Positions 1 to 51,048 of a stretch of DNA of 51,048 nucleotides are shown one piece after another; position 1 is the first letter of the stretch; the number at the start of each line of letters is the position of its first letter. The stretch is from positions 1 through 51,048 of the forward strand of contig JAMPGQ010000006.1 in NCBI GenBank assembly GCA_023663825.1. Reading direction: 5' to 3'. The stretch comes from Anaeroplasma bactoclasticum (GTDB lineage: Bacteria; Bacillota_I; Bacilli_A; Acholeplasmatales; Anaeroplasmataceae). The notes beneath the pieces are model-generated. The model was not told the DNA's origin. It saw nothing but the letters and a program-made list of their open reading frames with translations, and searched no databases. The position numbers and the translations under genes are program-made.

Positions 1-4
1 TTAA

Positions 5-28
5 GCTATAGAAATATAGCATAGCTTT
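5..28 (+). terminator. hairpin at window start
   Basis: A perfect 6-bp stem (GCTATA/TATAGC, 5-10 and 15-20) with a GAAA tetraloop is followed by ATAGCTTTTA. It could end a gene lying left of the window. The T run is short and not directly against the stem, so terminator function is uncertain. Confidence 0.3.
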
Positions 29-143
29 TACAATCACTAAATTAGAGGTTTTTACTTCTAGGGAAATAAATTTATTTATTTTTTTTGTTCGTTGACGAAA
101 GAGTAAATTTCACTATAAAGGAATAAATAAATATTTCAAAAAT

Positions 144-314
144 AAAAATAGTAAAAGTTTGAGTTCCCCCAAAATGAAATAAGGTTATATTTTCTGTGAT
201 AAAATCTTTGAGAATATAGGAAAAATGTACTAAATTTCATATAATTCAATAAGCAAAACTCGAATTTATCTACTTGAATTAAAAAATGGGGGAACTCGAA
301 AAAAATAGTAAAAG
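144..314. mobile_element. MITE-like element with direct repeats
   Basis: Two identical 14-mers (AAAAATAGTAAAAG, 144-157 and 301-314) flank about 143 bases. The inner ends are imperfect terminal inverted repeats: TTTGAGTTCCCCCA at 158-171 against the reverse complement of the segment ending at 300, 13 of 14 matching, with an exact core at 161-170/288-297. There is no credible coding capacity inside. The layout resembles a non-autonomous miniature element, although 14 bp is long for a target-site duplication. It lies at the left edge of the G+C-richer segment. No second copy was seen in the window. Confidence 0.4.
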
Positions 315-346
315 CACTTGACAAGTGTCCGAAAACGGACTATAAT
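315..346 (+). promoter_or_regulatory. MarR gene promoter with internal operator
   Basis: TTGACA (318-323) and TATAAT (341-346) are separated by exactly 17 bases, a consensus sigma-A promoter. The perfect palindrome GTCCGAAAACGGAC (327-340) fills the spacer, and a second palindrome, CACTTGACAAGTG (315-327), covers the -35. A repressor bound here would block RNA polymerase. The MarR-family gene starts 41 bases downstream, so autoregulation is the natural inference. Confidence 0.8.
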
Positions 347-386
347 CACATCATATATTGTCCAGAAACATAAGGGGGAACAAAAA

Positions 387-827
387 ATGACTTTAATTAG
401 TGAACAAAGACGAGAAATAAACAAACGCACGAGCGAAAACGACTGTCTGTATCATTTGTTGGCGCAGAAGTATAATCTATCGGATAATGTGTTTTATATT
501 TTGTATTACCTATATGAAGAAAAGGACGGTACGGTTTCGCAGAGTGATTTATGCGAGTATTGGCTATACTCGAAGCAAACGATCAATTCGTCGATTACCG
601 TAATGAAAAATAAAGGTTGGATCGAACTTGTAACCGTTCCGAATACCCGTAACAGAAAGAATATCGTATTGACGGACGAGGGGAAAGCCTTTTGTCAAAA
701 AGCGATAGGCGAAATAATTGCATTGGAAGAGAAGGTCTATGCGCGTTTTAGCGATGAGGAACGAACTACGTTCATAGCCTTTTTCAGACGGTTAAACCTT
801 TATATGGAAGAGGAGTGCAAAAAATAA
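387..827 (+). CDS. MarR-family transcriptional regulator
   Basis: A 146-residue protein with the length and winged-helix layout of MarR repressors: helical N-terminus (about 1-35), winged HTH (about 36-110, including the recognition-helix stretch YSKQTINSSITVMKNKGW and a wing ending NIVLTDEGK), and a C-terminal dimerisation helix. The start at 387 is chosen because AAGGGGGAA lies just upstream; the open frame extends further left but into the promoter. It is followed after 3 bases by the two exporter genes, so it probably senses an exporter substrate and represses the operon through the palindromes at 315-340. Codon use is G+C-rich like its downstream neighbours. Confidence 0.85.
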   Translation: MTLISEQRREINKRTSENDCLYHLLAQKYNLSDNVFYILYYLYEEKDGTVSQSDLCEYWLYSKQTINSSITVMKNKGWIELVTVPNTRNRKNIVLTDEGKAFCQKAIGEIIALEEKVYARFSDEERTTFIAFFRRLNLYMEEECKK

Positions 828-830
828 GCG

Positions 831-2567
831 ATGTTTCAAGTGTTTAAGTTTTTAAGAAAGTATAAAAGGCAAACGGCTTTGCTTGTACTGCTGATTATCG
901 GAAGAACGGTCGGCACGCTGTTTATTCCTACTTTGACCGCAGACATTCTGAACGGTATTACGTCGTACCCACCGCACGATATGAGTTACGTTTGGGAAAA
1001 GGGTGGAATTATGCTCGGCGTTGCGGCTGCTACTGCAATAGCGTCCATTGTAAGTACATATCTTTCCACCTATATCGCTACGGCAATGGGCAGAGATATA
1101 CGTGGAGCGTTGTTTCGCAAAGTGCAATCGTTTTCGACAAACGATTTCAATCAGTTTGGTGCGGCCTCGCTCATTACACGAAGCACGAATGATGTAACGC
1201 AGGTACAGCAATCGTTTTCCATTATCGTGGATATGCTACTGCCTGCGCCTTTTATGACGGTTGCAGCATTGGTACTCGCATTCCGCAAAAGTGGCAACTT
1301 GGCGTTTATTCTCGTCGGCTTTATGGCGGTTATTATGGTAATACTCGTGATAATCGCATTAAAGGTTGTACCCGTATTTGAGAAATTACAAACGTCGCTC
1401 GACGGAATCAACCGTAAGGTGCGCGACGAAATTATCGGTGTTCGCGTAATCCGCGCTTTCAACCGCGAGGGAGACGAAAAGCAAAAAACGGACGAAACCT
1501 TTAATAAGTATGCGAAGATTTCAATTAGAGCCAACAAATTGTTTGCGATTATGCTTCCGCTTGTAATGTTTCTGATGTACGCTTGCTCGGTCATTATCAT
1601 TTGGATTGGTGGCGATAAAGTTATTTCGGGTTCGATAGGTCCAGGTGACATATCGGCGATCATAGAGTATTCGATGCTTACTTTGATGTATCTTATCATG
1701 GGCGTTTCGTCGTTTATGTTTATTCCCCGCGCGCATACTTGCGCCAAACGCATTAATGCCGTTTTGAACGTAAAGCCTGAATTTGTCGAAACGGAACATT
1801 CCGAAAGTACGGAAGAAGAAACTTCTGCAAAAGTGGTATTCGATAACGTAACTTTTCGTTATCCGGGCGCGGAAGAAACCGTGCTTGAAAACATCAACTT
1901 TGAAGTGCCGAAAGGCAAAACTACGGCGATTATCGGCAGTACGGGATCGGGAAAATCAACGGTTGCAAATCTTATCTTGCGGCTTTACGACGTGAGTGAA
2001 GGACGCATCGTCGTGGACGGAAAGAACGTTAAAGATTATACGCTCGAAGCGTTACGCGACAAAATAGGAATCGTTCCGCAAAAGGCGTTCCTGTTCAGCG
2101 GTACGATAGCGGATAACCTGCGGCATGGTAAAAAGGACGCGATCGAAGAAGAAATGCGCCACGCGGTAGAAATCGCGCAGATAGCGGATTTTATCGACGG
2201 CAAACCCGAAGGCTTTAATTATCCCGTTTCGCAGGGCGGAACGAATTTTTCAGGCGGACAAAAACAGCGTTTGTCCATTGCAAGAGCAATCATTAAAAAG
2301 CCAGATATATATGTGTTCGACGACAGTTTTTCGGCTTTGGATTTTAAGACAGACGCAAAATTGAGAGCGGCTCTAAAAGATGAAGTCGGGGACAGCGCGG
2401 TAATTATCGTTGCACAGCGTATCAGTACGATTTTAGACGCCGATCAAATACTTGTGTTGGACGAAGGAAAACTCGTAGGAAAAGGCACGCACAAAGAACT
2501 AATAGCAAATTGCGAAATATACAGGCAGATCGCGCAGTCGCAGCTCAGCGAGGAGGAATTGGCATGA
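831..2567 (+). CDS. ABC exporter subunit, degenerate-site half (type IV)
   Basis: A 578-residue half-transporter: six-TM exporter domain (about 1-310), then a nucleotide-binding domain with Walker A GSTGSGKST (369-377), signature NFSGGQ (472-477) and Walker B IYVFDDS (493-499). The residue after the Walker B aspartate is Asp, not the catalytic Glu, whereas the signature is canonical. That pattern is known from the regulatory half of heterodimeric exporters (LmrCD, BmrCD, TM287/288). The stop overlaps the partner's start (ATGA). It probably exports drugs or peptides; the substrate cannot be read from sequence. The GCG/CGC/TCG-rich codon use is unlike genes after 5500. Confidence 0.92.
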   Translation: MFQVFKFLRKYKRQTALLVLLIIGRTVGTLFIPTLTADILNGITSYPPHDMSYVWEKGGIMLGVAAATAIASIVSTYLSTYIATAMGRDIRGALFRKVQSFSTNDFNQFGAASLITRSTNDVTQVQQSFSIIVDMLLPAPFMTVAALVLAFRKSGNLAFILVGFMAVIMVILVIIALKVVPVFEKLQTSLDGINRKVRDEIIGVRVIRAFNREGDEKQKTDETFNKYAKISIRANKLFAIMLPLVMFLMYACSVIIIWIGGDKVISGSIGPGDISAIIEYSMLTLMYLIMGVSSFMFIPRAHTCAKRINAVLNVKPEFVETEHSESTEEETSAKVVFDNVTFRYPGAEETVLENINFEVPKGKTTAIIGSTGSGKSTVANLILRLYDVSEGRIVVDGKNVKDYTLEALRDKIGIVPQKAFLFSGTIADNLRHGKKDAIEEEMRHAVEIAQIADFIDGKPEGFNYPVSQGGTNFSGGQKQRLSIARAIIKKPDIYVFDDSFSALDFKTDAKLRAALKDEVGDSAVIIVAQRISTILDADQILVLDEGKLVGKGTHKELIANCEIYRQIAQSQLSEEELA

Positions 2568-4471
2568 TGGAAGACGAAGTATTGGAACGGGACGAAAGTC
2601 CAGACGTGTTTGGAGACGAAATGTCTGCAGGACGCGCAAAAAATTCAAAAGCGACGCTGAAAAGATTTATACGGGAACTCGGTAGTCAGAAATTGCAGAT
2701 GATAACAATTATATTCTGCCTTGCGGTTGCCGCCGCGTGTTCCCTTATCGCGCCTTATTTCGTGGGCAAAGTCATAACCGACATTACGAACGGCGCATTG
2801 ACGAATTATGTTACTGCTAACCCCGAAATCATATTTCTATATCCTGAAATCGTACCGGAGGGCTACGTCGAGGGCGCGACGTTTGCGATGACGTTTGATA
2901 ACGTGGATTGGCAAATCGTACTCATAGCGGGATTATACACGCTCGCTTCGCTTACAAGTTATATATCTTCCTATACGCTTGCAAGCGTTTCGCAAAAAAT
3001 TTCTCTCAATATGAGAAAAAGAATAAGTGACAAGTTGAACAAACTACCGCTCAAATTTTACGATACGCATAAAAAAGGCGATATATTGAGCCGCGTAACG
3101 AGCGATATAGATAGAATTTCCGACAATTTGCAGGAAACGATGTCGCAGATGTTTACCGCCGTAATGACGATATTAGGCGCGTTTATCGCTATGTTCGTCA
3201 TTTCTTGGCAGCTTGCGCTTATCGCTCTTTTGACGGTTGTCGTGAGTACCGTCGTCGCAGGGCTTATCGCTATGAGGACGCAACGTTACTATGTGGCAAA
3301 CCAAAAAGCGCTCGGCGCGTTAAACGCAAATATAGAAGAAGTTTTTACGGGCAACAACATAATACGCGCGTTTAATTTGCAGGACAAAATGACGGAAACA
3401 AACGACGCTCTAAACGAAAAAATGAAAAAAGCGTCAACGAAAGCGCAGTTTATAACCTACGCTATCAATCCCATCATTCGTCTAATGGGGCAAATCGGCT
3501 ACGTTCTGATTGCGGCGTTCGGCGCAAGTTTGGTGCTGAAAGGAACGCTTGCGATAGGCACGATAGTCAGTGTATTTATGTATGTAAGCCAAGTTTCCGA
3601 GCCTGTTACCGAACTCGCTTATACGATCAATATGATGCAAGGCGCGATTGCTTCGGCGGAGCGCGTTTACGAAATTGAAGACGAACTTGAAGAAGTTCCC
3701 GATAAAACGCAGGAACTCTTGCTCGGAGAGCCGCAGGGAAGCGTTGCGTTCGATCACGTTCGCTTCGGTTACAGCGATGATAAAATCTTAATGCAAGACA
3801 TCAATATAAACGTAACGCCGGGCAGTAAAATCGCAATCGTCGGTCCAACGGGCGCGGGCAAAACGACGCTTGTAAACTTACTTATGCGCTTTTATGAATT
3901 GCAGGGCGGAAAAATCAGTATAGACGGCGTAAACGTTGCCGATATGAGCCGCAAAGAATTGCGTTCCACGCTCGGTATGGTATTGCAGGATACTTGGCTT
4001 TTCAACGGCACGATTGCCGATAACATTGCCTACGGCAAAAAAGACGCGACCTTCGACGAAGTGCAAAGAGCGGCGAAAGCGGCAAGAATAGACAGGTTTA
4101 TACGAACGCTTCCTGACGGATACAATACCGTGCTTGACGATGAAGTGGTCGGCATTTCGGCAGGACAAAAACAACTTTTAACCATAGCGAGAGCGATGCT
4201 TGCAGATCCCGCGATTTTAATTCTTGACGAAGCGACTTCGAGCGTTGATACGAGAACAGAAATAGAGATACAAAAAGAAATGAATAAACTTATGCAAGGA
4301 CGGACGAGTTTTGTTATTGCCCACCGCCTTTCCACGATTAAGGATTCCGATTTGATATTGGTAATGCGTGATGGAACGATTGTAGAACAGGGCACTCACA
4401 ACGAACTTATCGCGCAAAATAGATTCTATGCAGAACTTTATAATAGTCAATTTGCTACAAAAGTTTATTAA
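2564..4471 (+). CDS. ABC exporter subunit, catalytic half (type IV)
   Basis: A 635-residue half-transporter with an N-terminal extension of about 45 residues, six TM segments, and an NBD with Walker A GPTGAGKTT (427-435), signature ISAGQ (531-535) and Walker B ILILDEATSSVD with the catalytic Glu. The signature has Ala where Gly is usual. Paired with the upstream subunit this gives one canonical site (this Walker A/B with the partner's SGGQ) and one degenerate site (the partner's Asp with this SAGQ). The start at 2564 sits behind GAGGAGG (2550-2556) and overlaps the upstream stop by 4 bases. The upstream in-frame extension lacks its own ribosome site. An insertion between TM1 and TM2 (about residues 70-125) enlarges the external loop. 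Confidence 0.92.
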   Translation: MMEDEVLERDESPDVFGDEMSAGRAKNSKATLKRFIRELGSQKLQMITIIFCLAVAAACSLIAPYFVGKVITDITNGALTNYVTANPEIIFLYPEIVPEGYVEGATFAMTFDNVDWQIVLIAGLYTLASLTSYISSYTLASVSQKISLNMRKRISDKLNKLPLKFYDTHKKGDILSRVTSDIDRISDNLQETMSQMFTAVMTILGAFIAMFVISWQLALIALLTVVVSTVVAGLIAMRTQRYYVANQKALGALNANIEEVFTGNNIIRAFNLQDKMTETNDALNEKMKKASTKAQFITYAINPIIRLMGQIGYVLIAAFGASLVLKGTLAIGTIVSVFMYVSQVSEPVTELAYTINMMQGAIASAERVYEIEDELEEVPDKTQELLLGEPQGSVAFDHVRFGYSDDKILMQDININVTPGSKIAIVGPTGAGKTTLVNLLMRFYELQGGKISIDGVNVADMSRKELRSTLGMVLQDTWLFNGTIADNIAYGKKDATFDEVQRAAKAARIDRFIRTLPDGYNTVLDDEVVGISAGQKQLLTIARAMLADPAILILDEATSSVDTRTEIEIQKEMNKLMQGRTSFVIAHRLSTIKDSDLILVMRDGTIVEQGTHNELIAQNRFYAELYNSQFATKVY

Positions 4472-4546
4472 TAAAAAAGCAAATATGAGTTAAATTAACG
4501 TATAGAGAATAATGAAAAATAATTCAAATGGAGGAATCTGCAGGGA

Positions 4547-5410
4547 ATGACTAAAAGAAATCTTTGGATTGTTATCGTAAATTCAATAATCGGCATAACG
4601 CTCATTCTCGCGCTTGCTCTTTGCTTGAATCACTTGGAATGGTATTTGCAGATTGTGGGTTATTTTTGCGTTATAGCCTTTACGCTCGGCGATATTATAG
4701 CATTTATTTTGAACAAACAATCCATCGTCAAAAGTTTGTTTCTCTTTAACGTGGTCGCCTTTATCGTTATAGGGAGTTTGGCAATTTTGAACTTATGTGG
4801 TGTTTTCGATAATATGTCCGATTTAGAAAAAGTAAAACAACTGATTTTAGACAGTGGAAGTTGGGGCTATGTGATTTACGCTTTGCTTACGATTTTGAAC
4901 GTAGTTGTATTGCCTATACCCGCGCTTATCATGATGCTTGCTGGAGTTGCTGTTTTCGGCGCACCCAAAACTTTTGTCATTTCCTATATAAGCGTAATGA
5001 TAGGCTCGGCGATTGCTTTTATCATAGGGCGGTATGCGGGGAAGAGATTAGTTACTTGGTGCATAGGCGAAGAAGCGATTGAAAAGTACAAGAAGTTAAT
5101 TGGCAAAAAGGGCAATGCGCTTTTTGTTATAATGCAACTTTTACCATTCTTCCCAGACGATATTTTATGTATGATTGCGGGACTTACGTCTATGAGTTCT
5201 TCATTCTTTATGCTATCTATGCTGATAGTCAAACCTATCTACATTGCGACGGTTTGTTTTATGGGTACGGGGTCGGTTATTCCGTTTTCGGGTTGGGGTA
5301 TTCCCGTATGGATAGCGATATTCATTATAACTGGCGTTGCGTTTATTTTGTTTTGCAAATATCAAAGTAAATTTGAAAAGTGGCTTTCAAAATTTCAAAA
5401 AAAGAAATAA
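4547..5410 (+). CDS. VTT/DedA-type (TVP38/TMEM64) membrane protein
   Basis: A 287-residue integral membrane protein. Three N-terminal hydrophobic segments (about 5-95) precede a VTT domain (about 110-270) with the family hallmarks: a proline-rich re-entrant segment VVLPIPALIMM, the GRYAGKR motif, and LLPFFPDD followed by IAGLTSM. VTT/DedA proteins are implicated in lipid scrambling and membrane homeostasis. It follows the exporter pair after 75 bases with its own ribosome site (GAGGAA, 4531-4536) and shares their G+C-rich codon use, so it probably belongs to the same acquired cassette. The extra N-terminal TM segments are more than the minimal domain needs. Substrate unknown. Confidence 0.82.
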   Translation: MTKRNLWIVIVNSIIGITLILALALCLNHLEWYLQIVGYFCVIAFTLGDIIAFILNKQSIVKSLFLFNVVAFIVIGSLAILNLCGVFDNMSDLEKVKQLILDSGSWGYVIYALLTILNVVVLPIPALIMMLAGVAVFGAPKTFVISYISVMIGSAIAFIIGRYAGKRLVTWCIGEEAIEKYKKLIGKKGNALFVIMQLLPFFPDDILCMIAGLTSMSSSFFMLSMLIVKPIYIATVCFMGTGSVIPFSGWGIPVWIAIFIITGVAFILFCKYQSKFEKWLSKFQKKK

Positions 5411-5458
5411 AAATTTACATACTGACAATGACGAGTAATGAAAGTGTTAACATCAGTG

Positions 5459-5487
5459 TTGATGAGTGATTATTAATTAGGTAAACT
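5459..5487 (+). promoter_or_regulatory. possible promoter of the GT4 gene
   Basis: TTGATG (5459-5464) and TAAACT (5482-5487) with a 17-base spacer precede the glycosyltransferase gene. The -10 matches consensus at only four of six positions. The interval 5411-5553 shows nothing else; base composition changes here from G+C-richer to A+T-rich. Confidence 0.3.
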
Positions 5488-5553
5488 CAAAGGTTTTGCT
5501 TGTCAAATTATATCACAATGTCAGCTGAATTTATTATGAAGGAAGGATTATTT

Positions 5554-6663
5554 ATGACAATTACTATTGTATGTGATATTTTTGGTGAAGAAAATAATGG
5601 CACAGGGATAGCAATTATGAATCTCATACGCTATTTACAATCAGCTGGACATATTGTACGTATTTTATGTGCTGACCAAAGTAAAAAGGGGCAGGATAAT
5701 TATTATATTGTACCCAATAAAAATTTTGGAAAAATGATAAATTCACTTATAAAATGTGTAGGTGTAAGCCTAGCAAAACCTGATCGTAATATAATTTTAG
5801 AGGCACTCAATGGTACAGAACACGTTCATATTATGTTGCCCTTATTTTTAGGATTAGCTACAGCAAAAATTGCACACAAGATGAATATCCCACTTACCGC
5901 TGGATTTCATATGCAAGCGGAAAATCTTACAAGTTATTTCAAAATGAATAAAATTAAGTTTGTGAATACATTTGTTTATAAATATATTTACAAGCATCTA
6001 TATCGTTTTTGCGACGGAATACATTATCCTACACAGTTTATAAAAAATGTTTTTGAAAGCCGTGTAAAAAAGTCTACTAATGGTTATGTTATATCCAATG
6101 GTGTACATTCTTATGTGAAAAAATATGATATAAAAAAACCTAATGAATACAAAGATAAAATTGTTATATTAAGTATTGGTAGATACTCAAATGAAAAATC
6201 ACAGGATACTCTCATCAAGGCTACTATGTATTCGACATATTTAGATAAAATTCAACTTATATTTGCAGGACAAGGTTTGAAAGAAAATAAATACAAGCGA
6301 CTTGCAAAACGCTTGCCTATACCACCTATTTTTAGATTATATTCACGCTATGAAATAGTAGAGGTTTTAAATTATTGTGACCTATACGTTCATCCAGCTA
6401 TAGCCGAATTAGAGGGCATTGCTTGTTTAGAGAGTATTGCTTGTGGTAAAATGACTATTGTTTCTGACTCTAAAAATAGTGCGACAAAAGACTTTGTAAT
6501 CGATGATAAATGTATTTTTAAACATAAAAAACCAAAAGATCTTGCACGAGTAATAGATTATTGGATAGAACATCCTAAAGAGCGTGAGGAATATGAGAAA
6601 ACCTATTTGCTAAAATCTATCATTTATAGACAAGAAGATTGTATGAAAAAATGGGTGCTATGA
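5554..6663 (+). CDS. GT4-family glycosyltransferase
   Basis: A 369-residue GT-B fold retaining glycosyltransferase. The N-terminal half begins with TITIVCDIFGEENNGTG, the usual glycine-bearing acceptor loop. The C-terminal half has SIGRYSNEKSQ and the GT4 E-X7-E motif (E285 and E293, in ELEGIACLE) that binds the nucleotide sugar. No TM segment or signal peptide, so it acts at the inner membrane face. It resembles diacylglycerol glucosyltransferases of low-G+C Gram-positives, making a glycolipid role possible but unproven. The start at 5554 follows AAGGAAGGA; upstream in-frame codons lack a ribosome site. It appears monocistronic. Confidence 0.85.
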   Translation: MTITIVCDIFGEENNGTGIAIMNLIRYLQSAGHIVRILCADQSKKGQDNYYIVPNKNFGKMINSLIKCVGVSLAKPDRNIILEALNGTEHVHIMLPLFLGLATAKIAHKMNIPLTAGFHMQAENLTSYFKMNKIKFVNTFVYKYIYKHLYRFCDGIHYPTQFIKNVFESRVKKSTNGYVISNGVHSYVKKYDIKKPNEYKDKIVILSIGRYSNEKSQDTLIKATMYSTYLDKIQLIFAGQGLKENKYKRLAKRLPIPPIFRLYSRYEIVEVLNYCDLYVHPAIAELEGIACLESIACGKMTIVSDSKNSATKDFVIDDKCIFKHKKPKDLARVIDYWIEHPKEREEYEKTYLLKSIIYRQEDCMKKWVL

Positions 6664-6793
6664 TTGAGGAAGTAGCATTTAATAATCAAAATCATATTAA
6701 AAATAAAAAGTGTAAACTCTGAATGAACAATATTTCTAATGTTCAAATTATTTAAGTCCTTTAAAAGTATACAGTTGATTATTTAGATTACGT

Positions 6794-6836
6794 AAAATAA
6801 GGTTACTAAGTCAAGAGAAGATGGTAACCTTATTTT
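6794..6836 (+). terminator. Rho-independent terminator
   Basis: A 13-bp stem (AAAATAAGGTTAC 6794-6806 with GTAACCTTATTTT 6824-6836) and a 17-base loop, ending in a T-rich run. It sits about 130 bases after the glycosyltransferase stop. The A-rich left arm could also serve the opposite strand. Confidence 0.7.
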
Positions 6837-6883
6837 TATAGGAAATATAAATTTTTACATAATGTAATTCGAGCATTTTCTTT

Positions 6884-6912
6884 AGCACCGTTTCGGTGCT
6901 TTACTTTTTAGT
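6884..6912 (+). terminator. terminator-like hairpin
   Basis: A perfect 7-bp stem AGCACCG/CGGTGCT (6884-6890, 6894-6900) with a TTT loop is followed by TTACTTTTTAG. The G+C-rich stem and T run fit an intrinsic terminator. It lies only 35 bases before the next ribosome site, so it could instead act in that gene's leader. Confidence 0.55.
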
Positions 6913-6946
6913 ATTAAATTTATATAATGAAATAGGTGATGGCTTT

Positions 6947-7810
6947 ATGTTTTATGATAATATAAAAAGATTTCGCTTAAATAAGAATTGGACACAAGAA
7001 GATCTTGCAGAAAAATTGAATGTAACTAGACAAACCATTTCGAAATGGGAACAGGGAATAAATGAACCAGACATTGCCACATTTAAGAAGCTGAGTTGCA
7101 TTTTTGAAGTTTCTCTTGATGAATTGTTAGGATTAGAAGAACAAAAGAAGGTAGATAAGTTTCCTTATATTGTTAAGATATGTAATATAGTTTCTATTTC
7201 CTTTTGTGTTTTCATTTCTCTTGTTTTAGTTATATTTATCAGGTATTTATATAATAAAATCCCAATGCACTATAATTGGGATTTAGAAATTGATCGCTTA
7301 GGTTCAAAGTGGGAATGGCTATTTATGTTAGCGTATTTTATTGGTATACTTGTCACAGATTTATTATGTTGTAGGCTTGTTGTAGGTATGCCAAATTCAA
7401 AAGCTAGCTTTTGGATAACAAAAATATGTTGTTGGTGTTCTCAAATTGTAGGATTGGGAATTTTCTTTGGTTTTGCAGGAAGGTTCTTAAAGAAGGATAC
7501 TTGGTACCCGATAACAAATGGTGTAGTTTACTCTTTCTTATTTTGTTTTAGTATATTTCTACATCCAAGCATAATAAAGAGGAACTCTTATTTTGGATTT
7601 ATAACAAAATTTACCTGTTCCAATGATGTTGCCTGGAATAAGATAAATCGGTTTACGTGTTATGTGCTATGTATAAATTCTTTCATTGCTATTATAATCC
7701 AAATGTTTGTCAATCAATTTTGGTATAATTTTCTCATTTCAAACTTGCTATGTATTGGGCTATTAATAGTGTGTATTTATTATTTTCATGTTAAGCATAA
7801 GTTAAAATAG
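6947..7810 (+). CDS. membrane-anchored XRE-family regulator
   Basis: A 287-residue protein. An N-terminal Cro/CI-type HTH (about 4-58, with TQEDLAEKLNVTRQTISKWEQG) is followed by about six hydrophobic segments from residue 75 to the end. HTH proteins with integral membrane tails are known in Bacillota, and the tail presumably senses a membrane signal. The start at 6947 follows AGGTGATGG; the longer frame begins inside the hairpin at 6884-6900. Its stop overlaps the end of the convergent YabQ-like gene by 9 bases. Targets are unknown. Confidence 0.8.
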   Translation: MFYDNIKRFRLNKNWTQEDLAEKLNVTRQTISKWEQGINEPDIATFKKLSCIFEVSLDELLGLEEQKKVDKFPYIVKICNIVSISFCVFISLVLVIFIRYLYNKIPMHYNWDLEIDRLGSKWEWLFMLAYFIGILVTDLLCCRLVVGMPNSKASFWITKICCWCSQIVGLGIFFGFAGRFLKKDTWYPITNGVVYSFLFCFSIFLHPSIIKRNSYFGFITKFTCSNDVAWNKINRFTCYVLCINSFIAIIIQMFVNQFWYNFLISNLLCIGLLIVCIYYFHVKHKLK

Positions 7811-8233
7811 TTCATATATAGTTTTAGGCTTTTCATTAGGATGACGCTTGTAGTATTTATAAAGGCGTCTTTTTTCTTTTATATAGTAAACAAAAGGGGG
7901 AATGGATATAATTTTTAAAACCTTATATATCCACTTTTTTAAAGGTTTTAGGATGGTATCGAATTCTTTATTATGCTTTAAAACAAGTTTAGAGAAGGCT
8001 AATTTGGCAAGATATAACCCTAGTAAGTAAAACAATATATAAATATGAAATATAGGAATATCATATCGGTTTGATGTATGGATGATTATGCCAGATAAAA
8101 ATCCAAAATAAAAAACAGTTTTGATAAATAGAAATCTTTTTTGATGATAGAATAGAATTTGATAAAGAATATAAGAGAAGAAGCCCAAATAAAGAACAAG
8201 TAATATTTTGAATAAAGCTTGTAAAGATTCCAT
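7802..8233 (-). CDS. yabQ: YabQ-like sporulation membrane protein
   Basis: A 143-residue protein with about four N-terminal hydrophobic segments (roughly 5-100) and a very basic C-terminus (KEKRRLYKYYKRH). The topology and the LGFFSYILYQIL start fit the spore cortex protein YabQ, but the assignment rests largely on the YabP-like gene ending 1 base upstream, which reproduces the yabP-yabQ order of spore formers. In Bacillus, YabQ sits in the forespore outer membrane and is needed for cortex formation. It is shorter than Bacillus YabQ (about 210). It could otherwise be an unrelated small membrane protein. Confidence 0.6.
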   Translation of the reverse strand: MESLQALFKILLVLYLGFFSYILYQILFYHQKRFLFIKTVFYFGFLSGIIIHTSNRYDIPIFHIYILFYLLGLYLAKLAFSKLVLKHNKEFDTILKPLKKWIYKVLKIISIPPFVYYIKEKRRLYKYYKRHPNEKPKTIYELF

Positions 8234-8234
8234 A

Positions 8235-8492
8235 TTATGCGAATAGTTTTCTTAGGAAGCTCTTATTTTTCTTTACCTGAACATTCTTTTTTTCTAAGGA
8301 ATTTAATGTGCCTGTAATTTTTATTGTTTTGTTATCATTGCTAACTTCCTTAAGTATGAGATTGGTTCCTGTAATTTCATAGGGTATGTCGTTTACCCGT
8401 AAAACAAATATAGTTTCTGAAAACTCCTTAATTTCTGTAATATTGTTTACTATAATCTGATCATCATAGATAGTAAAATTTATGTTAGACAT
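8235..8492 (-). CDS. yabP: YabP/YqfC-family sporulation protein
   Basis: An 85-residue soluble protein with the YabP/YqfC pattern: an early beta segment, the motif EIKEFSETIFVLRV, a strand containing YEITGTNLILKE, then KTIKITGTLNSLE, and a basic end KSFLRKLFA. YabP in Bacillus is a mother-cell protein required for spore cortex/coat. The start at 8492 is preferred because AGGTGAT lies 5-11 bases upstream; the GTG three codons earlier sits on the ribosome site. It forms a two-gene unit with the YabQ-like gene. It implies an organism that sporulates or descends from one that did. Confidence 0.72.
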   Translation of the reverse strand: MSNINFTIYDDQIIVNNITEIKEFSETIFVLRVNDIPYEITGTNLILKEVSNDNKTIKITGTLNSLEKKNVQVKKNKSFLRKLFA

Positions 8493-8558
8493 ATGAATCA
8501 CCTAATTAAAGATATGCAATACCTTTAGAAAAAAGAAGAGTTAGATTTGTCTAATGCT

Positions 8559-9040
8559 TTATTTAATTTTTAGTAACTCTAAGATATCCTTTTTTATGTC
8601 CTCTGGTTTTATAGTTGGAGCATATCGTTTAACTACGGTTCCATCACGATCGATTAAGAATTTTGTAAAATTCCATTTGATTTTACTTCCCATAATACCA
8701 CCTTTTTGTGCCTTCAAAAAAGTATATAAAGGACTTTCTTTTTTTCCGTTTACTTCAATCTTTGCAAATTGCTTAAATGTGACATTGTAATGTAACTGAC
8801 AAAATTCGACTATTTCTGTTTCTGTTCCTGGCGCTTGGTGTCCAAATTGATTGCATGGGAAATCGAGAATCTCAAATTCCTTTGATTGAAATTCCTCATA
8901 TAAATTCTGCAAGCCTTTGTATTGAGGTGTAAATCCACAGCCTGTAGCCGTATTAACAATTAGAAGTATTTTGCTTTATAGTCAGATAGATTAATTAAGG
9001 TACCTTGTGCGTCTTTCATAGTAAAATCATAAATTGTCAT
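8559..9040 (-). pseudogene. glutathione peroxidase, frameshifted
   Basis: Read on the minus strand, an ATG at 9040 behind TAGGAGG begins TIYDFTMKDAQGTLINLSDY, the usual start of a bacterial glutathione/thiol peroxidase. The frame hits TAA shortly after, near 8960. Adding one base at about 8973 (GGC now reads GC) restores the continuous sequence IVNTATGCGFTPQYKGLQNL, with the catalytic Cys in TGCGFT, and on through PCNQFG and WNFTKFLID to the stop at 8559. With the repair it is a full-length protein of about 160 residues. The downstream 117-codon frame alone lacks the catalytic Cys. Either a recent inactivation or a single-base sequencing error. Confidence 0.85.
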
Positions 9041-9286
9041 AAATAAGACCTCCTAAAATATTTAAATAAATAATAATAATAACAAGAAACAAACAGTAGG
9101 TACACTTATAGTATCCCATCCTTTTCTTTCATTTAATCAATTCTATTATATCTTTTTTTGTCCCTTTAAGCAATAAAGCATAGTGTAATTTTTCTTTTTA
9201 AAAACTACACGCTTTCTGAAACTAAACTTTGTCTTCCTTTTTGGTGTTTCACAATATAGTTTTTTAAACTAGATAACCTAATGCTA

Positions 9287-9315
9287 TTGAATATATGATG
9301 TGTTTGTGATATAAT
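9287..9315 (+). promoter_or_regulatory. promoter of the trhA-like gene
   Basis: TTGAAT (9287-9292), a 17-base spacer and TATAAT (9310-9315) lie 18 bases before the start codon, leaving a very short leader. The rest of 9041-9286 shows no gene or clear structure. Confidence 0.65.
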
Positions 9316-9332
9316 CAAGCATAGGTGATACT

Positions 9333-10148
9333 ATGGAAGAATCAAAAGAATTATTAGAATTAGAAAAGAAAAATCAAAAGTTAAATGAAAAAAATAGAAA
9401 AGTTGAAGAAAAAGAAGAATATAAAAAAATCAAAGCTGAAGCTAAACAAGAAGAAGAGATTCGCTTAGAACCAATAAGGATAAAGAAAAGGGAAAAGAAG
9501 GAGAAAATTCGAAAATTAAACGAACCTCCGAAGCGTCCAGTTCTTGAAGAAATTGGAAACGCAGTTACACATGGTGTTGGAGCAATTCTAGCGATTGTAG
9601 GTTTTATTCTGATGATTTTAAAAAGTGATACTGGATTAAAAATAACAGCCTCTATTGTATACGGATTTAGTATGTTTTTTATGATGTTAATGAGCTGTTT
9701 GTATCATTCCTTTAAAGGTGGATCTAAAGTGAAAAGACTTTGGAGAAGATTTGATTATACCTCCATATATCTTTTGATTGGAGGTACATTTGCGCCATTA
9801 TATCTAGTATATTGGGGGAATACATTGGGAATTGTCTTGTTTATAATTCAGTGGGTATTCATTATTACAGGTGTTACATTTGTATGTGTGTTTGGCCCAG
9901 GAAGAATTAAATGGCTACATTATGGCTTATATTTTTTGATTGGTTGGAGTGGACTTATATTTATTCCTGATTGGATAAGAAACAATTTAAATTTACTTTG
10001 GATGATTTTGGGTGGTGGAATTGTTTATACATTAGGAATGATTCCGTTTGCAAAGAAAAGTGTGAAAAGTGCACACTTTATATGGCATTTCTTTGTTCTT
10101 TGTGGTGCAATCGTGCAGTACTTAGGTATACTATTCTTTGTATATTAG
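9333..10148 (+). CDS. trhA: Hemolysin III / TrhA (PAQR) protein, extended N-terminus
   Basis: A 271-residue protein. Residues about 1-75 are highly charged (runs of K and E) and predicted coiled coil. The rest is a seven-TM hemolysin-III domain with NAVTHGVGA, SCLYHSF, RRFDYTSIYLLIGGTFAP and HFIWHFFVLCGA, including the conserved Ser, His and Asp positions that form the metal site of PAQR receptors. TrhA homologues influence membrane energetics and fatty-acid balance. Most are about 210-220 residues, so the coiled N-terminus is an addition. The start at 9333 follows AGGTGAT. It is monocistronic, with its own promoter and terminator. Confidence 0.85.
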   Translation: MEESKELLELEKKNQKLNEKNRKVEEKEEYKKIKAEAKQEEEIRLEPIRIKKREKKEKIRKLNEPPKRPVLEEIGNAVTHGVGAILAIVGFILMILKSDTGLKITASIVYGFSMFFMMLMSCLYHSFKGGSKVKRLWRRFDYTSIYLLIGGTFAPLYLVYWGNTLGIVLFIIQWVFIITGVTFVCVFGPGRIKWLHYGLYFLIGWSGLIFIPDWIRNNLNLLWMILGGGIVYTLGMIPFAKKSVKSAHFIWHFFVLCGAIVQYLGILFFVY

Positions 10149-10150
10149 AA

Positions 10151-10179
10151 GATAAGAGGTTAGCCTTTTATCTTTTTTT
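10151..10179 (+). terminator. intrinsic terminator after trhA
   Basis: GATAAGAGG (10151-10159) pairs with CCTTTTATC (10164-10172), with one G-U pair and a 4-base loop, directly followed by seven Ts. Confidence 0.85.
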
Positions 10180-10182
10180 AAA

Positions 10183-10226
10183 TTTAAGATTTATTTAAAG
10201 TTTTTCTAATATAAAAGAGGTATAAT
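10183..10226 (+). promoter_or_regulatory. response regulator promoter with phased repeats
   Basis: TTTAAGA (10183-10189) and TTTAAAG (10194-10200) are spaced 11 bp start to start. A consensus TATAAT lies at 10221-10226, but there is no good -35. A matching arrangement precedes the DUF2975-like gene (12184-12239). The shared repeats suggest the binding site of the OmpR-type regulator encoded next, acting as an activator and on its own gene. Confidence 0.6.
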
Positions 10227-10242
10227 AAAATTGGAGGTTTTT

Positions 10243-10926
10243 ATGAGAGTGGATTGTATTATTATAGATGATGAAAAGATGCTTGCAGATAGTACAGCAG
10301 AGTATTTCAATTTATTTGGTGTTTCTACACTTGCAGTGTATAGTGCCCAAGAATGCCGTTCCTTTTTTAAAACGAATACAGCAAGTATTTGCTTATTAGA
10401 TATTAATTTAAGTGATGGTAGTGGCTTTGATTTGTGCAAAGAAATAAGAGAAAAGCTTAATCTTCCTATTTTATTTGTTTCTGCTAGAACGAGTGACGAT
10501 GATAAAATCATTGCTTTAAATATTGGCGGGGATGACTATATACAAAAGCCATACTCTTTAGGAGTTTTACTTGCAAAAGTAAAGGCCGTGTTAAAGCGAT
10601 ATAAACAAAGTGAAACTTTAGTATATACAGATGGCAGACTTCGTATTGATTTTGAGTCTAAACAGGTAACTGTAGACAATCAATTATGTAAATTAACTTT
10701 TTTAGAATTTAAGCTTTTATCCTACTTGGTGAAAAATCAAGGTAAGGTTGTTTCTAAGGAACAGCTTTTTGAATCTGTTTGGGAGGATAAGTTTACACAG
10801 GATGGAACTTTAAATGTCCATATAAGAAAAATTAGAGAGGCTATTGAAAGAGATCCTAATCATCCCGAGTATATCATTACCATTTGGAAGGATGGCTATA
10901 TTTTTAAAGCAGGAGACAAGCTATGA
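10243..10926 (+). CDS. OmpR-family response regulator
   Basis: A 227-residue protein: receiver domain (about 1-115) with acidic pocket DDE, phospho-acceptor D53 in LLDINLSDG and conserved Lys in YIQKPYS, followed by an OmpR-type winged helix (about 130-225) with VDNQLCKLTFLEFKLL and HIRKIREAIE. The start at 10243 follows GGAGG (10233-10237). It overlaps the kinase start by 4 bases (ATGA). Together with the kinase and the ABC genes downstream it forms an envelope-stress or antimicrobial-response type module. Likely targets are the promoters with TTTAAGA repeats at 10183 and 12184. Confidence 0.93.
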   Translation: MRVDCIIIDDEKMLADSTAEYFNLFGVSTLAVYSAQECRSFFKTNTASICLLDINLSDGSGFDLCKEIREKLNLPILFVSARTSDDDKIIALNIGGDDYIQKPYSLGVLLAKVKAVLKRYKQSETLVYTDGRLRIDFESKQVTVDNQLCKLTFLEFKLLSYLVKNQGKVVSKEQLFESVWEDKFTQDGTLNVHIRKIREAIERDPNHPEYIITIWKDGYIFKAGDKL

Positions 10927-12188
10927 AGAAGTGGTGGATAGGGTTTATTTTTTTAATTGTATTCCTTGTTGAAATTTTTATTTTTGTTTTTATGATTATT
11001 CCTTCAAAAGAAATTAAGCAGGATGTGGTTGCGGTAAATGAGGTTGTTAATTCATTAAAAAACGATTGGAATACTATAGATGAACATATAAATGAAACAA
11101 AATGTGAATATGTGGTACTAAATAATAAGGATGAAGTTATATATAAAACAAAAGAAGGAATCAGTGATAGCATAAATTTAGCAATTGAGCATCAAGATAC
11201 TATTCTTTTCATAGAAATAGATAATCAAATTGTTGGTAGAGTTATCATTTATAATACAAGTAGTGAAGTTTTGATGGAACAAAAAAGAGTGGCTAGTATT
11301 CTTTTTTCTGTTGTCACAATTATACAAGTAGGGCTTTGTGGTGGGTATTTTTTATTAATCTATAAAAATATGATAATGCCTTTCCATAGACTAAAAGGAT
11401 TTGCAGAAAGCATTGCAGGTGGGAATTTAGATGCTCCACTTACTATGGATAGAATGAATATTTTTGGGGCATTTACGGAAAGCTTTGATATTATGCGGAG
11501 CGAACTTAAAAAAGCAAGACTTGCTGAGGCAAAGGCAAATATCAGTAAAAAGGAATTAGTTGCCAAGCTTTCTCATGATATTAAAACCCCTGTTGCTAGT
11601 ATAAAGGCAGCAGCTGAGGTTGGGCAGACTTTAGCAAAAGAGAAAAAACTGAAGGAAAACTATACTCAAATTGTTACTAAGGCAGATCAAATAAATGTTT
11701 TGATAAATAATTTATTCACAGCTACTTTAGAAGAACTTGAACAGCTGAATGTTTCTGCGATAGATATGAATAGTCAAGTAGTCAAAGATATGCTGAAAGC
11801 TGCGGATTATTTAGGCTTTGCAAGGATACCTGATATTCCAGAATGTATGGTGTATATAGATAAGCTTAGATTACAGCAGGTTTTTGATAATATATTTGCG
11901 AATTCGTATAAATATGCAAATACTAAAATAGAAGTTAAAACAAAGGTATTAGATTCAATATTAGAGATACATATTGAAGATTTTGGTAAGGGTGTTTTAG
12001 AAGAAGAACTTCCTTTACTCAAAGAAAAATTTAAACGAGGAAGTAATGCAAATACTATTGAGGGTGCTGGATTAGGCCTCTATATTTCTGATTATTTTAT
12101 GAAGGAAATGAATGGAAACTTAATTATAGAAAACGGAAAACATGGTTTAAAGGTAATCGTTTGTTTATCTTTAAGTGGAACTATTTAA
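10923..12188 (+). CDS. sensor histidine kinase
   Basis: A 421-residue kinase: TM1 (about 5-25), an external domain of roughly 100 residues, TM2 (about 122-145), a HAMP linker, a HisKA domain with the phosphorylated H218 in KLSHDIKTP, and an HATPase domain with an N-box (NIFANSYKYA), G1 (DFGKGV) and G2 (GAGLGLYISDYF). The sizeable external domain separates it from BceS-type kinases, which lack one, so it may detect a ligand directly. Translationally coupled to the response regulator. Confidence 0.92.
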   Translation: MKKWWIGFIFLIVFLVEIFIFVFMIIPSKEIKQDVVAVNEVVNSLKNDWNTIDEHINETKCEYVVLNNKDEVIYKTKEGISDSINLAIEHQDTILFIEIDNQIVGRVIIYNTSSEVLMEQKRVASILFSVVTIIQVGLCGGYFLLIYKNMIMPFHRLKGFAESIAGGNLDAPLTMDRMNIFGAFTESFDIMRSELKKARLAEAKANISKKELVAKLSHDIKTPVASIKAAAEVGQTLAKEKKLKENYTQIVTKADQINVLINNLFTATLEELEQLNVSAIDMNSQVVKDMLKAADYLGFARIPDIPECMVYIDKLRLQQVFDNIFANSYKYANTKIEVKTKVLDSILEIHIEDFGKGVLEEELPLLKEKFKRGSNANTIEGAGLGLYISDYFMKEMNGNLIIENGKHGLKVIVCLSLSGTI

Positions 12189-12239
12189 GAACTATTTAAG
12201 AAATTATTAAAGACATTTTAATTGTATAGCCGTTATAAT
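12184..12239 (+). promoter_or_regulatory. regulated promoter with three phased repeats
   Basis: TTTAAGA at 12184-12190 and 12195-12201, and the weaker ATTAAAG at 12206-12212, are each 11 bp apart, one helical turn. TATAAT is at 12234-12239 and the -35 position (AGACAT, 12211-12216) is poor. The distance from the last repeat to the -10 (28 bp) nearly equals that upstream of the regulator gene (27 bp). The first repeat overlaps the kinase stop codon. This looks like an activator-dependent promoter for the three transport genes. Confidence 0.65.
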
Positions 12240-12268
12240 AGAAGCAAATAAAAGGAGGAATGTTTATT

Positions 12269-12751
12269 ATGGAAACAAAAAACAAAATTGTAGAAATGGG
12301 AAAAATATGTTGTAGGATTTTTAAGGTCCTTTATTGCTTGGCTTGTGTAGTTTGTTTAGTATTTATTATTCTTGCTATTACTCTTTCTTGCACACATACA
12401 ATAAAATCACTTACTACTGGTGAAACTGCAGTATTATTTGGATCATTGGCATTATATGCATTTATGGTAATTGGCTTGCTATGGAATGTAGATAATATCT
12501 TTATTCATATCGTAAAAGAACAAACAGTAGCGTGTGAAAAAGTGAAGCATTATTTAAAAAAGACAGGTATCTTTTTGATACTTACTTCAACAGTTCCTGC
12601 TATAATTGGGACATGCATTATGCATTTGGTAACACCTGAAACAGAATTAAATTTTCCTGTTGAATTGGGAGGCATAATTGCAGGAATTCTACTTTTAATA
12701 TTTTGCCAATTTATATCTAATGGAAAAGAACTAGAAGTAGAGAATAAATAA
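12269..12751 (+). CDS. DUF2975-like four-TM membrane protein
   Basis: A 160-residue protein with four hydrophobic segments (about 20-45, 55-78, 98-122, 130-150). The central stretch LLWNVDNIFIHIVKEQTVACEKV resembles DUF2975 proteins (YoaS type), which often occur beside two-component or ABC genes in Bacillota. The start at 12269 is preferred: AAAGGAGG ends 10 bases upstream, whereas the ATG at 12260 abuts it. First gene after the repeat-controlled promoter and probably co-transcribed with the ABC genes. Function unknown; it could be an accessory subunit or immunity-type protein. Confidence 0.6.
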   Translation: METKNKIVEMGKICCRIFKVLYCLACVVCLVFIILAITLSCTHTIKSLTTGETAVLFGSLALYAFMVIGLLWNVDNIFIHIVKEQTVACEKVKHYLKKTGIFLILTSTVPAIIGTCIMHLVTPETELNFPVELGGIIAGILLLIFCQFISNGKELEVENK

Positions 12752-12780
12752 TTTTTGCATAGCATAAAAAGGGGAAGTAT

Positions 12781-13542
12781 ATGGAAAAAGAAGTTTCACT
12801 TAAGACAGAAAAATTATGTAAGACATTTTCTAATGGTGGTGTTTTGCAGCATGTTTTAAAAAACATTGACTTAGAATTATATCAAGGAGATTTTACTGTT
12901 ATCATGGGAGCTAGTGGTGCAGGGAAATCTACATTATTATATGCACTATCTGGAATGGATACGCCAACGTTAGGAACCATATGGTTTAAGGAAAATGAGA
13001 TTTCTAAGTTATCCCAGGACAAGCTTGCTATATTTAGAAGAAATCATTGTGGATTTGTATTTCAGCAAATTTATCTTCTAGAAACAATGAGTGTAATGGA
13101 TAATGTGTTAACTGCTGGACTTTTGGTAACTAAAGATAAAAAAACATTAATTCAAAAAACAAAGGAATTATTTCAGGCAGTAGATATTCCAGAAGAAACT
13201 CAAAAAAAATTTCCTTCTCAGCTATCTGGAGGAGAGGCGCAGAGAGTTGGAATTGTACGTGCACTCATCAACAATCCAGAAATTGTATTTGCAGATGAAC
13301 CAACAGGTGCTTTAAATAGTAAAACAGGAATTGATGTTTTAGATACGCTTACCAAAGTAAATGAAAAAGGGCAGAGTATTGTCATGGTTACCCATGATAT
13401 GCGTTCTGCAAGAAGAGGAAATCGTATCTTATATTTGAAAGATGGTGTCATCTTAGGAGAATGCGACTTAGGAAAATATGAACATGGGAATACAGAAAGA
13501 CATGAGAAGCTTGCCAACTTTTTAAAGCAGATGGGGTGGTAA
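12781..13542 (+). CDS. ABC transporter ATPase (MacB/LolD type)
   Basis: A 253-residue ATPase with Walker A GASGAGKST (43-51), Q-loop FVFQQIYLLETMSV, signature LSGGEAQRVG (148-157), Walker B IVFADEPTGAL and H-switch MVTHD. The ADEPTGAL form is characteristic of type VII (MacB/LolD/BceA) ATPases, which drive FtsX-like permeases. The permease gene begins 1 base after its stop. The ribosome site AAGGGGAAG precedes the start. It probably powers mechanical extraction of an envelope-active peptide or lipoprotein rather than bulk transport. Confidence 0.92.
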   Translation: MEKEVSLKTEKLCKTFSNGGVLQHVLKNIDLELYQGDFTVIMGASGAGKSTLLYALSGMDTPTLGTIWFKENEISKLSQDKLAIFRRNHCGFVFQQIYLLETMSVMDNVLTAGLLVTKDKKTLIQKTKELFQAVDIPEETQKKFPSQLSGGEAQRVGIVRALINNPEIVFADEPTGALNSKTGIDVLDTLTKVNEKGQSIVMVTHDMRSARRGNRILYLKDGVILGECDLGKYEHGNTERHEKLANFLKQMGW

Positions 13543-13543
13543 G

Positions 13544-15886
13544 ATGAGAAAGTGCTTTTTAATTGCCTTATCGAATATACGTAAAGCGAAAGGGCAAACC
13601 ATTTCAATTATTGTTCTTATCTTTATAGCTGCAGTTATGCTGAATCTGTGGCTGATGCTTTCAATGGATTATAAAGCCAATTTTGACCGATATCATAAAA
13701 AATTAAATGCAGAGCATGTAACTTTATCAGTAGATAATGCACAAGGAGAAGTTCAAGATTCTTTAGAGACAATACTTAAAAAGGAATCTAACGTTTCAAA
13801 ATACTGCTTAGATGATTGTATGCATATGGCTGGAACCTTTCCCTATAATGGCGGAGAAATGACGGGGTGGTTTATCTTTTTGGAAAAAGAAACGGCTTTA
13901 ACTCGTTCTGTTGGGCGTTCTGAAATTGTAGAAGAAGGGAATCTTACTAGCGGGATCTATTTACCTATGCTTTACAAATCTGAAGATATTGATGTCGGTA
14001 AAAGTATAGAAATCTCTATTGGAAGTCATATTGTTGAATATACAGTATGCGGTTTCTTTAATAATCTTATGATGGGATCACACAATTGTGCTCTTACAGA
14101 ACTTATTCTTACAGAGGATAAGTATCAAGAATTAAAAGAGACAAAATACGCTTCTTTAGCAACTCTTTGCTCTGTTCGCTTGAAAGATAAAACAAAAAAT
14201 CTAGAATTTGAAGCTGAAATAAAAAGCTTGATGTCTAAGCAGTTTCCTACTGCAGTTATGATGAGCAATTGCTATAATATTGTTGTACAATCTCGGTATA
14301 TTTCTCAAATGATTTGTTCGGGAATTATGAGTGCTATGGCATTTTTGGTGTTATTGATAGCCCTTGTGGTCATTGCTTCAAGTATTCTTAATTATATTCA
14401 AATTAATATGAAAAATTTAGGTGCACTGAAGGCATTAGGTTATACATCTATCCAGCTCATCTGTACTCAATTGGTTCAGTTTTTAGGATTGACTTTGTTA
14501 GCGGCAATTCTTGGAGTGGGAATCTCCTATGCTTTATTTCCATTTGTGAATGAAATGATGATTGCTCAAACAGGAATTCCTTATCAAATGCATTTTCTAA
14601 TATTGCCTTTTATACTTTCAGTTTTGATTTTAGGTGTTGCTGTTTTACTTGTTGTATTTTTGGCTTCTAAAAGAATTAAAAAAATAGAACCGATTGTTGC
14701 ACTACGTTTTGGTGTTCAAACACATAATTTCAAGGAAAATCATATTCCACTTGAAAAAACGAAAGCGCCTTTAAATTTAGCATTAGCCCTTAAAACAACA
14801 TTTTCAGGAATTAAACACAATTTGACGGTATGCATTACGATGCTTATTCTTTCTTTAGTAGTTGCATTTTCTGGATTGATGATTGAAAATGTTATCAGAG
14901 ATATGACGCCATTTTTAAACTTGATTGTAGGGGAAACTGCAGACAGCTGTATCAGTATTAATAGTAAAATGGAAGAAGAATTTATAGAAGAACTTAAGCA
15001 AGATGATCGAGTGAAAAAGGTTTATCTCTATACTTCTTTAAATGTATCTCATGTTGGAGGGGCAGAGCTTCAGGCAACACTCTGTGATGATTTTTCAAGA
15101 ATCAATAACCAAGATGTTGTTTTTGAAGGAAGATTTCCTAAATTTGATAATGAAATTGCTTTAGCAGCTAAATATGCTAAGGAAAGAGGCTTTAAGATAG
15201 GTAATGAAATAGAAATTACAGCTAATGGAAAACAGGAAAAATACTTGATTTGTGGTTTTACTCAGGTCACGAATTATTTAGGTAGAGATTGCTTATTTAC
15301 TCGTGAAGGATATGAAAAGCTAGGCGAGATTCCAGATCTTAGCTATTACATTAATCTTGATAAGAAAACAGATATTGATTTGTTTCATATAGAAATGAAG
15401 GAAAGATTTGCTGGATCAATAAATGGAACAATCAATATCCAAACAACCATAGAAGGGGCAGCTGGTGTTTACGTTTCTTTAATGACAATCATTGTTATTG
15501 CAATATTTGTGATATCTGGTGTGATTATTGCCTTTGTACTTTTCTTGCTTGTACGTACGATGTTAAACAATAAGAAAAAGGAATATGGAATTTTGAAGTC
15601 TATGGGTTTTACAGCTAGACAGTTAATTATCCAAACAGCTTTATCTTTTATGCCGACAATAGTTATTTCAGTTATTATAGGATTAACTATATCTAGCTTT
15701 ATCATTAATCCACTTACCGCTTTATTCTTAAGCGGGATAGGTATTGTTAAGTGTACGTTTACTATTCCAATTTTATTTATTGTACTAGCAGGGGTTTTAC
15801 TTGTCTTATTCGCTTTTGCGTTATTATGTATATTATCTTTAAAAATCAAAAAAATTTCTCCATATCAAATTCTTGTTGGAGAATAA
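13544..15886 (+). CDS. FtsX-type ABC permease, two-domain
   Basis: A 780-residue permease with TM1 (about 17-37), a large external domain (about 40-245), three TM segments of a first FtsX domain (about 250-375, with NYIQINMKNLGALKALGYT), a central TM near 425-445, a second external domain (about 450-640), and three TM segments of a second FtsX domain (about 645-775, with NNKKKEYGILKSMGFTARQL). The repeated layout matches FtsX/MacB-like permeases that act with LolD-type ATPases. Larger than BceB (about 650). A terminator-like hairpin follows the stop after 2 bases. Confidence 0.9.
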   Translation: MRKCFLIALSNIRKAKGQTISIIVLIFIAAVMLNLWLMLSMDYKANFDRYHKKLNAEHVTLSVDNAQGEVQDSLETILKKESNVSKYCLDDCMHMAGTFPYNGGEMTGWFIFLEKETALTRSVGRSEIVEEGNLTSGIYLPMLYKSEDIDVGKSIEISIGSHIVEYTVCGFFNNLMMGSHNCALTELILTEDKYQELKETKYASLATLCSVRLKDKTKNLEFEAEIKSLMSKQFPTAVMMSNCYNIVVQSRYISQMICSGIMSAMAFLVLLIALVVIASSILNYIQINMKNLGALKALGYTSIQLICTQLVQFLGLTLLAAILGVGISYALFPFVNEMMIAQTGIPYQMHFLILPFILSVLILGVAVLLVVFLASKRIKKIEPIVALRFGVQTHNFKENHIPLEKTKAPLNLALALKTTFSGIKHNLTVCITMLILSLVVAFSGLMIENVIRDMTPFLNLIVGETADSCISINSKMEEEFIEELKQDDRVKKVYLYTSLNVSHVGGAELQATLCDDFSRINNQDVVFEGRFPKFDNEIALAAKYAKERGFKIGNEIEITANGKQEKYLICGFTQVTNYLGRDCLFTREGYEKLGEIPDLSYYINLDKKTDIDLFHIEMKERFAGSINGTINIQTTIEGAAGVYVSLMTIIVIAIFVISGVIIAFVLFLLVRTMLNNKKKEYGILKSMGFTARQLIIQTALSFMPTIVISVIIGLTISSFIINPLTALFLSGIGIVKCTFTIPILFIVLAGVLLVLFAFALLCILSLKIKKISPYQILVGE

Positions 15887-15888
15887 GA

Positions 15889-15912
15889 AGAAGCAGGCGA
15901 TTGCCTGCTTCT
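15889..15912. terminator. bidirectional terminator-like hairpin
   Basis: A 10-bp perfect stem (AGAAGCAGGC/GCCTGCTTCT) with a GATT loop between two convergent genes. It overlaps the stop codon of the minus-strand peptidase gene. T tracts on both sides are modest, so efficiency is uncertain. Confidence 0.55.
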
Positions 15913-16906
15913 ATTCGTAAGTTATAAAAATATTATTTTTCTTATATTCTACTTTAGCATATGCTCCATTACGGAAAGGTAATGTTGGTGCAATATGGCC
16001 TAAATCAATATCTAATAAAATAGGTACATTATATTCACTTAATACATCAATAACTGCATTAAAATGATCTACGCCTGCAAATTCAGTTCCGATACATAGA
16101 GGTCTTCCTACTAGGAAACCTTTTATATTTTGAAACCAACTAGAGCGTTTTAACTGAAGAAGTGCTCTTTTAATTCCTACAACATTTAAATCACATGCTT
16201 CAAGATAAAAGATAATTCCTTCAGTATGCTTTGAAGTATATTCTTTAACCATATCATAAGGTGTTCCACAAAGCAGTTGCATAATATCTAGGTTTCCACC
16301 TAGTATAGTTCCTTTGAATGGCTCTTTATAGTTATAAGCTGTAATCACTTTTTTCGTATCCAAATTATAGTTTGCGAAAGGATCTAGCTTTTCTTGTAAA
16401 GATTCATATTTAGGATACCCCTTAAATTCCTTTTTGCCTTTTAGCATTTCATATGTATCTAAAACATCATAAGTATATTTTTTAAAGTGAAAATGACCTG
16501 CACAAGCACCATATATAGTTTCTACATCACAAAGTGTAGTTAAAGTAAAGGTTAGATTGGTATTATCAGAGAAGCCAACAAACCATTTTGGTGGAAGATT
16601 TTTTATTTGCTCAAAATCAATATAGTCTAAGATTTCATACATAAGTTCTCCGCCGCCTACAGATAGAATACAATCCGCATCACTTTTGTAGGCATCCATA
16701 AATTCTTTGGCTCTAAGCTTAGGAGTATTAGAAGCACATTTTCCTTCTGCTAAAAAGCAGTTTGGGCCTACTATAACCTCATGTCCTAAATTTTTAAGCT
16801 GTTCAATTGCCTTGTATAATCTTTCCTCATATGGAGATGTAGTACAGCCAAAGGAAGGAGCTACTAAATAGATTTTTGATTTTTTATTAATAAAAGCTGG
16901 TTGCAT
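15911..16906 (-). CDS. S66-family peptidase (LD-carboxypeptidase / MccF-like)
   Basis: A 331-residue protein with family S66 layout: YLVAPSFG near the N-terminus, nucleophile S113 in FVGFSDNTN, a YLEACD motif with the catalytic Glu, and GHIAPTLPFRNGA with the catalytic His. The family includes LdcA (murein tetrapeptide LD-carboxypeptidase) and MccF (microcin C self-immunity); length and the GHxxPxxPxxNG-like end fit either. No signal peptide, so cytoplasmic. The start at 16906 follows TAGGAGGTG; the longer frame begins upstream of that site. Convergent with the FtsX permease, divergent from the AAA+ gene. Confidence 0.85.
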   Translation of the reverse strand: MQPAFINKKSKIYLVAPSFGCTTSPYEERLYKAIEQLKNLGHEVIVGPNCFLAEGKCASNTPKLRAKEFMDAYKSDADCILSVGGGELMYEILDYIDFEQIKNLPPKWFVGFSDNTNLTFTLTTLCDVETIYGACAGHFHFKKYTYDVLDTYEMLKGKKEFKGYPKYESLQEKLDPFANYNLDTKKVITAYNYKEPFKGTILGGNLDIMQLLCGTPYDMVKEYTSKHTEGIIFYLEACDLNVVGIKRALLQLKRSSWFQNIKGFLVGRPLCIGTEFAGVDHFNAVIDVLSEYNVPILLDIDLGHIAPTLPFRNGAYAKVEYKKNNIFITYE

Positions 16907-16989
16907 AAAGGCACCTCCTAATTTTAAGGCTATTATATGAGAAAACTGAAAAAAATACAAGAGACTTATAGGATAAGTATAGTTTGTTT

Positions 16990-17018
16990 TTGACATTATT
17001 CTTTAAAATAGGTATAAT
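16990..17018 (+). promoter_or_regulatory. promoter of the membrane-AAA+ gene
   Basis: TTGACA (16990-16995), a 17-base spacer and TATAAT (17013-17018): a full-consensus sigma-A promoter 27 bases before the start codon, with AGGAGGT at 17031-17037. Strong constitutive expression is expected. Confidence 0.85.
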
Positions 17019-17044
17019 AATATCAATGTGAGGAGGTATGGCTG

Positions 17045-19714
17045 ATGAAAAAAATTTTAGAATCAAGATTGGGTGAAACGATTATTTTTATTGTTTCCAC
17101 TACTTTTCATCTATTATTTTCATTAATAGCATATTCATTAAAACTAATCGGAAATTATAAAGGGAAATCTATTTGGCAAATGGCTACCTTGTATAAAAAC
17201 AGACCCGTAGAAAATTATCTTTGTGTAGCCTTTATTGTTATTTTTGTTCTTGAGATAGTTCTTTTTTTAGTGAGTACAATTTTACTGGTTTTAAAAAAGA
17301 AACGGTTAGGATATTATGTGCTTATTCCGTGGAGTTTAATTTCTACTTTAGTGATTTTATTTGTACATATTAGATATGGATTGTTAGGAGCTTTAGCCTT
17401 AGTATGCTTTACATTTGCTATTTTATTTTCTTCGGTAGCTTTAGCTTATTTGATTTATAGACATATTGCTTGTAAAGATTTTATAGAAGAGGATGAGCAT
17501 ATAGAGTACTCCAAATTCAAGAATTTATATAAACGTATTATATTGATAATGGAATGGGTGAGCTTAGGTTTATTTTTCACAATATTCATTATCCCAATGT
17601 ATACAGCTACTGAAGGTCTTCATTCAACATCGTACTTTCTTATTTATGCGATGACGGATAATTCTTATCCAATTTATATCTACATTTTCTTTATTCTCTT
17701 TTTTGTAGGCTTTCTTTTGAGTTTGTTATATCTTATATCAACGCTTTCTTATTATTTTAAGTCAGATAAAGCTTTTATAAAGAGCTCAAAGAATTATCTT
17801 TATAGTAATATTGTATTTACCTTGTTATTTTTCTTGGCAGGTTATTTTGTGTCTTTTTATATTAACATTAAAAAAGGAGATGCTTCATCTATAGCTTTTA
17901 TTCCTTTATTGTTAATGGCAGTTTTATTTATAGGATATTCTATTATTCAGGGAAAATTAGGAATTCATTTTGATGAAACAAAGCAAATAGGATCAAATCA
18001 AGAGCATAAATTAGAACCACTATTATGTATTATTTTACTAACAGGTATTACTTTCTTAACTTTAGCTTTTAATGTTATTGAAATTAAAACGACTATAAGT
18101 TCATTTAAAAGTGAAGTATCTTTATCAGGATATAAGCTATTAACCACCTACAAAGATTTAAGTGGTGGCTTTCAGGTTTTAGCCTTTAGTTTATTTGGGG
18201 TCTTGTTTATTTCTGCAGTGTTATTCCTTTTATCTTTAGTTGGATATTTTTCTAAATATAAGGAATACCCTAAGATAATTAAATTGACTGCTATAGCAAA
18301 TGTTGTTTTTATGTTGCTGATTGGACTATATGGCTTTTATTTCAAAATTGCTCAAAAGATTAATGAAGAAAACATTTTAAGTGTGTTAACAGCCTATAAT
18401 ATCTCATTACCAACAAATTATGAGTATAAAGTATCTAGTCAAAGCATATATCTTTTTGTTGCGAGCTTAGCTGTATTGATTTTTATGCTTGTTCGAGGCT
18501 TGTTTAATTATAAAATTGAAGACATAGAAAAAAAGCCTACTTGCTTAGATGAAGTAGAATCCTCTTTAAGAACTACTGATGCGCCAGCTATTCAATTTGA
18601 TTTTGATGCTTGCCCAGCATTTACAGAACTAGATTCTAAGCTAGAACAATTTAAGGAGGATTTAGAAGAAAGAAGAATGCATTTGTTTGAAAATCTTACA
18701 CTTCCTAATTTAGTACGTTTTGTGGTGGATTACGCAAGAGAATGTAGACTTCATCTTTCCTATTCCTTAGAGGATATTGCCACCTTTGTTGCAGGCTTAG
18801 GTGCTTCTAGGCTTTCAATTCTTCAAGGTATGAGTGGTACAGGAAAAACTAGCTTACCTAAAATATTTGCAGAAGCTATTTTAGGAACCTGTGAGGTTGT
18901 AGAAGTAGAATCCTCTTGGAGAGACAAAAATGAGCTATTAGGCTATTATAATGAATTTAGTAAATGCTTTACCCCAAAGAAATTTACACAATGCTTATAT
19001 AAGGCTAGATTAAACTCAGAAATTCCAACCTTTATTGTTTTAGATGAAATGAATTTAAGTAGAATTGAATATTATTTTTCTGACTTTTTATCATTAATGG
19101 AACACGAAGAACATTTGCGTAAAATTAAGCTTTTAAATGTAAAGCTATACCGTACTTTAAATCAAGAACAGATTTCTTATTATGGTTTAACAGATGATCA
19201 TACAATCGATATTCCTACAAATGTTTGGTTTATAGGAACAGCCAATCGTGATGAATCTACCTTCGAAATTAGTGATAAGGTTTATGATAGAGCTCAAACT
19301 ATGAATTTTAATAAGCGTGCTCCTAAGATTCATTCCTTTAGTGAACCATTAGATCAAAGATTTGTAACCTATGAAGGAATTGCTAACCTATTTAAAGAGG
19401 CAAAAGAAAGCTATAGCTTTGATGCAGAAGAGAATAAGATTATTCAAAAGGTAGAAAAACTATTGCTTCCATATAATATTTCCTTTGGAAATCGTATTTT
19501 AAAGCAAATGGAAGACTTTGTAAAAATTTATTGTGCTTGTTTTGGTGATAAGGATGCTGTTTTAAATGATGCTGTTGAAAAGATTTTATTAAGTAAGGTT
19601 GTTTCTAAGCTAGAAGTAAAGATTGTAGAGAATAAAGAAGCTTTAGCTATTGAATTTGATAAGCTTGGCTTATCTTTATGTAGTGCTTTTGTTCGTAAGC
19701 TAAATGAGGATTAG
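17045..19714 (+). CDS. 12-TM protein fused to a McrB-like AAA+ ATPase
   Basis: An 889-residue protein. Residues about 10-490 contain roughly twelve hydrophobic segments. A linker (about 495-570) leads to an AAA+ domain (about 575-885) with Walker A GMSGTGKTS (595-603), Walker B FIVLDEMN (D667, E668) and a sensor-1 region FIGTANRDES. The Walker A and DEMN forms are those of McrB/MoxR-like (AAA_5) ATPases; SSWRDKNELLGYYN is also typical of McrB relatives. Such ATPases are normally soluble, so the polytopic membrane fusion is unusual. The next gene starts 5 bases after the stop, as McrC follows McrB. The role is unknown; defence, proteolysis or envelope remodelling are all possible. Confidence 0.85.
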   Translation: MKKILESRLGETIIFIVSTTFHLLFSLIAYSLKLIGNYKGKSIWQMATLYKNRPVENYLCVAFIVIFVLEIVLFLVSTILLVLKKKRLGYYVLIPWSLISTLVILFVHIRYGLLGALALVCFTFAILFSSVALAYLIYRHIACKDFIEEDEHIEYSKFKNLYKRIILIMEWVSLGLFFTIFIIPMYTATEGLHSTSYFLIYAMTDNSYPIYIYIFFILFFVGFLLSLLYLISTLSYYFKSDKAFIKSSKNYLYSNIVFTLLFFLAGYFVSFYINIKKGDASSIAFIPLLLMAVLFIGYSIIQGKLGIHFDETKQIGSNQEHKLEPLLCIILLTGITFLTLAFNVIEIKTTISSFKSEVSLSGYKLLTTYKDLSGGFQVLAFSLFGVLFISAVLFLLSLVGYFSKYKEYPKIIKLTAIANVVFMLLIGLYGFYFKIAQKINEENILSVLTAYNISLPTNYEYKVSSQSIYLFVASLAVLIFMLVRGLFNYKIEDIEKKPTCLDEVESSLRTTDAPAIQFDFDACPAFTELDSKLEQFKEDLEERRMHLFENLTLPNLVRFVVDYARECRLHLSYSLEDIATFVAGLGASRLSILQGMSGTGKTSLPKIFAEAILGTCEVVEVESSWRDKNELLGYYNEFSKCFTPKKFTQCLYKARLNSEIPTFIVLDEMNLSRIEYYFSDFLSLMEHEEHLRKIKLLNVKLYRTLNQEQISYYGLTDDHTIDIPTNVWFIGTANRDESTFEISDKVYDRAQTMNFNKRAPKIHSFSEPLDQRFVTYEGIANLFKEAKESYSFDAEENKIIQKVEKLLLPYNISFGNRILKQMEDFVKIYCACFGDKDAVLNDAVEKILLSKVVSKLEVKIVENKEALAIEFDKLGLSLCSAFVRKLNED

Positions 19715-19718
19715 ATTT

Positions 19719-21269
19719 ATGGACTTTAGTTATGAAGAACAGGCAGAGTTTAGTAAGCTTAGCGAATATTATGCTAAGCTAGAACAATTTTTAAAAAATA
19801 ATAAAAAACTAACATATATGGAGCTAGATTATGCAGTGGTTCATGATTTAACTTTGTTTACTGTTGAACCTGATTTTAGCTTTGAAGCTTTAGAAGAGGA
19901 CATCAATAATATTATTAAAACCATACCTGCGATGAAGCAGATTTTTGCCAAACCATTCATTCATCTTAAGGAACAAAATGTAATTCTTCCTACTGAATCT
20001 GTGCGAATTATTAACAATAATACAATTCAGCATATCTCTTCTCATAGCGAGCTTTGGTCTGATGTAACGAAGGATGAAATTAAACCAATTAAGCTTTTAA
20101 CAAGAACCTATGAGGATAATTATGGAATTTATGAGAACTTAATATTTTGTAAAACAGTGGATGAGGTTTTAGCTTTTGCAAGAAATAATCTAAGAATTTT
20201 ACAGGAATTGATTTACACAAATCAAACTATAGAAATTAATCTTTTAGAGCGCCTAAATCACTTGAATTATTTTTTGGCTTTAGGTAAGCTTCATACAGGG
20301 TATAGTCGTAATTTTGATTCCTATTATGGTGTTTCAATGCGTTGTTTAAATAAATTACAATTTATTATGAATACACTTGTGCCTAGATTAAAACGTCCAG
20401 TTTATAAAAACAATAAAGCTAGACCTAAAAATTTAAAAACACGGAAAACAAATATTTTGTCTATGCATCGCGATTATCATCAAATTTATAAGCTTTCTAA
20501 ATATTTTTCACTACGTCACATTGGTGGTGTAGAGGAATTTGAAGAGGTGAATTTAAATGCTTTACAGAAGAATTACTATCACTTCTGTGTGATATTAACT
20601 ATTTTTTCTATTGGGCATTTTAATTTTGATTGTGACAAGGATAAGGCAATTTTATTTTCTAGATTAAATATGAGTTTTCAATTCAAAGCATGGAAATTGA
20701 ATTTAAAAGGAATCCAAACCAAAAAGTATTCTATTTTATCCATAAGCTTTAAAAAGGATACAACCTATACAATTCTTTTAATTCCTACGATATTTAAGGA
20801 TAATGAAGCACTTATAAAAACAATAATGGAAGAACAAATAGCAGATGAGTATATTTGCTGTAATCCTTTTGACTTTGCTTCTTCCTTAGAAATCAGCATG
20901 ACAAGCTTAGAATCCTTTAGAAGAATAGAGCAGTTTCTTTTAAAAGGGATGATTTATTCTGATAACAAAAGAGAAGATTGCCCGTTTTGTAATCATCAGT
21001 TGATTTTAAATGAAGAATCCTCTATGACAAATCGACCTATTTATGAATGCTTATCTTGTAGAACTATAATTGAATATGGGTATTGTTCTAATAGTAAAAA
21101 AACGTATTCCTATACTAAAATAGCAGGACTAACAAAATCACGAGTGGAAGGTGATCCTTGGCTAAGAAAGAGGAAGCTAGAAGCCCAAATGTGTTTTAGA
21201 AATATTACAAAGATCAATGAAGAAATGGAAATCGTTTGTCCATATTGCAATGTGGTTCATTCATTTTGA
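19719..21269 (+). CDS. zinc-ribbon protein, possible DUF2357/McrC-like partner
   Basis: A 516-residue soluble protein. The middle (about 120-175, LTRTYEDNYGIYENLIFCKTV) faintly resembles the DUF2357 region of McrC-like proteins, with aligned acidic, Tyr and Glu-Asn residues; I give this low weight. The C-terminus holds Cys pairs CPFC (421/424), CLSC (444/447) and CPYC (507/510), a zinc-ribbon signature. No clear PD-(D/E)XK nuclease motif was found. The start at 19719 follows GAGG at 19707-19710; an ATG at 19704 overlaps the upstream gene but lacks a ribosome site. It is tightly coupled to the AAA+ gene and probably its effector or adaptor. Confidence 0.65.
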   Translation: MDFSYEEQAEFSKLSEYYAKLEQFLKNNKKLTYMELDYAVVHDLTLFTVEPDFSFEALEEDINNIIKTIPAMKQIFAKPFIHLKEQNVILPTESVRIINNNTIQHISSHSELWSDVTKDEIKPIKLLTRTYEDNYGIYENLIFCKTVDEVLAFARNNLRILQELIYTNQTIEINLLERLNHLNYFLALGKLHTGYSRNFDSYYGVSMRCLNKLQFIMNTLVPRLKRPVYKNNKARPKNLKTRKTNILSMHRDYHQIYKLSKYFSLRHIGGVEEFEEVNLNALQKNYYHFCVILTIFSIGHFNFDCDKDKAILFSRLNMSFQFKAWKLNLKGIQTKKYSILSISFKKDTTYTILLIPTIFKDNEALIKTIMEEQIADEYICCNPFDFASSLEISMTSLESFRRIEQFLLKGMIYSDNKREDCPFCNHQLILNEESSMTNRPIYECLSCRTIIEYGYCSNSKKTYSYTKIAGLTKSRVEGDPWLRKRKLEAQMCFRNITKINEEMEIVCPYCNVVHSF

Positions 21270-21294
21270 CAATAGAGGTTAAACCAAGTATAAT
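21266..21294 (+). promoter_or_regulatory. internal promoter overlapping a stop codon
   Basis: TTGACA (21266-21271) overlaps the TGA stop (21267-21269) of the zinc-ribbon gene. A 17-base spacer leads to TATAAT (21289-21294), both hexamers full consensus. It would give the two small downstream genes separate, strong expression. Confidence 0.8.
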
Positions 21295-21318
21295 ACATGA
21301 TAGAAATGAGGATTGTTT

Positions 21319-21819
21319 ATGTTTAATTTTTTTAAAAAAAAGCCAAAGGAAAAGCTAGATTGTTTAGGATATTATGATATTAAACCCTATCATTATTTTG
21401 AATCTAATATGGTTTATGCAAAAGACATTTTGGTTTTAAAAGATAATTTTGGAAAGGTATATACTCGTCTTTTTAAAGGAACAATTTTTATTTTCACCTT
21501 TGTTGATAATGAAAATGGTTTTATAAAACAAAATTATAATTATGAAGCATTAAAAGATAAAATAGATGCAGTGATTTTAGAGGGACATAATTCGGTTGTG
21601 AATTTGATTATATTTAAAAATGATACACCTGAAACAATTCGCATTGCAAAAGAGGTTGTAGTTAATACGAAGAAGGAGTTTAATCAAACCTTTGTTTATG
21701 ATGCAGATAACGTACGATTGAAATTTTATCGTCCTGTTCCTAGTTTTTATTCATTATATAATCACTATATAGAAGCTATGGTGTTTGATTTGGGCGCTAT
21801 AGATTTAGAAAAGAGGTAA
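21319..21819 (+). CDS. unknown 166-residue cytoplasmic protein
   Basis: Not recognised. It starts with a basic cluster (FNFFKKKPKEK) and continues as a mixed alpha/beta sequence without TM segments or Cys motifs. The start at 21319 follows GAGGA with a 6-base gap; a TTG two codons upstream is less likely. It lies behind its own consensus promoter and 3 bases before the next gene, so it is probably expressed with that membrane protein. The position next to the AAA+ pair suggests a shared process, but no motif supports a specific role. Confidence 0.7.
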   Translation: MFNFFKKKPKEKLDCLGYYDIKPYHYFESNMVYAKDILVLKDNFGKVYTRLFKGTIFIFTFVDNENGFIKQNYNYEALKDKIDAVILEGHNSVVNLIIFKNDTPETIRIAKEVVVNTKKEFNQTFVYDADNVRLKFYRPVPSFYSLYNHYIEAMVFDLGAIDLEKR

Positions 21820-21822
21820 GCC

Positions 21823-22497
21823 ATGAGAAATATAAAGACACGATATTTATGGATTAGTGTAGCAGTAAGCTTTTTGCTTGCTGTTGGACTTATTATTGGG
21901 GTGACACAGACAAAAGGCGCTTGGACTCAAGTGTTTATTGTGCTGATTGCTATTGTTTTTATCTATATGACTATCGCAATTCAAATGGCATCAGTAAAAA
22001 GCTTTAGATATAAACCAAAGCCTAAAAATTATCCAACAAAATCCTATCTTTATCTAGCAGAGGATATGGATGAGAATTTGCAAAAGAAGGGGTATAAACC
22101 AAGAGTCACGCCTTATGGAATAAGCTATCTTAAAGTAGATAAAACAAATGCTTATAAGATTGTTTTAGTACGGAATTGTGAAAAATATTTTAATCAGGAT
22201 GAAGAACAAAACAATTCTATTCCACCTAACAAATCCTTAGAAAAATGCAAGAAGTTTATTGGCTTTGAAATTTTTTATGATTATGATGAGGATACCTTAA
22301 GAAAAATTCCTGATTTTAATCTTCAAGGAAATAATGTATATTATAGTGGATTATATATAGAAGATAATAAAATTACTTGTCCAAATTATATTGAGCCTAC
22401 AGAAGACTTTAGCAATCTATATGAGGCTATAAAAAGTGATTTAATGTTAAAGGATATAGAGCCCTCTATTGATAATGTTTTGGAGAAGAACGAGTAA
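21823..22497 (+). CDS. unknown protein with two N-terminal TM segments
   Basis: Not recognised. A 224-residue protein with two hydrophobic segments (about 8-28 and 34-54) and a soluble domain of about 165 residues (rich in Tyr, Asp, Lys; contains GFEIFYDYDEDTL), probably facing the cytoplasm. Ribosome site AAGAGG. It follows the 166-residue gene after 3 bases. The membrane anchor parallels the 12-TM AAA+ protein upstream, so the products could meet at the membrane; this is inference. Confidence 0.7.
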   Translation: MRNIKTRYLWISVAVSFLLAVGLIIGVTQTKGAWTQVFIVLIAIVFIYMTIAIQMASVKSFRYKPKPKNYPTKSYLYLAEDMDENLQKKGYKPRVTPYGISYLKVDKTNAYKIVLVRNCEKYFNQDEEQNNSIPPNKSLEKCKKFIGFEIFYDYDEDTLRKIPDFNLQGNNVYYSGLYIEDNKITCPNYIEPTEDFSNLYEAIKSDLMLKDIEPSIDNVLEKNE

Positions 22498-22501
22498 AAA
22501 G

Positions 22502-22677
22502 TTAATCTTTGATAAGAAAGAAGATGGAACAGGAAGATAGAGATTCAATACGTTTGATGGTAAAGAAATCATAACGGCCTGCTTTAATCAAATAGATTTT
22601 TACTATTTGTTAGAAAATCAAAGAATGTAGTAAAGTTTGCGGAAGGAGAAAATGAATCTTCTGGTGGGGCTTTTTAG
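22502..22677 (+). pseudogene. decayed ORF remnant
   Basis: Between 22498 and 22717 there is no intact gene, but one frame reads LIFDKKEDGTGR, a TAG, then RFNTFDGKEIITACFNQIDF and YYLLENQ. After a one-base shift it continues KNVVKFAEGENESSGGAF to a TAG at 22675-22677. The amino-acid composition looks like real coding sequence broken by one stop and one frameshift. No family is recognised. Confidence 0.35.
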
Positions 22678-22717
22678 TATGTGTGTTGTAAAGACAGTTT
22701 GAATTTGAGGTAGGAAA

Positions 22718-23455
22718 ATGAAAATTACAGTGATAAATGGATGCGAAAAACGGGGTGTGACTTATAAGCTAAAGGAGATTTTTTTAAGTCATTTTAAAGA
22801 TATTTCAAAAATCACAGAATATTATCTTCCAAAGGATTGTCCTTCCTTTTGTGTGGGATGTACAAACTGTTTTATGAATGGGGAGAATACTTGTAAAGAT
22901 TTTTCTTATATAAATAAAATTGAAAAATCCTTATTAGAAGCTGATTTAATTGTGATGACATCCCCTGCATATGTTATGCATACTACAGGAGCAATGAAGG
23001 CAATGCTTGATCATTTTGCTTACCTATGGATGCCACATAGACCTGACCCTTCTTTGTTTGGAAAACGAGCTGTTATTATTACGCAATGCCTTGGTGCAGG
23101 AGCTAAGCAAGCAGCAAAAGATATAAAGCATAGCTTATCATGGTGGGGAATATCTAAAATAGGTGTTTTTAGTGGTTCGCTTATGAGTGATATTCTTTGG
23201 GATAGACTTTCTAAAAGGAAACAAAACGAACTTACAAAAAAGGTAAATAAACTTGCTCATAGATTTGCAAAAATAAATTATAAAAAACCAGCACATACAA
23301 AATGGATTACGAAAATAAAATTTAAGCTCTGCCGTTTAATTCAAAAAAAAGTATACAAAAAAGGTGTAGCCGGACTAGATTGTAAGTATTGGCAAGAGCA
23401 TGGCTGGCTTGATAAAAAACGTCCATGGAAACATAACAAAAAGGAGAATGTATAA
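22718..23455 (+). CDS. flavodoxin-fold NAD(P)H-dependent oxidoreductase
   Basis: A 245-residue protein of the FMN-dependent NADPH reductase/flavodoxin-like family. It begins MKITVINGCEKRGVTYKL, the phosphate-binding loop after strand 1, and contains TSPAYVMHTTGAMKAMLDHF, the usual FMN-contacting segment. A Cys cluster (CPSFCVGCTNCF, then another Cys) near residues 42-60 resembles the iron-sulfur-flavoprotein subgroup but with different spacing. The C-terminal 60 residues are very basic. The start at 22718 follows TTGAGGTAGG. Probably cytoplasmic redox detoxification; substrate unknown. Confidence 0.8.
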   Translation: MKITVINGCEKRGVTYKLKEIFLSHFKDISKITEYYLPKDCPSFCVGCTNCFMNGENTCKDFSYINKIEKSLLEADLIVMTSPAYVMHTTGAMKAMLDHFAYLWMPHRPDPSLFGKRAVIITQCLGAGAKQAAKDIKHSLSWWGISKIGVFSGSLMSDILWDRLSKRKQNELTKKVNKLAHRFAKINYKKPAHTKWITKIKFKLCRLIQKKVYKKGVAGLDCKYWQEHGWLDKKRPWKHNKKENV

Positions 23456-23489
23456 TCATATTTGTGATTGATTATATGTTGAATGAAGT

Positions 23490-23987
23490 ATGTTATATTA
23501 TAAGAAATTAGCTTCCTTTTTAGGAACAATTACTATAGTTTGTAGTGAAGAATATTTAATTGCTTTATGGATAGAAGGACAATCTTTAGAATCTCACTTT
23601 GATTTGCAAAAAATGGAGTCTAAAGAAATCCCAATATTATTACAAACAGAGGACTGGTTAAAAAGATATTTCAATAATGAAAAACCATCTCTAAAGGAAC
23701 TACCAATGCATTTAGAGGGAAGTCCTTTTCAACTAGAGGTATGGAAACTATTATGTGAAATTCCATATGGGACAACTGCAACCTATAAAGCTTTAGCTTT
23801 AGAGCTTGCAAGAAGAATGGGTAAAGAAAAAATGTCAGCTCAAGCAGTTGGTGGAGCTGTAGGGAGAAATCCTATTTCTATTATTATTCCATGTCATCGT
23901 GTAATAGGAACAAACGGAGGTATGGTTGGATATAACGGTGGAATATCTATCAAAGAAAAATTATTACATTTTGAAAAAAATATATAA
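23490..23987 (+). CDS. ogt: methylated-DNA-protein-cysteine methyltransferase
   Basis: A 165-residue O6-alkylguanine-DNA alkyltransferase. The C-terminal domain has SPFQLEVWKLLCEIPYGTT, the DNA-reading region AVGGAVGRNP, and the active-site motif PCHRV with acceptor C135, followed by GYNGG. It removes alkyl groups from O6-guanine in a single-use reaction. The length is normal for Ogt. The start at 23490 has only a weak upstream ribosome site (GAATGAAG). A good terminator follows. Confidence 0.93.
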   Translation: MLYYKKLASFLGTITIVCSEEYLIALWIEGQSLESHFDLQKMESKEIPILLQTEDWLKRYFNNEKPSLKELPMHLEGSPFQLEVWKLLCEIPYGTTATYKALALELARRMGKEKMSAQAVGGAVGRNPISIIIPCHRVIGTNGGMVGYNGGISIKEKLLHFEKNI

Positions 23988-23994
23988 AGAGTTA

Positions 23995-24034
23995 AAAAGC
24001 ATGATTGAATTAGTTTTATAATCATGCTTTTTTG
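23995..24034 (+). terminator. intrinsic terminator after ogt
   Basis: AAAAGCATGATT (23995-24006) pairs perfectly with AATCATGCTTTT (24020-24031), and the T run continues to 24033. A strong candidate separating ogt from the next promoter. Confidence 0.85.
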
Positions 24035-24098
24035 TTGTAGAACATTTGTACTACAAAACATCTTCCTTGACAAATGTATGCGGGGGGGGGGGTATAAT
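24035..24098 (+). promoter_or_regulatory. promoter with an 11-G tract against its -10
   Basis: TTGACA (24067-24072) and TATAAT (24093-24098) are separated by 20 bases, and the last 11 spacer bases are an uninterrupted G run (24082-24092) touching the -10. The optimal spacer is 17, so losing three Gs would restore it. A long mononucleotide run here is the expected layout of a slipped-strand phase-variable promoter. A dyad TTGTAG/CTACAA (24035-24040, 24051-24056) lies just upstream of the -35. It drives a secreted protein gene. Confidence 0.7.
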
Positions 24099-24128
24099 GA
24101 AGGTAAATACAGAAAGGAAGAAAAAAAT

Positions 24129-25907
24129 ATGAAAAAAATAAGAAGTTTACTACTTGCCTTTGTAGCATTATTTGCATTCACAATGGCAATAGTAACAGTA
24201 AACGCAACAGTAGAAGTAGAAGATGGCACTACATCATTCTTTGCTGGAGATTTTTATGTTGGCGTTGCAAAGAGTAGTAATAAGCAAGCACCTTCTAGTA
24301 CATCAATTACTAGAAACGGAATTAAGCTTTTAATGCCACCCTCAACTAATAAGTATAATGATGCTTTTGCATTTTCTGAAGCAACGAATGATACAGGTAA
24401 GACTTTCCCTGATGAAATGGCATTCGGTGGTGACCGTACATTTACGATTGATTTAAGTGAATTATCTGATCAGCAGATTGCTACTATCGATTTCTATTGG
24501 TATACAAATAGTGAGAATAAAGTAGTTACAGTTGGATCTTCAGCGGTATCCGTAACAACTGATGCTAATAATATCAATAAAGTATTGAAAACTTCATCAA
24601 TAGATAATTTCACTTCATCTGATGGGCCAACAATTACAGGAAATTCAAATGTTGTATTTTTACAAATTGATGTTCATATTAAATCATTAAAAGTTAGTGC
24701 AGCAGATGCCATTACTGCAATTGGTACAGTATCTTATACACAAGAATGTTTGAATAAGATAAATGTTGCAAAAGCTGCTGTTGATGCATGTGATGATCGT
24801 ACTGCTATTTCTAATATTGCCACATATGATGCCGCTTTAGAGGCTTTTGAACAAGCAAAAGATGCAGCAGTTGCTGATTTTGTTGATAGTGTTAATGCTT
24901 TAGTTATGGTTACAGCAGACTCTTATCCTACAATTGTGGCTTTAAAAGCAAAATATAAGGTGTTATTAGCTGCTGAAAGAGAAGTTTCACAAGTTGTTGA
25001 AGGAAAAGAGAGATTAGATAATGCTGAAGAACAATTATACTATGAAGCATATGACTCATTAAATACAACTCTAAATTTTAATCACTTAGAAGAAAAAACC
25101 TATGATTCAAATGAAATTTTAGCAGAGTCTATATTTAAGGTTTATGCTAGCGAGACAAGTACTGTTGTAGTAGATAGTTCATCAGGTGTAAAAAGACTTA
25201 AATTAGGTGGAGCACAAGTTCCTGCTGGCTCTGAAATTAAGGATGGTAATACTGTTATAGGATATACATCTTCTAATACTAAAACAATTGAATTTGATGT
25301 TATGGATTCAGGTACTTTAAAGGTGAAAGTTCAAAGCTCTTCATCAACTGGTGATCCTCGTAAATTGAATTTATATATGAACACAATTAGTGAGGGTACA
25401 TTTTTACATGAATTTGTTGCACCTACATCAAATCCTGCTGTACAAGAATACAAAATTACAGCAGCTGGACATTATATTTTAGGAAGCCCTGCAAGTGGTG
25501 TTAATATTACAGAGCTTGCATTTGAAAAAGATCCAGAGGTAGAGGCTTCTACTGATTTCTATTTAGATCATGGATATAATGAAGCAGGCACAGAATTAAT
25601 TAGAGTTGTTATGGTTGCTAAAAATGTTGGTACAGCAGAAGTTGAAGTGATGGAAAATTATATCAATACTGGAAAAATCCGTATTAACATTACTAATGCT
25701 AATAATAATAGCCTAATTCTTAATGATACTTCACACTTTATTTTAGCAAAGAATATTGTTACAGGCTCAGGAGCAACTTATTCATTCACTGACTCTGAAG
25801 ATGGTTTAATTGTTTGTGAAGAAGCAGAAAATACACTTTATGGAATATGCGTAATAGCTGTATCTAATGATGGCGCAGACTTGCTTGAACAATATCAAGG
25901 ATGGTGA
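24129..25907 (+). CDS. secreted surface-type protein, unknown
   Basis: A 592-residue protein with a signal peptide (MKKIRSLLLAFVALFAFTMA, probable cleavage after VNA near 32). A beta-rich region (about 38-195) is followed by a helical segment (about 200-265; AIGTVSYTQECLNKI, NIATYDAALEAFEQAK) resembling repeats common in clostridial surface proteins. A second helical stretch and two further beta-rich regions follow. There is no LPXTG motif or C-terminal anchor. The start at 24129 follows AAAGGAAG. The TGA at 25905 is followed in frame by 27 sense codons to a TAA at 25989, hinting at a lost stop-proximal segment or readthrough. Possibly an adhesin or glycan-binding protein; not assigned to a family. 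Confidence 0.75.
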   Translation: MKKIRSLLLAFVALFAFTMAIVTVNATVEVEDGTTSFFAGDFYVGVAKSSNKQAPSSTSITRNGIKLLMPPSTNKYNDAFAFSEATNDTGKTFPDEMAFGGDRTFTIDLSELSDQQIATIDFYWYTNSENKVVTVGSSAVSVTTDANNINKVLKTSSIDNFTSSDGPTITGNSNVVFLQIDVHIKSLKVSAADAITAIGTVSYTQECLNKINVAKAAVDACDDRTAISNIATYDAALEAFEQAKDAAVADFVDSVNALVMVTADSYPTIVALKAKYKVLLAAEREVSQVVEGKERLDNAEEQLYYEAYDSLNTTLNFNHLEEKTYDSNEILAESIFKVYASETSTVVVDSSSGVKRLKLGGAQVPAGSEIKDGNTVIGYTSSNTKTIEFDVMDSGTLKVKVQSSSSTGDPRKLNLYMNTISEGTFLHEFVAPTSNPAVQEYKITAAGHYILGSPASGVNITELAFEKDPEVEASTDFYLDHGYNEAGTELIRVVMVAKNVGTAEVEVMENYINTGKIRINITNANNNSLILNDTSHFILAKNIVTGSGATYSFTDSEDGLIVCEEAENTLYGICVIAVSNDGADLLEQYQGW

Positions 25908-26013
25908 TTAAAAGTACAAGTTATTTTAGATTTAGAAGGCGGTATGCCATTAATGTCACCTATAACTTATATTGTTCAAGGTGCACAATAATAATTAAAG
26001 GAGATTTTTGAAA

Positions 26014-26157
26014 ATGAAAATATATGAAAAACCAGTTTTAGAAGAAGAACAAATTCAAATCGAAGATATCTGCGCTGCAAGTAATGTAAACGCAGATATT
26101 CCAGGAGCAAGCCTTCCAGTACCATCTGGAGATGCGTATCATTGGGGAAGAAAATAA
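26014..26157 (+). CDS. 47-residue peptide, possible precursor
   Basis: A small gene behind AAAGGAGA (25997-26004). It starts MKIYEKPVLEEEQIQIEDIC, has a midpoint AASN, and ends in a Gly/Pro/Ser-rich tail with HWGRK. The start resembles a widespread class of short Bacillota proteins beginning with a YEKP-like motif and an acidic ED-I segment, mostly uncharacterised. An acidic leader before a small, less charged tail also resembles peptide precursors, but no modification enzyme is adjacent. It follows the secreted protein gene by 106 bases, with no terminator between, and has its own terminator. Confidence 0.6.
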   Translation: MKIYEKPVLEEEQIQIEDICAASNVNADIPGASLPVPSGDAYHWGRK

Positions 26158-26168
26158 TATCAGTATTT

Positions 26169-26195
26169 ATAGGGTGCTTAGGCACCCTATTTTTG
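26169..26195 (+). terminator. intrinsic terminator after the small peptide gene
   Basis: A perfect 9-bp stem ATAGGGTGC/GCACCCTAT (26169-26177, 26182-26190) with a 4-base loop, followed by TTTTG, 11 bases after the stop. Confidence 0.85.
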
Positions 26196-26288
26196 ATATA
26201 GAGAAAGAAGTCATAATTAATAATGGAATTTTAATAAAGTGAAATAAATGAGAAAATAGTTAAAGTTCTAAATCTCTACCCATTTTCT

Positions 26289-26294
26289 TATAAT
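26289..26294 (+). promoter_or_regulatory. -10 element before glmU
   Basis: A consensus TATAAT lies 17 bases before the GTG start of glmU. The -35 position (TTCTAA, 26266-26271) is weak. The rest of 26196-26288 shows nothing notable. Confidence 0.4.
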
Positions 26295-26310
26295 ATTATG
26301 AGGGGATAAG

Positions 26311-27657
26311 GTGGATTTTGCAATTATATTAGCAACAGAAAATGGAATGAAAATGCATAGCTCTAAAGCTAAAAGTATATTACCAATATTAGGTAAACCA
26401 ATGATAAACTATATTTTAGATGCACTTTTTAAAACATCCTTAAAAAAGATTATTTGTGTTTTAGGAAATCAATACTCTGATTTTAACTTACCTTCCTGTG
26501 TGGATATTGTTTTGCAAGAAAAACAATTGGGAACAGCAGATGCAGTTAAAACAGCATTACCTAGATTAATATGTGATGAAGGGGATGTCTTAATACTGCC
26601 TGGAGATGTTCCATTTATTACGAGTGAAACAATAGAGGAATTCGTTCAATTCCATAAAAACAATAACAATCTTTTAACGATAGGTACGATTCGATTCAAT
26701 TCGCCTTTTGGTTATGGTAGAGTAATAAGAGGACAAAACCAAATTGTTCGTATTGTGGAAGAAAAAGATGCCAGTGTAGAAGAAAAACAGATTCGTGAAG
26801 TATATAGTGGCTTTATGTGTGTGAACACCACTACTTTAAAAAAATCTATTTCACAAATAGAATATTATTTGACAGATTTAGTTGAAATAGTATCTAAAAT
26901 AGGCAAAGTAGATTCATATGAAATAAAGGATAAATTTGAAGCAAAAGGAATCAACGATTTATATTCTTTAAGCTTGGTTGAACAAGAATTTCAAAGACGT
27001 ATTTTAAAAAAGCATATGCTAAAGGGTGTTTATATTGAAAATGCAAATACTGTAACCATAGGACCAGATGTATCCTTTTTAGGTGAGGTAACAGTATATT
27101 CAGGAACTAGAATTTTAGGACATTCAATAATTTATCCTAAGACCATTTTAGGTCCTAATACAGACATAAAAGATTCTGTATTATATCCTGGCGTTAAAGC
27201 TTCACATAGTGTGATTTATGATTCTTGTATCGGGAAAAATACTACAGTTGGACCATTTGCACACATCAGAAATAATTCTTATATAGGAGAGGCAAATCGG
27301 ATAGGAAATTTTGTTGAGTTCAAAAATACAACTACAGGCTATAAAACCTATGCAAGTCACCTTTCCTATGTGGGAGATACAAATTGCGGAAGTGGTGTAA
27401 ATTTTGGTTGTGGAATAATTACTGTAAATTATGATGGAAAAAAGAAATATACAACCACAATCGGAGATAATGTATTTATCGGCTGTAATTCTAATTTGAT
27501 TGCTCCTATAGAGATTGGAAGTAACAGCTATATAGCTTCCGGATCTACAATTGTGGATGGTTTAAATGAAGGAGATTTTGCTATTGCAAGAGCCAAACAA
27601 ATAACTAAGTCATCTTATGCAGATAAATATAAGTATAAAAGGGTGGATAAAAATTGA
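26311..27657 (+). CDS. glmU: bifunctional GlmU (GlcNAc-1-P uridyltransferase / GlcN-1-P acetyltransferase)
   Basis: A 448-residue protein: N-terminal nucleotidyltransferase (about 1-225, with LPGDVPF and VEEKDAS) and C-terminal left-handed beta-helix acetyltransferase (about 245-435, with GPFAHIRNNS and ASHLSYVGD including the catalytic His at 350, then NYDGKKKYTT). It makes UDP-GlcNAc for peptidoglycan. The nucleotide-binding loop reads ILATENGMKMHSS instead of LAAGxGTRM: the conserved Gly and Arg are missing, although Lys remains. The domain may be diverged or altered in activity. The GTG start at 26311 follows AGGGGATAAG. Its stop overlaps the glmM start (TTGA). Confidence 0.85.
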   Translation: MDFAIILATENGMKMHSSKAKSILPILGKPMINYILDALFKTSLKKIICVLGNQYSDFNLPSCVDIVLQEKQLGTADAVKTALPRLICDEGDVLILPGDVPFITSETIEEFVQFHKNNNNLLTIGTIRFNSPFGYGRVIRGQNQIVRIVEEKDASVEEKQIREVYSGFMCVNTTTLKKSISQIEYYLTDLVEIVSKIGKVDSYEIKDKFEAKGINDLYSLSLVEQEFQRRILKKHMLKGVYIENANTVTIGPDVSFLGEVTVYSGTRILGHSIIYPKTILGPNTDIKDSVLYPGVKASHSVIYDSCIGKNTTVGPFAHIRNNSYIGEANRIGNFVEFKNTTTGYKTYASHLSYVGDTNCGSGVNFGCGIITVNYDGKKKYTTTIGDNVFIGCNSNLIAPIEIGSNSYIASGSTIVDGLNEGDFAIARAKQITKSSYADKYKYKRVDKN

Positions 27658-28952
27658 AATACTTTGGTACGGATGGAATAAGAGGTATTCCAAATCAAAA
27701 ATTAAATTTAAAATTGATTATCTCTGTTGGCAAAGCCTTATCAGCATTGAATTGTTCAAGACTAATTGTTGGCACAGATACAAGAGAATCTAAAGACATG
27801 ATTGCTACTGCCTTAATAGCAGGAGCATTATCTTTAGGTTTTGAAGTGGACTATGTTGGAGTTATTCCAACGCCTGGTCTTGTTTTTTTATCCAAAGTAG
27901 AACAAGCAATTGGTGTTATGATTACTGCCTCTCATAATCCGTTTTTTTATAATGGCATTAAAATTATTCATAAAGGAAGAAAGCTTAAGAAAGAAGAGGA
28001 AGAGGAAATTGAAGCATATATAAATCAACCACCAGCCTATGGAGGGTCTATAGGTAAATTAATTCATTCCAAGGCTTTATTAAAGGAATATCATAGAATG
28101 CTTTTTCAGCATATTTATCCAACAAATATGAAGATTGCTATAGATTGTGCAAATGGAGCAACGTATAAAACTGCACCTCTTATATTCAATTTAATTACGA
28201 ATAGTTTAGTTACCCTTCACAATCATCCTAATGGAGTGAATATTAATGAAAAGTGTGGGTCTACACATTTAGAAAGCTTATCTACTGCTGTCATTGAAAA
28301 CCAATGTGATTTAGGAATTGCCTTTGATGGGGATGGAGATCGGATTTTGTGTGTAGATAAAAATGGAGTGGCTGTAGATGGTGATGTTTTACTTTATATA
28401 TTTACAAGCTATTTAAAGGAAAAGAATCAATTGAAAAATAATCGAGTTGCTTTATCAATTATGAGTAATTTAGGCATACTTCAAGCCTTACGTAAAAAAG
28501 GAATAGAGGTTATAGAAACTGCTGTTGGGGATAAATATATCTTAAAGGCTATCGAGGAGTATGATATATCTATTGGTGGAGAAAATAGTGGTCATATCAT
28601 TATGCCTGAAATTTCATCTACAGGGGATGGAATTTTAATTGCAATGAAATTACTTCAAGTCTTAGAAGAAACACATACCACCTTAGAGGATTGGTTAAAA
28701 GAAATTGTTTTATATCCAGATGCTTTACAAAATGTTATTGTCAAGGATAAAGAAAAAGTAATGGGAATCCCATTACAAAAAGAAATTGAGTTAATCAAAA
28801 AAGAACTTAATCAAGATTGCAAAATCATTGTTCGTCCATCAGGGACAGAGGAATGCCTTCGGTTAAGCGTTATGGCTAAAACTCAAGAACTAGTAGATCA
28901 ATATAAAAATAAATTACTTGGAATTATAAAGTCTCTTGATGCTTTGCAATAG
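27654..28952 (+). CDS. glmM: phosphoglucosamine mutase GlmM
   Basis: A 432-residue alpha-D-phosphohexomutase. It has MKYFGTDGIRGIPN at the start, the phosphoserine loop TASHNP (S93), the Mg site DGDGDR (225-230) and the C-terminal phosphate-binding RPSGTEE. It converts glucosamine-6-phosphate to glucosamine-1-phosphate, the step before GlmU. The TTG start at 27654 overlaps the glmU stop by 4 bases with GGGTGG upstream, so translation is coupled. Its 3' end overlaps the convergent LacI-family gene by 29 bases. Confidence 0.92.
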   Translation: MKYFGTDGIRGIPNQKLNLKLIISVGKALSALNCSRLIVGTDTRESKDMIATALIAGALSLGFEVDYVGVIPTPGLVFLSKVEQAIGVMITASHNPFFYNGIKIIHKGRKLKKEEEEEIEAYINQPPAYGGSIGKLIHSKALLKEYHRMLFQHIYPTNMKIAIDCANGATYKTAPLIFNLITNSLVTLHNHPNGVNINEKCGSTHLESLSTAVIENQCDLGIAFDGDGDRILCVDKNGVAVDGDVLLYIFTSYLKEKNQLKNNRVALSIMSNLGILQALRKKGIEVIETAVGDKYILKAIEEYDISIGGENSGHIIMPEISSTGDGILIAMKLLQVLEETHTTLEDWLKEIVLYPDALQNVIVKDKEKVMGIPLQKEIELIKKELNQDCKIIVRPSGTEECLRLSVMAKTQELVDQYKNKLLGIIKSLDALQ

Positions 28953-29910
28953 AATCTCTTACTTTAATTTCACCACTTATAACCAATCTTTGACTTGAGC
29001 GATTCATTAGAATACTTGTAAGTAAAGTGAAGGCCTTTTCACCAATTAAATCTAAGTCTTGTTTTACAGTTGTTAAGGATGGCTTGACATATTTTGCTAC
29101 ATCTAAATCATCATAGCCTGTTACAGAAATATCTAAAGGAACCCTTTTTCCTTCAGCCTCAAGACCATGTATTAAACCTATGGCCATTACATCACTTGCA
29201 CAGATGATAGCTGTTACATCTGTGTGAGTAAAGTATTTTGCCGCCTCAATTCCAGAGGCTTCTGTAAAATCTCCATAATATACGTATTTCGGATTATAAT
29301 CAATATCGTTCATGGTTTGTCCAATAATATACCCTGCAAAGCGTTCATTACTAACAAATGAATTCTTATCGCCATGAATAAAGCCAATCCTTGTATGATT
29401 GTTTTCTTTTAAAAGCTCTACTAAACTAGCAATCGTATTAATATTTTCATTATGAATGGTTGCTACCATATCAGCTACTATTATATTATCGTAAAGTACA
29501 GTTGGATATACTGTACTTTTTAATTCGGTTAGAAGTGGACTTTTATAGTTTAATCCTGCAATAAAGGCACCATCAAAATTATTTTGCTTCATAAAGTCAT
29601 TGTAAGAAGTAGTGATGCTTTTAATATCTACTTGAATTACTTCAAAGTTGTTTTTTCGTGCATAGGTAGAAAAGGATAGTCCTAAAGGCATAATAATATT
29701 TGATTGTGCAGTTATATTATCATAAATAAAGCAGAGTCTTCTAATGGTTTTTACAGTAAGTCTTTCGTCTCTTGATTTATATCCATGAGCCTTTGCATAG
29801 GCAATAACTGCTTGTTTGGTTTCCTTTGAGACATCAAAAGCGCCATTTAATGCTTTTGATACAGTAGAAATGGATAAATGAAGTTCTTTAGCTATATCTT
29901 TAATTTTCAT
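28924..29910 (-). CDS. LacI-family transcriptional regulator (maltodextrin type)
   Basis: A 328-residue protein: LacI HTH with hinge (1-60, MKIKDIAKELHLSISTVSKA, then ALNGAFDVS), followed by a periplasmic-binding-protein-like ligand domain (about 65-325, with GFIHGDKNSF, NERFAGY and ISVTGYDDLDVA). It is divergent from malQ, and the shared 200-base gap contains two phased operator-like sites over the malQ promoter. This supports a MalR-like repressor of the starch locus responding to maltose or maltodextrin; the ligand is inferred from context. Confidence 0.88.
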   Translation of the reverse strand: MKIKDIAKELHLSISTVSKALNGAFDVSKETKQAVIAYAKAHGYKSRDERLTVKTIRRLCFIYDNITAQSNIIMPLGLSFSTYARKNNFEVIQVDIKSITTSYNDFMKQNNFDGAFIAGLNYKSPLLTELKSTVYPTVLYDNIIVADMVATIHNENINTIASLVELLKENNHTRIGFIHGDKNSFVSNERFAGYIIGQTMNDIDYNPKYVYYGDFTEASGIEAAKYFTHTDVTAIICASDVMAIGLIHGLEAEGKRVPLDISVTGYDDLDVAKYVKPSLTTVKQDLDLIGEKAFTLLTSILMNRSSQRLVISGEIKVRDSIAKHQETL

Positions 29911-29929
29911 AGGGGCACCTCTTTACTTA

Positions 29930-29958
29930 ATTATAGCCTTTTTATATTGATATTTCAA
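29930..29958 (-). promoter_or_regulatory. promoter of the LacI-family gene
   Basis: On the minus strand TTGAAA (29953-29958) and TATAAT (29930-29935) are 17 bases apart, 20 bases before the start codon. AGAGGTGCC is the ribosome site. A nearby A/T-rich dyad with TTCGAA-type arms (about 29977-29993) could be an extra regulator site. Confidence 0.7.
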
Positions 29959-30030
29959 TGTTTTTTCGTGAAGTTATCGAAATTTTTTCGAAAAAAATAT
30001 CTATTTTTTTAGAATTTTCGTATTTTTGAT

Positions 30031-30067
30031 AAAAACGCTTGCATTAAAGAGGAAAACGCTTTACAAT
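30031..30067 (+). promoter_or_regulatory. malQ promoter with two phased operators
   Basis: The -35 TTGCAT (30039-30044) and -10 TACAAT (30062-30067) have a 17-base spacer. Two copies of AAAACGCTT (30032-30040, 30053-30061) lie 21 bp apart, two helical turns. The first overlaps the -35 and the second abuts the -10. The central CG fits LacI-family operators, and the divergently encoded LacI protein is the obvious ligand. Repression without maltodextrin is expected. Confidence 0.72.
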
Positions 30068-30112
30068 ATATTTATATTGTACGATAAAATGAATATACGA
30101 GGAGGAGTAGCT

Positions 30113-31612
30113 ATGAATTTCAAAAGAAATGCAGGCGTTCTTTTACATATAACATCTCTACCTTCTCCACATGGTGTAGGGACCTTAGGTGCTGCCGCAT
30201 ATGAGTTTATCGATTGGATGGAAAAAGCAAAGCTGTCTATATGGCAGGTGCTACCACTTGTACCAACGAACTATGGCGATTCACCTTATCAGTCTGTTTC
30301 TTCTACAGCCTTAAATTATTATCTTATCGATTTTGATATATTATACAAAAAAGGCTTATTAAAAAAGAAGGATTATGAAACGAGAAAGTTTTCTGACTAT
30401 GTTGGAAAAGTGAATTATAGTTTGTTGTTTACAGAAAAAACAAAAGTATTGCGATTGGCATATGATAAATTTGATAAGAAGGATCCTGATTTTATTACCT
30501 TTGAAGCTAAAGGTGAATATAGGGATTTTGCATTATTTATGACAATTAAGGCAATGCATGAATATCAGCAGTGGAATCTTTGGGAGAAAAAATATCAATC
30601 CTATTCTAAGGAATTAGAAAAAGAGATTCTTACAGAGTATAAAGAAGATTATTTATTTTGGATATGGACACAATATGAGTTCTTAGAAGAATGGAATAAG
30701 CTTCATTCCTATGCAAAATCTAAAGGCATTGAGATTATGGGAGATATGCCTTTATATGTTGCGCATGATAGTGTAGAGGTATGGAAGTATCCAGAGCTGT
30801 TTGTTTTAACAGAAGAAAAGGAACCTAAGCTTGTTGCAGGATGTCCACCAGATTGCTTTACAGAAGATGGTCAGCTATGGGGAAATCCAGTATATGACTG
30901 GTCTTATATGAAGAAAACAAATTATGCTTGGTGGAATGAAAGAATTCAGAAAGCCTTTGAATTATATGACATTTTAAGAATAGATCATTTTAGAGGCTTT
31001 GCCCAATATTATGCAATTCCATATGGTATGCCAAATGCAAGAATTGGAAAATGGATGGATGGACCAAAATTTGATTTATTTAAAGATAAGCTAGAGTACC
31101 GAATCGTTGCAGAAGATTTAGGATTTATTGATGATGATGTTAGAACACTCTTAAAACAAACCAATTATCCAGGAATGAAGATATTAGAGTTTGCTTTTGA
31201 TGGTTCTAAAGATAATGAACATAAGCCTTCTAATTATAAAGAAAATTATATTGTTTATACGGGAACACACGATAATATGCCTTTATATCAATATATCTTA
31301 GATCTTGATCCAAATAGTTTAAATACATATCTTCTTGATTTAAAGGATGAATGTAATAAGCTAAATGTGGAAATGAAGAATGGAAGCTATGAAGCTGTAA
31401 CAGAAACAGTTGTAGAGCTTGCATTTGCTTCTATTGCAAATACATGTATTATCCCAATTCAAGATTTTCTTACCTTAGATGGTTCATCTAGAATGAATTT
31501 ACCAGCCACGGTTTCAACAAGCAATTGGAGCTATCGAGTTTTAAAAAATCAATTATCAGATAAGCTCGCAAATCAAATTAGTGCGTATGTTGTAAAATAT
31601 AACAGAGATTAG
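30113..31612 (+). CDS. malQ: 4-alpha-glucanotransferase (GH77)
   Basis: A 499-residue cytoplasmic amylomaltase. It has the GH77 N-terminus (RNAGVLLHITSLPSPHGVGT) and catalytic residues D291 (LRIDHFRG), E334 (AEDLG) and D387 (GTHDN). It disproportionates maltodextrins, releasing glucose and longer chains for phosphorolysis. The length is typical. The start at 30113 follows GAGGAGGAG; the frame further left runs into the promoter. First gene under the LacI-type operators; a hairpin separates it from the HAD gene. Confidence 0.95.
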   Translation: MNFKRNAGVLLHITSLPSPHGVGTLGAAAYEFIDWMEKAKLSIWQVLPLVPTNYGDSPYQSVSSTALNYYLIDFDILYKKGLLKKKDYETRKFSDYVGKVNYSLLFTEKTKVLRLAYDKFDKKDPDFITFEAKGEYRDFALFMTIKAMHEYQQWNLWEKKYQSYSKELEKEILTEYKEDYLFWIWTQYEFLEEWNKLHSYAKSKGIEIMGDMPLYVAHDSVEVWKYPELFVLTEEKEPKLVAGCPPDCFTEDGQLWGNPVYDWSYMKKTNYAWWNERIQKAFELYDILRIDHFRGFAQYYAIPYGMPNARIGKWMDGPKFDLFKDKLEYRIVAEDLGFIDDDVRTLLKQTNYPGMKILEFAFDGSKDNEHKPSNYKENYIVYTGTHDNMPLYQYILDLDPNSLNTYLLDLKDECNKLNVEMKNGSYEAVTETVVELAFASIANTCIIPIQDFLTLDGSSRMNLPATVSTSNWSYRVLKNQLSDKLANQISAYVVKYNRD

Positions 31613-31644
31613 ATTGAGTGCTGTTGATTTTTCTCCTTCTTAGT

Positions 31645-31683
31645 GATGGAGGGTTTTCTCAGTTCACGATGAAATCCTCCATC
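31645..31683 (+). terminator. hairpin after malQ
   Basis: GATGGAGG (31645-31652) pairs with CCTCCATC (31676-31683), followed by GTTTTG. The loop is long (23 bases) and the T run short, so this is a possible but weak terminator. Confidence 0.45.
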
Positions 31684-31730
31684 GTTTTGAAAGAATAAAT
31701 AAAACAAAAAATACCCTCTCTCAGGGATAG

Positions 31731-31779
31731 TTTGCTATAATTTTTTTAAAAGCAAATTATACTGGGGGGGGGGTATACT
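31731..31779 (+). promoter_or_regulatory. second G-tract promoter (10 Gs against -10)
   Basis: Ten Gs (31764-31773) directly precede TATACT (31774-31779), the same arrangement as at 24082-24098. No good -35 is visible; TTAAAA (31746-31751) would give a spacer of 22, shrinking to 17 if five Gs were lost. A dyad TTTGCT/AGCAAA (31731-31736, 31751-31756) lies just upstream. It would drive the HAD gene and, because no terminator follows that gene, possibly the maltodextrin genes. Confidence 0.6.
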
Positions 31780-31806
31780 TAATTTATTTTTAAAAAATGA
31801 GGAGAT

Positions 31807-32499
31807 ATGCGAAACATGAAAGCGATATTGTTTGATTTATATGGCACCTTGATTGATATTCACACAGATGAGGATAGTATAACATTTTGGAAACAGATAT
31901 CTAAAAAGGTAAAAAAATATTGTGATTATACTCCTAAAGAATTGAAAAACAAATACATGCATATATGTAGAGAACAAGGAAAAGAAAAAGAAGAAATAGA
32001 GATTTTAGAGGTATTTGAAGAACTCTTTTCTATAACTAAACAACAAGCTAAAGAAGTAGCTTGGCAGTTTAGAAAGGCATCAACAAAATATATTCATCTA
32101 TATAGAGGAGTAAAGAAATTGTTGAAAAAGGTAAAGAAAGAAGGATATTCACTTTATGTGCTATCAAATGCCCAAGAAGCATTTACTTTACCTGAATTAA
32201 AAAAATTAAAAATAGAACATTATTTTGAAGGGATTGCAATTTCATCAGCCTATGGAATAAAAAAGCCTAATTTAGAATTTTTTCGATTAGCTTTGAAGAA
32301 TTTTAAATTAGATAAGGCAATTATGATAGGTAACGATTTAAAATGCGATATCCTTCCTGCAAAGGAGCTAGGATTAAATCATATACTGATTGAATCTAAT
32401 CTTACTCCTATCAATGAAGAAGAGGATAAAATCATTGGATTTCAATGGAAAAAAATCTTCAATAAAATTTTAGCTATTAATTTGGGAAACCAAAATTAA
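31807..32499 (+). CDS. HAD-superfamily hydrolase
   Basis: A 230-residue HAD subfamily IA protein: motif I AILFDLYGTLID (nucleophile Asp; the second position is Tyr, as in haloacid dehalogenase-type members), motif II LSNAQE, motif III KKPNLEF, and motif IV GNDLKCDI, with a helical cap at about 20-90. Likely a sugar-phosphate phosphatase, given the setting before maltodextrin genes, but the substrate is not readable. ATGs at 31807 and 31816 are both possible: GAGGAG lies 2 or 11 bases upstream, neither ideal. A 63-base gap without a terminator leads to the binding-protein gene. Confidence 0.8.
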   Translation: MRNMKAILFDLYGTLIDIHTDEDSITFWKQISKKVKKYCDYTPKELKNKYMHICREQGKEKEEIEILEVFEELFSITKQQAKEVAWQFRKASTKYIHLYRGVKKLLKKVKKEGYSLYVLSNAQEAFTLPELKKLKIEHYFEGIAISSAYGIKKPNLEFFRLALKNFKLDKAIMIGNDLKCDILPAKELGLNHILIESNLTPINEEEDKIIGFQWKKIFNKILAINLGNQN

Positions 32500-32511
32500 T
32501 AAATCAATAAT

Positions 32512-32532
32512 ATTTTGCTGAATAAGCAAAAT
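32512..32532 (+). promoter_or_regulatory. dyad in the leader of the binding-protein gene
   Basis: ATTTTGC and GCAAAAT (32512-32518, 32526-32532) form a perfect 7-bp inverted repeat 30 bases before the start codon. No T run follows, so it is not a terminator. It may be an operator or an mRNA-stabilising hairpin. Confidence 0.4.
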
Positions 32533-32562
32533 GGCAAATATAAAAACAAGGAGGAAGAAAAA

Positions 32563-33813
32563 ATGAAAAAGAAATTATTTGCCCTAGGCGCAGCTGCTGT
32601 ATTAGCTTTAGGCTTAGCAAGCTGTGGAGAAACAAGTGAAGGAGGGACAAGCAACGTAATTAAGCTTGAGTATTCAGGTACTGCTTCAGACAAGGAATTC
32701 AATTTAGGATTGTTTGAAGATTTTAAAGCTGCTAGAAAAGCTGCTGGTGATACACATGAGTATCAAATTACATACGTTGAACATGGTCCTGACAAAGTAG
32801 ATAGTGAAGTTCAAGACTGGGTTGTTGGACCAGATGTATTTGAATTCGCTTCAGACAAAATTACTGCTTTATACGAAAAGGGTGCTTTAGCAAGAGTATC
32901 TGGAGCTAATGCTACATTTATCGAGGAAAAGAACAGTGATTTAGGTAAGGATTTAGCAACCTTCAATGGTGAATTTTATGCTTATCCTTATACAGGTGAC
33001 AACACATATTATTTACAATATGATAAGTCAAAATTAACTGCAGCACAAGCTGGTTCTATTGAATCTATTTTAGCAGTTTGTGCAGAAGAAGGATTAAAGT
33101 TAGGCTATAACCTAGAAGAAGCATTCTGGGGTGCTGGTGCATTATTCACATTTGGTGCAGATTATAAAATGACATTTGATGAGGATGGTGCTGTTCATAG
33201 TGTAACAGCCGATTTCGATGGCGAAAAGGGATTAAAGGCTGCAAAAGCATTAGTTACGATTATGACTAATCCTTGTTGGCAAAATGCAATGGAAGCTCCA
33301 ACTCCTACAAATGGATTAATTGGTTGTATTGCAGGTACTTGGGATATTGCAACTTATAAAGAAGCTTTAGGTGATAATTATGCTTGTGCACCTATGCCAA
33401 CCATTACAATTGATGGCGAAACTAAGAACTTAGGTGCTTTCTTGGGTGGTAAGTTATTTGGTATTAATCCTCAAAGAGCTCAAGGAAATGCTGAGCGTCT
33501 AGCTGCTGCTCATGAGTTGGCAAAATTCTTATCAGATAAAGAATGTCAGTTAAAGAGATTTGATAAGGGTGGAATAGCTCCATGTAATTTAGAGGCAGCT
33601 GCTGAATCAAGAGTTTTAGCTGATGCAAATGTTAAATGTTTAGTTGAACAAGCTAAGTTTGCTCATGCTCAAACTGCAGTTCCAGCTAACTTCTGGTCAG
33701 CTCCAAATACTTTTACAGCAAGCATTAAAGCAGGAGATGTAACTTTAGATAATTTAGAAGGCCTTCAAACTGCTATAACTCAATTAAATGATAGTGTTAA
33801 AGCAAGTAAGTAA
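32563..33813 (+). CDS. malE: maltodextrin-binding lipoprotein of an ABC importer
   Basis: A 416-residue solute-binding protein. It has signal peptide MKKKLFALGAAAVLALG with lipobox LASC (C21), a Gly/Ser/Thr linker, then a family-1 carbohydrate-binding fold including AFWGAGALFTFGADY, CIAGTWDIATYKEALGDNY and a C-terminal NFWSAPNTF. Lipid-anchored outside the membrane, it would deliver maltodextrins to the permeases encoded next. The substrate is inferred from malQ, amylase and pullulanase neighbours. The start at 32563 follows AAGGAGGAAG. A large intercistronic hairpin follows. Confidence 0.9.
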   Translation: MKKKLFALGAAAVLALGLASCGETSEGGTSNVIKLEYSGTASDKEFNLGLFEDFKAARKAAGDTHEYQITYVEHGPDKVDSEVQDWVVGPDVFEFASDKITALYEKGALARVSGANATFIEEKNSDLGKDLATFNGEFYAYPYTGDNTYYLQYDKSKLTAAQAGSIESILAVCAEEGLKLGYNLEEAFWGAGALFTFGADYKMTFDEDGAVHSVTADFDGEKGLKAAKALVTIMTNPCWQNAMEAPTPTNGLIGCIAGTWDIATYKEALGDNYACAPMPTITIDGETKNLGAFLGGKLFGINPQRAQGNAERLAAAHELAKFLSDKECQLKRFDKGGIAPCNLEAAAESRVLADANVKCLVEQAKFAHAQTAVPANFWSAPNTFTASIKAGDVTLDNLEGLQTAITQLNDSVKASK

Positions 33814-33830
33814 GTATTAGAAAAAAATAT

Positions 33831-33864
33831 GGTACAGGCTTACCCTTAGGGGGAGGTCTGTACC
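33831..33864 (+). other. intercistronic hairpin between malE and malF
   Basis: GGTACAG (33831-33837) pairs with CTGTACC (33858-33864), with an inner CCC/GGG pairing around TTA. It is followed by TACATCTTTTT. It may stabilise the malE message or partly terminate, giving more binding protein than permease, as is common in sugar ABC operons. Confidence 0.6.
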
Positions 33865-33892
33865 TACATCTTTTTAAAAAGGGGTGGGTTTT

Positions 33893-35437
33893 ATGACAAC
33901 AATTGAATATCTTTCACTCCCCACTTATAAAAGATTTTTATATAAAATAGCTGCGTTTTTTAAGGCTATACCTAAAGTAATTTGGAATTTTTTATCTGTT
34001 ACGATTCTAAAATTTTTTTCCAAAATTGGAAAAGGTATAGCAAACTATTTTGTAAGCTTATATGAAATTTTTATAAGCGGAGATTGGAAGACTAAGGTTT
34101 CATATGTCATTATGGGCTTTGGTCATATTTGGCGTAAGTCCTACATAAAAGGTTTTATGTATTTGTTATATGAAATCATCTTTATTTACTTTATGATATC
34201 TACGGGTGCACCAGCAATGGCAAGAATAGGAACGTTTGGCTTTGTTGCACAAACATCCTATACACATCCTACACTAGGAATTGAAGTTTCAGAATTTAAA
34301 GATGATAGTTTGATGATTCTTTTAAGCTTTGTAATTTCAATCATCTTCATTGCCATCTTAATATTCCTTTGGACAATTCAAGTAAAAGAAAACAGTCAAT
34401 TAGAGAATATGAATAAAATTGGTAAGCGTGTTGGTGACAAAGATACCGTACAAAGCTTAGTTGGAAGAAACTTTCATAAGGTATTATTAGCGTTCCCAAC
34501 ATTCGGTGTTGTGATGTTTACAATTATACCATTAATTTTGATGATTATTGTTGGATTTACCAATTATTCTTCAATCTATCAAAATCCAAAGGAATTATTT
34601 GACTGGGTTGGTGTTTATAATTTCTCTAAGTTATTTGGTTTAACAGGAGATGGAGGAGCACAATTTGCTTATATTTTCGGTCAAATCCTTTTATGGACTT
34701 TGATTTGGGCATTTTTTGCAACCTTCACTAACTATTTCTTTGGTATGATTGTTGCGATGATGATCAATAAAAAAGGAATTCGTTTGAAAAAGCTTTGGAG
34801 AACCATTTTAATTACAACTATTGCGGTTCCTCAGTTTATTTCTTTGTTGTTCTTGTCTAAATTCTTAAGTACGGATTTAGGGGCATTTAATGCAATCCTT
34901 AGGAAACTTGGTTTAATCACAGAAAACATTAAGTTTTTAGAGGATGGAATGATTGCTAAGGTAACCATTATAGTTGTTAATATGTGGATAGGTATTCCTT
35001 ATACAATGCTAATGTGTTCAGGATTATTAATGAATATACCACAGGATTTATATGAATCTGCTAAGATAGATGGAGCTAGTCCAGTTAAGATGTATATGAA
35101 AATTACATTACCTTATATGCTATTTGTTACAGGACCTTATTTGATTTCAAACTTTGTAGGTAATATTAATAACTTTAATGTTATTTATCTCTTATCTGGA
35201 GGTGGTCCTACATTTAGTAGTGTGAATGGAACGCTAGTGAATGCAGAGGCAACGTATGGAGCTGGTCAAACAGATTTGTTAATCACGTGGTTATATAAGA
35301 TTGCAATGACACAAGCCACTAAGGATTATGGAGTTGCATCTGTAATTGGAATTATTGTGTTTATTGTTGTTGCATCTTTATCAATGATTTTCTATACAAG
35401 AACGAATGCAGTTAAGAATGAAGGTGATTTCCAATGA
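33893..35437 (+). CDS. malF: maltodextrin ABC permease, MalF type
   Basis: A 514-residue permease. A cytoplasmic amphipathic N-terminus (about 1-65) and two TM segments precede a charged loop. The type I ABC permease core follows with about six TM segments (roughly 195-505) and the EAA loop YESAKIDGASPVKMYMKITL contacting the ATPase. The long N-terminus is typical of MalF. The start at 33893 has GGGGTGGG upstream; GTG at 33884 is less likely. Its stop overlaps malG by 4 bases (ATGA). Confidence 0.9.
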   Translation: MTTIEYLSLPTYKRFLYKIAAFFKAIPKVIWNFLSVTILKFFSKIGKGIANYFVSLYEIFISGDWKTKVSYVIMGFGHIWRKSYIKGFMYLLYEIIFIYFMISTGAPAMARIGTFGFVAQTSYTHPTLGIEVSEFKDDSLMILLSFVISIIFIAILIFLWTIQVKENSQLENMNKIGKRVGDKDTVQSLVGRNFHKVLLAFPTFGVVMFTIIPLILMIIVGFTNYSSIYQNPKELFDWVGVYNFSKLFGLTGDGGAQFAYIFGQILLWTLIWAFFATFTNYFFGMIVAMMINKKGIRLKKLWRTILITTIAVPQFISLLFLSKFLSTDLGAFNAILRKLGLITENIKFLEDGMIAKVTIIVVNMWIGIPYTMLMCSGLLMNIPQDLYESAKIDGASPVKMYMKITLPYMLFVTGPYLISNFVGNINNFNVIYLLSGGGPTFSSVNGTLVNAEATYGAGQTDLLITWLYKIAMTQATKDYGVASVIGIIVFIVVASLSMIFYTRTNAVKNEGDFQ

Positions 35438-36330
35438 TAAAAGCGAAGAAAATAAGTTTATTTGCTGATCCAAAAATGTCTGGTGGCAAGCGTGCTAAAG
35501 AAAGAATCAGTAGAATCGTTATTTATGTTATTTTGGGAATTATATCTATAATTTGGATATTACCTTTTGTTTATTTAATACTCCAGTCCTTTGCAGTAAA
35601 GTATGAGACAAACTTAATTGTTCCTCAGCAATGGACCTTTAACAATTATATAGCGTTAGTTAAAGATCCAGTATATCCATTTTGGAGATGGTATTTAAAT
35701 ACTTTTATCATTGCTTTAATTGTTTCTGTATTAAATACAGTATTAACCCTAATTAGTGCATATGCATTTTCAAGATTACGTTTCAAAACTAGAAAAGGGT
35801 ATATGAAACTGATTTTAGTTATAGGAATGTTCCCAGGATTTTTAGGAATGATTGTTACATACTATATGCTTAAGCAAATTGGTTTGGCAAATGGTGTTCC
35901 TGGATTATTTGGTCTTGTTTTGGTTTATATCTCAGGCTGTGTTATGAACTATTATGTTGCCAAGGGATTCTTTGATACGATTTCAAAGTCTTTAGATGAG
36001 GCTGCAATGATTGATGGAGCAAATAAGAACACAGTATTTTGGCGTGTTATTATGCCTTTATCTAAGCCAATTGTAGTATATACAATATTATTAGCATTTA
36101 CTGCTCCTTGGGGAGATTATATGCTAGCAAGTGTTATGGCTGGTGGACATACTGAGCTTTATAACGTAGCTGTTGGTTTACAACAGATGATGTCAAAAGC
36201 AGATGGAACCAAATACTTCCCAGTATTCTGTGCAGCGGGAGTGGTTGTTTCCATTCCAATTATGATATTGTTCTTCTTACTTCAAGGCTATTATGTCGAG
36301 GGAGTAACTGGTGGAGCAGTTAAGGGATAA
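35434..36330 (+). CDS. malG: maltodextrin ABC permease, MalG type
   Basis: A 298-residue permease with six TM segments and the EAA loop LDEAAMIDGANKNTVFWRVI. It ends in YYVEGVTGGAVKG, matching the conserved MalG C-terminal EGVTAGAVKG-type tail that contacts MalK. It pairs with MalF in the inner membrane. The start is coupled to malF, and the next gene begins 1 base after its stop. Confidence 0.93.
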   Translation: MIKAKKISLFADPKMSGGKRAKERISRIVIYVILGIISIIWILPFVYLILQSFAVKYETNLIVPQQWTFNNYIALVKDPVYPFWRWYLNTFIIALIVSVLNTVLTLISAYAFSRLRFKTRKGYMKLILVIGMFPGFLGMIVTYYMLKQIGLANGVPGLFGLVLVYISGCVMNYYVAKGFFDTISKSLDEAAMIDGANKNTVFWRVIMPLSKPIVVYTILLAFTAPWGDYMLASVMAGGHTELYNVAVGLQQMMSKADGTKYFPVFCAAGVVVSIPIMILFFLLQGYYVEGVTGGAVKG

Positions 36331-36331
36331 T

Positions 36332-37957
36332 ATGAGGGCTATAAAGAAAATATTTTTGGCTATGGCTTTGGTTTTAACAGGCTTATCTATGGGTTGCACA
36401 GATAGTAAGAGTGGAAAATATGGCAAATATATCGAAGAAAATCTATCTGCTCCTACGATTATAGATGATAATTATCGCAATTATTATGAAATATTTGTTC
36501 GTTCCTTTTATGACTCTGACGGAGATGGAATTGGAGATTTACAAGGTGTAATTCAAAAATTAGATTATATCCGCGATTTAGGGTTTACAGGAATATGGTT
36601 GATGCCCATTAATAGTTCATCTTCTTACCACAAATATGATGTGAAAGATTATTATGAAGTGGATAAAAGCTATGGAACTATGGAAGATTTAGAAGAATTA
36701 ATAGAGGAATGTCATAAGCGTGACATTAAACTTATTCTTGATTTAGTAATTAACCATTCAGGACTGAACAATAAATGGTTTACAAAGGCAAAGACTGCAC
36801 ATGAAAAGGCTATGGCAGGCTTAAAGCTTACAGAAGATGAAAAGGGTTGGGATGATTTCTATTGTTTTTATGATAGTAAATCAGAAATTCCAAGTGGAAA
36901 AACCTGCCAATTGGTTGCAGGTAAAACGTATTATTATGAATGTAATTTCTCTTCTAATATGCCTGAATTTAATTTGGATAATGAGCTAGTTCATGAGGAG
37001 TTCAAAAAACTTATTAAATTTTATTTAGATAAGGGAATAGATGGTTTCCGCCTAGATGCGGTGAAATATTACTATGTGGAAAGCCATAGGAAGAGCATAG
37101 AATTCCTAAGCAAATTTAACTCTTGGGTAAAGGAAATCAACCCTAAGGCGTATATAGTTGGAGAATGCTGGGATTCTGAAGAGATTATTAAGCAGTATTA
37201 TGAAAGTGGTTGTGATTCTTTCTTCAATTTCACTACAAGCGTAAGCAATTCTTCTAGTGGTGTACTAAATTCCTTAAATCAAGAAGGAAGAATGTTAAAT
37301 CGTTATTATGATGCCTTGCTAGATAATATAACTTTAGCAGGAGATTATATTCCAGCACCATTTTTAGATAATCATGATATGCCTAGATATACCTCTAGTG
37401 CTAGTCCATATAAATCTAAATTCCAATATGCATTATTATCTATGATGAATGGGGCTACATTTACTTATTATGGTGATGAGGTTGGAATGGTTGGAAGTAA
37501 CGGTGGCAATCGACCTGATGAAAATGTTCGTATCCCTATTTATTGGGGTGAGGGCATAGGAGATTGTAATACATTATCTTCTGCAACAGAAAATGAATAT
37601 CCATATGACCCTGTTAAGGATCAAATGGAAGATGAAAATTCTTTTTATAGTTTTTATAAGAAGTGTTTACTCATAAGAAATCAAAATCCGGAAATTGCTA
37701 GAGGTACAATATCTCTAATAGAAAAGGATAGAGATGAAAAGAAATTATTATTTATTGCAAAAGAATATAGCGGTAGTAAGATTGGAATTATCATCAATTT
37801 TTCTCCAACTGAAAATTTAAATGTTGATTATTTAAGTGCAGGCTTTACACAGGTTGTAGGTCAGTTAGTTGCAGATACAAAGGGTGATAAGTATATCGGT
37901 TTACAAAAAGATAACAGTATTTTGTTACCACCATATAGTATTGCAGTTGTTAAGTAA
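36332..37957 (+). CDS. GH13 alpha-amylase/alpha-glucosidase lipoprotein
   Basis: A 541-residue lipoprotein: signal peptide with lipobox LSMGC (C22), then a GH13 barrel with DGIGDLQGVIQKLDYI, DLVINHSG (region I), GFRLDAVKYY (nucleophile D242), IVGECWD (acid/base E278) and FLDNHDMPR (D349), and a C-terminal beta domain. Anchored outside the membrane, it would cut starch-derived maltodextrins beside the importer. QGVIQKLDYIRDLG resembles oligo-1,6-glucosidase and neopullulanase subfamilies, so exact specificity is open. The start at 36332 follows TAAGGGA. Confidence 0.92.
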   Translation: MRAIKKIFLAMALVLTGLSMGCTDSKSGKYGKYIEENLSAPTIIDDNYRNYYEIFVRSFYDSDGDGIGDLQGVIQKLDYIRDLGFTGIWLMPINSSSSYHKYDVKDYYEVDKSYGTMEDLEELIEECHKRDIKLILDLVINHSGLNNKWFTKAKTAHEKAMAGLKLTEDEKGWDDFYCFYDSKSEIPSGKTCQLVAGKTYYYECNFSSNMPEFNLDNELVHEEFKKLIKFYLDKGIDGFRLDAVKYYYVESHRKSIEFLSKFNSWVKEINPKAYIVGECWDSEEIIKQYYESGCDSFFNFTTSVSNSSSGVLNSLNQEGRMLNRYYDALLDNITLAGDYIPAPFLDNHDMPRYTSSASPYKSKFQYALLSMMNGATFTYYGDEVGMVGSNGGNRPDENVRIPIYWGEGIGDCNTLSSATENEYPYDPVKDQMEDENSFYSFYKKCLLIRNQNPEIARGTISLIEKDRDEKKLLFIAKEYSGSKIGIIINFSPTENLNVDYLSAGFTQVVGQLVADTKGDKYIGLQKDNSILLPPYSIAVVK

Positions 37958-37971
37958 AGGAGAATAAGATT

Positions 37972-40518
37972 ATGGCGGGATTAAGATTAGAACATATATA
38001 TAAGGTTTATCCTAATGGTACGAAGGCAGTTTCTGATTTTACGATGGACATCCAGGATCAAGAATTCATAGTCTTTGTAGGTCCATCTGGTTGTGGAAAA
38101 TCAACAACCTTAAGAATGATAGCTGGCCTAGAGGATATTAGTGCAGGTGAGTTATATATTGGTGATCGAATCGTAAATGATGTTGAACCAAAGGATAGAG
38201 ATATTGCGATGGTTTTCCAAAATTATGCTTTGTATCCACATATGACAGTATATGAAAATATGGCATTTGGTTTAAAGCTAAGACATGTTCCAAATGCAGA
38301 AATACATGAAAAGGTATTATGGGCAGCACAAGTGCTTGACTTAACAGAATACCTTGATAGAAAGCCTAAAGCAATGTCTGGTGGACAAAGACAAAGAGTT
38401 GCATTAGGTAGAGCCATTTTAAGAAATCCTAAGGTTATGCTTTTGGATGAGCCCTTATCCAATCTAGATGCTAAGCTACGTGCTCAAATGCGTAGTGAAA
38501 TTGCTAAGTTACATGAGCAATTAAAAACAACTTTTATTTATGTTACTCATGATCAGGTTGAAGCAATGACATTAGGTACGCGTGTTGTTGTAATGCGCTT
38601 AGGACGTATCATGCAAATGGATACACCAAAGAATTTATATGATTATCCAGACAATTTATTTGTTGCTGGATTCATTGGTACACCACAAATGAATTTCTTC
38701 CATGCAACTTTAACGAAAAATGGAAGCAATATTCATATTGATTTTAAATGGAGTAAAGAAAGTTTAGATGTACCACAAGCTTCTTTAGCTAAAGTGAAAC
38801 CACAATATTTCGATGGTACCTCAGAAGTAGTTGTTGGTATAAGATGTGAGCATATTTCTTTAGATCCAGAAGTGGTTAGTAAATCTAAGAGTTTAATAAA
38901 CGTTCGTGTTTCTCATTTTGAGGAATTAGGAAATGAAACCTTAATTTATGCAGATATAAACGAAGATGGTGATGGATTCTCTGAGTCCTCTACTAGAGTT
39001 ATCATTAAGGGAACTTCATCATATGGATTAGTTAAGGGAGCAATGGCCAAGGCCGCTGTTAATGTATCTAAGCTTCATATGTTTGATAAGAATACAGAAA
39101 ATACAATCAATCCAAGAGTTCCAAGTGATAACTTAATTACAGGTAAAGTTCAAAAGAATGTATTAAAATTTGGACAGTTATCTTATGAACTTCCACAAGC
39201 AATCACTTTAGCAGATGGCAATTATGATGTGATGATTCCAGCTTCTGCAATCTCCTTAGGAAATGGAGTAAGTAATACTGCTGAATTAACCTCATTAGAG
39301 AATGTAGATGGATTAAATATTGCAGGCTTATTGATTGCAGATCAGTTATTATTTACAAATACAAAGGAAGAATTATCCTTAAATAAAAAGTATTCTATTG
39401 AATTAGATTTTACACAACTTGAATTTATACAGGATGGTTCAGTTGTTCATCATGCAATTTCAGAATACGATAAGATTGATGCAATTTTCTTAAATCATGC
39501 AACAGCTAAAACATATGTTGGTGATTCCTACGATTCAGTTGTACAAGAAAGACTACAAAATGTGGATAACACATATTTACCACAGCTTCAGACCTTAACT
39601 GAAGAATATCAAAATAGTTTACAAGAAGCGGCCAAGGTTGATTCTAAAGCAATTGTTGAAAAGAATAAGCCATTAATTGATTCTAAGAAGCAAACGTTAG
39701 ATGAAAATGTCTCTCGTTTAAAGACTGAATTTGATGAGGCTTTAAAGAAACTTAAAGAAGAGCATCGTTTAAATAATGAAGAGATTACGCGTAATGTTGA
39801 ACAAACCTATGCAAAAATTAAAGAGGATGAATTATCTGCCTTTGAATCCTTTAAGGCAATGAATAAGGATAAGGATGCTTATCGTAAGAGAGCTGCTGAA
39901 ATTAGAACCTTTAAATCCAATTTCAATCTAGAAAAGAAAAACGAACTTGAAAAGCAAATTAATTTAGAAGCAGTTCGTTTTGAAAGTGATTTAAATGCTT
40001 TAAAAGGAAATTTCAAACGAAACGTAGATGGTCTTAAAAAGGAATTTAAACAATTTGTAAATCAATGTGATAATGAGGCTTATCCACAAAAGAAGTTAAA
40101 TAAGGAATATCGTAAGAACCTAAAGGAAATTAATTCTAAATATCAAAATGATAAGAATTTAGCAAATATAATTTTCTTCTTTAAAACAAATGATTTATTG
40201 ACCTTATGCTCTGATGCTATATCTAACAAGATGATTCAAAGCTTAGGTGTTAAGGTATTTACTAAGCAATATTTAGTAGAAATTCCACATAACGCCTATA
40301 AAGAAAGCCAATCTGATGGTCTTGAATTACAGGTTCTTGAGTTGTTAGATTATGGCAAGTGTAGATATCTTCGTTGCCAAATGGAGGATGCTACAGGCGT
40401 AAAAGAAATCTATATTGAAACAGAGCGTGAAGCTATAGATTCTAAAACGATTAAGGTTGTTTATGATATTACAAAGATTCATATCACTGAAAAGTCTATG
40501 GAGATTAAAATTTATTAA
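37972..40518 (+). CDS. msmX: MsmX/MalK-type ATPase with coiled-coil insertion
   Basis: An 848-residue protein; MsmX/MalK are about 365-380. Residues 1-240 are a standard carbohydrate-importer ATPase: Walker A GPSGCGKST (37-45), signature MSGGQRQR (135-142), Walker B VMLLDEPLSNLD (D159, E160), H-switch VTHDQVEAMTLG. Residues 240-380 form the TOBE-type regulatory domain, ending NVSKLHMFDKNTENTI where normal family members stop. A beta-rich section (about 380-515), a long charged coiled coil (about 523-735) and a final section (about 735-848) follow, the last ending YDITKIHITEKSMEIKIY, a second copy of the TOBE-like ending. It energises MalF/MalG; the extension may regulate the ATPase or tether partners. 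Confidence 0.92.
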   Translation: MAGLRLEHIYKVYPNGTKAVSDFTMDIQDQEFIVFVGPSGCGKSTTLRMIAGLEDISAGELYIGDRIVNDVEPKDRDIAMVFQNYALYPHMTVYENMAFGLKLRHVPNAEIHEKVLWAAQVLDLTEYLDRKPKAMSGGQRQRVALGRAILRNPKVMLLDEPLSNLDAKLRAQMRSEIAKLHEQLKTTFIYVTHDQVEAMTLGTRVVVMRLGRIMQMDTPKNLYDYPDNLFVAGFIGTPQMNFFHATLTKNGSNIHIDFKWSKESLDVPQASLAKVKPQYFDGTSEVVVGIRCEHISLDPEVVSKSKSLINVRVSHFEELGNETLIYADINEDGDGFSESSTRVIIKGTSSYGLVKGAMAKAAVNVSKLHMFDKNTENTINPRVPSDNLITGKVQKNVLKFGQLSYELPQAITLADGNYDVMIPASAISLGNGVSNTAELTSLENVDGLNIAGLLIADQLLFTNTKEELSLNKKYSIELDFTQLEFIQDGSVVHHAISEYDKIDAIFLNHATAKTYVGDSYDSVVQERLQNVDNTYLPQLQTLTEEYQNSLQEAAKVDSKAIVEKNKPLIDSKKQTLDENVSRLKTEFDEALKKLKEEHRLNNEEITRNVEQTYAKIKEDELSAFESFKAMNKDKDAYRKRAAEIRTFKSNFNLEKKNELEKQINLEAVRFESDLNALKGNFKRNVDGLKKEFKQFVNQCDNEAYPQKKLNKEYRKNLKEINSKYQNDKNLANIIFFFKTNDLLTLCSDAISNKMIQSLGVKVFTKQYLVEIPHNAYKESQSDGLELQVLELLDYGKCRYLRCQMEDATGVKEIYIETEREAIDSKTIKVVYDITKIHITEKSMEIKIY

Positions 40519-40534
40519 TCTTAGGAGGAAGAGT

Positions 40535-41188
40535 ATGAAACGTAAATTAACGGGTGTACTTTTATTGGGATTTGTTTTCCTTCTTGCCTTTTTAACAGGC
40601 TGCAGTGATCGTAAATCTCCAATGAAGGGCTATATCACAGATGATGAGGTCACTCAAATCGTTAGTAAATTTGCAAATGAAACAAAATATGAAAAATACT
40701 CTTATGAAGGTAATTTAAATTATTTTGGTTATGCAGATGAGATTGTACCTCAAACGATTTCTAAAAGAAATGTAGAATTTGTTGATTCTTTAGAGGAATA
40801 TAGTGATAAATGTTCTTCCTATTATCTTCGTTTGCCACTTCATATTACATTTGCAAATTGGACAACAGATAAAATCTCAGAATCCTCTAGTAGTCTTTCT
40901 ATTTCAACAAAGTATCAATTAGAATCTAAAATATATCGTCCTGCGGGATTAGATTCTATTTATTATTATGCTCGCGAGGATGGTGGCTTTATATTAAGAG
41001 CCTTTGGCGTCAACAAAGCTTTAATTATTAAAAGACCAAGCGATATCACTTGCCGTGCAAAATGGGATATTGAAATAGAATATGATGCAAATGGCTATTT
41101 GGTTCGTGAATCCTTTGCTACTGTAAATAAATCAGAGAAAAACAAGAGTGGCTGTTGTTATGGAGAAGCAAAATATACTTATGCTTAA
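40535..41188 (+). CDS. unknown lipoprotein 1 of the starch locus
   Basis: A 217-residue lipoprotein: signal peptide with lipobox FLTGC (C23). The mature part is mixed alpha/beta with no family I recognise; it is Tyr-, Ser- and Lys-rich. TAGGAGGAAG precedes the start at 40535, and the open frame reaches further left into msmX without a ribosome site. Its end overlaps the next lipoprotein gene. It shares a loose pattern with that neighbour (short acidic start, threonine/tyrosine-rich strands), so both may be a pair at the cell surface. Confidence 0.75.
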   Translation: MKRKLTGVLLLGFVFLLAFLTGCSDRKSPMKGYITDDEVTQIVSKFANETKYEKYSYEGNLNYFGYADEIVPQTISKRNVEFVDSLEEYSDKCSSYYLRLPLHITFANWTTDKISESSSSLSISTKYQLESKIYRPAGLDSIYYYAREDGGFILRAFGVNKALIIKRPSDITCRAKWDIEIEYDANGYLVRESFATVNKSEKNKSGCCYGEAKYTYA

Positions 41189-41909
41189 AAGAAGTATAGT
41201 TTTATTCTTGATTCTCTGTATAGGGGGATATCTAACCTCTTGTACAGCAAAAATACCGGAAGGCGATATTAAGGATTTCGTGGATTGTATTAGTTATGAT
41301 ACAGCCTATGAGAATATTGATTTGGGAGTAAGCAATGTTATGGTAGTTTATTCTCAAAATGATGAAGAATTAGGCCGTGTATCTATTCATACAGAAATTG
41401 ATAAAAGCCAAAAGTATTATTATGCAAATACAATAGCAAGCGGAAGCTATGTAGAGGAATATGGCTTTGAAGAACAACAGATTCTTTCCTATATGAATGT
41501 AGATAATATAGTTCAATCCTATCAAATTAAAAATAATGAGACCTTAGAGGTTTCTCATAGTGAAGAAGAATTAAATCAATTGATTACATCCTTCTTCTAT
41601 ACTCAGGTTGATGGTGGATATCATCAGGGAGCTATATATTATGGAGATTATGTAATAGCGAATTGTGGGAAGTTCTATACATGCTTTTCGTTAAATGAAG
41701 AAAAAACATTATTAACCTATGAGGTAAATACATCTCAAAAAAATAGCGATGGAGATGAAATTGTTACGATGCATTATTTTGTAATTGATGCATACGGAAT
41801 GCTTGTATCTCTTCATACAAAATCTATTATGGTTGAAAAAAATATTGTTGTTGACACGACAATAGAATGTGAATACAACAAGCCAATAGATAAAAAAACA
41901 GAACTATAA
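41181..41909 (+). CDS. unknown lipoprotein 2 of the starch locus
   Basis: A 242-residue lipoprotein with signal peptide MLKRSIVLFLILCIGGY and lipobox LTSC (C21). The mature domain is predicted mostly beta, with segments such as MVVYSQNDEELGRVSI and EIVTMHYFVIDAYG. No family recognised. The start at 41181 gives the cleanest signal peptide and overlaps the previous gene by 8 bases. An ATG at 41160 in the same frame is possible; neither has an ideal ribosome site. The pullulanase gene follows 19 bases later. Confidence 0.7.
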   Translation: MLKRSIVLFLILCIGGYLTSCTAKIPEGDIKDFVDCISYDTAYENIDLGVSNVMVVYSQNDEELGRVSIHTEIDKSQKYYYANTIASGSYVEEYGFEEQQILSYMNVDNIVQSYQIKNNETLEVSHSEEELNQLITSFFYTQVDGGYHQGAIYYGDYVIANCGKFYTCFSLNEEKTLLTYEVNTSQKNSDGDEIVTMHYFVIDAYGMLVSLHTKSIMVEKNIVVDTTIECEYNKPIDKKTEL

Positions 41910-41928
41910 GAAAGGAGTTTATAGTTAA

Positions 41929-44619
41929 ATGAGAAAAAAAATTATGTTATTTTTACTCTTGTTAATGACAGGAGTGGCATTAGTATCTTGTGGTGAAAAA
42001 AATGAACCAAATCCAACACCTCCTCCGACACCTGATCCTACGGATGAATATAAGGATCCTGAATTGCCAGAGACAAATGAGAATTTAGGTTTTGCAATCC
42101 ATTATGATCAAAGAACTAAAACAGAAGATGATAAATACAAATATAATCTTTGGTTATGGGAAACAGGCAAAGATGGTGCTGACTATGAGTTTAATGAAGT
42201 CAATAGCTATGGTATTGCTGCAAGATATAAATGGTCTGAAGTTTCAACTACTATAGAGCAAAATGGACTTGGCTTTATTGTTAAGGAAAATAAGCCTTGG
42301 TCTGAAAATCCTACCAAGGATATTGATGCCGATCGGTTTATTGACTTTTCAGGATTAGAAAGAGACAAATATGGCTATTATAACATCTATCTAAAGTTTG
42401 GTGATAAGACAGTTTATACGAGTGCTGAAGGAGAAGTTAATGAAATGATTAATTCATTTAGCCTAGCTTATAATGTAAAGAAGGGCTTCCAATTGTGGTT
42501 CCAAACCAATAAAGAATTTAAGTCTTATGAAATCAAATTAGGGGATAAAGTTGTTTTCTCTGATACTGTTGGAACAGATAAAATTGATTCCAAAACAGAT
42601 AAGAGAATTGTATTCCTTCTAGGACAAGAGATACCATCTTTATTTGAAGAATATCAATTAAAGGTAACCTTTGAATCTGGTAAGGAATTAACAAAGATTG
42701 CAGATAATTCAACACTTTATCAAACAGAAGCATTTGAAAAAGAGTACACTTACACAGGCGAATTAGGAGCCATTTATTCTAAGGATAAAACAATATTTAG
42801 AGTTTGGTCCCCTATTTCTACAAAAATGGAGCTTCGTATCTATGAAACAGGAACACCTGCAAGTTTGGGTGGAAGTGATGTATATCAAAGATATGATATG
42901 GTAAAAGGTGAAAAGGGTACTTGGTCATTTGAATATAGTGGTGATTGTGAGGGTAAATATTATACCTATGTAGTAACAAATGCTACTTATCAAAATACTG
43001 AGGTTGTTGATCCATATGCTAAATCTACTGGATTAAATGGATTAAGAGGAATGGTAGTAGATTTCTCTAAAACAAATCCAGAGGGCTGGGATGAGGTTCA
43101 ACTACATAATTATAAGTCTACAGAGTTGACTGTATATGAGACTCATATTGCTGATTTAACCTCAAGTAATACCTGGAATGGAACTGCATCTAAAGCTAAG
43201 CTTTATACAGGCTTTTATGAGGCAGGAACTTCTTATACAGAAAACGGCAAGACAGTTACAACCGGCTTTGATCATATTAAAGAATTAGGCGTAAATGCAG
43301 TTCAAATCCTTCCATTCTTCGATCAAGCGAATGAAGAACGTGTTGGTAAACGTGCATTTAACTGGGGATATAATCCATTAAATTACAATGCACTTGATGG
43401 TATCTATTCTGAGGATCCAACAGATGGCTATGTAAAGATTAGAGAATTTAAGAATTTAGTTAAAGCCTATAATGAGGCAGGAATTAATATCATTATGGAT
43501 GTAGTTTATAACCATGTTTCAGGCTTAGAAAAATGTAATTTTGATGTTTTAATGCCTAAATATTATTTCCGTTATACATCTGCTGGGGCTTCTAATGGTT
43601 CAGGTTGTGGAAATGAAACAGCATCTGAAATGTCAATGTTTAGAAAGTTTATGATAGATTCAACTGAGTTCTGGGCTTCTGAATATAAGCTTGGTGGATT
43701 CCGATTTGACTTGATGGGGATTCACGATGTTGAAACAATGAATCAACTTGCAAAGAATCTTCATGAAAATGTTAGTGAAGCTATTACTGTATATGGTGAG
43801 CCTTGGGCTGGTGGCACAATTGCTCTTACTAAAGGAACAGCTGCCGCACAAGCAGCTATGAATAGCTATCAAGGCTATGGTTGTTTCAATGATCAAATGA
43901 GAGATGCTTTAATCAAGGGCGGTTTATCTGGAGTATCTGAAAAGGGTTGGATTACTAACGCAAGCAAGGTTGCTTCTAGTGATGTTTTAAATATCAAATC
44001 TGGTTTAAGAGGTTTAATTCTAGCAAGTAATTCTAAGCTTGAGCCTGAAAAATGTGTAAACTATGTTACATGTCACGATAACTATACTTTATATGATAGA
44101 ATCAAGGCTGTAGGTATAAAGGATGAAAATACCATTAAGAAGATGGCAATGCTTTCTAATTCTGTTGTGTTTACTTCACAAGGAACAACTTTTATGTTAG
44201 CAGGAGAAGAATTCTTAAGGACAAAGAATGGTAATGAAAATTCTTATAATGCTTCTTATAAAGTAAATGAATTGAATTATGCATTAAAAATTAAAAACCT
44301 TGATATGTTTGAAAACTATAAGAAGTTAATTGCATTAAAACAAAATGGTGCATTATTTGGTAAAGATGGTACTGCTTGTAAGGCAATTGTTGTAAATACA
44401 AATGCAGATGGAAGTATGCTTACATTTGATTTGGTAGATACAGTGAATAATCGTACATATCGTATTGTTCATAGTAATGGTGTTACTGCTTCTGACAAGA
44501 TAGTTAATCTTGAGGGATATACATTATATCTTGATACCTTAAATCAAACAAATTTAGATCTTACTGCATCAACAACAGTAGCAAATTATCAAACGATTAT
44601 TGCTTACAAAAATAATTAG
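41929..44619 (+). CDS. pulA: type I pullulanase lipoprotein
   Basis: An 896-residue lipoprotein: signal peptide with lipobox LVSC (C21), a Pro/Thr-rich linker (about 25-45), a CBM41-like region (about 55-170), a strand-rich spacer, a CBM48-like domain (about 280-380) and a GH13_14 barrel. It carries FNWGYNPLNYN (477-487), the pullulanase signature, nucleophile D594 (GFRFDLMG), acid/base E624 (YGEPWAGG) and D717 (CHDNYT). It hydrolyses alpha-1,6 branches in starch outside the cell, feeding linear maltodextrins to the importer. Ribosome site AAAGGAG (41911-41917). Confidence 0.95.
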   Translation: MRKKIMLFLLLLMTGVALVSCGEKNEPNPTPPPTPDPTDEYKDPELPETNENLGFAIHYDQRTKTEDDKYKYNLWLWETGKDGADYEFNEVNSYGIAARYKWSEVSTTIEQNGLGFIVKENKPWSENPTKDIDADRFIDFSGLERDKYGYYNIYLKFGDKTVYTSAEGEVNEMINSFSLAYNVKKGFQLWFQTNKEFKSYEIKLGDKVVFSDTVGTDKIDSKTDKRIVFLLGQEIPSLFEEYQLKVTFESGKELTKIADNSTLYQTEAFEKEYTYTGELGAIYSKDKTIFRVWSPISTKMELRIYETGTPASLGGSDVYQRYDMVKGEKGTWSFEYSGDCEGKYYTYVVTNATYQNTEVVDPYAKSTGLNGLRGMVVDFSKTNPEGWDEVQLHNYKSTELTVYETHIADLTSSNTWNGTASKAKLYTGFYEAGTSYTENGKTVTTGFDHIKELGVNAVQILPFFDQANEERVGKRAFNWGYNPLNYNALDGIYSEDPTDGYVKIREFKNLVKAYNEAGINIIMDVVYNHVSGLEKCNFDVLMPKYYFRYTSAGASNGSGCGNETASEMSMFRKFMIDSTEFWASEYKLGGFRFDLMGIHDVETMNQLAKNLHENVSEAITVYGEPWAGGTIALTKGTAAAQAAMNSYQGYGCFNDQMRDALIKGGLSGVSEKGWITNASKVASSDVLNIKSGLRGLILASNSKLEPEKCVNYVTCHDNYTLYDRIKAVGIKDENTIKKMAMLSNSVVFTSQGTTFMLAGEEFLRTKNGNENSYNASYKVNELNYALKIKNLDMFENYKKLIALKQNGALFGKDGTACKAIVVNTNADGSMLTFDLVDTVNNRTYRIVHSNGVTASDKIVNLEGYTLYLDTLNQTNLDLTASTTVANYQTIIAYKNN

Positions 44620-44658
44620 TTTATTCATTATAGAGAAATCTATAATAAAATAAAAGGT

Positions 44659-44706
44659 TTGCTTGTGTTCCTATAAAAACAATGGTGGTAAGAACCCGCC
44701 AAGCAA
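44659..44706 (+). other. structured leader before the CBM lipoprotein gene
   Basis: TTGCTTG (44659-44665) pairs with CAAGCAA (44700-44706), with GTTC (44667-44670) opposite GAAC (44692-44695) inside. It lies in the 142-base gap after pulA, 55 bases before the next start. A shorter stem with a GAAA loop (ATTATAGA/TCTATAAT, 44627-44646) precedes it but lacks a T run. It does not match a riboswitch class I recognise. It may stabilise or process the downstream message. Confidence 0.45.
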
Positions 44707-44761
44707 GAAAGTCATTTGACAGTTCTTGAAAATCTTTTGAAGTAAAATTAAGGAGGAAAAA

Positions 44762-46333
44762 ATGAAAAAGATTTTAAAAACTCTTGCTTTCGTATTAGTT
44801 AGTGTTTTAGCTTTAACTGCTTTCGCATCTTGTGAACAAGAGCATAAACATACTTATAAATACGAAAGTGATAACACAAAGCATAGACAGGTATGCGAAG
44901 AGTGTGATGAAAAAACTGAATATGAAGCACATGAGTGGGGTGAGTGGACAGTTACTAAGGAAGCCACTTTAGATTCAAAAGGCTCTAGAAAGCACACATG
45001 TACAGTTTGTGGCAAGGAAGTAGCTGAGGATATCGAGGAAAAGAAACCAGCTTTGGGAGCACTTACATCTGATTGGAATGCAGTATATGTACAAGCTCCT
45101 ACTGATTGGGAAGAAGTTTATATCCATTATTTTAATAATGATGATAAAACTGCTATCGATGAAAATTATACTTGTGTATGGCCTGGAAAACAAATGACAT
45201 TAGTTGATGAAACTTCTCATTTATATGGATACCAAGTTCCTAAAGGTGTTTCTGGATTGGTAATCAATAATGGTGCAGGTACACAAACTGTTGATATTGC
45301 TACTTCAACAGAAAGAAATCTATATGTTATTTCTGAAAATGTAGACGGAGAGAATCATCATTTATTCACTTATAAGTCTCATACACCTGCTGCTAATGAA
45401 CCTGAATTAGCTAAGCCAGAAGTAGTAGTTATTGAGAAAGTGACAATCTATGCACAATTGCCAGCAACTTGGGATGCACATATGATTTACTATTGGGGAA
45501 CTTCATCATCAGCTGCTTGGCCAGGAGATGCATTAACTTTAGTTGATGAAGAAAAGAGTATTTATAAGTGCGAAAATATTACAAGTACTGCAGCATTAAT
45601 TTTCAACAATGGTAAAAATGACAAGGATCCTGCAAACATTCAAACAGCAAATTTATCTATTCCAGAAGGTGTTGATGCATATATCGTTTCTGAGGATGGT
45701 AAAAGTGTTCAATTTGGTAAATATGAAAATGGTGAAATTAAAGTAATTGATCTTGGTTTACCTGAATTATGGATTGTTGGTTCATTTACCAACTGGGGAT
45801 TTGCTGATGAAAGCAACAAATTAGCTACTGATGAATTAGCTAAGAAAGCTACTATTACTGTCAAATTATCAGCAAATGATGAATTCAAAGTTTGTGATTC
45901 ATCTTGGGGTAATGAGATAGCACTTACTGCTGTCGAAGGATTCTCTGGAGGCAATGGTGCAAACATTAAGTGTGAAACTACAGGTGTTTATATAATCACA
46001 GTTGATTTCAGTGGCGATACTCCTGCAATGTCAATTGCTCCATTAGCATTATACTGTGTTGGTAGTCATAATGGCTGGGGTGATGGTTTCGTTGCTGCAA
46101 GTAAATTAACTTTGGCTCCTGATGGTGCAACAGCTTCTATTACAGTAGCTCTTGCAGCAAATACAGAATTTAAGGTTTGTGATTCATCTTGGGGACATGA
46201 GGCTGCATTAACTGCTGTCGATGGATTCTCTGGAGGCAATGGTGCAAACATTAAGTGTGAAGTGGCAGGTACATATTTAATTACAGTAAGTAATTTAACT
46301 GGAACTCCAACAATCACTATTACAGCTGCTTAA
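44762..46333 (+). CDS. starch-binding lipoprotein with four CBM-type domains
   Basis: A 523-residue lipoprotein with lipobox FASC (C24). After it comes a Cys/His-rich segment (about 28-90, with CEECDE and CTVCGKEV) that looks like a small metal-binding repeat common in gut Bacillota surface proteins. Two CBM26-like modules follow (about 105-215 and 225-325; WEEVYIHYFNN with CVWPGK, and MIYYWGTSSSAAWPG). Two tandem SusE/F-like modules end the protein (about 335-430 and 433-523; LWIVGSFTNWG, LYCVGSHNGWG). No catalytic domain. It probably binds starch at the cell surface for the pullulanase and amylase. Start follows AAGGAGG. Confidence 0.85.
   Translation: MKKILKTLAFVLVSVLALTAFASCEQEHKHTYKYESDNTKHRQVCEECDEKTEYEAHEWGEWTVTKEATLDSKGSRKHTCTVCGKEVAEDIEEKKPALGALTSDWNAVYVQAPTDWEEVYIHYFNNDDKTAIDENYTCVWPGKQMTLVDETSHLYGYQVPKGVSGLVINNGAGTQTVDIATSTERNLYVISENVDGENHHLFTYKSHTPAANEPELAKPEVVVIEKVTIYAQLPATWDAHMIYYWGTSSSAAWPGDALTLVDEEKSIYKCENITSTAALIFNNGKNDKDPANIQTANLSIPEGVDAYIVSEDGKSVQFGKYENGEIKVIDLGLPELWIVGSFTNWGFADESNKLATDELAKKATITVKLSANDEFKVCDSSWGNEIALTAVEGFSGGNGANIKCETTGVYIITVDFSGDTPAMSIAPLALYCVGSHNGWGDGFVAASKLTLAPDGATASITVALAANTEFKVCDSSWGHEAALTAVDGFSGGNGANIKCEVAGTYLITVSNLTGTPTITITAA
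45881..45976 (+). repeat. tandem CBM repeat, copy 1
   Basis: A 96-base segment of the starch-binding lipoprotein gene that recurs at 46166-46261, exactly 285 bases (95 codons) away. The last 39 bases of both copies are identical, and the rest differs at a modest number of positions, while sequence outside is much more diverged. Confidence 0.9.
46166..46261 (+). repeat. tandem CBM repeat, copy 2
   Basis: Second copy of the 96-base repeat, encoding EFKVCDSSWGHEAALTAVDG and onward. Near-identity at the nucleotide level, including synonymous sites in the last 39 bases, points to recent duplication or gene conversion between neighbouring modules. Confidence 0.9.
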
Positions 46334-46358
46334 GTATTAAATTGATTTTTTCTGATTA

Positions 46359-46390
46359 GCTTATAGATTGATTCTATAGGCTTTTCTTTT
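46359..46390 (+). terminator. terminator after the starch-binding lipoprotein
   Basis: GCTTATAGA (46359-46367) pairs with TCTATAGGC (46373-46381), one G-U pair, 5-base loop, followed by TTTTCTTTT. It also overlaps the start of the peptidase remnant. Confidence 0.75.
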
Positions 46391-46480
46391 GAAATTTTTA
46401 TGATAATTTATTTGCCACATTCTAAAATACCTGTTTATTTTAAAAATGGTATGGCGCTTTATGATAAAAATAGAATGTAA
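46379..46480 (+). pseudogene. C-terminal remnant of a duplicated S41-like peptidase
   Basis: The frame from 46379 encodes GFSFEIFMIIYLPHSKIPVY followed by a segment ending in ALYDKNRM and TAA (46478-46480). It matches GCFSFGNCITIYLPHSKIPV and onward in the intact peptidase gene at 46599-47537, with near-identical DNA over TTTATTTGCCACATTCTAAA. Only about 33 codons of the C-terminal region remain, so it is a fragment of a second copy. Confidence 0.75.
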
Positions 46481-46495
46481 ATGCTGAAACTAATT

Positions 46496-46528
46496 AGGTA
46501 TGCTTATTAAAAAAGCGTACCTTTTGTT
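46496..46528 (+). terminator. terminator after the peptidase remnant
   Basis: AGGTATGCTT (46496-46505) pairs with AAGCGTACCT (46513-46522), one G-U pair, followed by TTTGTTC. Probably the original terminator of the decayed copy. Confidence 0.7.
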
Positions 46529-46547
46529 CTTAGTGTCAGTAATCTAA

Positions 46548-46576
46548 TTTACAAATCTTTTAATAAATTGTATAAT
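46548..46576 (+). promoter_or_regulatory. promoter of the S41-like peptidase gene
   Basis: TTTACA (46548-46553), a 17-base spacer and TATAAT (46571-46576), 22 bases before the start codon. Confidence 0.75.
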
Positions 46577-46598
46577 TAAATACATGTGAGGTATACTT

Positions 46599-47537
46599 AT
46601 GTTTGATTTGTTAATTCCTAGTAAAGAACAAGTGAATATAACAAAGGAAGAATTTTTGGCGGATATAGATGTTCTTTTTTCAGAACTTAAAAAGAGCTAC
46701 AGTGGTTATGAATATTTTAAAGAAGACAACTTTTTAAATGCGAAGAAGCTCATAATGGATAAAGTGAATGAGAAATATCTTTATACGGATGCTTATACCT
46801 TTACTAAATCAACCCTTTTAAGCTTTATTAAGGATGGTCATTTCTCTTTTGGTTTTGAAAAAACTAAAACAAAGAAAGAATATCCTTATGCTTTCCAAAG
46901 AGGATCATTATTTGGATTAGATTACTTAGATGTAAAAAAATTTTATTATGATACACCAGAAGAAAAGGAACAAATAGATGATTTTGTTTTTCAGGCGATA
47001 GAACTTAGAAAGAAAGACTCTTTTATAATAGATTTAAGAGATAACAGAGGAGGCTCGGATCAGTATATTTATGATTTTATTGAGTTATTGTTTGGGGTGG
47101 CTCCAGATTATCCTATGAAAGTGATTCAAAAATATTCTGATACTTTTATTGCTTATTTGAAAAGAGAAAGACTAGATACTCAGTTTGAAATAGACAAGAA
47201 AATAGAAGAATATGAAAGTGATGGAGTAATGATCAAGAATAATAAAAAAATCTATGTACTTTTTAATGAGAATACTTCATCAAGTGGAGAATCTGCCTTG
47301 GCTTATTTTAAAACAATAGAAAATGTAGTATTCGTTGGAAACCATAGTAGAGGATGTTTTTCTTTTGGAAACTGTATAACTATTTATTTGCCACATTCTA
47401 AAATCCCAGTGTATTTTGGAACGGGTATGGTTCTTTACAACAAGAACCAAAATATTGATGCTTTAGGTGGATTTAAAGGAGATATAAGCTATATAGAATT
47501 TGAAAAGCATTTTACGAATCAGAAAAAAATGATATAA
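46599..47537 (+). CDS. S41-like (tail-specific type) peptidase
   Basis: A 312-residue protein. A helical N-terminal region (about 15-80) is followed by a clan SK/S41 core with FIIDLRDNRGG and the nucleophile region NENTSSSGESALAYF, where the Ser of SSSGE occupies the usual TASASE position, and GNHSRGCFSFGN. There is no PDZ domain, signal peptide or TM segment, so it would act in the cytoplasm, unlike CtpA/CtpB. It may be an inactive or specialised member. AGGTATACTT precedes the start at 46599. A decayed copy of its 3' end lies 120 bases upstream. Confidence 0.78.
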   Translation: MFDLLIPSKEQVNITKEEFLADIDVLFSELKKSYSGYEYFKEDNFLNAKKLIMDKVNEKYLYTDAYTFTKSTLLSFIKDGHFSFGFEKTKTKKEYPYAFQRGSLFGLDYLDVKKFYYDTPEEKEQIDDFVFQAIELRKKDSFIIDLRDNRGGSDQYIYDFIELLFGVAPDYPMKVIQKYSDTFIAYLKRERLDTQFEIDKKIEEYESDGVMIKNNKKIYVLFNENTSSSGESALAYFKTIENVVFVGNHSRGCFSFGNCITIYLPHSKIPVYFGTGMVLYNKNQNIDALGGFKGDISYIEFEKHFTNQKKMI

Positions 47538-47566
47538 TATTAAAGAATGAAAACGAGGAGGAGCCT

Positions 47567-48379
47567 ATGATAGAGTTTAAGAATGTAACATTTAGATATA
47601 ACACAAATGAACAAAATGCATTAGATGATGTTAGCTTTATTGTCGAAGACGGAAAATGGGTCTCCATTCTTGGACATAACGGAAGTGGTAAATCAACCAT
47701 TGCAAAACTAATGATTGGTTTGCTAGAGGCTTCTAAAGGGCAGATTCTTTACGATGGAAATGTACTATCAGAAGATACAGTAGATGATGTTCGGAAGCAC
47801 GTTGGCATTGTATTTCAAAATCCAGACAATCAGTTTGTTGGCTATAATGTTAGATATGATATTGCTTTTGGGTTAGAAAATCATCAAGTGCCAAGAGAAG
47901 AAATGATTCACCTTATTGATGAGTTTGCGAGCAAAGTAGATATGAAGGATTATCTAGATAGAGAACCTCAAACTCTTTCTGGTGGACAAAAACAAAGAGT
48001 GGCTATTGCGGGAATTCTTGCTTTAAATTGCGATGTTATCATTTTGGATGAAGCGACTTCTATGCTAGACCCAGAGGGGACAAGTGAGATTACAAAGTTA
48101 ATCATTGAACTTAAAGAAAAATACAATAAGACAATCATTATGATCACACATGATTTAGCTTTAGCAGGCTATAGTGATCATATTATCGTTTTAAATCAAG
48201 GTAAGGTTATAGATGAGGGAACACCAGAAGAGGTATTTCAGAAAAGAGAACTATTACAACAGACCAATTTGGATGTACCTTTTTCTTTGCGCTTTTATCT
48301 AGAAGCAAATCACAATGAACAATTAAAAAAGGATACAAAATTGATGGAGGCTTTATGGGAATATCATTTAAAGAGGTAA
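47567..48379 (+). CDS. ecfA1: ECF transporter ATPase EcfA1
   Basis: A 270-residue ATPase: Walker A GHNGSGKST, the EcfA1-type Q-loop FQNPDNQFVG, signature LSGGQKQR, Walker B VIILDEATSMLDP and H-switch MITHDL. With EcfA2 and EcfT it forms the energising module shared by group II vitamin/metal S-components. Ribosome site GAGGAGGAG. It overlaps the next gene by 25 bases. The substrate-binding S-components lie elsewhere. Confidence 0.95.
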   Translation: MIEFKNVTFRYNTNEQNALDDVSFIVEDGKWVSILGHNGSGKSTIAKLMIGLLEASKGQILYDGNVLSEDTVDDVRKHVGIVFQNPDNQFVGYNVRYDIAFGLENHQVPREEMIHLIDEFASKVDMKDYLDREPQTLSGGQKQRVAIAGILALNCDVIILDEATSMLDPEGTSEITKLIIELKEKYNKTIIMITHDLALAGYSDHIIVLNQGKVIDEGTPEEVFQKRELLQQTNLDVPFSLRFYLEANHNEQLKKDTKLMEALWEYHLKR

Positions 48380-49215
48380 GTCATTTGTATCCTACCTCTA
48401 AGCGTAAGGTGTTTACAGTGGCTCTAGACAAGATTAATTTAAATATAAATGATACGGATGAATTTATTGCATTAGTTGGAAAAACAGGCAGTGGTAAATC
48501 TACCTTAATGGAGCATATGAATGCCCTTCTTTTACCAAGCTCTGGATTGGTTGATATTATGGGGAGTGTTATTACTCCTAAGAAAAATAAGAATCCAAAA
48601 TTAAAGGATGTTAGAAAAAAGGTTGGCTTTGTTTTCCAATTTCCTGAATATCAGTTGTTTGAAGAAACTGTATTAAAGGATATCATGTTTGCTGGAAAGA
48701 ACTTTGGTATGAAGGAAGAAGAAGCTAAAGAGAAAGCCTTAGAAACAGCAAAACTTCTTAAAATTGATGAGAATTTACTTAAAAAATCACCATTTAATTT
48801 ATCTGGCGGACAAATGCGTAAAGTAGCTATTGCTGGAATACTAGCCTATAATCCTGACATTCTATTATTAGATGAGCCAACAAGAGGCCTAGATCCTAAG
48901 ACCGCAGATGAAATTATGGAGTTGTTTTATGAGCTTCATAAGAGGACACATAAGACAATTGTTTTAATTTCTCATGATATGGATTTGGTATATAAATATG
49001 CAACACGTGTTGTTGTATTGAATTCAAGCAAGATTGTATATGATGGAGATAAGGTAAATCTTTTTTCTTCATCAATTTATGAAGAAAATCATTTATCCAA
49101 ACCTGATGTTTTAAAAATGATTGATTATTTGAATGAGACACAAGGATATTCTTTAGAGTATAATATCTTTAATGAACAAGAGTTGTTAGAACAGGTGGTG
49201 AAGTTACATGAATAA
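48355..49215 (+). CDS. ecfA2: ECF transporter ATPase EcfA2
   Basis: A 286-residue ATPase: Walker A GKTGSGKST, the EcfA2-type Q-loop FQFPEYQLFEETV, signature LSGGQMRK, Walker B ILLLDEPTRGLDP and H-switch LISHDMD. The start at 48355 lies inside the end of ecfA1 behind GATGGAGG; its end overlaps ecfT by 8 bases. It forms a heterodimer with EcfA1. Confidence 0.95.
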   Translation: MGISFKEVSHLYPTSKRKVFTVALDKINLNINDTDEFIALVGKTGSGKSTLMEHMNALLLPSSGLVDIMGSVITPKKNKNPKLKDVRKKVGFVFQFPEYQLFEETVLKDIMFAGKNFGMKEEEAKEKALETAKLLKIDENLLKKSPFNLSGGQMRKVAIAGILAYNPDILLLDEPTRGLDPKTADEIMELFYELHKRTHKTIVLISHDMDLVYKYATRVVVLNSSKIVYDGDKVNLFSSSIYEENHLSKPDVLKMIDYLNETQGYSLEYNIFNEQELLEQVVKLHE

Positions 49216-50176
49216 CATCACCATTGGACAATATGTTCCGGGAAACTCATGGTTATATAAGCTAGATCCTAGAACGAAGGTTATTTTGACGATATTAAGT
49301 ATAGTAATGATTTTCTTAATCAATTCATTTTATGCAATGCTGATAGCATTTGGGGTATTTATTTTTATCTTTTTATCCACACGTGTTTCCATTATACGTT
49401 TGATTAGAGGACTAAAACCAATTATCTTTCTTTTATCATTTACGTTTATTTTACAGTTAGTATATAACCAAGATGGGGAATTGCTGTATACATTTCATAT
49501 GCAAATTGGTTTGTTTCAACTTTTGATTATGCTAGGTATATTGATTGTTTATTTTCTTACCAAGAGGTTTATAAAGTTAAAGCTTATTTATACTATCTTA
49601 ATGGCTGTAAGTATATTCTTAGTCTTGTGGTTTTCAAGATTTGATTTACTTATGTGGAGTAACTTCGATTTCAATATTTATGAATCTGGTTTAAAGAATG
49701 CTACATTTGTTTTTGTGCGTATTGTAATGATGATAGGAATCACGTCACTTTTAACTATATCTACAATGTCCACAGATATTAATAATGGACTTGAATGGTT
49801 GCTTGCCCCTCTTAAATTAATTAAGATACCTGTCAGTGTTTTTTCAATGACAATTGCGTTAACATTACGTTTTATTCCAACATTATATGAGGAGTCCAAA
49901 AAGATAATGAATGCACAAGCCTCTCGTGGAGTTGATTTTCAAGAGGGGAAGCTTCATAATAAAGTAACTCAGATTATTTCATTACTCATTCCAATGTTTG
50001 TAATATCCTTTAGAAGAGCAGAGGATTTATCAAATGCTATGGAAGCAAGAGGTTATGTCATAGGAGCCAAGCGTACAAAACTAGATGAATTAAAATTTAA
50101 GTTCTTAGATTATTTCAGCTTTATAGTAAGTCTAGGCTTCTTAGGACTAATTATTTGGAGTCGTTTCCTTGGCTAG
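49208..50176 (+). CDS. ecfT: ECF transporter scaffold EcfT
   Basis: A 322-residue membrane protein, longer than the usual 265 because of an extra pair of hydrophobic segments at about 95-140. It keeps the hallmarks: LDPRTKVILT at the N-terminus, AQASRG and MEARGY coupling motifs for EcfA1/A2, and about seven TM segments. It overlaps ecfA2 (8 bases) and truA (8 bases), so all four are translationally coupled. Confidence 0.93.
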   Translation: MNNITIGQYVPGNSWLYKLDPRTKVILTILSIVMIFLINSFYAMLIAFGVFIFIFLSTRVSIIRLIRGLKPIIFLLSFTFILQLVYNQDGELLYTFHMQIGLFQLLIMLGILIVYFLTKRFIKLKLIYTILMAVSIFLVLWFSRFDLLMWSNFDFNIYESGLKNATFVFVRIVMMIGITSLLTISTMSTDINNGLEWLLAPLKLIKIPVSVFSMTIALTLRFIPTLYEESKKIMNAQASRGVDFQEGKLHNKVTQIISLLIPMFVISFRRAEDLSNAMEARGYVIGAKRTKLDELKFKFLDYFSFIVSLGFLGLIIWSRFLG

Positions 50177-50900
50177 ATATAAGTTGATATGTAGCTATGA
50201 TGGCTACAATTATATGGGATTTCAAATTCAAAATGCTCTTCCAACGATTGAACTTGAACTAAAGTCTGCATTCAATAAGCTATGTAATGAAGAAGTAAAG
50301 ATATATCCCTCAGGTAGAACGGATCGTTATGTTCATGCGGTAGGACAGGTGTTCCATGTGGATTTAAAATCCAATATTCCGCCACTTGGTGTACAAAAGG
50401 GATTGAATTCCTTTTTACCCCCAGATATCTTTATTAAGAGTTGTGAATTGGTTGATGATGATTTTCATGCTCGCTTTAGCGCAATTCAAAAAGAATATAG
50501 ATATTATATTAACACCAAAGAATACAATCCTTTAACGTTAAGATATATGCCTTATATTCCAAACTTAGATGTGGAAAGAATGCGAGAAGGGGCTTCTTTA
50601 CTTAAAGGAACACATGATTTTAAAGGGTTTGCCTCGGCAAGCATTGATCCCCGTAAATCTACAGTAAAAACCATATTTGATATTCAAATTATACCCTTTG
50701 ATGACCATTTGGAATTTCGTTTCTTAGGAGATGGATTTTTAAAATATCAAATTAGAAGAATGATGGGAATCTTAGTTGAGATAGGAAAACATCATTTTAC
50801 CCCATCTAAGATTACAGAAATATTAGAATCTAAAAATCCATGTGATTCCAAATATATTTTAGATGGATGTGGATTATATTTATATAAAGTACTATATTAA
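50169..50900 (+). CDS. truA: tRNA pseudouridine(38-40) synthase TruA
   Basis: A 243-residue protein with YDGYNYMGFQIQ at the N-terminus, the catalytic Asp in GRTDRYVHAVGQ, and the C-terminal FLGDGFLKYQIRRMMG. The canonical GRTDAGVHA loop has AG replaced by RY, while the Asp is kept. It modifies U38-40 of several tRNAs. The TTG start at 50169 overlaps the ecfT stop by 8 bases. The ecfA1-ecfA2-ecfT-truA order is typical of Bacillota. The ribosomal genes (rplQ, rplM, rpsI) usually flanking it are not seen; 50901-51048 shows no gene. Confidence 0.93.
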   Translation: MARYKLICSYDGYNYMGFQIQNALPTIELELKSAFNKLCNEEVKIYPSGRTDRYVHAVGQVFHVDLKSNIPPLGVQKGLNSFLPPDIFIKSCELVDDDFHARFSAIQKEYRYYINTKEYNPLTLRYMPYIPNLDVERMREGASLLKGTHDFKGFASASIDPRKSTVKTIFDIQIIPFDDHLEFRFLGDGFLKYQIRRMMGILVEIGKHHFTPSKITEILESKNPCDSKYILDGCGLYLYKVLY

Positions 50901-51048
50901 ATTTAAGAAGCTAGAAATTTGTAATAAATTCTGATAAACCAAAGGATATTTTATAATCTTTTCTACCTTTTTTCTAGAAAATTTAATGAATTGTGATACA
51001 ACCCAAGTTTGCCAGTTTAATAAAAGAAAAACCCGAGAAATAAGTTGA

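Follow-up and report, generated by a model that had tools for sequence, protein, structure and literature searches.

A poly-G promoter spacer as a probable phase-variation site of a secreted-protein gene in Anaeroplasma bactoclasticum, with similar promoters in its family and beyond

An uninterrupted run of 11 Gs separates the -35 and -10 boxes of a promoter in Anaeroplasma bactoclasticum, and the question is whether this tract serves as a switch for the gene behind it. The locus lies within a 51,048-nt stretch (hereafter the window), for which a preliminary description had pointed out the G tract, the spacer of 20 between TTGACA and TATAAT, and the A+T-rich setting. On checking the sequence, the positions and the spacer length were found to be correct, and the GC content of the window is 32.6%. 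The arrangement TTGACA-N9-G11-TATAAT thus places a homopolymer between two recognizable boxes, as in promoters of the porA kind. The tract is also longer than the uninterrupted 8 or so nucleotides associated with slippage in such promoters (G11 here, 8-11 genome-wide). We consider it very probable that slippage at this tract makes the promoter, one of the sigma-70 type, phase-variable. The features of the locus are collected in Table 1.

Table 1. Features of the G11 promoter and its target unit, with the second tract and further loci of the small peptide (positions refer to the window unless a locus is named)
Feature	Position	Strand	Basis or remark
Rho-independent terminator of upstream gene	23994-24032	+	13-bp perfect inverted repeat, T tail; RNA fold
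-35 box TTGACA	24067-24072	+	sequence; consensus match 6/6
Constant 9-nt spacer part AATGTATGC	24073-24081	+	non-G part is 9 nt in 23/38 G-tract promoters of the family
G11 tract, proposed slippage site	24082-24092	+	sequence, shuffle control
-10 box TATAAT	24093-24098	+	sequence
Ribosome binding site AAAGGAAG	24113-24120	+	sequence; 8 nt before ATG
Secreted protein gene, 592 aa, signal peptide MKKIRSLLLAFVALFAFTMAIVTVNA	24129-25907	+	beta-rich; no Pfam domain; internal TGA end
In-frame continuation, 27 codons and TAA	25908-25991	+	end YIVQGAQ resembles homologues' C-terminus YTVLGAQ
Second gene of unit, 47-aa peptide MKIYEKPVLEEEQIQIEDICAASNVNADIPGASLPVPSGDAYHWGRK	26014-26157	+	conserved after homologues of the secreted-protein gene; one of the 43-47 aa peptide loci
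Terminator of two-gene unit	26169-26190	+	RNA fold
Second tract, G10 then TATACT	31764-31773	+	upstream of HAD-hydrolase gene 31807-32499
43-47 aa peptide locus	L223, about 2351-2490
43-47 aa peptide locus	L224, after 2226	-
43-47 aa peptide locus	G000:C32:9931-10059
43-47 aa peptide locus	G042:C221:9875-9997
43-47 aa peptide locus	G044:C44:7147-7269

The ORF at 23490-23987, which from its sequence we take by eye to be methylated-DNA-cysteine methyltransferase-like, is closed by a strong terminator (RNA fold -14 kcal/mol, z -4.7); therefore, the tract promoter should be the secreted gene's own. The preliminary description had called the target a surface-type protein. The signal peptide, as well as homologues with the same signal sequence, agree with export, and an exposed or secreted product is what promoters of the porA kind control. 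However, a Pfam search of the 592-aa protein returned no domains and no anchor was seen, and we therefore call the product secreted rather than surface-type. Its predicted structure (mean pLDDT 36) is not usable. Homologues extend about 28 residues past the TGA at 25905-25907, and the homologue-like C-terminus lying beyond it suggests that this in-frame TGA truncates the protein. Reading TGA as tryptophan (code 4) is unsupported, as TGA ends 8 of the 40 long ORFs in the window. Since TGA is a normal stop here, the window copy could be a truncated one or the base an error; with a stop before its usual C-terminus, the copy may also be decaying, which speaks against the phase-variation reading. 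The second gene of the unit belongs to a group of peptides of 43-47 aa that follow such secreted-protein genes. Their first ~23 residues (MKKYEKPxLExExVQIEDIC) are common to 24 of 55 genomes of the family, and a conserved start with a variable remainder resembles a leader plus a variable core. Searches of the peptide against Pfam and NCBIfam gave no matches.

G runs of this length are far beyond chance expectation. In the window, G runs of length 5 occur six times and those of 10 and 11 once each, while lengths 6-9 are absent; 0.0005 runs of at least 11 G or C are expected. G9 was matched at five overlapping positions, compared with 0.08 expected from dinucleotide shuffles. Runs of A and T never exceed 8, despite an A+T content of 67%. 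Pattern searches of the whole genome (2.06 Mb in 98 contigs) yielded 14 G runs of 8 or more. Directly 3' of these runs, on the same strand, lies TATAAT in nine cases and TATACT in one, and one further run adjoins ATAAT at a contig end. The chance that at least 10 of 14 runs would adjoin TATA[AC]T is about 5e-25, and the reversed pattern, used as a control, had no matches in the whole genome. Thus, the G11-TATAAT arrangement is not a chance one. The preliminary description had included neither this genome-wide pattern nor the second tract of the window. The latter is the weakest of the tract promoters in the genome, having TATACT as its -10 box and a HAD hydrolase gene as its target; at 17-20 nt, no -35 box could be recognized. 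To judge from their shared flank, contigs C25 and C53 probably represent the same locus, which leaves about ten tract promoters in the genome. Poly-C in the same promoter position shows no excess over chance.

The three remaining G runs lie in a recombinase gene, in signal-peptide codons and just before a Shine-Dalgarno sequence, respectively. The latter two, both G10, lie on the minus strand of L049. One (5050-5059) occupies signal-peptide codons of a large secreted protein with Listeria-repeat and Big_2 domains; the two halves of this gene are in different frames, and the tract is likely a translational switch in the same genome. The other (9078-9087), in the 5'UTR of a 269-aa ORF with a TTG start, directly precedes a Shine-Dalgarno sequence. 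We also observed a sequence of ~118 bp, with CAACCCCTAGGGGTT and TGTGTCTACTTTTATAATAGCA, just upstream of tract promoters at two loci here and at one in G051. It is found in L042 (4870-5040) and on the minus strands of L044 (5130-5260) and L100 (about 1380-1500). In L042 it flanks transposase-like ORFs that by eye resemble the IS3 family; no transposase was seen beside it at the other loci.

Promoters of this design are not confined to one genome. Among the Anaeroplasmataceae, a family placed in the Mollicutes by NCBI taxonomy, G8-TATAAT is present in 14 of 55 genomes (16 by a looser pattern), compared with none of the 105 genomes from other families of the order. A class-level draw of 296 genomes contained 20 carriers, and the present genome has the most. 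The 38 promoters of the family with at least 5 Gs before TATAAT recurrently follow the layout TTGACA-N9-Gn-TATAAT, with n of 8-11 in 34 cases and 6-7 in the other four. In a wider scan using one genome per species, TTGAC-N6-17-G8-TATAAT was found in at least 117 stretches (loci L105-L221), the taxa among the matches listed being Bacilli, Clostridia, Saccharibacteria, Spirochaetia and a few others; some of these matches may be due to chance. Tracts among the matches listed reach G14-G16 in single cases, and the majority of the ORFs behind them appear to encode secreted proteins.

The genes behind the tracts share a functional bias. By a crude rule, a simple predictor, signal peptides were assigned to 82 of 113 ORFs behind tracts; for ORFs that follow ordinary promoters within these stretches, the figure was 4 of 25 (Fisher P 2e-7, among the matches listed). 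Among the targets in the present genome are sequences with signal peptides and lipoproteins; Listeria-Bacteroides repeats occur in several of them, and a GDSL lipase domain in one. A HAD hydrolase and a zinc-ribbon protein are also among them; that not all targets are secreted is a point against phase variation. Overall, the downstream genes appear to encode mostly secreted proteins.

Ordinary TTGAC-TATAAT promoters of this genome have a spacer peak at 17 (38 of 93), whereas in the family's tract promoters the commonest length is 18 and the longest 20. Within the range of 16-20, spacers of at least 18 occur in 26 of 35 family tract promoters, compared with 20 of 71 ordinary ones from this genome (Fisher P 9e-6, orthologues kept in the count). 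Thus, long tracts are common and lie mostly at or above the spacing optimum. In the wider set, the 124 spacers among the matches listed include 21 of length 16, 8 of 17, 31 of 18 and 35 of 19, so that the distribution has peaks at 16 and at 18-19 with a dip at 17.

Homologous promoters allow a closer comparison. Homologues of the window gene were found in G045 and G048, and a broader group of genes has the same signal peptide and the small-peptide gene in common. In four homologous promoters the G block is interrupted (GGGAGGGG, GAGGGGGG, TAGGGTGG and ATGGGTGG), and all four have a spacer of 17. Interrupted blocks of this kind should be poor in slippage. Uninterrupted tracts in homologous promoters with the 9-nt constant part have spacers of 17, 17, 18 and, in the window, 20, both promoters at 17 having G8; two more peptide-linked promoters, with a 10-nt constant part, have spacers of 18 and 19. 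Interrupted blocks at 17 and uninterrupted ones at 17-20 are the expected result if the promoters work at a distance of 17 and uninterrupted tracts wander about this value. The earlier suggestion that three fewer Gs would restore the best spacing is in line with the four interrupted homologues, with the two G8 promoters and with the peak of ordinary promoters at 17.

Tract length in related genomes had been proposed as a check, and its outcome is divided. The best pair, near-identical orthologues in the sister species G037 and G038, has G8 and G6 between flanks that are 97.8% (upstream) and 98.5% (downstream) identical. More distant pairs and paralogues have tract lengths of 8/9, 10/9, 9/10 and 9/11. 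On the other hand, equal lengths are retained across species by three orthologous tracts of G8 (87-95% flank identity) and two of G10 (98.5%). As far as can be judged from different species or paralogues, these comparisons show that tract length changes between lineages. Together with the slippable spacer and the signal-peptide target, the length difference between near-identical orthologous promoters supports the layout of a phase-variable promoter put forward in the preliminary description.

The proposed mechanism can be outlined as follows. Replication slippage within a population would add or remove Gs and thereby alter the distance between the -35 and -10 boxes. Transcription is predicted to depend on this length, being strongest at G8, which gives 17 bp, and weak or off at the assembled G11, which gives 20 bp; the assembled length itself may be wrong, as the genome is a metagenome assembly. 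The switch would control the two-gene unit of the 592-aa secreted protein and the 47-aa peptide. With about ten such promoters in this genome, cells could come to display different sets of secreted proteins, and varied secreted or surface proteins might benefit the cell in the gut through immune, phage or adhesion diversity. MutS usually lowers slippage, which weighs against slippage at the tract, although other phase-variable bacteria also retain mismatch repair. Loss of mismatch repair was rejected as the cause of the tracts, as MutS is present in all 11 genomes of the genus. A third MutS-family gene (G000:C15:5894-6406) has an internal TAA here, whereas the sister species in which it was detected has it as an open frame.

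Several other explanations of the tract have to be considered. The G-rich spacer might be a fixed regulatory sequence of constant length, either a regulator site or a DNA-shape element that tunes co-regulated promoters of secreted proteins. The retention of interrupted G-rich blocks (GGGTGG, GGGAGGGG) in homologues would fit such an element, as would the equal length of some tracts across species and the recurrent consensus TTGACAAAA on the -35 side. However, the interrupted blocks are alike only in G-richness and in their size of 8 nt. Uninterrupted runs of up to 11, and elsewhere up to 16 among the matches listed, exceed what a protein site needs, the two-base difference between the near-identical orthologues falls exactly within the tract, and the same genome also has tracts in coding and 5'UTR positions. 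We regard a fixed element as unlikely. A neutral origin, in which the tract is a relic or by-product grown by slippage where the gene was no longer needed, would account for a spacer 3 bp above the optimum and for a TGA where homologues continue. About ten such promoters with a fixed architecture and a bias to secreted proteins do not look neutral, and the window, at 67% A+T, lacks A and T runs longer than 8, which makes this origin very unlikely.

An artefact of sequencing or assembly, or a miscounted length, such as the poly-G artefact of two-colour Illumina chemistry, is the least credible of these explanations and can almost be dismissed. Its main attraction is that for 5 of the 14 tracts a contig end is no more than 160 bp away (C25, C41, C44, C53 and C74; P about 1e-6, with a threshold chosen post hoc). 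Moreover, C25 and C53 look like the two ends of one locus, with 20 bp after the tract in common and surroundings that disagree. Yet real mixtures of lengths would also break contigs at the tracts, and the position of tracts near contig ends fits such mixtures as well as sequencing dropout at G runs. Where a contig breaks at a tract, its sequence begins with G instead of finishing in G, the reverse of the pattern left by the chemistry artefact; G11 is internal to a 51-kb contig with promoter boxes on both sides, and the tract design recurs in independent genomes from other studies. Finally, an invertible promoter (inverton) was considered and rejected in the absence of flanking inverted repeats, the search for repeats having yielded just the stem of the upstream terminator and one weak intragenic pair.

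Slippage in a promoter spacer, the preferred explanation, has close parallels. The vlp promoters of Mycoplasma hyorhinis, which precede clustered lipoprotein genes, contain a poly-A spacer. Similarly to the present case, a homopolymer in the spacer alters promoter geometry and several surface genes per genome are involved, again in a Mollicute. In contrast, the present promoters have poly-G and scattered loci, and the window protein is not a lipoprotein. Membership in the vlp system itself was rejected because of the G tract, the single gene without a lipobox and the scattered loci. The preliminary description, which had compared the locus with vlp, had treated the use of G as unusual; this does not hold, as the porA promoter of Neisseria meningitidis, with poly-G between its -35 and -10 boxes, is the textbook example (van der Ende et al., 1995, via PMC7864442). 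According to that secondary account, tract length in porA sets the -35/-10 spacing and the target is a surface protein, as proposed here. Unlike porA, an outer-membrane porin gene of a Gram-negative pathogen, the window promoter belongs to a gut bacterium related to Mollicutes and precedes a unit of a secreted protein and a small peptide, and about ten promoters of one design are present in the genome.

In Treponema pallidum, variable poly-G tracts of at least 8 nt control the tpr surface-protein genes genome-wide (PMC7864442). Tracts of 8 nt or more before genes of surface or secreted proteins are likewise spread over the present genome; the tprL tract, in contrast to the window promoter, overlaps the -10 region and leaves the -35/-10 spacing unchanged (PMC7864442). 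Another example is Bifidobacterium breve, also a Gram-positive gut commensal with G-tract switches, where slippage in pili tracts of G9-G12 was observed by deep sequencing and shifted in mice, and G tracts in promoter spacers were mentioned (PMC9187656). The tracts studied there differ from the present one in lying inside coding sequence and switching the frame (PMC9187656).

Thus, the promoter-spacer mechanism itself is already known, from poly-G in porA and poly-A in vlp. In a search of open-access papers, we came across neither a report on Anaeroplasmataceae nor a survey covering such promoters in gut Bacillota. What is new, as far as the searchable papers go, is the repertoire in a gut Mollicute family and the wide occurrence in gut Bacillota. 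Work on phase variation by simple repeats has centred on pathogens, and a recent review points out that its seeming confinement to this group may be a database bias (PMC11868660). We lean towards the view that the stereotyped promoters with TTGACA, about 9 fixed bases, G8-G11 and TATAAT form a genome-wide phase-variation repertoire for secreted proteins in uncultured Anaeroplasmataceae. With the matches to this pattern in many gut Bacilli and Clostridia, Saccharibacteria and Spirochaetota, it would then be a common, overlooked gut switch beside invertons. The interrupted homologues at spacer 17 provide a natural control, which makes the spacing model directly testable. If such a repertoire exists in uncultured gut Mollicutes and other gut Bacillota, the surface diversity of commensals would be readable from existing metagenome reads by counting Gs.
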